A stretch of DNA of 39,782 nt. Source: a virus. Of this stretch, positions 1 to 39,782 are shown in pieces. The DNA lies in the IMG/VR virus record IMGVR_UViG_3300043418_000109, positions 1-39,782 of that record; one strand, written 5' to 3'. The notes under the pieces are model-generated. The model searched no databases, had not been told where the DNA came from, and was given only the letters and a program-made list of their open reading frames with translations. The position numbers and the translations under genes were made by a program. The stretch's first letter is position 1, and every line of letters starts with the position of its first letter.

Positions 1-45
1 ACATACCTCTATGCAAGTGTATTTAACGCGTCTGCGGAGCTTTGA
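1..45 (+). CDS. C-terminal end of an upstream gene (partial)
   Basis: From base 1 a frame is open for 14 codons and stops at TGA 43-45, two bases before the next start codon. Such tight spacing is the rule in this block, which favours this frame over frame 2, whose stop at 65-67 would overlap the next gene by 20 bases. The visible tail is mildly hydrophobic with no recognisable motif. From its position it is probably the end of a virion or tail gene. Confidence 0.4.
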   Translation, partial: TYLYASVFNASAEL

Positions 46-47
46 CA

Positions 48-209
48 ATGTACAAAACAATTATTGAAAAAAATGGCGATCAGCGGTTCGTTCAACGTGA
101 AGATAAAGCCATTATCCCATTCGACCCCGCCAACACAGACTACCAAGCCTATTTGAAATGGCTTGATGAGGGCAACACGCCTTTACCTGCTGACGAACCC
201 ACGGCATAA
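48..209 (+). CDS. small tail-module protein, 53 aa
   Basis: A 53-residue protein starts at ATG 48 after GGAG (36-39), 8 bases upstream. It ends with an acidic, proline-containing tail. The core (DYQAYLKWLDEGNTPLPADE) resembles short proteins often encoded beside tail fibre genes in phages, where a Y..YL.WL..GN.P motif recurs. It lies 20 bases before the fibre gene, so a role with the fibre (assembly or an adaptor) is possible but unproven. It has no membrane segment. Confidence 0.7.
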   Translation: MYKTIIEKNGDQRFVQREDKAIIPFDPANTDYQAYLKWLDEGNTPLPADEPTA

Positions 210-229
210 TCCCGTACAAAGGAATCACT

Positions 230-1063
230 ATGGCCTCAGTCTTATTCTCAAACAACGCATCGGCGGCACTAGCTTCGTCGATTACAACAGCGTCCACAAC
301 CATCACTGTAACTACAGGCGCTGGCGCTCAGTTCCCAGCAATCTCAGGTGGTAACTACTTCTATGCTACGCTGACTGACTCATCCAACAACTTGGAAATT
401 GTCAAAGTTACGGCTCGTGCCTCCGATGTATTGACCGTGGTTCGCGCCCAAGAAGGCACAACAGCTCGTGCGTATGCTGCGGCTGACAAATTGGAACTGC
501 GGGTTACTACTGCGGCTCTGACTGAGTACGTCACCTTGGCTATTGCAGACGCCATCACTTCCTCGAAGCAGGCGCTGTACCCTATCGGCTCAATCTATTC
601 CAGCACGGTATCTACAAACCCTAGCTCGTCCTTGGGTTTTGGCACATGGGTAGCCTATGGCGCTGGCCGTGTTTTGCTCGGTACGGACGGAAGTACGTAT
701 CCTGCCGGTGCCACTGGTGGTTCTGCTGACGCCATCGCTGTAGCCCACACCCATACATTTGGGGCAACCACAGGTGCAATGAGTGCAAACGCAAGCCATA
801 CCCATACAGCGACTGATGCAGGTCACGCGCACAACTATACAAAGCTGAGCTTGATTTCTGGAACATCATCTGGCCCAGATGCCAACTGGTGGAGCGCCTC
901 CACTCAGGCTACTTCTACTGGATACGCCAGCGTGACAAACAGCACAACCAATACAGACCACACTCACAGCGTTTCAGGTACAACAGCCTCAACTGGTGCG
1001 TCTGGTACAGGGGCTAATTTGCCTCCATATGTCGCTGTCTATTTGTGGAACCGTACGGCCTAA
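230..1063 (+). CDS. tail fibre / collar-domain protein
   Basis: 277 aa, starting at ATG 230 after AAGGAA. The N-terminal 110 residues are Ser/Thr/Ala-rich and probably beta-structured. From about residue 117 (YPIGSIYSSTVSTNPSSSLG) it matches the phage collar/receptor-tip pattern YPIGSIY...NP...FGTW...GR.L.G. The last 110 residues carry clustered HxH motifs (HTHT, HTHT, HAHN, HTHS). In T4 gp37-like tips such motifs bind metal along a trimer axis. The C-terminus PPYVAVYLWNRTA is also typical (LPPY...Y.WKRTA). It probably contacts the host receptor. The next gene starts 4 bases after its stop. Confidence 0.85.
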   Translation: MASVLFSNNASAALASSITTASTTITVTTGAGAQFPAISGGNYFYATLTDSSNNLEIVKVTARASDVLTVVRAQEGTTARAYAAADKLELRVTTAALTEYVTLAIADAITSSKQALYPIGSIYSSTVSTNPSSSLGFGTWVAYGAGRVLLGTDGSTYPAGATGGSADAIAVAHTHTFGATTGAMSANASHTHTATDAGHAHNYTKLSLISGTSSGPDANWWSASTQATSTGYASVTNSTTNTDHTHSVSGTTASTGASGTGANLPPYVAVYLWNRTA

Positions 1064-1066
1064 AAT

Positions 1067-1753
1067 GTGCCTATTGGGACTGCACTCTTTGCTGCGACTA
1101 CTGCATTTCAGCTGGTCAAGGAAGGGTGCGCTCTCTACAAAGAGGTAAAGGGTGTAGCTGGGAACGTCAAGCAAATCTATGATGAAATCAATGGTCAGTT
1201 TGCTGGTAAGAAGGTTTCTAAGGAACAAGCTAAAAAGATTGAGGAAGAGAAGGCTCGTGTCGCGGAGGTAGCTAAGGCTGATCCAAATGAGGTGCTCTTT
1301 AAGATCGGAGACGAACTTGGGAACATGTTCGACGCGTTTGACAGGGTGGAAGCGTTATTCTGGGATCAGGAACGCGAAGCCAAGAAGCTGCAAGCTGAAG
1401 GAACTTCCCTGAAACGGATGGCACTACGGCGAATCCTAGTACGGCAGAAACTTCAAGCGATGCACGTAGAGATTCGAGAGCAGATGGTTTATCACTCTCC
1501 GCCTGAGCTGGGGGCTTTGTGGTCTCAGTTTGAAGATATGCGTGAGCAGATTGAAGCAGAACAACAGACTGCCCGAGAGAAGCAAGCGCGAGAAGACGCT
1601 ATCTTGGCTAGGGAGCGTGAAGCCTTGATAGACGCAGTTCGTGTGAAGTCGATAGACGCTGGACTAGCAATCGTTGGTTTACTTTTTCTGGGATGGTTGT
1701 TGTGGCAAGTAAAAAACCAGACAATAGCACGAGCGTCTTTTTGGCACACCTGA
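1067..1753 (+). CDS. coiled-coil protein with C-terminal membrane anchor
   Basis: 228 aa from GTG 1067. An ATG at 1065 opens only a 27-codon frame. There is no strong Shine-Dalgarno, so translation is probably coupled to the fibre gene 4 bases upstream. The N-terminus is Ala/Thr-rich (IGTALFAATTAFQLVKEG). A long charged helical region follows (about residues 45-195), then one hydrophobic segment near 199-216 (AGLAIVGLLFLGWLLW). The enzymatic function is unknown. Its position at the head of the lysis cassette and its topology suggest a membrane-associated phage protein. The next gene overlaps its last 61 bases in another frame. Confidence 0.75.
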   Translation: MPIGTALFAATTAFQLVKEGCALYKEVKGVAGNVKQIYDEINGQFAGKKVSKEQAKKIEEEKARVAEVAKADPNEVLFKIGDELGNMFDAFDRVEALFWDQEREAKKLQAEGTSLKRMALRRILVRQKLQAMHVEIREQMVYHSPPELGALWSQFEDMREQIEAEQQTAREKQAREDAILAREREALIDAVRVKSIDAGLAIVGLLFLGWLLWQVKNQTIARASFWHT

Positions 1754-1893
1754 TTGTCTTGTGTGTACTGATTGTTGTGTTTTCGTTGTCTTTTATCTCG
1801 TATGTGGAAACACTTTGGATGAAGGACGAGATCAAGAAAGAAGCCCGAGAGCTGCGTAAGCTCAAGGAAGAACTGAAGGAAAAAGCTAAGTGA
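1693..1893 (+). CDS. small single-TM protein with charged helix
   Basis: 66 aa from ATG 1693. A GTG at 1702, giving a product 3 residues shorter, is an equally possible start. One N-terminal transmembrane segment (LAHLIVLCVLIVVFSLSFI) is followed by a strongly charged helix (KDEIKKEARELRKLKEEL). That topology resembles an inner-membrane spanin or a holin partner. A better spanin candidate lies downstream, so the role here is open. It overlaps the preceding gene by 61 bases, and its stop overlaps the next start (GTGA). Confidence 0.65.
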   Translation: MVVVASKKPDNSTSVFLAHLIVLCVLIVVFSLSFISYVETLWMKDEIKKEARELRKLKEELKEKAK

Positions 1894-2099
1894 AGTACAT
1901 CTTTGTCTTGCTACTGCTGCTAACAGGCTGTGAAGACCATTACCGGTATCCATGCCAAGACCCAGCTAACTGGGCGCAAAAGCGCTGCCAACGCCCTGAC
2001 TGTCTATTCACACAAGACTGTCCAGATTATCTTGTAGCCCCTGTTTTGGAGAAGCAAATTGCCCCACAAGCAACACCCCCTGCCTCGGCTGACCGCTGA
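1890..2099 (+). CDS. small phage lipoprotein
   Basis: 69 aa from GTG 1890, overlapping the previous stop (GTGA), with GAAGGA nine bases upstream. It has a very short signal peptide and a clear lipobox ending in LLTGC, so the mature protein would start at Cys14. The mature part has the cysteine-rich pattern YRYPCQDPANW...C..P.C....DC, recalled from small lipoproteins in T7-like and related phage lysis or tail regions. It is probably exported and lipid-anchored. Its function is unknown; superinfection exclusion or lysis support are guesses. Confidence 0.8.
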   Translation: MKYIFVLLLLLTGCEDHYRYPCQDPANWAQKRCQRPDCLFTQDCPDYLVAPVLEKQIAPQATPPASADR

Positions 2100-2565
2100 G
2101 GAATACGAGACCCGCATCTGGGGTTTTGTCGTAATCGTCGTCACGCTGATCTTGGCTGGCATCGTAGCGTTCATGCTTTATAGCTTGGCGTTTGTCGTCC
2201 AACCATTGAAGTCTATGGCCCCTATGGACCAAGCCTTTGCCAAGATGCTCAATGATATTGTGCTGCTCGTAGTGGGTGGTATTGGCGGTGTCATGAGCCG
2301 TAAAGGTGTACAAGCCGCAGCTGAGAAATTGGCTGCTCATCCGGTAGCTCCACCCCCACAGCCCCAAGCCGTAGCGCCAAGTCCTAGCCCCGCGCCTACG
2401 GCTTCTTCGGGCATGTTTGACTTCAACTTCAATGGTTTTAAGAACCCAGAGCTGGATGAGACATGGCGTGCACCGCCGCCGCCTACAACTCCAGCCGACT
2501 ATATTGATCCTGCCGTAGAGGACATTGCCCATGAACGAGCAGCAGCCAAGCTGGAGGGAGCCTGA
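2059..2565 (+). CDS. two-TM membrane protein, holin candidate
   Basis: 168 aa from TTG 2059, with GGAG (2048-2051) seven bases upstream. It overlaps the lipoprotein gene by 41 bases. Two hydrophobic segments occur: IWGFVVIVVTLILAGIVAFM (about 20-39) and a second near 68-80 (IVLLVVGGIGGVM). A Pro/Ala-rich, probably disordered linker (about 95-120) and an acidic tail follow. Placed directly before Rz/Rz1 and the endolysin, it is the best holin candidate here. The long hydrophilic tail is unusual for a holin, and the protein could instead be structural. Confidence 0.7.
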   Translation: MPHKQHPLPRLTAEEYETRIWGFVVIVVTLILAGIVAFMLYSLAFVVQPLKSMAPMDQAFAKMLNDIVLLVVGGIGGVMSRKGVQAAAEKLAAHPVAPPPQPQAVAPSPSPAPTASSGMFDFNFNGFKNPELDETWRAPPPPTTPADYIDPAVEDIAHERAAAKLEGA

Positions 2566-2987
2566 TGCCGAGCCCCTCACTAATCCTAGCGGCTATCGTT
2601 GTCGCGGTTTCTGCATACTTCTACGGCCACCATGCCGGTTATGTGCAAAAGGAGACGGAGGACGCTCTGGAGATAGCCCGCCTGAATGGCGCGATGACCA
2701 AACAAAAGGATGAGCAAGATGCCAAAGACGCTGACACTAAACAACAGTTTGAAACTAAGCTTGATGGCATTCTGTCTTCTCGCCCAAGGCTGTACGTCCC
2801 CCTCGCCTCCAAAGGTGGATGTTCCACCTCTGCCTCCAACGATGGTAAAGAGAGAGCCGAACTTGACGGACAGACTGTTGAAGACCTTATCCGGCTCGTC
2901 GCCGAAGGAGACAGGGCCATCATCGAGCTCAACTCCTGCATCGACCGCTACAACCAAGTAAGGGAGACACTCAGTGGTAACAAGTGA
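2565..2987 (+). CDS. Rz: inner-membrane spanin subunit (Rz-like)
   Basis: 140 aa from ATG 2565, overlapping the previous stop (TGATG), with GGAGGGA just upstream. One N-terminal membrane anchor (LILAAIVVAVSAYFYG, residues 6-21) is followed by a charged helical periplasmic domain. The C-terminal part has the Rz signature RAELDGQTVEDLI...GD.AI..LN.C...Y. Rz spans the periplasm with Rz1 and disrupts the outer membrane after holin and endolysin have acted. The Rz1 frame is fully nested inside this gene, the classical arrangement. Confidence 0.9.
   Translation: MPSPSLILAAIVVAVSAYFYGHHAGYVQKETEDALEIARLNGAMTKQKDEQDAKDADTKQQFETKLDGILSSRPRLYVPLASKGGCSTSASNDGKERAELDGQTVEDLIRLVAEGDRAIIELNSCIDRYNQVRETLSGNK
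2710..2961 (+). CDS. Rz1: outer-membrane spanin lipoprotein (Rz1-like), nested in Rz
   Basis: 83 aa encoded in the +1 frame wholly within the Rz gene. It has a signal peptide with lipobox LLAQGC (Cys28) and a short proline-rich mature region (SPSPPKVDVPPLPP), both hallmarks of Rz1 o-spanins. The product would be lipid-anchored in the outer membrane and bind the Rz C-terminus. The Ser/Thr-rich tail (about residues 61-83) is longer than in lambda Rz1. Confidence 0.88.
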   Translation: MSKMPKTLTLNNSLKLSLMAFCLLAQGCTSPSPPKVDVPPLPPTMVKREPNLTDRLLKTLSGSSPKETGPSSSSTPASTATTK

Positions 2988-3588
2988 GCAACTTAAAGCG
3001 ATGCATATTGACCCCGTCTGGGTTGACGCGCTGAACGAGACCTTCGAGAAATTCGGAATCGACACGCCTACAAAGCAGGCGGCGTTCATTGGTCAGTGTG
3101 GCCATGAGTGCGCGCAGTTCCGCATTCTTGAAGAAAACCTTAACTACAAAGCCGCCACGCTGATGAAGCTGTGGGCCAAACGGTTTCCAACCTTAGAAGT
3201 CGCAAATGCCTACGCCGGTAATCCACGAAAAATCGCCAACAACGTGTACAGCTCACGTATGGGGAATCGGGATGAAGCTTCTGGTGACGGCTATCGTTTT
3301 CGCGGGCGTGGGTGTATCCAGCTTACTGGTCACGCTAATTACTTCCATGCTAGTCAAGCTCTTGGGGTGGACTTTGTAGCCCAGCCTGATCTGGTAGCCA
3401 CACCGAAGTACGCTGCTCTCACCGCTGGCTGGTTCTGGAGTACGCATAACTGCAATGCTCTGGCTCAAGCCGGAGACTGGGTAGGGCTTACTAAAAAAAT
3501 TAACGGTGGCACGATTGGTTTAGATGATCGTGTGAAACACACTCAGCTGGCGTTGGGGTTGATAGACCGCGGAACTGCGCTTGCGTAA
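2974..3588 (+). CDS. endolysin, glycoside hydrolase family 19
   Basis: 204 aa from GTG 2974 after AGGGAG (2961-2966), overlapping Rz by 14 bases. It is GH19 (chitinase-like) over its length: AAFIGQCGHECAQF with the catalytic acid at Glu45 (HE), the second conserved Glu in ILEENLNY (53/54), then the substrate-cleft motif YRFRGRGCIQLTG and a C-terminal KINGG. In phages GH19 enzymes cleave the peptidoglycan glycan strand. No signal peptide or membrane segment is visible, so export should depend on a holin. Length fits a single-domain GH19 lysin without a cell-wall-binding domain. Confidence 0.93.
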   Translation: MVTSEQLKAMHIDPVWVDALNETFEKFGIDTPTKQAAFIGQCGHECAQFRILEENLNYKAATLMKLWAKRFPTLEVANAYAGNPRKIANNVYSSRMGNRDEASGDGYRFRGRGCIQLTGHANYFHASQALGVDFVAQPDLVATPKYAALTAGWFWSTHNCNALAQAGDWVGLTKKINGGTIGLDDRVKHTQLALGLIDRGTALA

Positions 3589-3598
3589 ACCAAACCCG

Positions 3599-3613
3599 GC
3601 CTTACAATAAGGC
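3599..3613 (+). other. short perfect hairpin after the endolysin gene
   Basis: GCCTTA-CAA-TAAGGC forms a perfect 6-bp stem with a 3-base loop, 11 bases after the endolysin stop. No U-tract follows, so it is not a standard terminator. It could be an RNA-processing or stability element separating the lysis cassette from the next gene. Confidence 0.3.
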
Positions 3614-3638
3614 TCCCTTAACCCTCTGGAGAAGAAAA

Positions 3639-3869
3639 ATGGCTTTAAGCTTTGAGAAATTTATGGAGTTGTCCGGTGCTGATTTGGTCGCTGGCAATAT
3701 CATTGTTGGCATGATGGGCGACCGTAAAAAAGTTGGCTCTTTGGGCGATGATGGCGTGTTCAATTTGAATGACGACGGCAAAGCACTGGCTGAAGAACTG
3801 GAAGCTGCACCTGTTGCCAAGGCAATGCGCACCAAAAAAGCTGACGCGCCCGCCGAAGCTGCTGAGTAA
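3639..3869 (+). CDS. small unknown protein, 76 aa
   Basis: Starts at ATG 3639 after a good TGGAGAAG Shine-Dalgarno. A compact N-terminal part contains Gly/Met-rich VGMMGDRKKVGSLGDDGVF, followed by an acidic, Ala-rich tail (AEELEAAPVAKAMRTKKADA). It has no membrane segment or known motif. It sits alone between endolysin and connector genes with 50-base and 16-base gaps. Function unknown; a minor virion protein is possible. Confidence 0.65.
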   Translation: MALSFEKFMELSGADLVAGNIIVGMMGDRKKVGSLGDDGVFNLNDDGKALAEELEAAPVAKAMRTKKADAPAEAAE

Positions 3870-3885
3870 TTAAGTAGGGGGCGAC

Positions 3886-5724
3886 ATGCCATATTTGAAG
3901 CTAGATAACTTCTCTGGGCTCTCGCCCCGTACTGGGCCGACTAACCTTCAGCCTAACCAAGCGCAAGTCGCAAAAAACGTAAAACTGCAATCTGGGGAAA
4001 TCCGCCCATGGCGAAACCCAGTGTTGACTTACACTCCCGGCAACTCAGATGTACATTCCATCTACTTGCTCGAAAACACTACTCTAGGCACTAGCACTTG
4101 GCTTGAGTGGAACACTGATGTTGACGTCGTACCGGGCCCTGTCGCGGACACCACTGATTTCCGTGTGTACTACACAGACGGCACAGCCCCAAAGAAGACC
4201 AACTGGGCATTAGCCACGACTAGCGGAACGGGCACAAAACCCTTTCCTGATACCGAATACAACATGGGTGTCCCAGCTCCGACGACAGCCCCTACACTGG
4301 TTAAGTCAGGCGGTTCCGGTACTGTGCATGAAGATCGTGTGTATGTTTATACATATATCAGCACATTCGGTTCCGTGCTTGAGGAGTCTGCTCCCAGCCC
4401 TGCAGCCACTGTATTAGCTGTAGAACCTGATGCCACCGTCACAGTTAGTGCGTTTGCCACTGCCCCCACAACTGCAGCTGGATATAACATTACAGCGATT
4501 CGCATATACCGCTCCGTAACAAGTGCGACCAGTGCGGTATATCTATATGTAGGCACAGTTTCTGTAACTCCTGCAACTGGCGTTGCCTCTGGTTCATTCG
4601 CTGATACGGTGCTTGCTGCCGCTCTAGGTGCATCATTGCCGTCACTGTATTTCACACCACCCCCTGCAACTCTCAAAGGCTTGATCGCCATGCCTAACGG
4701 CATCTTGGCGGGCTTCACAGACAACCAAGTGTGGTTCTCAGAACCATACCTTCCGCACGCTTGGCCTGTTGCATATATGATGACCGTGGGCGCACCCATC
4801 GTAGGCCTTGGTGTGTTTGGTCAGACACTTGTTGTTTGTACGACACAGACTCCTTATCTCATTACGGGCTCTCAACCCGGTGCAATGTCTCAAGAAAAGG
4901 TGCCATTGCCAGAGCCTTGCGTGGCCAAAAAGTCTATTACGTCTGATCAATTTGGTGTGCTTTATGCCAGCCCAAACGGCTTGGTATCTATTGCTCCGGG
5001 CACACAAGACGTAATTAGCCGACAACTATTCACTCGTGATGAGTGGCAGAACTACATCCCAACAAGCATGGTCGGCGTGGTGTATCAGAACATGTACTTG
5101 GCGTTCTACCAAGTGGGCTCCACAAAAGCAGCGCTCATCATTATGCGCGGGGATACTCCACCGTTGGTGAACCTTGATGTGGCTGCTCAGGCTGTATTCG
5201 TAGCCCGTTCTACTGCTAGCGTGTACGTAGTTGACCCAACGGACAACAAGATTTATCAGCTCGATGCTGACACCGTGAACAACATGTTCTATGAGTGGCA
5301 GTCTAAGAAGTTTGTTCTTTCTGAGCCAACCAACTTTGCTGTCATGAAGGCACAGGCTGACTGGGACGCCATTTCTAGCGTGGCCGCGTACAACGCAGTT
5401 GTTGCTGAGATCGTGGCTGCTAACCAAGCTTATTGGGCGACAGGGGCCACTCGGTTTAGTACATTGAACCGCACAACACTAAATGGTATGCGCCTAAATG
5501 GCAGCGTGCTGGAGCCAATTCCAACGACCCAAGATGTGCGTAACGTACAGATTCTTTTGTTCGCTAATGGTGTGCAGGTGTACTCTGCTGGCGTAACGAC
5601 CCAAGAGCCCCAACGATTACCCGCAAGCGAGAAAGATTACCTCTGGGAAGTCAAGATCACTGGTAACGTAGGCCTACGTGAGTTCCGCATGGCTACTTCT
5701 ATTGCAGAGTTGCGTCAGGTATGA
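3886..5724 (+). CDS. large tail/connector-type virion protein (beta-rich)
   Basis: 612 aa from ATG 3886 after AGGGGGCGAC. The N-terminus (DNFSGLSPRTGPTNL...A..AKNVKLQSGEIRPW) is a pattern recalled from podovirus tail proteins that play the role of P22 gp10-like needle/hub or T7 gp12-like nozzle proteins. The middle (about 265-400; e.g. GIAMPNGILAGFTDNQVWFS in near form, then YLITGSQPG, VLYASPNGLVSI) looks like repeated beta-propeller blades. The C-terminal third is Ala/Thr-rich. The role is inferred: a structural component of the short tail. Similarity to P22 gp10 is architectural and was not verified by alignment. Confidence 0.7.
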   Translation: MPYLKLDNFSGLSPRTGPTNLQPNQAQVAKNVKLQSGEIRPWRNPVLTYTPGNSDVHSIYLLENTTLGTSTWLEWNTDVDVVPGPVADTTDFRVYYTDGTAPKKTNWALATTSGTGTKPFPDTEYNMGVPAPTTAPTLVKSGGSGTVHEDRVYVYTYISTFGSVLEESAPSPAATVLAVEPDATVTVSAFATAPTTAAGYNITAIRIYRSVTSATSAVYLYVGTVSVTPATGVASGSFADTVLAAALGASLPSLYFTPPPATLKGLIAMPNGILAGFTDNQVWFSEPYLPHAWPVAYMMTVGAPIVGLGVFGQTLVVCTTQTPYLITGSQPGAMSQEKVPLPEPCVAKKSITSDQFGVLYASPNGLVSIAPGTQDVISRQLFTRDEWQNYIPTSMVGVVYQNMYLAFYQVGSTKAALIIMRGDTPPLVNLDVAAQAVFVARSTASVYVVDPTDNKIYQLDADTVNNMFYEWQSKKFVLSEPTNFAVMKAQADWDAISSVAAYNAVVAEIVAANQAYWATGATRFSTLNRTTLNGMRLNGSVLEPIPTTQDVRNVQILLFANGVQVYSAGVTTQEPQRLPASEKDYLWEVKITGNVGLREFRMATSIAELRQV

Positions 5725-5924
5725 AGAAGCCTGCTATCCCGCCAACCAGCACGCTGCCACTCGATGTGGCTCGTGTCTTGGAACCAATCAAAGCCAACGT
5801 GGAGATCATGTCAGGGGCGCGTCCCGGGTCTATAGTAATTACTGCGCTGCCCACAACGGCTACTTTGGCAGATGTCATTACTCAGCTAAACAAAATTCTT
5901 TCCCGAATCAATCAGTCAGGGTAA
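5721..5924 (+). CDS. small virion-associated protein, 67 aa
   Basis: Starts at ATG 5721, overlapping the previous stop by four bases (ATGA). The N-terminus is Pro/Thr-rich (KKPAIPPTSTLPLD). An amphipathic middle (VLEPIKANVEIMSGAR) and a C-terminal helix (LADVITQLNKILSRIN) follow. Translational coupling to the large tail gene suggests a related structural role. No family was recognised beyond resemblance to short proteins at this position in other podoviruses. Confidence 0.7.
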   Translation: MKKPAIPPTSTLPLDVARVLEPIKANVEIMSGARPGSIVITALPTTATLADVITQLNKILSRINQSG

Positions 5925-5933
5925 ACTACGGCC

Positions 5934-6350
5934 ATGAAAAATCTGGTATATGGCCAAGACGAGCGCGTACGAGACTGGGTTGCTGAACGAATCGGTGAGA
6001 ATCTAGACGATGCTAATACGGCCATTGGGATTGAAGAAGACGGTGAGCTGATTGCAGGTGTGGCATACAACATGTACACCGGAGCAGCCATCTGTATGAA
6101 TGTAGCGGCGACACCCGGCAAACGCTGGACCTCCAAAGAGTTTATGTATGCGTTCTTTGCTTACCCGTTCATCCAGCTTAAGTGTCGTCGTGTCACTGGG
6201 TTGGTTCGGGCTAGCAATAGCGTAGCTAGAAAATTTGACGAGCATGTGGGGTTTATCCAAGAGGGTGTACTCCGTGAAGCGTTTGAGGACGGCGAAGACG
6301 CTATCCTGTACGGCATGCTCAAATCTGAATGTAAGTGGATTAGGAGTTAA
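5934..6350 (+). CDS. GNAT-family acetyltransferase-like protein
   Basis: 138 aa from ATG 5934. The C-terminal half has the GNAT pattern: a strand RRVTGLVRASNSVARKF (R..G.V...N..A....) for acetyl-CoA binding, then HVGFIQEGVLREAFEDGEDA and YGML (GF..EG.LR.....G.D...Y.ml). The N-terminal half holds the substrate-side strands. Phage GNAT proteins are frequent between tail genes and may modify virion or host proteins. The substrate cannot be read from sequence. The Shine-Dalgarno is weak, so coupling with the gene 9 bases upstream is likely. Confidence 0.78.
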   Translation: MKNLVYGQDERVRDWVAERIGENLDDANTAIGIEEDGELIAGVAYNMYTGAAICMNVAATPGKRWTSKEFMYAFFAYPFIQLKCRRVTGLVRASNSVARKFDEHVGFIQEGVLREAFEDGEDAILYGMLKSECKWIRS

Positions 6351-6352
6351 CC

Positions 6353-7414
6353 ATGGGTAAATCGTCAAGCAGCGCACCAGCCGCAGACCCAAACATTGGA
6401 ATCGCCCAACGGGAAATGTCTGCGCTCGCCAAAGACCAGTGGAGTAAGTTCACTACTGACATCTATCCTGAGATGCTCAAACAGTCTCAGCAGCAAGAGG
6501 CGCGTTCAGATGAACAGTGGAATCTGACAAAAGACATTACCACTAAGAACCAAGGCTACGCGGACCTTGCGCAGAAGCGCTATGAGGAAGGCGCTATCCC
6601 GGCTATGCAGGCGCTCAAGTCTGATGCCGACAAATACAATGAAGCTGGCTATCAGGAACAATTAGCCCAAGGTGCTCGTGCAGATGTGACTTCTGCTATG
6701 GAGAATCAACGTCAACAGCAGACTATGCGCCAGCAAGCGTATGGTATTGATCCGACGTCTGGCACTGCACAGTTCAACAGTAACGCCATGGGGGCTAACC
6801 AAGCTCTGATGGAAGCTCAAGCAGCTAACCAAACACGCCAAGCGGCAAAGGATGTTGGCTTACAAAAACAAGCTAACGTGTACAACATGTACGCGGGTCT
6901 GCCAGCACAAGGTAATGCCAACACTGGTATCGCTTTGGGTGCGGCTAATCAAGGCTTCCAGACTGGTAACTCCGCTTTGAACAACTTTGGGGCTACGGGG
7001 TCTGCACTTAACGCGGGTGCTGGTACAGCAATGTCTGGTTGGAATAACGTGGGTAACCTTGGTGTTGGTGCCACTAATGCGGCCACTCAAGCGTACTCAG
7101 CTAATCAGCAGGCTGGCGGTATGATGGCTTCTGGTCTTGGTTCTGCTATTGGCTCTGGCGTAGCTCTGTGGGCTAAGTCTGGCGGTGGCTCTGACATCAA
7201 CATTAAGCAGGATGTCAGACGCATTGGTTCTTTACTTAACGATGTACCGTTGTATTCTTATCACTACAAACCAGAGTATCGTGACACTTGGGGGCATGGC
7301 CCACAGGTAGGCGTTATGGCCCACGAAGTCGAACACATTCCCGGCGCGGTTTCGCTCCATGCTGACGGCTACAAAGTCGTTGATTACTCAAAGGTGATGC
7401 ACCATGGCATTTAA
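6353..7414 (+). CDS. putative ejection/internal virion protein with C-terminal S74 chaperone domain
   Basis: 353 aa from ATG 6353 after TAGGAG. Residues 1-180 are Gln/Ala-rich and helical. Residues 180-275 are Gly/Ala/Asn-rich and end in a hydrophobic stretch (GMMASGLGSAIGSGVALWA), as in podovirus DNA-ejection proteins. Residues 280-353 match the peptidase S74 intramolecular chaperone (SDINIKQDVRRIG, PLYSYHYK, GVMAHEVE, KVVDYSKV). Ser280 and Lys285 have the five-residue spacing of the autocleavage dyad in endosialidase chaperones. The S74 domain is short (about 74 aa) and sits on a non-fibre protein. It overlaps the next gene by 11 bases. Confidence 0.75.
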   Translation: MGKSSSSAPAADPNIGIAQREMSALAKDQWSKFTTDIYPEMLKQSQQQEARSDEQWNLTKDITTKNQGYADLAQKRYEEGAIPAMQALKSDADKYNEAGYQEQLAQGARADVTSAMENQRQQQTMRQQAYGIDPTSGTAQFNSNAMGANQALMEAQAANQTRQAAKDVGLQKQANVYNMYAGLPAQGNANTGIALGAANQGFQTGNSALNNFGATGSALNAGAGTAMSGWNNVGNLGVGATNAATQAYSANQQAGGMMASGLGSAIGSGVALWAKSGGGSDINIKQDVRRIGSLLNDVPLYSYHYKPEYRDTWGHGPQVGVMAHEVEHIPGAVSLHADGYKVVDYSKVMHHGI

Positions 7415-8837
7415 TTTAGGCGCATTTGCAGGTGGTCTGGCCAAGGGCGGCATAGACACGTACTCCACGCTGTCGGACATTGAGTCTCAAAAGAAACGTG
7501 ATGAGTTAGTTGGCCTTCAAACTCAGCAGATGAAATCGGAGATGCAGGGTAAAGAAGCTCTACGTTCTGCTATTGCCGACCAAGGTGGGGCAAATTCTTT
7601 TACTCCAAACTTCAACGGCACTGGTGGCATGGACACTAATGATGTGGCCCCCACTCCTGTACAAATGTCTGCATCTGAGCGCCGCTCAGCTATTGAACAG
7701 CGGGCCATCGCAGGCGGAGCAGACCCAGAGGCAGCTATGCGTTACACGGCTACTCGCCGTACCGCTGACTTATCAGATGCGTTCGACACAACTATGGATA
7801 AGCTCCATAAAGAGTCTGCTGACCGTATGTCTAGCATCAAAGCTACTGCCGAGTCCGGTGGTATGAAAGGGCTTACGGAGAAGTTTGGCCCTGAGCTAAA
7901 GAAAGTTTTTGGGCATGACATTCAGTTCAAGCCAGTGCCCGGCGCAGCTGGCGAAATTGTAGCTATGGACGGGAAGAAAGTTGTTGGCCGCTACAGCAGC
8001 CTAGGCGACGCAACTCAAGCACTGGAAGGCCTTGTTGGCCAAGAGTTTGAAACTAAGTTTTCCAAAGCGATGATGCAGCCCGGTATGTTCAGTTCTTCCA
8101 AAGAACTGTCTGACTACATGATGAAGAAGCAAGAGCTCGGGTATAAAGGTCGTGAGTTGGACATCAAAGAGCCATACTACAAGGCCGAGGCTAACAAAGC
8201 CAATGCTCAAGCGTCTGCACTTGGTGCTGCAGATTCTGAACGCCGCAAGACTAGCACCCCTGCTTACCAGAAGATGCTGGAAGAAGGTAATGCTATTACC
8301 AACAAGCTGAATGACCCTAACCTGCCTGCTCAGGAACGAGTTGCTTTACAGCGCCAATCTGATATGCACCAAGTTAAGATTGCCAACTACTTGGGCAAGA
8401 CGCTGGTTCCAAAAGAACGCGGTAACCCTAATGAGCTGGCCCCAGTCAAAGATAACCCCGGTATGTTCGTAGCCTCTAACGGTATCTACTACCGCCAAGA
8501 TGGTGACTCTATGACTCCAATCGTCACACCTGCTTTGAAAGCTCAGTTAGCTAAAGAAGCTGCTGCTGCTAAGGCTGAGACAGACTCAGCTGGCAAGCGA
8601 ACTAAGGCATTAACACCTGCTTCTACTGGTAGTCATGCTGCGGTTGATAGCTGGAAACCAGCTCAAACAGCCCCCGGATTGCCAGCAAACGCCCGTACAG
8701 AACTTGCGGATATTAACAAACGCTTACAGCTAGCCGGGATTAGCCCAGAGACTGAGGCTAGCTTATTACTCCGCAAACAGGAGCTACTTGGAACCGGCTC
8801 CGGTAATCGGTTGCTTAACGCTCGCGGTATAGATTAA
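7404..8837 (+). CDS. putative internal virion / ejection protein, 477 aa
   Basis: Starts at ATG 7404 after AAGGTG, overlapping the S74 gene by 11 bases. The N-terminus (FNLGAFAGGLAKGGIDTYST) is Gly/Ala-rich, followed by long charged helical stretches (about 20-60, 225-300, 375-400) and a final helix (ARTELADINKRLQLAGI...LLLRKQELL). There is no catalytic motif. Its place between the S74 protein and the giant 2650-residue protein matches the three-gene block of ejection proteins in podoviruses (compare T7 gp14-gp15-gp16). That function is inferred from order and composition only. Confidence 0.72.
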   Translation: MAFNLGAFAGGLAKGGIDTYSTLSDIESQKKRDELVGLQTQQMKSEMQGKEALRSAIADQGGANSFTPNFNGTGGMDTNDVAPTPVQMSASERRSAIEQRAIAGGADPEAAMRYTATRRTADLSDAFDTTMDKLHKESADRMSSIKATAESGGMKGLTEKFGPELKKVFGHDIQFKPVPGAAGEIVAMDGKKVVGRYSSLGDATQALEGLVGQEFETKFSKAMMQPGMFSSSKELSDYMMKKQELGYKGRELDIKEPYYKAEANKANAQASALGAADSERRKTSTPAYQKMLEEGNAITNKLNDPNLPAQERVALQRQSDMHQVKIANYLGKTLVPKERGNPNELAPVKDNPGMFVASNGIYYRQDGDSMTPIVTPALKAQLAKEAAAAKAETDSAGKRTKALTPASTGSHAAVDSWKPAQTAPGLPANARTELADINKRLQLAGISPETEASLLLRKQELLGTGSGNRLLNARGID

Positions 8838-8863
8838 ACTATCGCATCTGTTAAAGGTGTTTC

Positions 8864-11800
8864 ATGCCATTCTTAAAAGCCCTTCGTTCTGACCCTGCAT
8901 TCAAAGACTTCACGGACGAAGAGCTTTTAGTAGCTACACATCGAACCCTTGGCGGGTCCATTGAGGACGCAGCTAATACCTTGGGATTGGGTAACCCTAA
9001 TGGCGGGGTCTCCTCGCAGCAACTTTCCTCATCAGTTGATCGCTATCAAGCTGGACTTTATGGTGTTGGCGAAGCTGTAGCTGGCGCAGTAGGCGCAGAC
9101 CGGGCTGCATCTGCCCTAGGGCAAAGCCGGAAAGACAACGAGCTCCAAGCTGATATAGCTGAGGGCCGCGCTCGCCGCCAAGGTGCAGTTGGGTCATGGG
9201 AAGATGTCCACGGTGTTGGTGATTTTGGTAGCTATGCCAAGGGCATGGCCATTCAGTCTCTTCCATACGCGGCTGAAGCTATAGCTGGTGGCGCTCTCGC
9301 TCGTGGGGCAATGTCTGGCACCCGTGCCGCTCTCACTGGGGCAAAGACTCTTGAAGAAGTAAATGCACTAAAGCGTACACAAGACCTCGGCTCTTTGGCC
9401 GGGGCCACTGCTGCTTCATACCCATCTTCCGTGGGCGATATTCTTCAAAACCAACGTGAGCAAACAAATGGGCAGACCAACCTTGGCGCTGCCGCTGCAC
9501 TTGGCGTCCCATACGCAGCGTTTAACGCGTTGGGCGAAACCGGGCTGCTAGCCAAAGGGGCTCTTCCTAAAAATCCATTGAATCTCCTAGACAGCGTGGG
9601 CGGATTTAAAGGTGGTGCTGCTCGCGCTGGCGCTTCATTGATTAAAACCGGTGCGGAAGAAGCTGTTGGTGAAACTGGCCAAGAGGTCGTCAATCAATTT
9701 GGACGTATGGCTGTTGACTCCAACGCTGCGCTGACTGACCCTGAAGCTCTGCAACGCTATAAAGAATCTGCTATTGGGGGCTTCGCTCTAGGTGGCTTAA
9801 TGGGCGGCGCTACTGGCTGGCGTCGTAGCCAAGATAGCTCGAATGAGATTGCTGGCGCGTTAAAGGCTAAGGACATTAGCCAGCCAGATATTACAACCAC
9901 ACAGTTTGCGGCTCCGACAGCTCCTGTTGCGTTTGGGCAACAACCTACCCCCATGGCTCCAGCAGTCGCAGGTGGTACAACAGACATTGCAGTAGCCCAA
10001 CAGCAAGCTCAACAAGCAGAAGCTCGGCAGCAAGCTGCTCAGCAGGCACAGGCTACCCGCGAAAAGGCTTTGCAAGATTTCAACGTGGCGGCTCCTGACG
10101 CTAAGCAAGGCCAGTTCCTTGGTAAGCCAATCTTTGGGCCAATGATTTCTCAGGTGGGTGATGCTATCGCTCCGCTCGACGCTGCCATGGACCCGCATCA
10201 GCGCACCATTACGCAAGCCGTGATTGCAGCCAATGCCGAAACAGGCGGCAAGCTGATTAGCTTCTCATTCAACGCTAACAACCCACAAGCTTCTGTCCAA
10301 AAGGGTTTTGAGGCTGTGGCCAAGGCCGCCAACAAATTCCAGATTGCCCATGTGCAGTCAACTGAAGAGGCCGCTCAAATCTTGGATGCTCAGTCACAGA
10401 CTGCCAAGAAGGGCGAGCTCGACCAAATCAACGCTATTTACTTTGCCCTAACGGGTAAGGACACCTCGGGCTACATTGCAGCCCAACAAACCGAAGCCAA
10501 AAAAGGAGCTAAAGATGGAAAACTGCAACTGCAACAGCAAAACAATGCCGGGGTTCGAGAAATTCCAGTCACAGGCGGAGCAACAGAAGCAATCGCTGGA
10601 GGAAATGGGCCTGTACGACCCACTCAAGTTCAATCCGTCGGAGCAACAAGTGTCGGAGCGGGACCGCTTGACCAGCAAGCTGGACAGCCATCAACAGGCG
10701 GAGTACGGCCAAGCCCCACAACCGATGTCACTGCCAATGCTGGCAGTAGCACCACGTCGAACACGCAAGTAAATGAGCAAGCTCAAGCAACCGTTCCAAG
10801 TGCCGCCCAAGTCACCAACGAACGACTCCCTAATGAAAATCTTGGGTCAGTTCCTTCAGCTCAACAAGAGCAATCCGTTGAAGAACAACGAGCCGAAGAA
10901 GTCCCCAACTTAATCCGCTCCGCGCTCCGTATGGTTTACAAGTCTGACCGCAAGGTCGACTTGATGCTGCGCCTAACAGAAAAGACTCAGCGTGGTGACT
11001 ATGCTGCATTGGCGAAAGAATATGGGGTAAGCGAGCAGTACGTTAAGGAGTTGGCGGCTGAGGCCATCACTGATAAGGATGAGACGTTCCCACGTTTCAT
11101 CATGAAGAACATTGACAAATTCATGGCTGCGGTCAATGCGCAAGCGGAGCAATCTGGCATCAGCGTATTGGAAGCCTTGGACGCACTGGAAGCTATCCAT
11201 GATGCCTATGAAGGCGGGCTCGCTTCTCAGTTGGGTACGGAAGTCAATGAGGGCGACCTTATCAATGCTGGCATGGAAATCCAGAATCTCAAAGAGCGCA
11301 CTGATAACCAAGGTAAAGGCACTGGCAAGATAGACCGCACCAACGTATCCGACTTGGCCGAAGAAGGCAACAAGATGGAAGCCTTGATGCAACAGTACTT
11401 GGACTTGTCCAATGAGCTGGAAGCTGCCACTGAAGCCAATGACGAACGTGTCCAAGAACTGGAAGAACAAGTAGCAGCGCTGACTACAAAGATTGCTGAG
11501 GCTGAGAAGAAAGAGAAGTCCCGCGTCCGCGAGACGGCTGGTAAACAAGCACCTAAGGAAACAGAAAATGCCGTTCAAGTCGAAAGCACAGATGAGGGAG
11601 ATGTTCGCCAACCAACCGGAAGTGGCGAAAAAGTGGGCAAAGCTAACGCCAAACCCCAAGAGCCTACCCGAGCACGTAAAGCCAACAACGAAACAAAAAC
11701 GATCCACCGCGTCACCTACGAAGGCAAAGCGGCCACGGTAACTATTATTCGTAATAAGGCAACACCAGAAAAGATTGAAGCCGTCACCGTTAAGCCTGAT

Positions 11801-14800
11801 GGCGAAAGGTTCGCCTTAATAAACTTAGGTGCCCAAGGGGTTGTGTCGGATGAAAAAATGCTGGCCAACATGGTTGAGGGTGACATCATTGACGCCACTA
11901 CTGAACCAACGCTTGGGGCAAAGACCGACGCAGAAAAAGCTGCTGCAGCATGGGACACAGTCGCAGATACCGTTCCCGGTGCTCCTACGTTCGCCCAGCT
12001 GTCGGAAGATGAGCGCAATACGTTCATTGAGTTCGGCTCAGAGAACTGGTCTGCTGACGACGTGCGCACCGAGTTGGTCAAGCTGAATGCTAAGTTCGGT
12101 AAAGACGTTCGCGCTATCAATCCGTACACCGTGGCTGAGCTGACCAAAGACATTGAAGATTTTGTCCGCGCATCAATCTCATCGCGCAAGTTGGTCATAG
12201 TTAACTCAGTAGAAGACCTGACAAACTCTGCTGACAAGGTTGTACAACAGATTGGCGCTGTCCTCGCCATTGAAGGCGCTTACGGCGTCGCGGTAAATGG
12301 TCGCGCCTTCCTGATTGCAAACCGTATCGAAAAAGGTATGGGGCGTGCCAAATTTATGCACGAGGTCGGAGCTCACATAGGGCTAGAAAATCTGCTGCCT
12401 AAAGCAACATACGACCGCCTTGTCGCCCAGATTAAAAAGTGGACAAACTCTGACGCTGACACTGATGAAGTTACCTTGGCTGCCAGAGCTGAGATGCGTG
12501 TCCTCAACGCTAACACTCCTGCCGCGGACTATGATGCAGAACTGCTAGCTTACTTCATTGAGGAAGCTGTCCAAGCAGGCATTGACCCAACCGCTTCTGG
12601 TAAAGAGGCTGGTGCTCTACGCGAGTGGTTCCGTACGTTGTGGGCTGCGTTTAAGGTAGCTGTGCGTAGGCTGGGATACAACCCTGAGTCCATGACTGCG
12701 CAAGACATTGTGGATATGGCTTTTGGCGCTGCTCGTTTAGAGATGTCAGGTACATACCACGGCACTGCCGCCAGCTTTCGCAACTTCCGTAACAAATACA
12801 TTGGCTCTGGAGAAGGGGCTACTGCATACGGTTGGGGTACATACCTTGCTGAACGCTATGGAATTGCCAAGGGGTATTTTGAAGCTGACGTGCGCCGAAA
12901 GGCCGGAGCACCCAAGCTGTTGTGGGCAGCTTTTTCAGATGCAGGTATTAAGCCGGACGCACTTCTTAAAAATTATTATAACCATCAAGGTGAAAAGCTT
13001 ATTCTGATGGCGCAAGCCGGGATCAAATCCAAAGCGAACGGCGATTTGATCGTTACTGTTAAGTACCTCGATGGGCGCATGGCTGGTCAGACTGAGTCTC
13101 GTAGCTTAAATAACATTGTCGATGCCAAGGGTGACCTCGCGTTTAGCAATGAGCAACAAACAGCACTTGGGAAATCCGCTGCCCAATATACTTCCGAGTC
13201 AGAGGGCAACCTCATGCGAGTTGATACCTCGGTTGCCGACGACGAGTTATTTAACTACAACGCCACAGTAGCTGACCAGCCACAACGGGTAAAAACCGCC
13301 ATCAAATCTTTACTCGAGCCAATCGCGGATGAGGTAGTAGACCGTACTAACACCGATGTGGATGAACTTACTGGGCGAGACCTGTTTGGTACTGGTGAGA
13401 ATGACCTTGGCTTGCTGAGCCGTTTAATCATGGATGATGTCCTTGTCGGTAAGGGCGCTGCGTTTGATAAGGCTGTTCAGCAAGGGGAGTTCCACAAAGC
13501 AGCATCTTTACTTCTCGAAGAAGTGGGCGTCGCAGGCATTAAGCACTTAGATGCTCGTAGCCGTGGCACTGCCACTAGCGTCATTCAGTTCCGTGGAAAA
13601 TCATACAACCGAGATGAGTTGCGGGATGCCGCTCGCGCTGCCTACGCAGCCAAGGACGATGTGCAAACATTTGAAATGGGTATGTTGCGAAGTCTGCTTC
13701 AGAACGGGGTCGCTCATGTCAAGGCTATGCACCAGTCCAAGCAAGCATATTACGAGCGCATGTTCTACAAGACGGACAAAGAGTCTGCTGAGAAATTCAA
13801 AGTCCCTTTCAATGAAGAACAAGCTCGTGCAGATGCAAAACGCAAAACCAAAGACCTGTTTGAGACCAAAGCGCTTGACTGGCTGGATAAGCATGAGTCT
13901 GAGATTTCCTTGGCAGAGAACCCACGTACGTACAACCGTATCTTGTTCAGTGATAAAAACATCTTCCGTGTGGGCGGCCAAGTTGCGGCAGATAAAGACC
14001 GCATGCGCTTCGGTAAAGAAATGTCTACCCGTCTGAACGAAGGTTTGGACAATGTGCTGCCTGCCTCGGTATCTAAGCCCGCCAAATCAGTGGTGACCAA
14101 CTTGGCCACTGCGGCTAAGAACGGACTGCTGTCTGCTGGTATCACTGAAGACATCGTCAACATGGCCGGTAAGTACATGCGTTCGGCTCAGGACTACCTG
14201 ACTGCTCAGTACGCTCGTCAAAAGACGCGCCTCGACTTTGAACAGAAGATTGAGTCCATCTTGGATGGGTTTGATAAGTTGCCCAAGGTCCTGCAAGGCG
14301 AAGGTGCTGGTAGCGTGAACCGGTTCATCTTAGACTCCACAATGGCCAAGAAGTGGGGCTACTATCCCGGCGAACATCGCATTGGTACAACCTTGTTTGA
14401 GGTTGACCCTGACCTAGCTGCACGATTCAAAGCTTTCCCTGCTGACGCCCAACAAGTTATCCGTGATGTGTTTGAGCATGGCTATACAGCCCTCAAGGCC
14501 AAGAGTGACGCTATCGACGCTGCGGTTGAACGTGAGTTCGCTGAACGCACTAAAGCTGCTCAAGGCGATGCTGACCTGATGGATGAAGTGGCACAAGCTA
14601 AGAAGCTGATGCGCTCGCAACTGAGCAAAATCCAGAACGTGGACTTCACTACTCCTTACGCTTACCTTGGTCGTTACGGCGATTACGTGGTGGCTGCCAA
14701 GTCTGCTGAGTTCAAGTACTGGGAAGGCGTTGCCGCTGAGAAAGGCGAGAACAAGGAACGTGCCATTGGCTGGCTGGCTGAGCATGTCTCCAATCCAGAG

Positions 14801-16816
14801 CACTACGTTGTTCAGTTCGCTGAGACTCAAGGTGAGGCTGACCAGATTGCTGCTGACCTGATGGCCACTGGTAAGTTCGATATGGACGGCTCTGAGGCTG
14901 GCCCTAAAGAAGATGCGGCTTCCTTCATTGGCTCTGATGTCCACCTCGCTGTGGCTCGTTTACGTAACCTCATCACCCGCCAAGGTGGCGAAGAAGGTGA
15001 AGGCAGTGCTGAGCTCAACCGTATGGTGTCTGACCTGTACTTGATGACTGCTGCTGAAAACAGTGCTCGCAAGTCGGAAATCATGCGTAAGTATGTGGCT
15101 GGTGCAAACGCCAACATGATGCGTAACTTGGCCACGTCTGGCCGAGCCGATGCTCACTTCCTGAGCACCATGAAGCACAACGATGAAGTTGTTGAGTCTC
15201 TTGAGCGTATGCGCAATGAGGCCAAGAATAATGTCCGCAACGCAATGCCTATCTACAACGAGTTGTTCAAACGCCAAACGAACAGCCTTGAGTACAAGAC
15301 TCCATCGCCATTGAGCCGTGCTCTGACTCAGGCCACCTCTGTGTGGTTCTTGGCCACTAGCCCTGCGTTCTATCTGCAACAGTTGCTGCAAACTACTGTG
15401 CTGTCGCTGCCGTACATGTCTGGCCGCCTTGGCTACTTCCGCTCGGTTCGTGCCATCAAGTCTGCGTACAGTGACGTGGCGGAGTTGGTCAAAGGCTTGG
15501 GCGTCAATGCCCACATTGATTTCTCTAAGGCCCCAGCTGATGTGCGCGCTATGCTCCAGACTCTGGTCGGCATGGGCAAGATTGATATTGGTATCGACGC
15601 TGACGCCAAGGCTCGCGCTGGTGAGCACAACGCACTGAACACAGTAATGCGCAAGCTCCAAGGTGTAAATAACCGTATTGAAGCTGTGAACCGTGCAACT
15701 GCTGCTATCGCTGCATACCGTGGTTACATCCAACGCTACGGTGCTGGTAGCACTGACGCTGCTACTAAGTTTGCTGCTGAAGTTGTGTCCAATACCCATG
15801 GCTCATACGACGGCTTTAACACCCCACGTATCTTGAACTCCGACACTGGCCGCTTGATTGGCCAGTTCAAGCGCTTCCAAATCATTCAGCTCTCCATGCT
15901 GGGCAAGCTCATCAACACATCCTTCAAAGGCGCAAGTCCCGAGGAGCGTGTGATCGCACGACGTGCGTTGGCTTTCATCACAGGCCACATGGCTGTACTC
16001 GGCGGCGCACTCGGTGTTCCATTTGTACAACAAGTCGGCGCTATGTTGCTGGCTGCCTTCGGCGATGATGACGAACCAAAAGACCTCGAGTACCAACTGC
16101 GCCAAGCTATCGGTGACGAGACTATGGCCAACCTGCTCCTGAACGGTGTACCCGCTGCGGCTGGTGTGAACCTCGGTGGCAAGCTGGGTATGGGCAACGT
16201 CGCTTCTATCCTGCCATTCACTGACGTGGACTTGTCCAAGCGTTCTGGTTATGAGAAGATGGCTGTCGGCTTGATGGGCCCATTCTTTGGTGGTCTGGCT
16301 CCTAAGTTCATCGACGGTGCTGGCATGGTAGCCAAAGGTGAGTACTACAAGGGTCTGGAATTGTTGATGCCCAACGGTGTTGGCAATGCGATGAAGGGCG
16401 TCCGCTACGCTAACGAAGGTGTGACTATGCGCAACGGCGATGTAGTCTTGAAGCCTGAAGAAATCAGCATGGTAGATGCCGCGTTCCAAGCTGTTGGATT
16501 GCCAACGACTACTATTACTGGCCGTCAGTACACTCAGAAAGTCACTGCTGAGTTTGACCAGTTCTATTCTGACAAGACGGCGAACATTAAAGGTGCGTAC
16601 GTCAATGCGAACCGCGCTGGCGATACCGAAGGTATGGCTGAAGCCCGCAAAGACTGGGAAGAATTACAAGCCTCCCGTAAGCAAAATGGATATAAAATCC
16701 AACCTATGTCGGAGCTGTTTAAAGCTACTATGGCTGCCCGTAAGCGTGAAGCTGGTGTGGTGGACGGTGTGGAGACTAACAAGTCCAACAAACAGTTTGT
16801 AAAGAACATTATCTAA
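8864..16816 (+). CDS. giant internal virion / polyvalent protein (zincin-like, ART-like and PLxRFG-like regions)
   Basis: 2650 aa from ATG 8864 after AAGGTG. Order: helical N-terminus (1-60); Gly/Ala-rich, weakly hydrophobic segments (about 60-330) resembling ejection proteins; Gln-rich stretch (about 375-400); linker (about 550-680); coiled coil (about 835-890); second linker (about 900-950); metallopeptidase motif KFMHEVGAHIGLE (HEVGAH 1166-1171); ADP-ribosyltransferase-like motif beginning YHGTAASF (1298) with GEGATAYGWGTYLAE; PLxRFG-like PYAYLGRYGDY (1931-1941); C-terminal hydrophobic segments near 2155-2185 and 2365-2400. HExxH, ART and PLxRFG modules are known from phage polyvalent proteins thought to enter with DNA. 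No lysozyme or transglycosylase motif was found. Three other-frame ORFs lie in its linkers. Confidence 0.85.
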   Translation: MPFLKALRSDPAFKDFTDEELLVATHRTLGGSIEDAANTLGLGNPNGGVSSQQLSSSVDRYQAGLYGVGEAVAGAVGADRAASALGQSRKDNELQADIAEGRARRQGAVGSWEDVHGVGDFGSYAKGMAIQSLPYAAEAIAGGALARGAMSGTRAALTGAKTLEEVNALKRTQDLGSLAGATAASYPSSVGDILQNQREQTNGQTNLGAAAALGVPYAAFNALGETGLLAKGALPKNPLNLLDSVGGFKGGAARAGASLIKTGAEEAVGETGQEVVNQFGRMAVDSNAALTDPEALQRYKESAIGGFALGGLMGGATGWRRSQDSSNEIAGALKAKDISQPDITTTQFAAPTAPVAFGQQPTPMAPAVAGGTTDIAVAQQQAQQAEARQQAAQQAQATREKALQDFNVAAPDAKQGQFLGKPIFGPMISQVGDAIAPLDAAMDPHQRTITQAVIAANAETGGKLISFSFNANNPQASVQKGFEAVAKAANKFQIAHVQSTEEAAQILDAQSQTAKKGELDQINAIYFALTGKDTSGYIAAQQTEAKKGAKDGKLQLQQQNNAGVREIPVTGGATEAIAGGNGPVRPTQVQSVGATSVGAGPLDQQAGQPSTGGVRPSPTTDVTANAGSSTTSNTQVNEQAQATVPSAAQVTNERLPNENLGSVPSAQQEQSVEEQRAEEVPNLIRSALRMVYKSDRKVDLMLRLTEKTQRGDYAALAKEYGVSEQYVKELAAEAITDKDETFPRFIMKNIDKFMAAVNAQAEQSGISVLEALDALEAIHDAYEGGLASQLGTEVNEGDLINAGMEIQNLKERTDNQGKGTGKIDRTNVSDLAEEGNKMEALMQQYLDLSNELEAATEANDERVQELEEQVAALTTKIAEAEKKEKSRVRETAGKQAPKETENAVQVESTDEGDVRQPTGSGEKVGKANAKPQEPTRARKANNETKTIHRVTYEGKAATVTIIRNKATPEKIEAVTVKPDGERFALINLGAQGVVSDEKMLANMVEGDIIDATTEPTLGAKTDAEKAAAAWDTVADTVPGAPTFAQLSEDERNTFIEFGSENWSADDVRTELVKLNAKFGKDVRAINPYTVAELTKDIEDFVRASISSRKLVIVNSVEDLTNSADKVVQQIGAVLAIEGAYGVAVNGRAFLIANRIEKGMGRAKFMHEVGAHIGLENLLPKATYDRLVAQIKKWTNSDADTDEVTLAARAEMRVLNANTPAADYDAELLAYFIEEAVQAGIDPTASGKEAGALREWFRTLWAAFKVAVRRLGYNPESMTAQDIVDMAFGAARLEMSGTYHGTAASFRNFRNKYIGSGEGATAYGWGTYLAERYGIAKGYFEADVRRKAGAPKLLWAAFSDAGIKPDALLKNYYNHQGEKLILMAQAGIKSKANGDLIVTVKYLDGRMAGQTESRSLNNIVDAKGDLAFSNEQQTALGKSAAQYTSESEGNLMRVDTSVADDELFNYNATVADQPQRVKTAIKSLLEPIADEVVDRTNTDVDELTGRDLFGTGENDLGLLSRLIMDDVLVGKGAAFDKAVQQGEFHKAASLLLEEVGVAGIKHLDARSRGTATSVIQFRGKSYNRDELRDAARAAYAAKDDVQTFEMGMLRSLLQNGVAHVKAMHQSKQAYYERMFYKTDKESAEKFKVPFNEEQARADAKRKTKDLFETKALDWLDKHESEISLAENPRTYNRILFSDKNIFRVGGQVAADKDRMRFGKEMSTRLNEGLDNVLPASVSKPAKSVVTNLATAAKNGLLSAGITEDIVNMAGKYMRSAQDYLTAQYARQKTRLDFEQKIESILDGFDKLPKVLQGEGAGSVNRFILDSTMAKKWGYYPGEHRIGTTLFEVDPDLAARFKAFPADAQQVIRDVFEHGYTALKAKSDAIDAAVEREFAERTKAAQGDADLMDEVAQAKKLMRSQLSKIQNVDFTTPYAYLGRYGDYVVAAKSAEFKYWEGVAAEKGENKERAIGWLAEHVSNPEHYVVQFAETQGEADQIAADLMATGKFDMDGSEAGPKEDAASFIGSDVHLAVARLRNLITRQGGEEGEGSAELNRMVSDLYLMTAAENSARKSEIMRKYVAGANANMMRNLATSGRADAHFLSTMKHNDEVVESLERMRNEAKNNVRNAMPIYNELFKRQTNSLEYKTPSPLSRALTQATSVWFLATSPAFYLQQLLQTTVLSLPYMSGRLGYFRSVRAIKSAYSDVAELVKGLGVNAHIDFSKAPADVRAMLQTLVGMGKIDIGIDADAKARAGEHNALNTVMRKLQGVNNRIEAVNRATAAIAAYRGYIQRYGAGSTDAATKFAAEVVSNTHGSYDGFNTPRILNSDTGRLIGQFKRFQIIQLSMLGKLINTSFKGASPEERVIARRALAFITGHMAVLGGALGVPFVQQVGAMLLAAFGDDDEPKDLEYQLRQAIGDETMANLLLNGVPAAAGVNLGGKLGMGNVASILPFTDVDLSKRSGYEKMAVGLMGPFFGGLAPKFIDGAGMVAKGEYYKGLELLMPNGVGNAMKGVRYANEGVTMRNGDVVLKPEEISMVDAAFQAVGLPTTTITGRQYTQKVTAEFDQFYSDKTANIKGAYVNANRAGDTEGMAEARKDWEELQASRKQNGYKIQPMSELFKATMAARKREAGVVDGVETNKSNKQFVKNII
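10515..10772 (+). CDS. putative overprinted small gene (85 aa) inside the giant gene
   Basis: ATG 10515 is preceded by a perfect AAGGAG (10503-10508) with 6-base spacing, in the +1 frame relative to the host gene. The product is hydrophilic with a Cys/Asn start (MENCNCNSKTMPGFEKF), a helical charged middle (QSQAEQQKQSLEEMGLYD) and a basic end (APRRTRK). Its codons favour G/C third positions (CTG, AAG, GAG, CCG). In the giant's own frame the same bases give a low-complexity linker unusually rich in GGA glycine codons. That suggests the overlapping frame is under selection. Function unknown. Chance cannot be excluded without comparative data. Confidence 0.6.
   Translation: MENCNCNSKTMPGFEKFQSQAEQQKQSLEEMGLYDPLKFNPSEQQVSERDRLTSKLDSHQQAEYGQAPQPMSLPMLAVAPRRTRK
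10773..10913 (+). CDS. putative second overprinted ORF (46 aa)
   Basis: ATG 10773 directly follows the TAA of the preceding nested ORF in the same frame, so reinitiation is plausible; there is no separate Shine-Dalgarno. The product is basic: MSKLKQPFQVPPKSP, then a helix SLMKILGQFLQLNK and a Lys/Pro-rich tail. Codon choice resembles its neighbour (AAG, CTC, CCG). The giant's frame here is a Gln/Glu/Ala linker. Weaker evidence than for the two ORFs with their own ribosome-binding sites. Confidence 0.42.
   Translation: MSKLKQPFQVPPKSPTNDSLMKILGQFLQLNKSNPLKNNEPKKSPT
11568..11741 (+). CDS. putative overprinted small gene (57 aa), KSKAQ-type phage protein
   Basis: ATG 11568 lies 8 bases after AAGGA (11555-11559), again in the +1 frame of the giant gene. 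The product begins MPFKSKAQMREMFANQPEVA and continues KKWAKLTPNPKSLPEHVK. From memory this matches a recurrent small phage protein pattern (PFKSKAQ.R.MFA...A..WAK.TPN.K.LPE.V), normally a free-standing gene. The tail is Lys/Arg/Thr-rich. The function of such proteins is unknown. In the giant's frame the region is a charged linker between the coiled coil and the next folded segment. Confidence 0.62.
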   Translation: MPFKSKAQMREMFANQPEVAKKWAKLTPNPKSLPEHVKPTTKQKRSTASPTKAKRPR

Positions 16817-16826
16817 GGAGTTCACC

Positions 16827-17111
16827 ATGGACGCAGTAAACGTAGCCGCAACCCACCTTGACGCCACTGGCACAGTATTTACGGGGGCGTCTTACCTTCG
16901 TAGCGTTACTTGCCTAGGCACAACGACCGCAGGACATTTAGAGTTTCGCAACGGCGGCGCTTCCGGAACTCTGTTGCTTGAAGTCTATGTTCCCGGCAAC
17001 TCAAACAACGTCTGCAATATTGCCATCCCCGGCCCCGGCATTTTGTTTGATAAAGACTGCCACTTAACGCTCCCTACTGGCTACCACGCCACATCGTTCT
17101 ACGGGAAGTAA
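16827..17111 (+). CDS. small beta-rich protein, 94 aa
   Basis: Starts at ATG 16827 after AAGGAG, 10 bases beyond the giant gene. It is Thr/Gly/Ala-rich with alternating hydrophobics (SGTLLLEVYVPGNSNNVCNI), suggesting a small beta-sandwich. There are no membrane segments and three cysteines. It may be a minor virion or decoration protein; no family was recognised. Confidence 0.7.
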   Translation: MDAVNVAATHLDATGTVFTGASYLRSVTCLGTTTAGHLEFRNGGASGTLLLEVYVPGNSNNVCNIAIPGPGILFDKDCHLTLPTGYHATSFYGK

Positions 17112-17113
17112 TC

Positions 17114-17368
17114 ATGGCCAAGTCACCAGCATGGCAACGTAAGGAAGGCAAAGCGGAATCCGGTGGACTCAACGCTAAGGGCCGCGCTTCTTACAACAAA
17201 GCTAACCCCGGCAAACCCGGTCTGAAGGCTCCGCAGCCAGAAGGTGGCAGCCGCAAAGATTCTTTCTGCGCCCGTATGGAAGGCATGAAGAAAAAGCTGA
17301 CCAGTGAGAAGACGGCCAAAGACCCGAACTCTCGTATTAACAAATCATTACGTGCTTGGAAGTGCTGA
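17114..17368 (+). CDS. DUF6321-like small basic protein
   Basis: 84 aa from ATG 17114, 2 bases after the previous stop. The whole length fits the pattern recalled for DUF6321 proteins of aquatic phages: AWQRKEGK...GGLNAKGRASYN, then LKAPQPEGGSRKDSFCARM, GMKKKLTSEKTAKDPNSRIN and a final LRAWKC. It is very basic and probably binds nucleic acid or acts in the virion, but the biochemical role is not established. The next start lies 2 bases after its stop. Confidence 0.82.
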   Translation: MAKSPAWQRKEGKAESGGLNAKGRASYNKANPGKPGLKAPQPEGGSRKDSFCARMEGMKKKLTSEKTAKDPNSRINKSLRAWKC

Positions 17369-17369
17369 T

Positions 17370-17555
17370 ATGACTGAGCATCATGAATCCGCTAAACAAC
17401 TGATTGACATTGCTTCATTGGCAACGGTCATAGGGACACTCTCCGATATGTTACCCGCCGTCGCCGCTTTATTCTCCATCGTGTGGTCGGCCATACGCAT
17501 CTGGGAAACTGACACCGTCAAAGGCTGGACTGGTCGACAAGACCAAGGCGAATGA
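17370..17555 (+). CDS. small membrane protein, second holin candidate
   Basis: 61 aa from ATG 17370, 2 bases after the preceding stop; an in-frame upstream ATG at 17304 would overlap DUF6321 and is rejected. It has one long or two short hydrophobic helices (LIDIASLATVIGTLSDMLPA and VAALFSIVWSAIRIW) and a charged tail. Size and pattern resemble T7 gp17.5-like small holins, which are also encoded at the end of the tail module. It is 15 kb from the endolysin. Last gene of the rightward block; the hairpin follows 5 bases later. Confidence 0.7.
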   Translation: MTEHHESAKQLIDIASLATVIGTLSDMLPAVAALFSIVWSAIRIWETDTVKGWTGRQDQGE

Positions 17556-17560
17556 AAAAA

Positions 17561-17584
17561 GCCCCCGGTTTTTACGCCGGGGGC
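17561..17584 (-). terminator. intrinsic terminator of the leftward block
   Basis: GCCCCCGG and CCGGGGGC form a perfect 8-bp GC stem around an 8-base loop. On the minus strand the stem is followed by six U (bases 17560-17555), the intrinsic-terminator layout, 33 bases past the primase-helicase stop. Rightward, the hairpin is followed by AAAACC, so it would be at most a weak terminator or 3'-end stabiliser for the late transcript. Confidence 0.85.
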
Positions 17585-17617
17585 AAAACCCTCATCTAGA
17601 GACAACCAGCAACTGCG

Positions 17618-20611
17618 TTACTGGCCAGCGGATGATACCGCAGCGGTCTCTAAACTGACAACAGTCGGGCCACTTGTTTTCTCAACAACGCCTTCCATCG
17701 CATCAAAGTTAAAGCAGTAGCAAACGCATGCGCCTGTCGAATGAGCAGTGCCACGACCGATGTTGAATCGCTCAGAGCTCTTGCCTACCCACTTCTTCTC
17801 CTGTGCATATTTCAGCACCTCACGTGGCTCCATACGATTCTTGGAACACCAGTCGTAGAAGTCTTTCTTGGCGATGAACAGCTTGCCAACCAGCTTGGGG
17901 TCAACAGTCTCACCAGAGTTCTTGTTGGGTGAACCCAGTATGCGACGGCCAACTGCGATGCCATTGATACGCGACAAAGATTCCTCAGGGCCACGAGCAT
18001 CAGCACGGGTATCACGGTAGCCCACGGTCACCAAGATACGGCTAGACATCTCACGAATCATGCGGCTAACAGCCTCACCCGGGTCAGTCACGTTGCCTTT
18101 GGACACCGCAGCAGTCAGGTCAGTCATCAACAGCACTGTGAAGTCTTCCAACTTCTGGAAATCGAAGTCCACGACATTGAGGTCAATCAGAATCTTGGCA
18201 GCCACCAGTGTGCAAGTCGCGTGGCTACGGAAGAAACGATACTCAGACTGCGGCATTAAGCGGCTCATCTTGTTCTCAATCTTGGCATAGAGGTCAGCGA
18301 CTTCCTGCTGGTGCGTCACGATGTACTTCACAAACTCATGCCCTGCGTTGCCCATGTTTTCACGCATGGTGTCGATAGCGTTGGACACTTCGACTGCTGG
18401 GTCAATGATAGGTACGTTGTACGTGGCGAAGTTAATGCCAATCATACGAACGGCTTCAGCTTGCGTGTTAGCGTTGTGGCCAGCTAGTTTGGAGTGCATG
18501 TCTTCGTTGGCAGTTAAACCAACCACAGTCTTCCAAGTGTGCTGTTCAGCGAAGCCAACCTTACCGCCAGCAGAGGTCAAGCGAGCACGGTCAGTACCTT
18601 GGGACGTTGTGTAGGCCATAGCCGACACTTCCGCTGCGTCCATGTCAGTCATCTCATCGAACACCACGGGGACGTTCTTATGTGCACCGACGATAGCCCA
18701 GCGGGCATTGCGAGTTGCGCCTTCCTTACCAGCGAAGATCATCTTGTTGGCATCGCACAGACCATACAACGCGGAGCGCCACACAGAAGTCTTGCCCTTA
18801 CCAGACGCGCCAGAGTTGACGGCTACCAAAGCTCCGTTATAACTGTCTTCACCGAACGGAGTGATGAGCGAACCGTAGACATTACAGAAGACATACTGGG
18901 CAGCTTGGCTATGCTCGCGGTTATAAATGTAGTTGACAGCACTGCTATAAGCAGCAAGAGTCCCGCGAGGCTCAGGATAAGCAGCACGATGGTCAGCCGC
19001 AGCACCTCCGATAAAGACTTTGCGAATTGACCCGTCTTGGTGATAAAGCCTGTCTCCAAGGAGAACCCCACTCATGTTGTCGCGCCAGCCAAACGCAGTC
19101 AATGTATCTGTCTCACGTTGCTCGGCCATGAGCTTGTGAATTGAGTCGCGGATGTACGCGGTCATGTGCATCGTTGAGTCCTTATTGTTGGATGGCATCA
19201 GCTCATACTTAGACAATGCCTTAAGCAAGTCCGTGGATGAAGCCAATGCAGAAGTGTCCACCTCGAAGTCACGTACCCGTTGGTCAGGCAAGTGCATGCG
19301 GATAGTGAACGCGTAAGCGCCGTCAGCCTTCTTGATACGTTGGATTGGGTAGAACAGCGTACGGCAGAACGTGTATGGCTGCATCACACCGTCTTTGTCA
19401 CGGATGAAACGCAGCATGTGTTCTGACTGGTACTCGTAGCCCTCAGGCATTGGGGGCACGATGGCTTCCAATACTTCGTCGGGCTTCGCCTCGTCGATTA
19501 CTTCGACCGTTGATTCTGCTGGTTCAGGCAGAAGTCGTCCCAGCACGATTGGTGATTTGATGTTTCCTTTATGAACACAGCTGTCGCAGGCGGTCGGGTT
19601 ACAGCGTTGAAAATATTCACAAGTAGCAGGGCCGCTATCCCAAGTGTTATAACGGGTATCAACGTCCACGTTAGAGTGGCCAGTAGCTGCTCTATGTTCG
19701 CTCCACTCATGTGCCAGAGGTTCTCCCTCGACGCAGTGCTTGATGATTCCGATGATGCCGCGCCATGATTCATAGTCAACGTCTCCTTTGGTATCACGCA
19801 TCTTGGCCACTTGAGCGCAGTGGTTTGCAACTTCATGGGCAGACGAGTCAATCTGTGGGCCAAGGTGCCCAATCAAGTCATCGTTCAGACCAGCCACGGG
19901 TGCGCGGCTAATCAGTTGTTGGGGGATGACGTCGTACTTAGCAACCACTACTTTGAGGGCTGCATGAAATTCTTGAGGTGTTACTGTTTGGCCTTCACGG
20001 ACAACTTTGACTCCACGTACTTCTCGGCCAGCCTTTCGATTGTGACTTCCAACCGGTCTAAGAACGGACGACAGATCAGCAGTGCGGGTAGGGTCAACGA
20101 GTAGGCCACCAGCAGCGAAAGCGGACTTAAGTTGCGAAGCCATTGTTCGCCAGCTGTTGGGTCCGATACTAGAAGATAAAGGCCAATAACAGTGTATACC
20201 GCCACCGCTATCGACAACCATGGGAGTGGGGAGACCATTGCTGTGGCAAAACGTAAGGATTGCTCTTGCTCCATCAGCTTTTGTCGCGTAGCCTTTGCCT
20301 TCTGCTGCCTTTGATTCACCACAGTCGATATCCGCCCAGAAAGCTTTGGCCTTGTACCAGTTAGGTTCTCCACGGTATTTCCTTTTTGTTTCACCATTGA
20401 CCACGGCTTCGTAGCTTGGCTCTTTGTACGCAGCACAGGCGTGATAGACAGTTAAGTTAGTTTGCTTGTCGTAAGAAGCGATGGCCTCGGCCATCAACTC
20501 CAATGACGCATATGCCTTGTGGGCGATGCCGGGGGTTCCGGCACGGCTCAGGCCAACGAACTTATACCCATCTTCCGGCAAGATTGTTTTGAGGAAGGTG
20601 AGTGCGTCCAT
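17618..20611 (-). CDS. primase-helicase: AEP primase-polymerase plus DUF927 helicase
   Basis: 997 aa. The start at 20611 follows the upstream stop by one base and has AGG nearby; an in-frame start 15 codons earlier would overlap that gene. N-terminal archaeo-eukaryotic primase features: FWADID (Asp94/Asp96), SGGGIHCYW (135-143), RPVGSHN (His190). Cysteines 331, 337, 342 and 345 form a likely zinc site. The C-terminal half is a DUF927-type ATPase with Walker A GASGKGKT (601-608) and Walker B VVFDEMTD (Asp652/Glu653). It should prime and unwind DNA at the phage fork. Last gene of the leftward block, ending just before the terminator. Confidence 0.9.
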   Translation of the reverse strand: MDALTFLKTILPEDGYKFVGLSRAGTPGIAHKAYASLELMAEAIASYDKQTNLTVYHACAAYKEPSYEAVVNGETKRKYRGEPNWYKAKAFWADIDCGESKAAEGKGYATKADGARAILTFCHSNGLPTPMVVDSGGGIHCYWPLSSSIGPNSWRTMASQLKSAFAAGGLLVDPTRTADLSSVLRPVGSHNRKAGREVRGVKVVREGQTVTPQEFHAALKVVVAKYDVIPQQLISRAPVAGLNDDLIGHLGPQIDSSAHEVANHCAQVAKMRDTKGDVDYESWRGIIGIIKHCVEGEPLAHEWSEHRAATGHSNVDVDTRYNTWDSGPATCEYFQRCNPTACDSCVHKGNIKSPIVLGRLLPEPAESTVEVIDEAKPDEVLEAIVPPMPEGYEYQSEHMLRFIRDKDGVMQPYTFCRTLFYPIQRIKKADGAYAFTIRMHLPDQRVRDFEVDTSALASSTDLLKALSKYELMPSNNKDSTMHMTAYIRDSIHKLMAEQRETDTLTAFGWRDNMSGVLLGDRLYHQDGSIRKVFIGGAAADHRAAYPEPRGTLAAYSSAVNYIYNREHSQAAQYVFCNVYGSLITPFGEDSYNGALVAVNSGASGKGKTSVWRSALYGLCDANKMIFAGKEGATRNARWAIVGAHKNVPVVFDEMTDMDAAEVSAMAYTTSQGTDRARLTSAGGKVGFAEQHTWKTVVGLTANEDMHSKLAGHNANTQAEAVRMIGINFATYNVPIIDPAVEVSNAIDTMRENMGNAGHEFVKYIVTHQQEVADLYAKIENKMSRLMPQSEYRFFRSHATCTLVAAKILIDLNVVDFDFQKLEDFTVLLMTDLTAAVSKGNVTDPGEAVSRMIREMSSRILVTVGYRDTRADARGPEESLSRINGIAVGRRILGSPNKNSGETVDPKLVGKLFIAKKDFYDWCSKNRMEPREVLKYAQEKKWVGKSSERFNIGRGTAHSTGACVCYCFNFDAMEGVVEKTSGPTVVSLETAAVSSAGQ

Positions 20612-20612
20612 G

Positions 20613-20864
20613 TTATGCCTGTGCGATGATTGATTTGCCCGTGGCGTGTGCACCAATAGTGATGGTGCGGTCCATGTGTGCCATGGCTACCTTTACCAAC
20701 TCTTTAGCTTGGATGTTTGTGTCCGATGCTTCTACGATGACTCGAGACAACAGCTCTGCCAAACCAATGATGATTTCTCCATGGTTGAAATCTTTGCCGC
20801 TGAGGGCGAGGTTAGCTTCGATTACGACACCAGCGACTTTGCGTTGGTCAACTTGATATGACAT
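20613..20864 (-). CDS. small unknown early protein, 83 aa
   Basis: Starts at 20864 after TGGAGAAATC. It is mostly helical (HGEIIIGLAELLSRVIVEAS; IQAKELVKVAMAHMDRTI) and ends ATGKSIIAQA. The GKS is not a P-loop, as there is no upstream glycine framework. It lies one base upstream of the primase-helicase start and downstream of two hairpins, so it may be translated from a processed or attenuated transcript. No known family. Confidence 0.75.
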   Translation of the reverse strand: MSYQVDQRKVAGVVIEANLALSGKDFNHGEIIIGLAELLSRVIVEASDTNIQAKELVKVAMAHMDRTITIGAHATGKSIIAQA

Positions 20865-20884
20865 GATTTCTCCAGAAAGTGAAA

Positions 20885-20896
20885 GCCCCGAAGGGC
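20885..20896 (-). other. UUCG-tetraloop hairpin in the leader of 20864
   Basis: On the minus strand GCCC-UUCG-GGGC forms a four-base-pair stem closed by the very stable UUCG tetraloop, followed by a U/C-rich run. It lies about 20 bases upstream of the 20864 start codon. It probably protects or punctuates the mRNA; it is too short to be a convincing terminator alone. Confidence 0.4.
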
Positions 20897-20907
20897 CAGA
20901 AAGAAGC

Positions 20908-20951
20908 GGGGGGCTACTACTGTAGCTGGGCAGGATTGCCCGTAGCCCCCC
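20908..20951 (-). terminator. strong compound hairpin after the SSB-like gene
   Basis: GGGGGGCTAC (20908-20917) pairs perfectly with GTAGCCCCCC (20942-20951). The loop contains a second stem, GGGCA/TGCCC (20928-20932 with 20937-20941). It lies 9 bases beyond the stop of the SSB-like gene. The following minus-strand bases are pyrimidine-rich (GCTTCTTTC) but lack a clean U-run. Partial termination or a processing barrier that raises SSB-like mRNA over downstream genes is likely. Confidence 0.55.
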
Positions 20952-20959
20952 AAAACCAA

Positions 20960-21889
20960 TTAGTCGTCGAAGTTCAGATCGTCGAGGTTCAGGTCTGGAA
21001 TGTCAACCTCAACAGGAGCAGCTTTCACTTCAGGCTTAGGCTCAGCTTTTGGCTTGGCTACGGCTTTAGGCTTCTCAACCACTGGGGCAGGAGCAGCAGC
21101 CTTGACTTCCACGGTTGGCAACTCTTCGTCCTGAGCAGCTTCAGCAGCAGCGGCAGCAGCAATACCGTCAGCACCCAAGATGGACTGCACGACTTCGGAC
21201 ACTGCAACTTCTTGCACTTGGGCATAGCCAGCGTCGCTCAACAAACCTGTAGGCTTGAAGGTCAGCTTAGGAGTTGGTGACTCCATGTCAAAGCCAATAC
21301 GGGTAACAACCATGTTGTATCCAACGCCGCGCTTAGCGAGCATCTTGCCGTATTCGCCCAATGACTTGATGGATGCTGGAGGCACACGCAATAAGTAGGG
21401 GTCGTTGATTTGGTCAGCCGTGGCGATAGCCATACGGACGCTGTCTTGGCACGCCTTGCCTTTACCACCGTTGTCGCCGATCTTGCTGCCCCATTGGTTG
21501 TGTGGGCAGATCGCGCAGGACTTGCTTTGTGGCTCAGCCACGGAACCATCAGGACGGTCACCAGTGTTTGAGAAGCAATCAGGCTTAGTAGCTTCGCTGC
21601 CCTCTTGGTAGCCCTTCATGTAGAACACTTTGGACGTGCCCTTATTGGCTTTGACCAACACGACTTCGATTGAAGGCACTGCGATCTTCTCGCCGTCCAC
21701 ATCCTTGGTCAGTACGGTGCGCTCGCCGTCACGAACGACGGTGAAGTTCTTGCCCTTGATGGACATGACAGGGAAGCCACCAACGCCAGCATGGGAGGTC
21801 AAGTCATCATTGACTGCTGTACGGTTAGCTGTTTTCAGATAGGCTGGCAGGTTGCCAGAGGCGGTGTCGAAGGGGATGATGTTTGACAT
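20960..21889 (-). CDS. single-stranded DNA-binding-like protein
   Basis: 309 aa from ATG 21889 after GGAG. The beta-rich N-terminal half contains four cysteines (105, 125, 128, 147; CAICPHNQWG in the middle) that could bind zinc. An Ala-rich linker and a Lys/Pro/Ala repeat region (about 265-290) follow, ending in the acidic tail DLNLDDLNFDD. Acidic C-termini with a late aromatic residue are typical of SSBs (bacterial SSB, T7 gp2.5), where they recruit partners. Position beside primase-helicase and recombination genes supports this. The assignment rests on architecture, not on a clear OB-fold motif. Confidence 0.65.
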   Translation of the reverse strand: MSNIIPFDTASGNLPAYLKTANRTAVNDDLTSHAGVGGFPVMSIKGKNFTVVRDGERTVLTKDVDGEKIAVPSIEVVLVKANKGTSKVFYMKGYQEGSEATKPDCFSNTGDRPDGSVAEPQSKSCAICPHNQWGSKIGDNGGKGKACQDSVRMAIATADQINDPYLLRVPPASIKSLGEYGKMLAKRGVGYNMVVTRIGFDMESPTPKLTFKPTGLLSDAGYAQVQEVAVSEVVQSILGADGIAAAAAAEAAQDEELPTVEVKAAAPAPVVEKPKAVAKPKAEPKPEVKAAPVEVDIPDLNLDDLNFDD

Positions 21890-21915
21890 CTTAGTTTTCT
21901 CCAGTGGGTTGAGGG

Positions 21916-22296
21916 TTATGAACGACGGATGTTGACCACACGTTCCGAGCGCCAGTTGATACCGGGTGGAAGGTCTTGGTGTTCATCTTTGTATTGTTGT
22001 ATGGCGGTCTTAGAAGCGCGAACTTCCATCAGATGCCAGTCTTCACGAGACTTAACAAAGGACATGAAGGCGTCCTTGTCAGCCACAGAAGCAGTGCTGC
22101 GTTCAGTAGTATAGGCCGTACCAAACTCAGTCTTAACGGAGTCCATACCAGTCGTCTCGAACGTCTTAAGTAGTGCGGATTCAATCTGGTCAAGGACTGT
22201 ATCCAATTTCTCTACTTTGTTGTCGTACGCTGCTTTGAACTCAGCTTTTTTATCGCGTAGCTCAATGTACTTGGCTACTAATTCTGAAATTTTCAT
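21916..22296 (-). CDS. coiled-coil early protein, 126 aa
   Basis: The chosen start is 22296 (MKISELVAKYIEL) with GGA at suitable distance. The N-terminal half is a long charged helix (residues 1-55); the C-terminal half contains FGTAYTTERSTASV and a basic end (ERVVNIRRS). The layout is reminiscent of siphovirus Gp157/Gam-like coiled-coil DNA-associated proteins, but no diagnostic motif was confirmed. It sits between the helicase and SSB-like genes, consistent with a recombination accessory role. Confidence 0.7.
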   Translation of the reverse strand: MKISELVAKYIELRDKKAEFKAAYDNKVEKLDTVLDQIESALLKTFETTGMDSVKTEFGTAYTTERSTASVADKDAFMSFVKSREDWHLMEVRASKTAIQQYKDEHQDLPPGINWRSERVVNIRRS

Positions 22297-22343
22297 TTTT
22301 GTTCCAGTGAGGGGGACGGAGATTACCATCAAATAAGTGCGTG

Positions 22344-22373
22344 TGTATAGTGTTTTCTACTGGTCGCTCTCAA
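22344..22373 (-). promoter_or_regulatory. possible sigma70-like promoter
   Basis: On the minus strand TTGAGA (22373-22368) and TATACA (22349-22344) are 18 bases apart, upstream of the 22296 gene and straddling the helicase stop. The -10 side belongs to a motif (GAAAACACTATACACACG) partly repeated at two other minus-strand gaps. Matches are 5/6 and 4/6, so confidence is modest. Confidence 0.35.
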
Positions 22374-23922
22374 TTCCTTTCATAATGTCGAGCAGGGAGC
22401 CTTGTAGCTTCTGCTTACCCTGCAATCTCTTATAGATACGCCGTTCAATATCACTGCCAGCTATATGGGCGATGACTGTTGTGCGTGTCTGGCCGGGTCG
22501 GCGTACTCGAGCACATGCTTGTTCGTACACGTCGTTGCTATGAATGGGCGCATACCAGATGATGGTCGTTGCCGCAGTCAGTGTTAAGCCATGAGACATG
22601 GTGGACGGGTTGGCCACAATCACACGGATGTTGTCAGTCTTTTGAAACTGGCCAAAGATTTCGTCTCGGTCAGCCTTAGACGTAGCGCCATGAATCGCAG
22701 CGCAGTCCCAGTGTGGGCACAGCTCCTCCATCAGATGCTCCAGCACACCAGTCAACGGAACGAACACAAGCACCTTGCCTTCGGACTCTTCAATGAGCTC
22801 CTTCAGCACGTCGATGCGTGGCTTGTTCGGAATGTGGATGTACTCGCCTTGAGCTCCATACGCCACACCGCAAGCGATCTGCACCAGCTTGTTAGCCTTC
22901 ACAGCTTCGTTCACAGCAAGCACTTGGCCGCCTTCGTATTCCATCTTCAACTTGTCCAGCATGTTCTTGTATGCCGCCTTCTGCTCAGTGGTCATCTCAA
23001 CGTCGCGGGTAACGAACGTCTGCTCAGGCAAGTCAATACAGTCATCCAGCGCGAAGCGCACTGACGGTTGCATGATGGCCTTCACTGTGTCCACTGCGTC
23101 CTTACGGGCAACCCACTTGAACTGAGTCAACTGCTTCATCACCATGTCGCGGAACTTACCAAAGTACTTGGGTACTGAGGGGCTCGTAGGCACAACGATT
23201 CGGCACTGCGCCCATGCGTCTGTTGGTTCATGCGGTGTTGGTGCACCAGTCAATCCCCACACACGTCGCGCTGACTGCTTGTTACAGATGGCGTTCAATG
23301 TCTTCCAGCGGTCAGTACCAGCATTACGGAACATGGCTATCTCGTCAACGATGATGAGGTCAATGTCATCCCGCTTTTGTAAGTCTTCCAAGATAGTCTT
23401 GATGCCGTCGGTATTGATGATGTACAGGTCAGCGTCTTGGGCCAACAACTTCTTGCGGCGCTCACGGGTTCCATACACCACTGTTGCATCCAGATGCGGG
23501 AACGTCTTGAAGACTTCATCAGCCCAAGTGCGCTCCATCGTAGACAACGGACAGACAATCAAAGCCTTCTTCACTAGCTTGCACTCACGCATGTAGTCGT
23601 AGGCCCACAGCGACGTGACTGTCTTACCCAGACCCATAGAGTTTAGGCAGAAGGCACGGTCGTGCATAGCTAGGAAGTTGGCAGTCTCAACCTGTGCAGC
23701 GAATGGTTTGAACCGGCCCGGCCATTGGTAGTAGTACTCCATAGGGTCTGGTGGATTGAATCCCAGATTACGGAGCACCTTGACTTCCTCTGGTCGGTGC
23801 GGCACAGCCACTAGCGTATCCCCCTCATGAGAAACCAGACGTGCCGTTGGGATGACAGTGGTAACTCGTGAAGGGTTGCGCAGTTTGAAGATGAGGGCTT
23901 TTTTGTCTTTTCTAATTAGCAT
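22357..23922 (-). CDS. SNF2/DEAD-type superfamily 2 helicase
   Basis: 521 aa with start at 23922 (MLIRKDKKAL), overlapping the upstream gene by 7 bases; an in-frame start 32 codons earlier is unlikely. Motif I is NSMGLGKT (94-101), motif II VDEIA (Asp193-Glu194, DEIA instead of DEAH), motif III LTGAP (224-228); the C-terminal lobe has AIHGATSKADRD and motif VI QACARVRRPGQ. The GLGKT and RxGQ signatures are typical of SNF2-like ATPases, which translocate on double-stranded DNA. Phage members act in recombination or remodel DNA-bound proteins. It lies in a cluster with nuclease genes. Confidence 0.9.
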   Translation of the reverse strand: MLIRKDKKALIFKLRNPSRVTTVIPTARLVSHEGDTLVAVPHRPEEVKVLRNLGFNPPDPMEYYYQWPGRFKPFAAQVETANFLAMHDRAFCLNSMGLGKTVTSLWAYDYMRECKLVKKALIVCPLSTMERTWADEVFKTFPHLDATVVYGTRERRKKLLAQDADLYIINTDGIKTILEDLQKRDDIDLIIVDEIAMFRNAGTDRWKTLNAICNKQSARRVWGLTGAPTPHEPTDAWAQCRIVVPTSPSVPKYFGKFRDMVMKQLTQFKWVARKDAVDTVKAIMQPSVRFALDDCIDLPEQTFVTRDVEMTTEQKAAYKNMLDKLKMEYEGGQVLAVNEAVKANKLVQIACGVAYGAQGEYIHIPNKPRIDVLKELIEESEGKVLVFVPLTGVLEHLMEELCPHWDCAAIHGATSKADRDEIFGQFQKTDNIRVIVANPSTMSHGLTLTAATTIIWYAPIHSNDVYEQACARVRRPGQTRTTVIAHIAGSDIERRIYKRLQGKQKLQGSLLDIMKGIESDQ

Positions 23923-24155
23923 GAGAGTCTCATTGCAGCGAGCACAGCCAGAATGTTTTCTTCTGTTGCATGCGGGAAGTCGATCTCGTGGATGGTGGAA
24001 TCGCCTTTGACTCGCCACTTAATGGTCTTTGAGTCCCAATCCCTGTTGTCTGACATGATTAGCGCTGATACGTTCTCGGGTACTGGGTATCCAAAGAATG
24101 TGTATCGACCGGTGTCGACATGTCTGATTGCGTCATTTACCGTAGTTACTGCCAT
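23916..24155 (-). CDS. small unknown protein, 79 aa
   Basis: Start 24155 follows TGGAGAAAAACTC; earlier in-frame starts would overlap the HNH-like gene extensively. The sequence alternates hydrophobics (GRYTFFGYPVPENVSALIM) with an acidic-basic second half and a C-terminal helix (EENILAVLAAMRL). It overlaps the helicase start by 7 bases and the HNH-like gene by 23. No known motif. Confidence 0.68.
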   Translation of the reverse strand: MAVTTVNDAIRHVDTGRYTFFGYPVPENVSALIMSDNRDWDSKTIKWRVKGDSTIHEIDFPHATEENILAVLAAMRLSC

Positions 24156-24396
24156 GAGTTTTTCTCCATCCTCGGTTGGTAGTTTGGTCAACCACACGGA
24201 GATTGCCTTTGGCATTGGTTCCTTTGCCATCCAGCATCTGCTTATGGTCAACGTCTTTGCCGTCACCCTTCTTGACCTTGCCTTCTTTGGCTAGTTCCGC
24301 TCGGGCTTGGTTGCGCATCTCGCGCTTCTTCACTTGCTCAGGTTTTGCGTTGTACGCTTTGTCGTACGCAGCTTTTGTTGGGCCACCTTTATTCAT
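24133..24396 (-). CDS. small HNH-like protein
   Basis: 87 aa from ATG 24396 after TTTGGAGAATAG, overlapping the upstream stop (ATGA). A basic, Lys-rich N-terminus (AYNAKPEQVKKREMRNQAR) is followed by KGDGKDVDHK...G.NAKGNLRVVD...NRGWRK. The DVDHK...N..NLRVV pattern resembles the core of HNH nucleases (His, Asn, second basic residue) in minimal form. It could be a structure-specific nuclease or a DNA-binding derivative; catalytic completeness is uncertain. Confidence 0.68.
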   Translation of the reverse strand: MNKGGPTKAAYDKAYNAKPEQVKKREMRNQARAELAKEGKVKKGDGKDVDHKQMLDGKGTNAKGNLRVVDQTTNRGWRKTHGSNYGK

Positions 24397-24686
24397 TTGC
24401 TATTCTCCAAAAATTCAATGAGTTGAGATACGTCGTCAACCACTATGGCCTTACCCCAGTGGTCTCTGATTTCCGCGATGACACGGTCTTGGTTAGCCGT
24501 GGTGTCACCCCTCTTGCCGGGGGCCTTTGTCTCGATTGCAAGGAAGATTCCTTCCATACAGCAGATGAAATCGGGGATGCCTACTACGCCAAAGCCGTTT
24601 TGCATGGGCATGAAGTACCAGATGTCTCGTTTGCGCAGCTCTTTTTTAACTGCGTCTTTGACTTTGCCTTCGGGTGTTTGTGCCAT
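24393..24686 (-). CDS. VRR-NUC-type nuclease
   Basis: 97 aa from ATG 24686, sharing one base with the upstream stop (TAATG). The whole protein is a minimal PD-(D/E)xK VRR-NUC domain: helix EGKVKDAVKKELRKR, then GVVGIPDFIC (Asp39), FLAIETKAPGK (Glu52, Lys54) and TANQDRVIAEIRDHWG. Such phage enzymes are thought to cut branched DNA such as Holliday junctions. It overlaps the next gene by four bases, within a recombination cluster. Confidence 0.88.
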   Translation of the reverse strand: MAQTPEGKVKDAVKKELRKRDIWYFMPMQNGFGVVGIPDFICCMEGIFLAIETKAPGKRGDTTANQDRVIAEIRDHWGKAIVVDDVSQLIEFLENSK

Positions 24687-24943
24687 TACTTCAACGTCGC
24701 TCGGTTGGTTTTAGGGTCGTACCTGTATGCGTTGGGGTTCTTGTTCCCACTGGCCTTCATGGCACGGTCGATAGCGCGTTGGGCAGCGGTCATGTTGTCC
24801 CGCTTCTTACCCTCTGCTGTTAGCGTCTTGCCATCTTTCTCCAAGTGCCCACGGGCGATCAGAATCTTGATGGCTTCATCACGACTACCAACTTGGTCTG
24901 TTAGGCGGTCAATCAACTGGTGTTTACCTGTATGCGCTGTCAT
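24686..24943 (-). CDS. small unknown protein, 85 aa
   Basis: ATG 24943 overlaps the nuclease stop upstream (ATGA). The first half looks like a helical domain ending in RGHLEKDGKTLTAEGKKRD, compatible with a small helix-turn-helix-like wing. The second half is charged and ends with YRYDPKTNRATLK. Sandwiched between two nuclease genes, it is perhaps a DNA-binding accessory; this is inference only. Confidence 0.7.
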   Translation of the reverse strand: MTAHTGKHQLIDRLTDQVGSRDEAIKILIARGHLEKDGKTLTAEGKKRDNMTAAQRAIDRAMKASGNKNPNAYRYDPKTNRATLK

Positions 24944-25599
24944 TTCTTGTCCTTGTAGAACTCACACGATTTAACTGGGCACCAGCCACGGCACAGGCCA
25001 CTAGGACGACACGGCCATGACTCACGCTCATATGCAGACTCTAGCTTACGCACCCTTGGTAGGAAGCCATTCCAGATGCCCGCCACTTGGTCACGATGAT
25101 AGGTGGCCTTGTCAATTTTCTTATCGCGCAGCCATACGAAGCCAGTCGTTACATAGTTCACCTCAGGGTAAGTTGCGAACGTGTAGCCAACATAGAGTTC
25201 GAGCTGCTCGGTAGGCTTGCGCTTACCTGTTTTCCAGTCAAACACACCAGCCTTGTCGCCGTGGATGATGAGCAAGTCAGCGATGCCGCGTGACCATGCG
25301 TTGCCCCACTCAGCAGGTTGGAAGTTCTTGTCCACTGCCATCTTCTCTTCGCAGAGCTTCTGGCCGGGGAGTGCAGCGAACTTAGCAGCGATACCCTCCC
25401 ACTGTTCCATGCCTTCAGGTAGCGGTGCGCCATCACGGACACGGTACTCCATAGCAGTGTGGACTTTCTCGCCCCACATCGTTGCCTCAGTTGGCGGCTC
25501 CTTGATGTCTCGCAGGACCTTTAGGTGGTAGTATTTTCTTGGGCATGACTCAAAGCTATCTATCTGAGAGTACGTCCATGCAGGCATTACGTGCGCCAT
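24940..25599 (-). CDS. PD-(D/E)XK exonuclease, Cas4/RecB-like
   Basis: 219 aa from ATG 25599 after AAAGGAAAAAC. The N-terminus TYSQIDSFESCPRKYYHLKV holds Cys19. Then come MWGEKVHTAMEY (conserved G..H), the catalytic strand RGIADLLIIHGDKAGVFDWK (D, DxK) and a Q.ELY helix. The C-terminus has three or four cysteines (PCRPSGLCRGWCPVKSC) that, with Cys19, match the iron-sulfur site of Cas4/AddB-type nucleases. Likely a single-strand exonuclease for recombination or host-DNA processing. Its start overlaps the HNH gene by 13 bases. Confidence 0.88.
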   Translation of the reverse strand: MAHVMPAWTYSQIDSFESCPRKYYHLKVLRDIKEPPTEATMWGEKVHTAMEYRVRDGAPLPEGMEQWEGIAAKFAALPGQKLCEEKMAVDKNFQPAEWGNAWSRGIADLLIIHGDKAGVFDWKTGKRKPTEQLELYVGYTFATYPEVNYVTTGFVWLRDKKIDKATYHRDQVAGIWNGFLPRVRKLESAYERESWPCRPSGLCRGWCPVKSCEFYKDKK

Positions 25600-26060
25600 G
25601 TTTTTCCTTTGAGAATCAAACTGACATTTGAGTAGTGAGTGCCAATAAGAGTTCCGATTTCCTTAAGCGTCTTACCGAGACTACGCTCTCTGTGGATAGT
25701 CATTACCTGTTCGGCAGATAGCTTAGACCATTGGCTCCTACGCCCAGCAGCATCTTTTTGGGCTTCGTTCTCCGCACGAGTTCCCCATGCTAGATTGCCA
25801 AGGTGGTTGTTCTTCTTGTCGTGGTCAAGGTGCATAGCCTCATCACTGCTATTTCCCATAAACGCGGTCAGCACAAGCCGATGCACGCGATGTGTCTTTG
25901 CTTGATTGTTTTTACATAACCGTACTTGAAGATAGCCATCTTTATCGGGGGTCAGCTTTTTCGCTCGATTAAACACAGCATGGCGTACTCGACCAAGATT
26001 GGAGATCGAATACAGCTCTTCGTACCCAACAACCGGCTTCCAAATTTCTTGCATGTCCAT
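25587..26060 (-). CDS. HNH homing endonuclease with NUMOD4
   Basis: 157 aa from ATG 26060 (AGAGGA eight bases upstream; an in-frame TTG at 26075 is less likely). Residues 4-25 are NUMOD4 (EIWKPVVGYEELYSISNLGR). The HNH core is HRVHRLVLTAF, HLDHDKKNNHLGNLAWGTRAE. The C-terminus looks like a DNA-binding helix-turn-helix repeat (SAEQVMTIHRERSLGKTLKE, then IGTHYSNVSLIL). Free-standing homing endonucleases of this type cut unmarked alleles nearby and spread with flanking DNA. It lies between the exonuclease and DNA polymerase genes. Confidence 0.9.
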   Translation of the reverse strand: MDMQEIWKPVVGYEELYSISNLGRVRHAVFNRAKKLTPDKDGYLQVRLCKNNQAKTHRVHRLVLTAFMGNSSDEAMHLDHDKKNNHLGNLAWGTRAENEAQKDAAGRRSQWSKLSAEQVMTIHRERSLGKTLKEIGTLIGTHYSNVSLILKGKTWRT

Positions 26061-26092
26061 AGGGGTTCCTCTCAAAGACCAAAGTCTTTAAG

Positions 26093-27958
26093 TTATTTAG
26101 CATCGGCGTAGTTATTACCTACGTCACCTTCGCATGAGACAGGCAGGTTAGAGCACCACTTAGGTGGAACTTTCATCACCTCTAGCATGAAGTTAAGACA
26201 CCACGATGCAACAGTTGTCGGTACTACCGATACTACCTCATCATGGACAGTAAGCGCAACTTTGTAGCGGCGGTCAGCCTCAGGGTTGTCGCACTTACGC
26301 AACTCAATATCAATCTTGGCCATCTGGTCAAACACAACGATACGAGCCAGAGCTTGCACAATGTTCTCAACCATCTTACCGCCATAGATTTTAACAGGGC
26401 CGTAGCGTCCATCGTACTCGAAACCGTCTGCGTTCTTGCGCAGGTTAGGGTAACGAACCATCGTGCCGTTAGGCAGGTGCACGCCCTCAGGGGTACAACG
26501 TAACGCAATACCAACACCGAGCTCACACTCGAACCCTTTGGACATCTGGGCTAGCGCTGCTTGCGCATCCTTCCATATCTGGGCAATCTTGTCGTACTTG
26601 GCACGATACAGCTTAACGGTGTTTTGAGCTTCATCCAATGGCATGTCCACGGAGATACCACCCATACCGATCTTGAGTGTTGCCTTGAACTTATCAGGCC
26701 CCATGCCGTAGCCTAGGCCAAGAATACAGGTCTTACCGACGAAGCCTTCAACCTTGTCGTTGGGGTTCTTCTTACGGTCAATCGTTCGGCCATACACAAT
26801 AGAAGCAAATGATGAATAGATATCCACGTTGTTACGGAAGTCTGTCACCAAGTCTTCTTGCCCAGCCCACCATGCAACGACACGAGCTTCAATCTGAGCC
26901 GAGTCAACCGCAACCAATGAGTGATTGTCAGGCACAGTAATTGACCGACGCAGTGCCCCGCCGCGAGGCAGGTTCTGCAGGTTCATCTTATCGCCACCTG
27001 AAGCCCGACCAGTATGCGCACCCCAGTAGTTGAGCAGAATCGGTAGACTCCCTCGCTCGGCAATACCAATGAACGATTCGGTACGGGTTTCTTCGAGCGT
27101 AGATTTGATGCCGAGACGCGCAGCAACGACGGCCTGCACCCTTGGGTCATGATGGTCGGCGAGAGCCTTGAATTCTTGGTCAGTCTTACCAAAGGCATAT
27201 GCTTCCTTGTTAGTGCGAAGGCTTATCTTCATAGGCGGTTCGACTCCGAGCTTCTGCAATACAACAGCGAACTTCGGGTTAGACATCAGAGCGTCACGAC
27301 CAACAGTAGCGTCGATGCGCTCCATCAGCTTGGCCTTCTTGTCTTGCACGTTGAACAGATGGTCAACCAGCACGTTCTTGTCCAGCTTGAGTACTGGGTC
27401 AGTGAACATGCGAATCATCAAGTCTTGGATGTAGAGTTCCTTGGGAGGGTTCCACTGTTTGAACACATGGTAGAGGCCATAAGTCAGGTCAACGTCATGC
27501 TTGCAGTACTCACCATAGCGAGCTAACTGGTCAGCAGGGAAGTCTTCACGGCGTAGGCCGAGTGCGTTGACAACCTCTGTGCCCTTCTCATCCAGCAGGT
27601 ACTTCTTGGCTAGTGCTGCTAGTGAACCACCAACAGTGAGTCCAGTAACGGGTCGTGCCATCGATAGGGTATCGAGATAGTATTTTGGTTTGATGCCGTA
27701 GCGCCATGCGAGGATGGCTCCGTCGAAGGCCATGTTGTGACAAATGAGGTAGGCGTTAGGAATGTCGAGTCCTTGAAGCGCTTCGGTAATCTGCCGGTCA
27801 GTGCCCGTGACCCAGTGGGTTTCTCCGTCGTCAACCTTGTAGGCGAATCCAATGACTTGGAATTGCTCGTCTCGGATGTAGTGCTCGGTGGTGTATTTTT
27901 TGAGTCCATACGACTGGCTATAAAATGTTTCAAAATCCAAAACTATAGTCTGGGGCAT
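26093..27958 (-). CDS. DNA polymerase, family A (T7-like)
   Basis: 621 aa from ATG 27958; its AAGGA lies in the last codons of the upstream endonuclease gene. The N-terminal 3'-5' exonuclease has DFE (Asp8/Glu10), CHNMAFDG (74-80) and YCKHDVDLTY (151-160). Polymerase motif A is VAVDSAQIEARV (Asp352), motif B GKTCILGLGYG (Lys409, Tyr417), motif C VHDEVV (His572-Asp573-Glu574). The position four residues before Lys409, often Arg in family A, is Gly405. Length suits a compact phage replicase lacking the 5'-nuclease. Replicates the phage genome with the primase-helicase and SSB-like protein. Confidence 0.95.
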   Translation of the reverse strand: MPQTIVLDFETFYSQSYGLKKYTTEHYIRDEQFQVIGFAYKVDDGETHWVTGTDRQITEALQGLDIPNAYLICHNMAFDGAILAWRYGIKPKYYLDTLSMARPVTGLTVGGSLAALAKKYLLDEKGTEVVNALGLRREDFPADQLARYGEYCKHDVDLTYGLYHVFKQWNPPKELYIQDLMIRMFTDPVLKLDKNVLVDHLFNVQDKKAKLMERIDATVGRDALMSNPKFAVVLQKLGVEPPMKISLRTNKEAYAFGKTDQEFKALADHHDPRVQAVVAARLGIKSTLEETRTESFIGIAERGSLPILLNYWGAHTGRASGGDKMNLQNLPRGGALRRSITVPDNHSLVAVDSAQIEARVVAWWAGQEDLVTDFRNNVDIYSSFASIVYGRTIDRKKNPNDKVEGFVGKTCILGLGYGMGPDKFKATLKIGMGGISVDMPLDEAQNTVKLYRAKYDKIAQIWKDAQAALAQMSKGFECELGVGIALRCTPEGVHLPNGTMVRYPNLRKNADGFEYDGRYGPVKIYGGKMVENIVQALARIVVFDQMAKIDIELRKCDNPEADRRYKVALTVHDEVVSVVPTTVASWCLNFMLEVMKVPPKWCSNLPVSCEGDVGNNYADAK

Positions 27959-27961
27959 TTT

Positions 27962-28567
27962 TTATTCCTTCAGTACCCAATGGGCAAATGTTTTTAGTTG
28001 TTGCGGTGTGGCGTCGCGTTTCATACAGTTAGCCAGCATACTTATCACTTGTATGTTCCCCCTTACGTACCCTTTCTTCGGGTCGATCTTGTCAATGCTT
28101 GGCGACCAGTTACTAAACCCTTGAGGGGCCTCTTCAAACTTCAAACCAAATACAGGGCAGTCGCTTGGAGCAATGCTTTTTACATAGGCGGCCAGCTCAG
28201 ACACAGAACTAAAACCGCATGGAATGCCCTCTGCTTTTGCAGTAAAGAAAACTCCAGAGGCGCGCTTGTACCAAATGCTAGAAGAAGGCACATAGCTGTC
28301 CCCGTACTTTGCAATAGCCGCTTTTGCCTTTGGGTTATTTCGACCAGAGAAATCGCGAAGAGAGCCCACCATAACGCGCATGTCGTCTCGCAAGCAACCA
28401 CATGAGCTGGACTTACCGCCTCGGAGGTTAGCCCCCGGGACTAGCTTTTCTGTCCCACACTCACAACGGCATAACCACTTTGGCTGGCCTGCGGCTGAGG
28501 ACTCTGTGCTTTTTTTAAGCACAGTCCATCGAACAAATACTTGCCCTGTCAAATCTATTAGTTTCAT
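27962..28567 (-). CDS. HNH-type homing endonuclease with CxC/CGC zinc motif
   Basis: 201 aa from ATG 28567 after AAGGA. The N-terminus LTGQVFVRWTVLKKS then WLCRCECGTEKLVPG and SSSCGC is a zinc-binding motif common in phage homing endonucleases. The C-terminal part (SIDKIDPKKGYVRGNIQVIS, then MLANCMK) is the conserved nuclease region of the same HNH/Vsr-like group. It ends 3 bases before the polymerase start and supplies that gene's Shine-Dalgarno. A different family from the endonuclease on the other side of the polymerase. Confidence 0.85.
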   Translation of the reverse strand: MKLIDLTGQVFVRWTVLKKSTESSAAGQPKWLCRCECGTEKLVPGANLRGGKSSSCGCLRDDMRVMVGSLRDFSGRNNPKAKAAIAKYGDSYVPSSSIWYKRASGVFFTAKAEGIPCGFSSVSELAAYVKSIAPSDCPVFGLKFEEAPQGFSNWSPSIDKIDPKKGYVRGNIQVISMLANCMKRDATPQQLKTFAHWVLKE

Positions 28568-28585
28568 GACTATTCCTTGTACATG

Positions 28586-28595
28586 CACTATAGTG
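28586..28595. other. 10-base palindrome CACTATAGTG
   Basis: A perfect palindrome in the short gap upstream of the homing endonuclease gene. On the minus strand it reads GTAGTACACTATAGTG, resembling the CACTATA-containing motif near 22350. It could be a regulatory or nuclease-recognition site. The resemblance to the T7 promoter core (CACTATAG) covers only 8 bases and is probably chance. Confidence 0.3.
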
Positions 28596-28602
28596 TACTA
28601 CA

Positions 28603-28740
28603 TCATTTGTTCTTTTCCAGTTGTGCGACGCGCTTCTCCAGTGCTGCTACCTTCTGCTCAAGGATGGTTACCTTCTGCTCCATTATGGTCTGTGTCGTCT
28701 TGCGGTAAGGCACAGTGATACCAATTTCTTTCCTAGTCAT
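28603..28740 (-). CDS. 45-residue coiled-coil protein
   Basis: ATG 28740 overlaps the upstream stop region by 8 bases; stop TGA at 28605-28603. The product has a basic start (MTRKEIGITVPYRKTT) and then a regular heptad repeat with Lys/Glu pairs (MEQKVTILEQKVAALEKRVA, continuing QLEKNK), a leucine-zipper-like coiled coil. The heptad regularity makes chance unlikely. Possibly a dimerisation or anti-host peptide; function unknown. Confidence 0.65.
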   Translation of the reverse strand: MTRKEIGITVPYRKTTQTIMEQKVTILEQKVAALEKRVAQLEKNK

Positions 28741-28939
28741 TTGGCATTGCCTGCTGGATGGTGATGCGAACTCTCAGTGGCTCACCTTTGATCTTGAAGC
28801 TGTCGATGTCATCTTGCGCTTCTCTCTTGTTTGCGTACAGTGAATAGCCCACTGTGCTCCATGCTGCTTTGTGGAAGGCGCTGTCATGGATGCTGATAGC
28901 CCACATGGTGACTGTGGTGCGATAAGGTTGTCTGCTCAT
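28733..28939 (-). CDS. small unknown protein, 68 aa
   Basis: Starts at ATG 28939 with GAGGA upstream. Contains TMWAISIHDSAFHKAAW and YSLYANKREAQDDIDSF, then a basic beta strand (LRVRITIQQ). The middle helix with EAQDDI recalls the C-terminal helices of other tiny proteins in this block. No known family. Confidence 0.65.
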   Translation of the reverse strand: MSRQPYRTTVTMWAISIHDSAFHKAAWSTVGYSLYANKREAQDDIDSFKIKGEPLRVRITIQQAMPND

Positions 28940-28951
28940 AGTGGTGCGTCC

Positions 28952-29170
28952 TCAAACTGTGCGATCTTTTTTACGGTAATAGCTCGGGTTACGTTTGGCA
29001 GCTCCCGAGGCGATCTGTTCACGAGCTTCAGCAAAGAAGTCAAGTCCGTTGCTGGGAATGGCCAATGGTTTGATTGCTTGCTTGGGTCTGAGCTGCTTCT
29101 TTTCTTTTGGTTGCTCACTTAGTTCCTTCCAGTTCGGCCAAGGTGCGCCGGGCGCTAACACCGTCTTCAT
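28952..29170 (-). CDS. small Lys/Pro-rich protein, 72 aa
   Basis: Frame chosen by codon choice (CGT, GCT, GAA) and a plausible C-terminus (GLDFFAEAREQIASGAAKRN, then PSYYRKK). Start ATG 29170 overlaps the upstream gene by 56 bases and lacks a clear Shine-Dalgarno; GTG 29161 is an alternative. A competing frame (28936-29118, GTG start with a good ribosome-binding site) uses rare AGA, CGG and CGA codons. Either could be the real gene. Confidence 0.5.
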   Translation of the reverse strand: MKTVLAPGAPWPNWKELSEQPKEKKQLRPKQAIKPLAIPSNGLDFFAEAREQIASGAAKRNPSYYRKKDRTV

Positions 29171-29630
29171 CGTTGATTGCTCTGGCTCGTTTGTAGATGA
29201 TGTCTTCTTGGACAATGTCGAGAGCTTGTTCGAGTTGTCTAACATTGCACGCGTCGAGCTGCGCATCATGAATCTCCATCGCTAGGTTAATTGCTTTGAG
29301 TTCAGGGCCAGTAGCCACAAACCGCATGTCGTTCTTCACGCCACGCTTAGCTACAGATAGTAGAGCATCTTGACCAGCGCGAATTTCTTCAGCCCAGTCG
29401 TTACCAATACCCATACGTCCGAAGCCCTCCATCATATTGAACGCGCCAATGAGAATGTCAATGTTCTCTTTGTCCGCTTGGCCTAAGCGAAGCTGTTCAA
29501 TGGCTACATGGTTCTTGATGCGGATGTCTACCGCCAACGCCACAGATGAGAATGGTTTAAGGCCACTCGTCACCCACGTCATTACATCAAGGCGTACGCC
29601 CTTCGGTTTATAACGGCTTCGTTTCCGCAT
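29115..29630 (-). CDS. unknown early protein, 171 aa
   Basis: The chosen start is 29630 (MRKRSRYKPKGVRLDVMTWV), avoiding a longer overlap with the upstream membrane-protein gene. The N-terminus is highly basic. The body is helical with several acidic turns and an Ala/Leu-rich C-terminal bundle (MRFVATGPELKAINLAMEIH; LEQALDIVQEDIIY). The RKRS.Y.PKG.R start is recalled from other phage early proteins of unknown role. Possibly DNA- or RNA-associated. Confidence 0.75.
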   Translation of the reverse strand: MRKRSRYKPKGVRLDVMTWVTSGLKPFSSVALAVDIRIKNHVAIEQLRLGQADKENIDILIGAFNMMEGFGRMGIGNDWAEEIRAGQDALLSVAKRGVKNDMRFVATGPELKAINLAMEIHDAQLDACNVRQLEQALDIVQEDIIYKRARAINDEDGVSARRTLAELEGTK

Positions 29631-29784
29631 TGCGTACATCCATAGCTTGGAGTTGCATAAAGATAGCAATGAGCAGGTATACCATTGCGTAGCCAAGGGT
29701 CAGGAACGTCATCGAGAACAGAGCCAAGAAGAACGAGCCGACAGCGCAGAAGCGCAGGATGAGGTAGATTAAACCGTAAGTCAC
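29608..29784 (-). CDS. small two-TM membrane protein, 58 aa
   Basis: GTG 29784 overlaps the previous stop (ATGTGA), with GGA upstream; stop TAA 29610-29608. Two hydrophobic segments: YGLIYLILRFCAVGSFFLAL and FLTLGYAMVYLLIAIFM, then a short polar tail ending DVRNAETKPL. The clean two-helix topology and gapless placement support a real gene although it is short and has a non-ATG start. Overlaps the next gene's start by 23 bases. Could be a small membrane effector (for example superinfection exclusion). Confidence 0.68.
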   Translation of the reverse strand: MTYGLIYLILRFCAVGSFFLALFSMTFLTLGYAMVYLLIAIFMQLQAMDVRNAETKPL

Positions 29785-30077
29785 ATTGAATCCAATCTTG
29801 CTTTGACTAACAACGTAGCGACAGCATCTTGGACACTCTCGCCTTCCTTGAGGACATACATGGTCGGCCCTGACTGACGCACTCCAACTAGGTTTTTGCC
29901 CAATGTGTTTTGGCTATGCAGCACAAGCACTGTTCCGTTCATTGCCCGAAACATTTGCACAGACGTTTGGGACTCGCCCATGCTGTTATGTGGTGCAGCG
30001 TATACTCGGCTTTCTTCGATGCTGATCTCGTCACCAGAGTTCAACCAACGGCGTAGTTTTCTTTTTAGCCAACTCAT
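29781..30077 (-). CDS. small unknown protein, 98 aa
   Basis: ATG 30077 overlaps the upstream stop (ATGA). The N-terminus is basic and amphipathic (SWLKRKLRRWLNSG). A beta-rich middle (NGTVLVLHSQNTLGKNLVGV) leads to a C-terminal helix (SVQDAVATLLVKARLD). The strand-then-helix ending resembles the other tiny proteins around 34-39 kb. Function unknown. Confidence 0.72.
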   Translation of the reverse strand: MSWLKRKLRRWLNSGDEISIEESRVYAAPHNSMGESQTSVQMFRAMNGTVLVLHSQNTLGKNLVGVRQSGPTMYVLKEGESVQDAVATLLVKARLDSM

Positions 30078-30400
30078 GCTGAAGCCTCCGCGTAAACTTC
30101 TTCACCGTCGTTTGCCTTGTCCAGTACCTTCTCAACTTTGGTCGCTTGTGTGTAGGCTTCGATGACATCAGGGTGAACGCGTTGCATCCACTCCATGAAC
30201 TTGTGGTAGTCGTTGAGGCGCGGCTCAATCCAGTTGGCGTGGTTCTTGAGAGTTTGAACTTCAGTGGTCAATGCAGCGACATGCGATTCGATGATTGATT
30301 TGAAACCTTCTAGCTTCTCAGCATGTACGACCCTTGGCGATACTCCGTTGTATGTCTGTAAGTAATCAGTGACCGATGGTTGGAATGGATATGCGTTCAT
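30074..30400 (-). CDS. unknown helical protein, 108 aa
   Basis: Start 30400 is preceded by TTTGGAGCTTAAT; an upstream in-frame start would overlap the previous gene. Predicted mostly helical with one long amphipathic helix (KLEGFKSIIESHVAALTTEV) and a second (TQATKVEKVLDKANDGEE); Tyr- and Trp-containing middle. The N-terminus YPFQPSVTDYLQTYNG is aromatic-rich. No family recognised. Confidence 0.72.
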   Translation of the reverse strand: MNAYPFQPSVTDYLQTYNGVSPRVVHAEKLEGFKSIIESHVAALTTEVQTLKNHANWIEPRLNDYHKFMEWMQRVHPDVIEAYTQATKVEKVLDKANDGEEVYAEASA

Positions 30401-30401
30401 A

Positions 30402-30989
30402 TTAAGCTCCAAAGATTTGTTTGAGTTCGTCGTACAGCTTGCGAGCTTGCACGATGGAGAGTGTGTTCAAGTCCACGGGTGTGACTGTTACTGCTGGTGG
30501 CTCAGTGACACGACGTTTGATAAGCACCACCTTCTTCTTGGTAGGCTCGAGCTTCGTCTCGGCTTCTGCTGCACGGTTGGCTTTGTGGCCTTCAGCAATA
30601 CGTCGAGCCATCTCTTCTTTACCGAGCTTGGCGCGGGCTGCTTGCATCTTGGCGACTATATCTGCCCTAGCTGCTCGTGGGTACTCATCCATCGCGGCTG
30701 AATACATGAACTTACCAGTCGAACTGCACTTGGCTTTGTGCAACACTTTGCGGTTGGCCATTGTGTAGAGCTGAGACACAACAGACGATTCTGTGATGCG
30801 CCCACGGAAGCCAGCAACTACATTGGATGAGTAGCTAGCAGGATGCTCTTTCACCCAGTTGAAGATGAGTTCATTGTTGGTAAGTACCGCTGGTTCCATC
30901 GGCTGGTCAGGGTCATCGAACGTGAGGTTAGTAAGTGATTGCATTTTTGGTAATACTTTCGTGAAGAGTTCAGTACGTAAGTCAGACAT
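30402..30989 (-). CDS. possible winged-helix protein, 195 aa
   Basis: Start ATG 30989, directly after the upstream stop. Residues about 38-100 look like a small winged helix: ELIFNWVKEHPASYSSN, then ITESSVVSQLYTMANRKVLH and a wing FMYSAAMDEYP. Similar layouts occur in phage DNA-binding proteins. The C-terminal half is Ala/Lys/Arg-rich (AARAKLGKEEMARRIAEGHK) with a Pro/Val linker and a final helix. Possibly a transcriptional or replication accessory; the DNA-binding inference is tentative. Confidence 0.7.
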   Translation of the reverse strand: MSDLRTELFTKVLPKMQSLTNLTFDDPDQPMEPAVLTNNELIFNWVKEHPASYSSNVVAGFRGRITESSVVSQLYTMANRKVLHKAKCSSTGKFMYSAAMDEYPRAARADIVAKMQAARAKLGKEEMARRIAEGHKANRAAEAETKLEPTKKKVVLIKRRVTEPPAVTVTPVDLNTLSIVQARKLYDELKQIFGA

Positions 30990-30991
30990 AG

Positions 30992-31339
30992 TTACTTGTC
31001 CAGTTGTTGCTCAACGATGGTCGCGATGAATTGGTCTTTCAACTCGTCCATGTCTTTGCAGATTTTTGAATACTTGCCACTGCGGAGGATGAAGCCGTTG
31101 TCGACTTCCTCTACTGTGAACGACGTGGTGCTATGCATAGACTGCCTAGGCTCTAGCGGAGCCTGTGGCCATACTTGATTGACTGCTGCCATACCTAGTC
31201 CTTGTGAGGTGTTCCCGAAGCCTTGGCTGGAAGGCCATATAGACTGAGTTGCTGCGTTTGCTGCTGAGTTCATAAGTGGATGCCTTTGTACATGTGCGTT
31301 GTATTCCGCTTCGCGCATACGTTCCGTAAGATACGCCAT
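30992..31339 (-). CDS. unknown protein, 115 aa
   Basis: Start 31339 (MAYLTERMREAEYN) was chosen because a longer version would run 92 bases into DUF3310. It has an N-terminal helix, a Gln/Gly/Ser/Pro-rich middle (WPSSQGFGNTSQGLGMAAVN), then a compact beta-alpha end (FTVEEVDNGFILRSGKYSKI; DELKDQFIATIVEQQ). The C-terminal strand-helix unit resembles the tiny proteins of this block fused to a disordered leader. Confidence 0.62.
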   Translation of the reverse strand: MAYLTERMREAEYNAHVQRHPLMNSAANAATQSIWPSSQGFGNTSQGLGMAAVNQVWPQAPLEPRQSMHSTTSFTVEEVDNGFILRSGKYSKICKDMDELKDQFIATIVEQQLDK

Positions 31340-31352
31340 CGCGTCCGCATGA

Positions 31353-31733
31353 TCATCGTGCGGCTTCTTCAGCTCGTCGTTTGAGGACTTCGATGAGTTT
31401 TTCCAAGTAGTGAATACCTTTGCCAATTTCTTGAATTGATTCATCTTTACTCCCCATTCGCATTACGTACTTCAAAGCGCCAGAGCGGTATGCACCGACT
31501 TGTTGTTCTAGCGGCCATGTATCCACCACATCCCATGGTTGTACTTCCATGTTCTTGTAGTGGTCGCCGCCGACTTGTCGCAGACTTGGTTGCATGATAG
31601 GTGTCGCCTCCTCAGTTAATGTTGGTATGTAGCCTGTAGCCAATCGAATGTTTCGTACAACAGGGCACACATCAGGCTCGTTGTATTTGCATCCGCTGGC
31701 GTCGCAGTTGTTCATATGTTGGTAGTAGTCCAT
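31353..31733 (-). CDS. DUF3310 protein
   Basis: 126 aa from ATG 31733, overlapping the upstream stop (TAATG). The N-terminal 45 residues include four cysteines (CDASGCKYNEPDVCP), possibly metal-binding. The DUF3310 signature is GGDHYKNMEVQPWDVVDTWP, continuing AYRSGALKYVMRMGSKD and IGKGIHYLEKLIEVL. DUF3310 is common in phages, often as a nucleotide-metabolism-associated helical domain (sometimes labelled nucleotide kinase). Exact reaction unknown. Confidence 0.88.
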   Translation of the reverse strand: MDYYQHMNNCDASGCKYNEPDVCPVVRNIRLATGYIPTLTEEATPIMQPSLRQVGGDHYKNMEVQPWDVVDTWPLEQQVGAYRSGALKYVMRMGSKDESIQEIGKGIHYLEKLIEVLKRRAEEAAR

Positions 31734-31915
31734 TACTCGTATACCTTGTTGTATGGGTCAAGCCCTTGGTGAATCATCAGTTGTACGAGGCGTGACTCGA
31801 TACGTGCCATCCTCGCAGCGAGCTCGCTGTTGGTCGGTTGTAAGGCGCTCGGTGTATTTGGCAAAGAGCCATGTATTTCCAAGGGCACGGACGCTTCGGA
31901 GCCAGTCTTGTTCAT
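31733..31915 (-). CDS. small helical protein overlapping 31758, about 60 aa
   Basis: The stop TAA at 31735-31733 overlaps the DUF3310 start, as expected for coupled genes. The C-terminus NSELAARMARIESRLVQLMI with HQGLDPYN looks like a real amphipathic helix. Start is uncertain: ATG 31915 gives 60 residues, and later GTG or TTG codons are possible. It overlaps the neighbouring ORF by most of its length, so at least one of the pair may be partly wrong. Confidence 0.45.
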   Translation of the reverse strand: MNKTGSEASVPLEIHGSLPNTPSALQPTNSELAARMARIESRLVQLMIHQGLDPYNKVYE

Positions 31916-31994
31916 ATCGGTCACGTACTTGCGGGGTGACGGCGTAGGAAGCGAATAGATTTTTCGCTCTTTCTTCGAGTGTGAGTAATTGCAT
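31758..31994 (-). CDS. small unknown protein, 78 aa
   Basis: ATG 31994 lies 11 bases beyond the previous gene. The first 55 residues are a credible helical fold (LLTLEERAKNLFASYAVTPQ, then YEQDWLRSVRALGNTWLFAK); the last 25 are Thr/Arg-rich and overlap another ORF. No family recognised. Confidence 0.6.
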   Translation of the reverse strand: MQLLTLEERAKNLFASYAVTPQVRDRYEQDWLRSVRALGNTWLFAKYTERLTTDQQRARCEDGTYRVTPRTTDDSPRA

Positions 31995-32004
31995 TCAGGG
32001 TCTT

Positions 32005-32679
32005 TCATACAGTCAGTTTGGATGCGACAGCGGCTGCTGTCAGGGTGTCAACGTCAAGGGTGCCAAGGAGTTGCTCAGCACTGGTCTTGGGCTTCTCTCG
32101 CTTGACCCCGTTGGCCTTCTCGGCTACACGGTCAAGGTAATCTTGTTTGATGTACAAGGACAGGCCCGGCCACAGCTTGAGTGCTTCGTTCAATGACTTG
32201 GCAGAGTTCAAGAACTGACGAACCTTGTCTGTCACAGCTTCCCATCGGGTGTCAATCTCTCGCATAACTTTACGATGTGCGACTAAATCTTTAGCGCCTT
32301 GGGGGAGAAGGTAACTGTGTTCGTTGACCTTAGCTACGTACCCGTAATAGCTGCTGTTACTATGCTCAGTGCGTGGGCAAGGAAACCCAGCGTTGGCTGT
32401 AACTTGGAAGTCGACGTTGTACTCTTTCTCAGCCTCGGGGTCTAGCTTGTACGCGACGCGTAGTGTGATCTTGCCGGGATTGATCTTCCAGTCCTCAGGC
32501 ATCTGGTCTCGTAGATGTTGGTGGCTACCCCAGATGAGGGCTGTCGTGTTGCCATCGTTATCAGGGACAGTGCACGACTCGGCGGGTACAGTGTGGAGCG
32601 CCTTCTCTTTATCGCGCATGTTGCGGATATTGATCCGCGTAGAGTCTAGGAGGCCATTGGAGATGGATACGTATGCCAT
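32005..32679 (-). CDS. unknown early protein, 224 aa (Nmad5-like resemblance)
   Basis: Starts at ATG 32679. An N-terminal Ser/Asn/Arg region (YVSISNGLLDSTRINIRNMR) is followed by a beta-rich middle (residues 45-125) and a helical C-terminal part with SAKSLNEALKLWPGLSLYI and QDYLDRVAEKANG. The S.NEALKLWP..L.YI...YLDRV pattern is recalled from phage proteins assigned to nucleotide-modification-associated domain 5 (Nmad5), which would hint at DNA-modification biology. This is a low-confidence link; no modification enzyme is seen in the window. Confidence 0.65.
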   Translation of the reverse strand: MAYVSISNGLLDSTRINIRNMRDKEKALHTVPAESCTVPDNDGNTTALIWGSHQHLRDQMPEDWKINPGKITLRVAYKLDPEAEKEYNVDFQVTANAGFPCPRTEHSNSSYYGYVAKVNEHSYLLPQGAKDLVAHRKVMREIDTRWEAVTDKVRQFLNSAKSLNEALKLWPGLSLYIKQDYLDRVAEKANGVKREKPKTSAEQLLGTLDVDTLTAAAVASKLTV

Positions 32680-32718
32680 GATGAAGTCTTTCAGTAAGTG
32701 ATTTGATGATACAGGAAA

Positions 32719-32740
32719 CGTGTGTATGTTCTACAGATTA
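32719..32740 (-). promoter_or_regulatory. possible regulatory motif upstream of 32679
   Basis: In the 69-base gap between two genes the minus strand reads CTGTAGAACATACACACG. It shares GTAGAA and TACACACG with the site at 22340-22360. The gap is AT-rich (AAAAAATAAT just upstream). Possibly a promoter or operator; no convincing -35 was found. Confidence 0.28.
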
Positions 32741-32748
32741 TTTTTTCA

Positions 32749-33660
32749 TTAAACCTCCACTTGTTCATAACCGTTGGTTGTAGCGTAGATGTGTTTGCGC
32801 AGTGCCTTCATGCCGTTGTCAAGGGTGCGCTCACGCATCAGACGGACACGTTCATCCATTGAACGCTCTGTGTATTTACCATCTGCCCATACGTGTGTGT
32901 CGGGCTGGTTGGCAATACGCATACCGTGATTGAGTACAGCTAGTGCATCGTCACCCGTTGGGTTCTTGTAGTCCACGTCTTTCAGTAGCTTGCCCTGCGG
33001 AGGGGAATACCAGTAGTTGTTGAGCTTCTTCTCGATGTGTTCCTCAAAGCCAACACGCAGCATGACCATGGCTAGCTTACGGATGACTACGGTATCGGCC
33101 TTGGCTGATTGGATTGCTTCGTTCTTCACGATGTTCTTAATGTCTTTGGGGATGTTGAGGCACTCGATGCGGCCATGTAAGCCGCCGACTTTGAACTGTG
33201 TGCCAGATTTGTAGGGGATAGTTTTGTCTCTGGTGTTCGCACACCACGCTTGCTTCTGCCACCCTTGGGCTCCATAGAAACGAGCTGAGACACGAACAGC
33301 CATCTCTTTATTGCGGTGATGCCCTGTGTCTGAGAAGACGTCGAGGCCAGTGATGTCTTGCAGTCGGTTGCGGATAGTCATGTGGTGGACACTAGGCCAA
33401 GTTTTGTTGTCAGGTGCAAGCAGTGTCATCACGTTGTCTGGTGTGATGCTGGCCAATGGTGTCACATCTATTTGCTTCACACGTCGGTAGTTGCCAGTCT
33501 TCTTGTTCTCCTCCCACTCCCATCGGATGTAGTTGAATGTGAACGTACCGTCATCTGCTTTGGTGAGATGCGTGTCTGTCTTGTATGCCTTGAAGTCTTT
33601 GCTCTTGCGGCGTGTGTTGAAGATTTTTTCTGTCCAGTTGTAAGTAAGTGATGTGCCCAT
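32749..33660 (-). CDS. unknown early protein, 303 aa
   Basis: Starts at ATG 33660 after AGGAGAAATTTA. A Thr/Lys/Trp-rich N-terminal region (TFNYIRWEWEENKKTGNYRR) is followed by a middle with conserved-looking His/Cys positions (ITGLDVFSDTGHHRNKEMAV; QAWCANTRDKTIPYK) and a helical C-terminus (ERSMDERVRLMRERTLDNGM). No catalytic signature was recognised. Size and codon use leave little doubt it is a gene; function unknown. Confidence 0.75.
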   Translation of the reverse strand: MGTSLTYNWTEKIFNTRRKSKDFKAYKTDTHLTKADDGTFTFNYIRWEWEENKKTGNYRRVKQIDVTPLASITPDNVMTLLAPDNKTWPSVHHMTIRNRLQDITGLDVFSDTGHHRNKEMAVRVSARFYGAQGWQKQAWCANTRDKTIPYKSGTQFKVGGLHGRIECLNIPKDIKNIVKNEAIQSAKADTVVIRKLAMVMLRVGFEEHIEKKLNNYWYSPPQGKLLKDVDYKNPTGDDALAVLNHGMRIANQPDTHVWADGKYTERSMDERVRLMRERTLDNGMKALRKHIYATTNGYEQVEV

Positions 33661-33670
33661 TAAATTTCTC

Positions 33671-33928
33671 CTAAGTAAGTTTTTTTGCTACCTCATCAGC
33701 AAGCCAGCGCTCCATTGAACGTATGGTTGCCTCACAATGTTCGGTAACTTGTTCCCAAGTTGCTAAGTCAGTCTTGTGGTGTGCGGTTACATCGAACCTG
33801 CCGTCCACATACTCAACCGTAGCGACCAGTCTGTTGTACACCGAGTAGATGTTGACTTCAAACAGCTTGGACTTTCTCGTCCCATACATCCACTTAAGCT
33901 GCTTGGTCGAGTCTTCGTTTGACTTCAA
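33671..33928 (-). CDS. small unknown protein, 85 aa (TTG start)
   Basis: TTG 33928 is preceded by a very strong GGAGGT six bases upstream, which decides the start despite a 35-base overlap with the preceding gene; ATG 33889 would avoid overlap but has a poor site. The sequence shows beta strands (SKLFEVNIYSVYNRLVATVE) followed by a helix with His and Trp (ATWEQVTEHCEATIRSMERW). Function unknown. Confidence 0.62.
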   Translation of the reverse strand: MKSNEDSTKQLKWMYGTRKSKLFEVNIYSVYNRLVATVEYVDGRFDVTAHHKTDLATWEQVTEHCEATIRSMERWLADEVAKKLT

Positions 33929-34118
33929 AGGCCACCTCCAAGTCTGGGTAAGTCGTGTGCACCCAGTCGATCTGTTCTTCTAGGTCATGCACAATGCTTT
34001 TTAAATTCGAGATGACGTTGTCCATCACTTCGATACGGTCTTCAAGCTCTCGCACTGAGTTGCGTGCCTCTTGGTAGTTCTCCTCAAGCTCTTCAACTTG
34101 ATCTGCTAAGCTCGCCAT
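33894..34118 (-). CDS. coiled-coil protein, 74 aa
   Basis: ATG 34118 follows GGAGGAACTAA. The whole protein is a heptad-rich coiled coil (DQVEELEENYQEARNSVREL, continuing EDRIEVMDNVISNLKSIVHD). Probably dimeric or a partner-binding adaptor. Function unknown. Confidence 0.75.
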   Translation of the reverse strand: MASLADQVEELEENYQEARNSVRELEDRIEVMDNVISNLKSIVHDLEEQIDWVHTTYPDLEVAFEVKRRLDQAA

Positions 34119-34170
34119 TTAGTTCCTCCAGTATTGCTCTGTCTATTGAGTCGTACCATTCGAGTTTCAT
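34093..34170 (-). CDS. possible 25-residue leader-type ORF
   Basis: ATG 34170 overlaps the preceding stop by four bases (ATGA), and the ORF ends inside the next gene. Product MKLEWYDSIDRAILEELNGE plus a five-residue tail. Its main effect could be to carry ribosomes across the next gene's Shine-Dalgarno. Too short to be sure it makes a functional peptide. Confidence 0.33.
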   Translation of the reverse strand: MKLEWYDSIDRAILEELNGELSRSS

Positions 34171-34415
34171 GGTTTAGCTCCCATCGTGCATGCAACAACC
34201 CAAGCCTTAGCCTCAGCCAAGGTAGGGAAAATCATGTTGGTACGTTGTACGTTCTCGAAGGCAACGTAGTGATGCAACTGTGGGCCACTCTCAGCTAAGT
34301 CACGCTTCACAATCCCAAGCAACTTGAAATGAAGTGGGTCATGCCTCGTTACGTGATACGTCCAGTTCGTAGTCATGAACGTGTCTGCGCTCCATGTGTA
34401 TACGTACTCACTCAC
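34167..34415 (-). CDS. tiny AKAW-helix family protein, 82 aa
   Basis: Start 34415 overlaps the upstream gene by 8 bases. A beta-rich, aromatic N-terminal part (VTRHDPLHFKLLGIV, HHYVAFENV) is followed by MIFPTLAEAKAWVVACTMG. That ending (F.T...AKAWV) recurs in several neighbours, suggesting paralogy. Function unknown. Confidence 0.72.
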   Translation of the reverse strand: MSEYVYTWSADTFMTTNWTYHVTRHDPLHFKLLGIVKRDLAESGPQLHHYVAFENVQRTNMIFPTLAEAKAWVVACTMGAKP

Positions 34416-34665
34416 TTGCTCTCTCCAAACAATAGAACGCCCACAACCAATCCTTGGCTACGTTCACATCAGTGAAGTACCTAAGTCCGCGTCCATTGCA
34501 CAGCTCAGCATAGTAAGTACCAAGCTCTTCGTTGATTCGCACAACCTCACCAACGACAGCGCCATAGCGACTATGGACAAGCAGTACTGTGTCGTCACAT
34601 AGATACCACTCAACGAAACCAGCCCTTGCGGGGCTAGGCTCGTCGGACTTAACCCAGTGCGTCAT
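34408..34665 (-). CDS. tiny AKAW-helix family protein, 85 aa
   Basis: ATG 34665 overlaps the stop of the VWA gene (ATGA). Beta-rich (YLCDDTVLLVHSRYGAVVGE) with a C-terminal YFTDVNVAKDWLWAFYCL, the same strand-helix ending as its neighbours. Function unknown; it is coupled to the VWA gene and could be a partner. Confidence 0.72.
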   Translation of the reverse strand: MTHWVKSDEPSPARAGFVEWYLCDDTVLLVHSRYGAVVGEVVRINEELGTYYAELCNGRGLRYFTDVNVAKDWLWAFYCLERASE

Positions 34666-35768
34666 TGCTCTAACTCGAAGTGAATGTTGTCACCCCATGG
34701 TGCATCGACATCGGAACTGATACACCACACAACGGGATAGCCAGGGTCTTGTCCGAAGTCTGTATAACCGTCAGTCAAGCACACGAACACCTGAGGCTCG
34801 ATACCCTGCTTGGCAAGGAAGTCAAAACCTGCTGGCATGTCAGTGCCACCGCCTGAATAGAACTCAAGGCTGACCTCTTCACCACAGTCGAACTCGACGT
34901 GCTTCTGAACTTGTGTGTCGGTGTACAACACATGAACTTTCTCTGGTCGGCACTGCTCGATGATGCGTGATAGGTGACCGTTGTAGTAGTCGAGCTCACG
35001 TTTGCTGATAGAACCTGATACGTCAACTTGCACAACAAGCTCACCCATCTGCGGCAACTTGTCTACGCTTGGCAGATAGTGGTCAACGAAGCGACGGTTA
35101 GGACGACGCCAGCTCTGCCCCTGTGCAACACACGCAGTCATGTGCTTCTCGAGAATCTCATACCAAGGAGTCTTGACCTCGAGCAAGCCAGCAACCATCT
35201 CGGCTAACTTACCAGACAACTTGCCGCGCATCTTGGCAGCTTGGGCAGCCTCAGCAATCTCGACCTTGATCTGACCCTCGATCTCTTTGATCTCGTCAGG
35301 TGTCAGGGGCTTACCATTACCATCAGCACCGATGCCGTAGATAACGTCATCACCTAAGCCGTTGTCACCGTGGTCTTCAGGCAGCTCGTCATAGATAGTC
35401 TCGGTAGTCTTGTCCTTGCTACCCTTCATGTCCACACAACCTTGGATACGTTGGCCCACGTTGCTGTCGTCGAGCGTGTCGTTAATCCAAGCGTCACCTG
35501 CATAGTTCCACTTCTTGTGGTTGCGAGCACCCTTGCGTACTGCATGCTGACCAATGACATGGCCTACCTCGTGGCACAAGCCCCACACAATCTGCGGCAC
35601 AGTCAATGACTCAAGGAAGTCATGGTTGTAATAGATGTTGGCACGAGCATCGACTGCCAGTGTTGGGATGCTGTCGTCACGAATCAACTTGCGACGCAGA
35701 AGGATTGCCGCGAAGAAGGGATGGTCAAGCACGATCTGTGCTTTTGCTTTTTCTAACTTAGTTGCCAT
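34662..35768 (-). CDS. DUF2201-like metallopeptidase-VWA protein
   Basis: 368 aa from ATG 35768 after CTGGAGAAAG. The N-terminal putative zinc protease domain has LCHEVGHVIGQH (His66, Glu67, His70, His75) and NYAGDAWIND. A charged linker spans about 110-190. The C-terminal von Willebrand A domain has an intact metal-binding site: DVSGS (249-253), GGGTDM (Thr309) and LTDGYTD (Asp333). Such proteins occur with MoxR-type AAA+ ATPases, one of which lies 2.1 kb upstream in the same block. Together they resemble CobS/CobT or RavA/ViaA-type chaperone pairs. Substrate unknown. Confidence 0.88.
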   Translation of the reverse strand: MATKLEKAKAQIVLDHPFFAAILLRRKLIRDDSIPTLAVDARANIYYNHDFLESLTVPQIVWGLCHEVGHVIGQHAVRKGARNHKKWNYAGDAWINDTLDDSNVGQRIQGCVDMKGSKDKTTETIYDELPEDHGDNGLGDDVIYGIGADGNGKPLTPDEIKEIEGQIKVEIAEAAQAAKMRGKLSGKLAEMVAGLLEVKTPWYEILEKHMTACVAQGQSWRRPNRRFVDHYLPSVDKLPQMGELVVQVDVSGSISKRELDYYNGHLSRIIEQCRPEKVHVLYTDTQVQKHVEFDCGEEVSLEFYSGGGTDMPAGFDFLAKQGIEPQVFVCLTDGYTDFGQDPGYPVVWCISSDVDAPWGDNIHFELEQ

Positions 35769-36099
35769 TTGCTTTCTCCAGTTTTTCGTTTACACACATT
35801 GCTACTGCTTGAGCGAAGGATACCTTTTGTACCGTAAGCTCTTGATCTTTCTGTCGTTTCCAAATCCTGTCCTCACCATATCCATTGCTATCTACCCGAA
35901 CGATGGTGTCTTCAATCAACTTGAGCGACGATGCAGGCATCATGTAGTAATGGCCAAGCACTACGAACTCACTCAGCTTCTCGCCAACCTTGGGTTTGCG
36001 TTGTGGTTTGAACTCGATGTTTACTTCACAGTCACGCAAGACGCGAAGCATGAACCTTGCAGTCTTAATTGGACGAAATACAAAATCAATTAGTCTCAT
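35758..36099 (-). CDS. unknown protein, 113 aa
   Basis: Start 36099 has GGAG seven bases upstream (an earlier in-frame start would overlap the membrane-protein gene by 74 bases). A basic N-terminus (RLIDFVFRPIKTARFMLRVL) is followed by beta strands (VNIEFKPQRKPKVGEKLSEF) and a C-terminal helix (FAQAVAMCVNEKLEK). Ends 11 bases inside the VWA gene. Function unknown. Confidence 0.7.
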   Translation of the reverse strand: MRLIDFVFRPIKTARFMLRVLRDCEVNIEFKPQRKPKVGEKLSEFVVLGHYYMMPASSLKLIEDTIVRVDSNGYGEDRIWKRQKDQELTVQKVSFAQAVAMCVNEKLEKANGN

Positions 36100-36298
36100 T
36101 CTTAATCTCCTTGATGCGGATGTTGCCTTCACTGTCTCGCTTGGGCATCGCCTTACCATCAGCGATTGCGCCTACCAATACGACCGTCTTAGCGAACAAC
36201 TCACCGAGCAAGTTGTATCGTTTGTGCATGAGCCAGCTATTGAATAGCAAGATGACGTTGAAGAAGATGCTCAGTATCATGATGTCACTGTCTGTCAT
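36086..36298 (-). CDS. single-TM membrane protein, 70 aa
   Basis: ATG 36298 overlaps the upstream stop (ATGA). It has an N-terminal transmembrane segment (DIMILSIFFNVILLFNSWLM), then a cytoplasmic-looking basic helix and a charged tail. Function unknown; it may place the neighbouring ATPase/VWA set at the membrane. Confidence 0.72.
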   Translation of the reverse strand: MTDSDIMILSIFFNVILLFNSWLMHKRYNLLGELFAKTVVLVGAIADGKAMPKRDSEGNIRIKEIKNETN

Positions 36299-36486
36299 AG
36301 AAACCCCATTGGTTGTTTGACCTCGCCACTTACTTTCTGTGGTTGCTTGGCCTGTTGTGTGTACTTGCGTTGAAGCCAGTCGTTAACTATTTGAGCCAGC
36401 GTGTAGGCGATAGCAATCAGGAAAGCCAGTAGCAATCCCGATGCCATATAAACCATGTCACGGAACCAACCGTTAAGCCAGTCCAT
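36295..36486 (-). CDS. single-TM membrane protein, 63 aa
   Basis: Start 36486 (MDWLNGWFRDMVYM) was chosen over an upstream in-frame start that would overlap the preceding gene by 158 bases. One long hydrophobic segment (SGLLLAFLIAIAYTLAQIV) is followed by a Gln/Lys-rich tail. Two consecutive small membrane proteins lie between the ATPase and VWA genes. Function unknown. Confidence 0.68.
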   Translation of the reverse strand: MDWLNGWFRDMVYMASGLLLAFLIAIAYTLAQIVNDWLQRKYTQQAKQPQKVSGEVKQPMGFL

Positions 36487-37348
36487 ACGCAGCCATCTTC
36501 TTGGCGATCGCATCGAGCTTGACTGCCGCTTGCTCACGCACTGCTGGTGACTCGCGCAGAGAGTCCTTGTTGAAGTTGTAGATGTCAATCGCTTGCAGTA
36601 ACGTGTCAGCCATGTCATCCACATCAGCATCAGCGTTCACATTCAATGCCTTGGCACGACGCAACCCCTCGATGACGTTCTCAACCGCAGTGTCACGGAA
36701 GATAGCGCCCTCAGTACCGATGGGCTTGTTGAGCTTCTCGACTAAGTGTTGCAGTGGTTCGAGCATGCCTTTAATAACCTCTGCACGAGCGCCCTGTGCA
36801 ACCTGCTCCATTGATGCGTTGAACTCAGCCATGTCGTCGTCGCTAATGTCGAACAAGAAGTGCTTGGCGTCAGGCAGTGGAGTGAAGCGTAAGTCGAAGC
36901 CCATCTTGCTACGGAACTCATCACCAGTTGGGTAGTCCTCAACCTTAGCCGAGCCAGTGTTACCCAATGCACGAGCCTTGATGTCAAGCTGCACATAGTT
37001 ATCGTAGTCAGGCATGTACTTGTCGAGCATGTCGTCTACCTCTTGGATACGTTGTCGCATCTGAGCCGTGTAGTCCATGTACTGTGCGTTGGGTAGCAGT
37101 CGTGGGCCTTTGTCAATGTACGCCAGTGTGTGCGCTTTGTGATAGGTGTACACCTCCGACGCCTTGGTCATGATGCGATTGATTGGATTGAGCTTGTCAC
37201 GAAACAGTTTGCGGTTGACCACGAGTGATGTGTCGTCCATCTGATTCTGAATGAGTAACTCAGCCGTGATGTCGCGGCGTGTTAAGTTTGCTCGGCGTAC
37301 TGTCAGCTTGACTAGCATTGCTTTGCTTGAGAGTGTTGTTGGTTGCAT
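36473..37348 (-). CDS. helical protein of the ATPase-VWA module, 291 aa (DUF3150-like position)
   Basis: ATG 37348 lies 2 bases after the upstream stop. A short N-terminal beta region (LVKLTVRRANLTRRDI) is followed by an almost wholly helical protein: KLNPINRIMTKASEVYTYHK, then GPRLLPNAQYMDYTAQM and a final Ala/Lys-rich bundle (DAIAKKMAAYGLA). In bacteria and phages MoxR-type ATPase and VWA genes often share an operon with a helical third protein such as DUF3150. The position fits that role (adaptor or substrate), but the family itself was not confirmed. Confidence 0.72.
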   Translation of the reverse strand: MQPTTLSSKAMLVKLTVRRANLTRRDITAELLIQNQMDDTSLVVNRKLFRDKLNPINRIMTKASEVYTYHKAHTLAYIDKGPRLLPNAQYMDYTAQMRQRIQEVDDMLDKYMPDYDNYVQLDIKARALGNTGSAKVEDYPTGDEFRSKMGFDLRFTPLPDAKHFLFDISDDDMAEFNASMEQVAQGARAEVIKGMLEPLQHLVEKLNKPIGTEGAIFRDTAVENVIEGLRRAKALNVNADADVDDMADTLLQAIDIYNFNKDSLRESPAVREQAAVKLDAIAKKMAAYGLA

Positions 37349-37350
37349 AT

Positions 37351-37623
37351 TTATCTTTCAGTTAATAGTGCGTTTGTGTCACTCATGCGTACCTGAGTAA
37401 ACACCCATGCTTTTGCAGTCTCCACATCGAAGAACTCCATGCGGTTACCTGTATCGTTGGGAATCCACGCTATATATGTCGTGGGGCCTGACTTCATGAT
37501 GAAGCCATATGGGGGGTCAGCTTTGGTTGTAGAAACCATGCCCTCCACCTTAGTGGTCAGCTTGCGTAGCACTTGGTCGGCTATGCCCGCACTTCGTACC
37601 CACTCGTACTCAGTTTTTGTCAT
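37351..37623 (-). CDS. tiny AKAW-helix family protein, 90 aa
   Basis: ATG 37623, overlapping the upstream gene by 14 bases. An N-terminal helix is followed by strands (PYGFIMKSGPTTYIAWIPND) and the ending RMEFFDVETAKAWVFTQVRM, matching the F.....AKAWV motif of its neighbours. Function unknown. Confidence 0.72.
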   Translation of the reverse strand: MTKTEYEWVRSAGIADQVLRKLTTKVEGMVSTTKADPPYGFIMKSGPTTYIAWIPNDTGNRMEFFDVETAKAWVFTQVRMSDTNALLTER

Positions 37624-37873
37624 CGTCCATCCTTACTAGGGCTATGCCCATTGCTTTGGCTGCTTTGAGCGTTGTGAAGTAACGCGGGGGCAAGTCCCTG
37701 TCAGGGAAAGTCAGCTCCCACTGTCTATCTTTGCGCTTACGTACATTTGCGCGTGGAAAGTTGTACCAAGCAGTCTTGTCTTCACCTACAACCCACAGCT
37801 CCCAATACATGGTGACAACTGCGGGCTTGGTGTAGCTTGTATGTGGCGCTTCAACCCACTCAAGAGAGGACAT
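37610..37873 (-). CDS. tiny AKAW-helix family protein, 87 aa
   Basis: The chosen start is ATG 37873, 14 bases inside the ATPase gene; ATG 37810 (66 aa) is an alternative. Strand-rich and Trp-rich (MYWELWVVGEDKTAWYNF, QWELTFPD), ending RYFTTLKAAKAMGIALVRMD, a variant of the AKAW ending. Function unknown. Confidence 0.68.
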   Translation of the reverse strand: MSSLEWVEAPHTSYTKPAVVTMYWELWVVGEDKTAWYNFPRANVRKRKDRQWELTFPDRDLPPRYFTTLKAAKAMGIALVRMDDDKN

Positions 37874-38864
37874 TGGCGTTCTTGACCGCCCACTGCACGA
37901 AGGCTTTGGTGTTGACGATCTCAGGCTTGAGCTTCTTGGAGTCAAGCACACACATCACTTGGAACTCAGCGGGGATGCGGTTGATGTACTCACACACTCG
38001 GTCGAAGTTGTCCTTGGATACACGGTGAGCGAGCGCACCAGTCAACGCGAACAACACGGGCATGTCGTCAGGCACGTTGGCCTTGGCAGGGTTCATCAAG
38101 ATGCCGTCGATGTCAGGCAGATTCTCGAAGATACGCTTGAAGCCTGCGTACTCAGCAGCAGCACCCTCGCCGACTAAGCCAGACAAGTTAGCGAAGTACA
38201 AGTCACTAGGCAACTCAGTGGCAACTTGGTTGGCCATTTCCCATGAACGAGGCGTTGGGTTGATAGCACGGTTAGGGTCGAAGTCAGACAGCATGTTTGG
38301 TCGGAAGCGCAGGAACTGCACCATCTCCACAGCGATGTTGTTGTCGAGCGCCCAGTCACACCAGTCGTCAAGGTTCTCGTCGAAGGCCAACGTCTGCACA
38401 CGGTTACCCAGCTTGGTAGTCATGCGAGTCGCACCAGACTTGTCCTCGGTACGGTTGCCCGTTGCAATGATGTGCAACTTAGGGTGCAGCTTGAGCTCGC
38501 CAGCATAGCGGTCTAACAACACACGACACAGCGGGTTCTGCATAGGTGTAGTCGCGTCAGACATTTCTTCTACGATGAGTGCACATGGTTGGTCAGTGCC
38601 GTCGTCACGGATACGCCAGAACTCCGAAGGAGGCAACCACGAGGAATGGTCACCGTCAGTCTTGGGCAAGCCCATGATGTCTACTGGGTCGCGCAGTGAG
38701 GGGTTGAATTCTGTGATGCGTGCTGGGTCGATGCCAAGCTCTGCAACGATTGAACGAGCCAGTGATGATTTGCCACCGCCGGGTTTGCCCACGATGAATG
38801 GTACGAGGTTGGTGCCCTTGGCGAAGTTAGCCAAGACGGAGCGTTTGATGTCAGAGTATTTCAT
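37860..38864 (-). CDS. MoxR/CobS-like AAA+ ATPase
   Basis: 334 aa from ATG 38864 after AGGAAACACA. Walker A is GKPGGGKSS (26-34); Walker B is ALIVEEMSDA with Glu99-Glu100 in place of the usual Asp-Glu; sensor-1 is ATGNRTED (Asn137). NPSLRDPVDIMGLP is typical of MoxR/CobS-type ATPases, which assemble as rings and act on partners with VWA proteins. The VWA-metallopeptidase gene downstream is the likely partner. It has the longest leader of the leftward block upstream. Confidence 0.9.
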   Translation of the reverse strand: MKYSDIKRSVLANFAKGTNLVPFIVGKPGGGKSSLARSIVAELGIDPARITEFNPSLRDPVDIMGLPKTDGDHSSWLPPSEFWRIRDDGTDQPCALIVEEMSDATTPMQNPLCRVLLDRYAGELKLHPKLHIIATGNRTEDKSGATRMTTKLGNRVQTLAFDENLDDWCDWALDNNIAVEMVQFLRFRPNMLSDFDPNRAINPTPRSWEMANQVATELPSDLYFANLSGLVGEGAAAEYAGFKRIFENLPDIDGILMNPAKANVPDDMPVLFALTGALAHRVSKDNFDRVCEYINRIPAEFQVMCVLDSKKLKPEIVNTKAFVQWAVKNANVLS

Positions 38865-38891
38865 TGTGTTTCCTAGTTAGTCAGTTGATGA

Positions 38892-38928
38892 GATGAGGGG
38901 ATGGTTAATTCGTGCTGCGCCCCTCGTC
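38892..38928 (-). other. hairpin A in the ATPase leader
   Basis: Bases 38892-38900 pair with 38920-38928 (9 bp including one G-U, core GAGGGG/CCCCTC) around a 19-base loop, about 30 bases upstream of the ATPase start codon. No U-tract follows, so an mRNA control or processing element is more likely than a terminator. Confidence 0.42.
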
Positions 38929-38994
38929 ACAGTGTCGGTACCTACCCGCTAAGAATTCTCTCAGGGGGAGCGGGTGGTCACAATGTCAGTCACA
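38926..38994. repeat. three copies of GTCACA in the leader region
   Basis: GTCACA occurs at 38926-38931, 38977-38982 and 38989-38994. The last two lie in an imperfect dyad (AATGT-GACTG-ACATT on the minus strand). Possible operator or protein-binding repeats; six-base repeats can also arise by chance. Confidence 0.3.
38942..38977 (-). other. hairpin B in the ATPase leader
   Basis: Bases 38942-38950 pair with 38969-38977 (9 bp including one G-U, core ACCCGCT/AGCGGGT), with an 18-base loop containing GAATTC. With hairpin A it gives the 167-base leader (38865-39031) a folded structure unlike the tight junctions elsewhere. The remaining leader bases show no further gene beyond a 16-codon frame of no clear merit. 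Confidence 0.42.
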
Positions 38995-39031
38995 TTAACC
39001 AAGCTAGACATTGAGAGTTCATGAACCCCCC

Positions 39032-39136
39032 TTATGTTTGTGATAGGTGCGCCCACAACGCCGTGGCGAGGACGATGATGATTGCGATGCACCAGATGAT
39101 TTGGAATTCAGTTAGGTCTTCAGTTGGTTTCCCCAT
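39032..39136 (-). CDS. 34-residue membrane peptide
   Basis: ATG 39136 is preceded by AAGGAGAC (ideal Shine-Dalgarno, 3-5 base spacing); stop TAA 39034-39032. A polar start (MGKPTEDLTEFQ) is followed by one transmembrane segment (IIWCIAIIIVLATALW) and a short tail. It overlaps the upstream gene's end by 17 bases. Strong ribosome-binding site plus clean topology make it a good small-gene candidate. Function unknown. Confidence 0.66.
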   Translation of the reverse strand: MGKPTEDLTEFQIIWCIAIIIVLATALWAHLSQT

Positions 39137-39341
39137 CGAGTCTCCTTTGTACAAGTTGTGCAATCAGGAATTCCTGTGCTTCTTTCTTTGTTGGGTGTGA
39201 TGTCAATTTTTCACTGTGCATGAACTGCAACGCATGCCATGAGAGCCCAGCATCCTGCACCCATATGTGGGCATACTTGCCATCTACGAGCAAGTCATAG
39301 CATGATGTGTGTGCTTTGTTCCGCCTCCATTCAATGTTCAT
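39120..39341 (-). CDS. tiny protein, 73 aa, AKAW-like ending
   Basis: Start ATG 39341 (MNIEWRRNKAHTSCYDLL) follows AAGGATGGAAAT. Strand-rich with Trp/His (GKYAHIWVQDAGLSWHAL), ending SHPTKKEAQEFLIAQLVQRR, a divergent form of the strand-helix ending of the neighbouring family. Function unknown. Confidence 0.72.
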   Translation of the reverse strand: MNIEWRRNKAHTSCYDLLVDGKYAHIWVQDAGLSWHALQFMHSEKLTSHPTKKEAQEFLIAQLVQRRLDGETN

Positions 39342-39570
39342 ATTTCCATCCTTCGATTGCCGCAATTACACGCAGGTAGGTATCCATCTCAGCGTGTGTC
39401 ATGCTTAGCCATAGTTTGGTCTGCTCATCCCTATGGTAGAGGTACTCAAAGTGCAAGCTCATGGCTTCCTCGAAGTCTCCGTCCTCGATTGCCCAATTCA
39501 TAGCGAACTGAGCTGACGCTATATCGAACTCACTTGCTAGTAGTTGGTGTGTAAATGATTGTGTCTTCAT
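39331..39570 (-). CDS. small acidic helical protein, 79 aa
   Basis: ATG 39570 overlaps the upstream stop (ATGA). It contains ASEFDIASAQFAMNWAIEDG and an aromatic helix (LHFEYLYHRDEQTKLWLSMT), with net acidic charge. Possibly a protein-mimic or inhibitor-type early protein; this is only suggested by charge and size. Confidence 0.7.
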   Translation of the reverse strand: MKTQSFTHQLLASEFDIASAQFAMNWAIEDGDFEEAMSLHFEYLYHRDEQTKLWLSMTHAEMDTYLRVIAAIEGWKYEH

Positions 39571-39782
39571 GATGCCTCCAATCTTGACGCCACAGATAGC
39601 GCAGTGTCAAGGTCTTGCACCATACTCCACAGTGCGGCTTCACGGACGTTGCCGTTCATGTACGCCTCACGTTCTAGTTCATCAGCAGTGCGGAGTCCTT
39701 TGTTTGTTGGGATGACGCCGTCTTCGTACATTCCTATGATGAAGTCCACTGGTACGTGTTGCGTCTCACTTGGATACCAGTC
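39567..39782 (-). CDS. small unknown protein, 5' end outside the window (partial)
   Basis: The frame is open from the window edge: DWYPSETQHVPVDFIIGMYE precedes any start codon cleanly and looks coding, so the gene very likely begins right of base 39782. In-window GTG 39749 and ATG 39731 are possible but less likely starts. 71 codons are visible, ending with an Ala/Leu helix (AALWSMVQDLDTALSVASRL). Function unknown. Confidence 0.65.
   Translation of the reverse strand, partial: DWYPSETQHVPVDFIIGMYEDGVIPTNKGLRTADELEREAYMNGNVREAALWSMVQDLDTALSVASRLEAS

Follow-up and report, generated by a model that had tools for sequence, protein, structure and literature searches.

On comparative sequence evidence, positions 11568-11741 of the window, the whole 39,782-nt stretch of virus DNA analysed here (IMG/VR record IMGVR_UViG_3300043418_000109), form a gene that codes for a KSKAQ/phrog_1375 protein and is overprinted in the +1 frame of a giant virion gene (Table 1). 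The case for this gene is carried by homology and by selection, its length being unremarkable. The same small gene stands alone near DNA-packaging genes in other phages and recurs, nested in a single phase, within two types of large virion gene.

Table 1. Coordinates of the host gene, the two nested genes and the sequences preceding their starts
Feature	Position	Strand	Basis and remarks
Host gene, 2650-aa giant virion/polyvalent protein, PLxRFG, DarB-like C-terminus	8864..16816	+	Profile matches
AAGGAG before the 85-aa gene	10503..10508	+	Sequence; recurs within -20..-4 in 35/45 loci
Second nested gene, 85 aa	10515..10772	+	+1 frame of host, linker 1; conserved in its own frame
AAGGA, SD-like	11555..11559	+	Sequence; 8-nt spacer to the KSKAQ ATG
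Nested KSKAQ gene, 57 aa	11568..11741	+	+1 frame of host; phrog_1375 match, relatives, selection

The nested gene and its family

The first-pass annotation had described an ORF led by AAGGA at 8-nt spacing in the +1 frame relative to ORF 8864-16816, and this reading stands, with an ATG at 11568, 57 codons and a stop at 11739-11741. In the host frame the overlapping DNA reads NAVQVESTDEGDVRQ..., from giant residue 902. That annotation had also seen in the product a recognisable phage family, one known as a stand-alone gene and lying out of frame inside the giant by more than chance, and the searches bear this out. The product matches phrog_1375, a phage family of unknown function, at E 3.2e-4 over the MPFKSKAQ...LP core, and a family profile built without the window sequence matches it at E 2e-20. 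Among 1000 shuffles of the giant that preserve the host peptide, the best match to the same profile reached E 1e-10, and 59 of the 1000 fell at E<1e-3. ORF length was rejected as evidence for a gene, since synonymous shuffling yields a mean of 4.8 +1-frame ATG ORFs of at least 57 codons in the giant against 6 observed (P 0.33).

Homologues of the 57-residue product are numerous, and they are not confined to the linker of a host protein. At least 378 relative-encoding stretches were present among the first 600 candidates listed in one collection scan, so that the family extends beyond those listed, and 40 of 73 KSKAQ relatives match phrog_1375 one by one at E<=0.01. We fetched 234 loci with a hit, a non-random set in which the searches favour relatives of the chosen queries and whose ratio of nested to stand-alone genes is not a population estimate; 160 of these are nested, defined as lying beneath a host ORF that runs on the same strand and is 300 aa or longer, 69 stand outside any such ORF, and in 5 the host ORF is truncated at the contig end. 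The nested loci, among which are several nearly identical contigs and a duplicate of the window itself (L003), represent 138 distinct sequences. Their hosts are either giants (63 loci) or a protein of ~400 aa (96 loci matching one profile), so that the nesting pattern is wider than could be seen from the window, recurring in other giants and in a gene at the scaffold position. A single phase is common to all 160 nested loci. As proof of one origin this uniformity is weak, because in stand-alone copies too the host phase is open more often than the phase that is not the host's (0.38 vs 0.20). Nor is KSKAQ universal, since three records of giants that carry the 85-aa gene (L298, L322 and L323) have no detectable KSKAQ match.

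An SD-like sequence precedes KSKAQ in the 11 window-lineage loci listed and in 0/107 of the scaffold-type and KAC-giant copies, the latter being below background. SD-independent initiation occurs in Bacteroidota and might fit this absence. Stop codon usage also varies among nested copies, TAG being common in the scaffold-type and KAC-giant sets and less so at the other stops of those loci; TAA terminates each of the 11 window-lineage copies. At five loci (L022, L027, L030, L033 and L036) the KSKAQ domain forms the N-terminus of a protein that stands alone and measures about 192-198 aa.

Selection on the two frames and competing explanations

Each change was classed by what it does to either frame, using our own dNN/dNS script modelled on the logic of OLGenie (PMC7531306). 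All pairs within groups were scored first, and then sister pairs that are independent of one another, with the host flanks as a control. In the sister pairs, purifying selection was found on the alternate frame, as would be expected of an overprinted gene: over the overlap w_small is 0.12-0.35 and the host frame gives 0.88-1.10, whereas the flanking host sequence gives 0.69-0.86 in the phase of the small frame and 0.20-0.40 in that of the host. Stand-alone KSKAQ copies give 0.21. None of the nested copies has a stop in the host phase, where about 2 would be expected from stand-alone codon use. Judged from these comparisons, the host frame across the overlap is kept free of stops and otherwise drifts.

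These data bear directly on how the overlap should be read. That the conserved object is a peptide of the host linker (AVQxQST...), which the +1 ORF merely follows, is extremely improbable. The host peptide motif does recur across hosts, and the 59 shuffles mentioned above still match KSKAQ, but the constraint lies on the small frame over the overlap and on the host frame only in the flanks, which already contradicts such a reading; moreover, stand-alone copies exist, and 60% of the distinct ones have stops in the host phase. It is just as hard to credit that a conserved DNA or RNA element, such as a recombination or packaging site, is retained here with the ORF as an incidental passenger. Modules recombine around the site, as this idea would have it, but differences over the overlap pile up at third positions of the KSKAQ codons while protein identity is retained, a combination that marks coding and already makes such an element unlikely. 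A programmed frameshift, in which the KSKAQ codons would form the tail of a shortened giant rather than follow a start of their own, seems very unlikely. In its favour, no stop interrupts the +1 frame over a stretch ahead of the ATG that measures 84 nt in the window, but in many relatives this frame is closed 18-33 nt upstream, and every nested copy retains the ATG, at the same point as the start of the stand-alone genes.

A selfish insertion, maintained because it moves and not because it is of use to the phage, deserves somewhat more weight, though we still regard it as unlikely. The ShiLan element, a hidden HNH endonuclease in a phage methylase, has the same layout, namely an inserted segment that leaves the host frame open and conceals a gene out of frame (PMC11855218), and it is the nearest published idea that we found among open-access papers. 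The upstream halves of the giants are unrelated and yet the small gene persists. However, ShiLan is a homing nuclease inside an enzyme, whereas KSKAQ is a small non-nuclease protein in the linkers of virion genes; family searches returned no nuclease-like match in the hidden frame, each of 36 whole-searched records has a single copy (as searched with one profile), and on the scaffold tree the position is inherited by clade. No report of KSKAQ nesting was found in the open-access literature, which does not show it to be undescribed. In phage lambda, Rz1 is nested inside Rz, and the two are lysis proteins of linked function. That pair resembles KSKAQ as a small gene in the other frame of a larger phage gene, but its sequence is unrelated, and KSKAQ differs in recurring in unrelated hosts.

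We favour, as the probable explanation, internal initiation in the giant mRNA. With the AAGGA/ATG as their starting point, some ribosomes would produce the small protein on its own; others, reading the giant frame, would translate the same codons as a tolerant, flexible linker between exchangeable modules. That the small frame is translated is suggested by the selection on it together with its start signals. The KSKAQ gene probably stood alone first and would have been engulfed when virion genes were extended or recombined across it. A bolder version, which we put forward as a doubtful possibility, is a dual-frame cassette: the out-of-frame reading of KSKAQ would provide a ready acidic or neutral linker, unrelated virion genes would have acquired the gene where their modules meet, and there it would serve the giant modular proteins as a hinge for recombination.

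Product of the small gene and its absence from gene tables

The KSKAQ product is predicted to be basic and is modelled as two short helices followed by a basic, less certain Lys-rich tail (mean pLDDT 78). Its best fold matches, none of them below E 0.001, are small uncharacterised phage proteins, among them proteins of Mycobacterium phage Barnyard and Streptomyces phage Fabian. No function or nuclease family was assigned to KSKAQ by any library searched, PHROGs and NCBIfam among them; PADLOC and NCBIfam returned nothing for the small proteins, a sequence search of the PDB gave repeat proteins and weak hits only, and tblastn with a hand-written Lys-rich consensus gave no match, perhaps because of masking. 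The small proteins of PHROG 1375 share the sequence family and size of the window product, which differs from them in being encoded out of frame within a virion gene.

PHROGs were applied to 20 genes from the vicinity of stand-alone copies, picked because they were large and in some cases not immediately next to the copy; 11/20 are terminase large subunit, portal, head-tail adaptor, protease or major head protein, and the others comprise 7 without a PHROG match, 1 of unknown function and 1 cytidyltransferase. Since most of the typed neighbours are packaging or head genes, and the nested copies sit within genes of the virion or the head module, the product is probably a small late protein for head assembly or DNA packaging, a role suggested by context alone and less certain than the internal start.

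The gene tables of MW202828 (uncultured phage) and MT497067 (Flavobacterium phage) have no gene at the nested site. For the remainder of a set of 68 Flavobacterium phage records, which includes RefSeq duplicates, the match was seen to fall beneath a gene named structural protein. KSKAQ is found by itself near DNA-packaging genes and is hidden in many more genomes, and annotations thus appear to miss a conserved phage protein, out of frame inside large virion genes, in deposited phage genomes as well. One gene found alone and in two nested settings offers a natural comparison for the origin and tolerance of overlapping genes, and the linkers of giant modular proteins are places in which further hidden genes could be sought.

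Host genes and the second nested gene

The giant belongs with the PLxRFG and DarB-like proteins, matching NCBIfam NF032893 at E 1.9e-88 (297.7 bits, cut-off 100) and the DarB-like phrog_10089 at E 5.9e-55; a match to ART-PolyVal is weak (E 0.006) and under the cut-off of that profile. A near DNA search of the giant among phages gave no match. Among the giants, the modules directly upstream and downstream of KSKAQ pair up in many combinations. In this the host gene is like the polyvalent proteins, giant modular phage proteins with exchangeable domains (PMC5512222); the terms overlapping, linker and scaffold are absent from that paper, and no nested genes were seen described there.

The ~400-aa host is found in L111 and L220 between the portal and a virion structural protein, in the order terminase-portal-nested host-virion structural protein. 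No profile names it as a scaffold, and the scaffold-position label rests on gene order. In the tree of this host, giant-nested and ~400-aa-nested genomes fall each on one side of a single branch. Within its clades, the KAC and RFL types of KSKAQ interleave, which hints at allele swaps at the nested site.

The second nested gene is, by the same kinds of sequence comparison, supported equally well as KSKAQ. It is nested in the same phase in 50/52 loci, the other 2 being cut by contig edges, and its frame has w 0.36 (0.30-0.41) against 1.36 for the host frame; where both genes are seen it lies about 0.9-1.7 kb ahead of KSKAQ. The first-pass annotation had placed a gene in this first linker, which is real and needs only its start moved to 10515. 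It had counted three nested ORFs in two linkers, of which KSKAQ and the 85-aa gene are supported; the remaining 46-aa ORF (10773-10913) was rejected as a gene, its start codon being unconserved. Its further suggestion, that linkers serve as landing sites for small genes, suits KSKAQ, which also occurs outside hosts, but does not extend to the 85-aa gene, for which no stand-alone relative was found among the 52 loci. Linker 1 of L322 contains another SD-led +1 ORF, of 74 aa.
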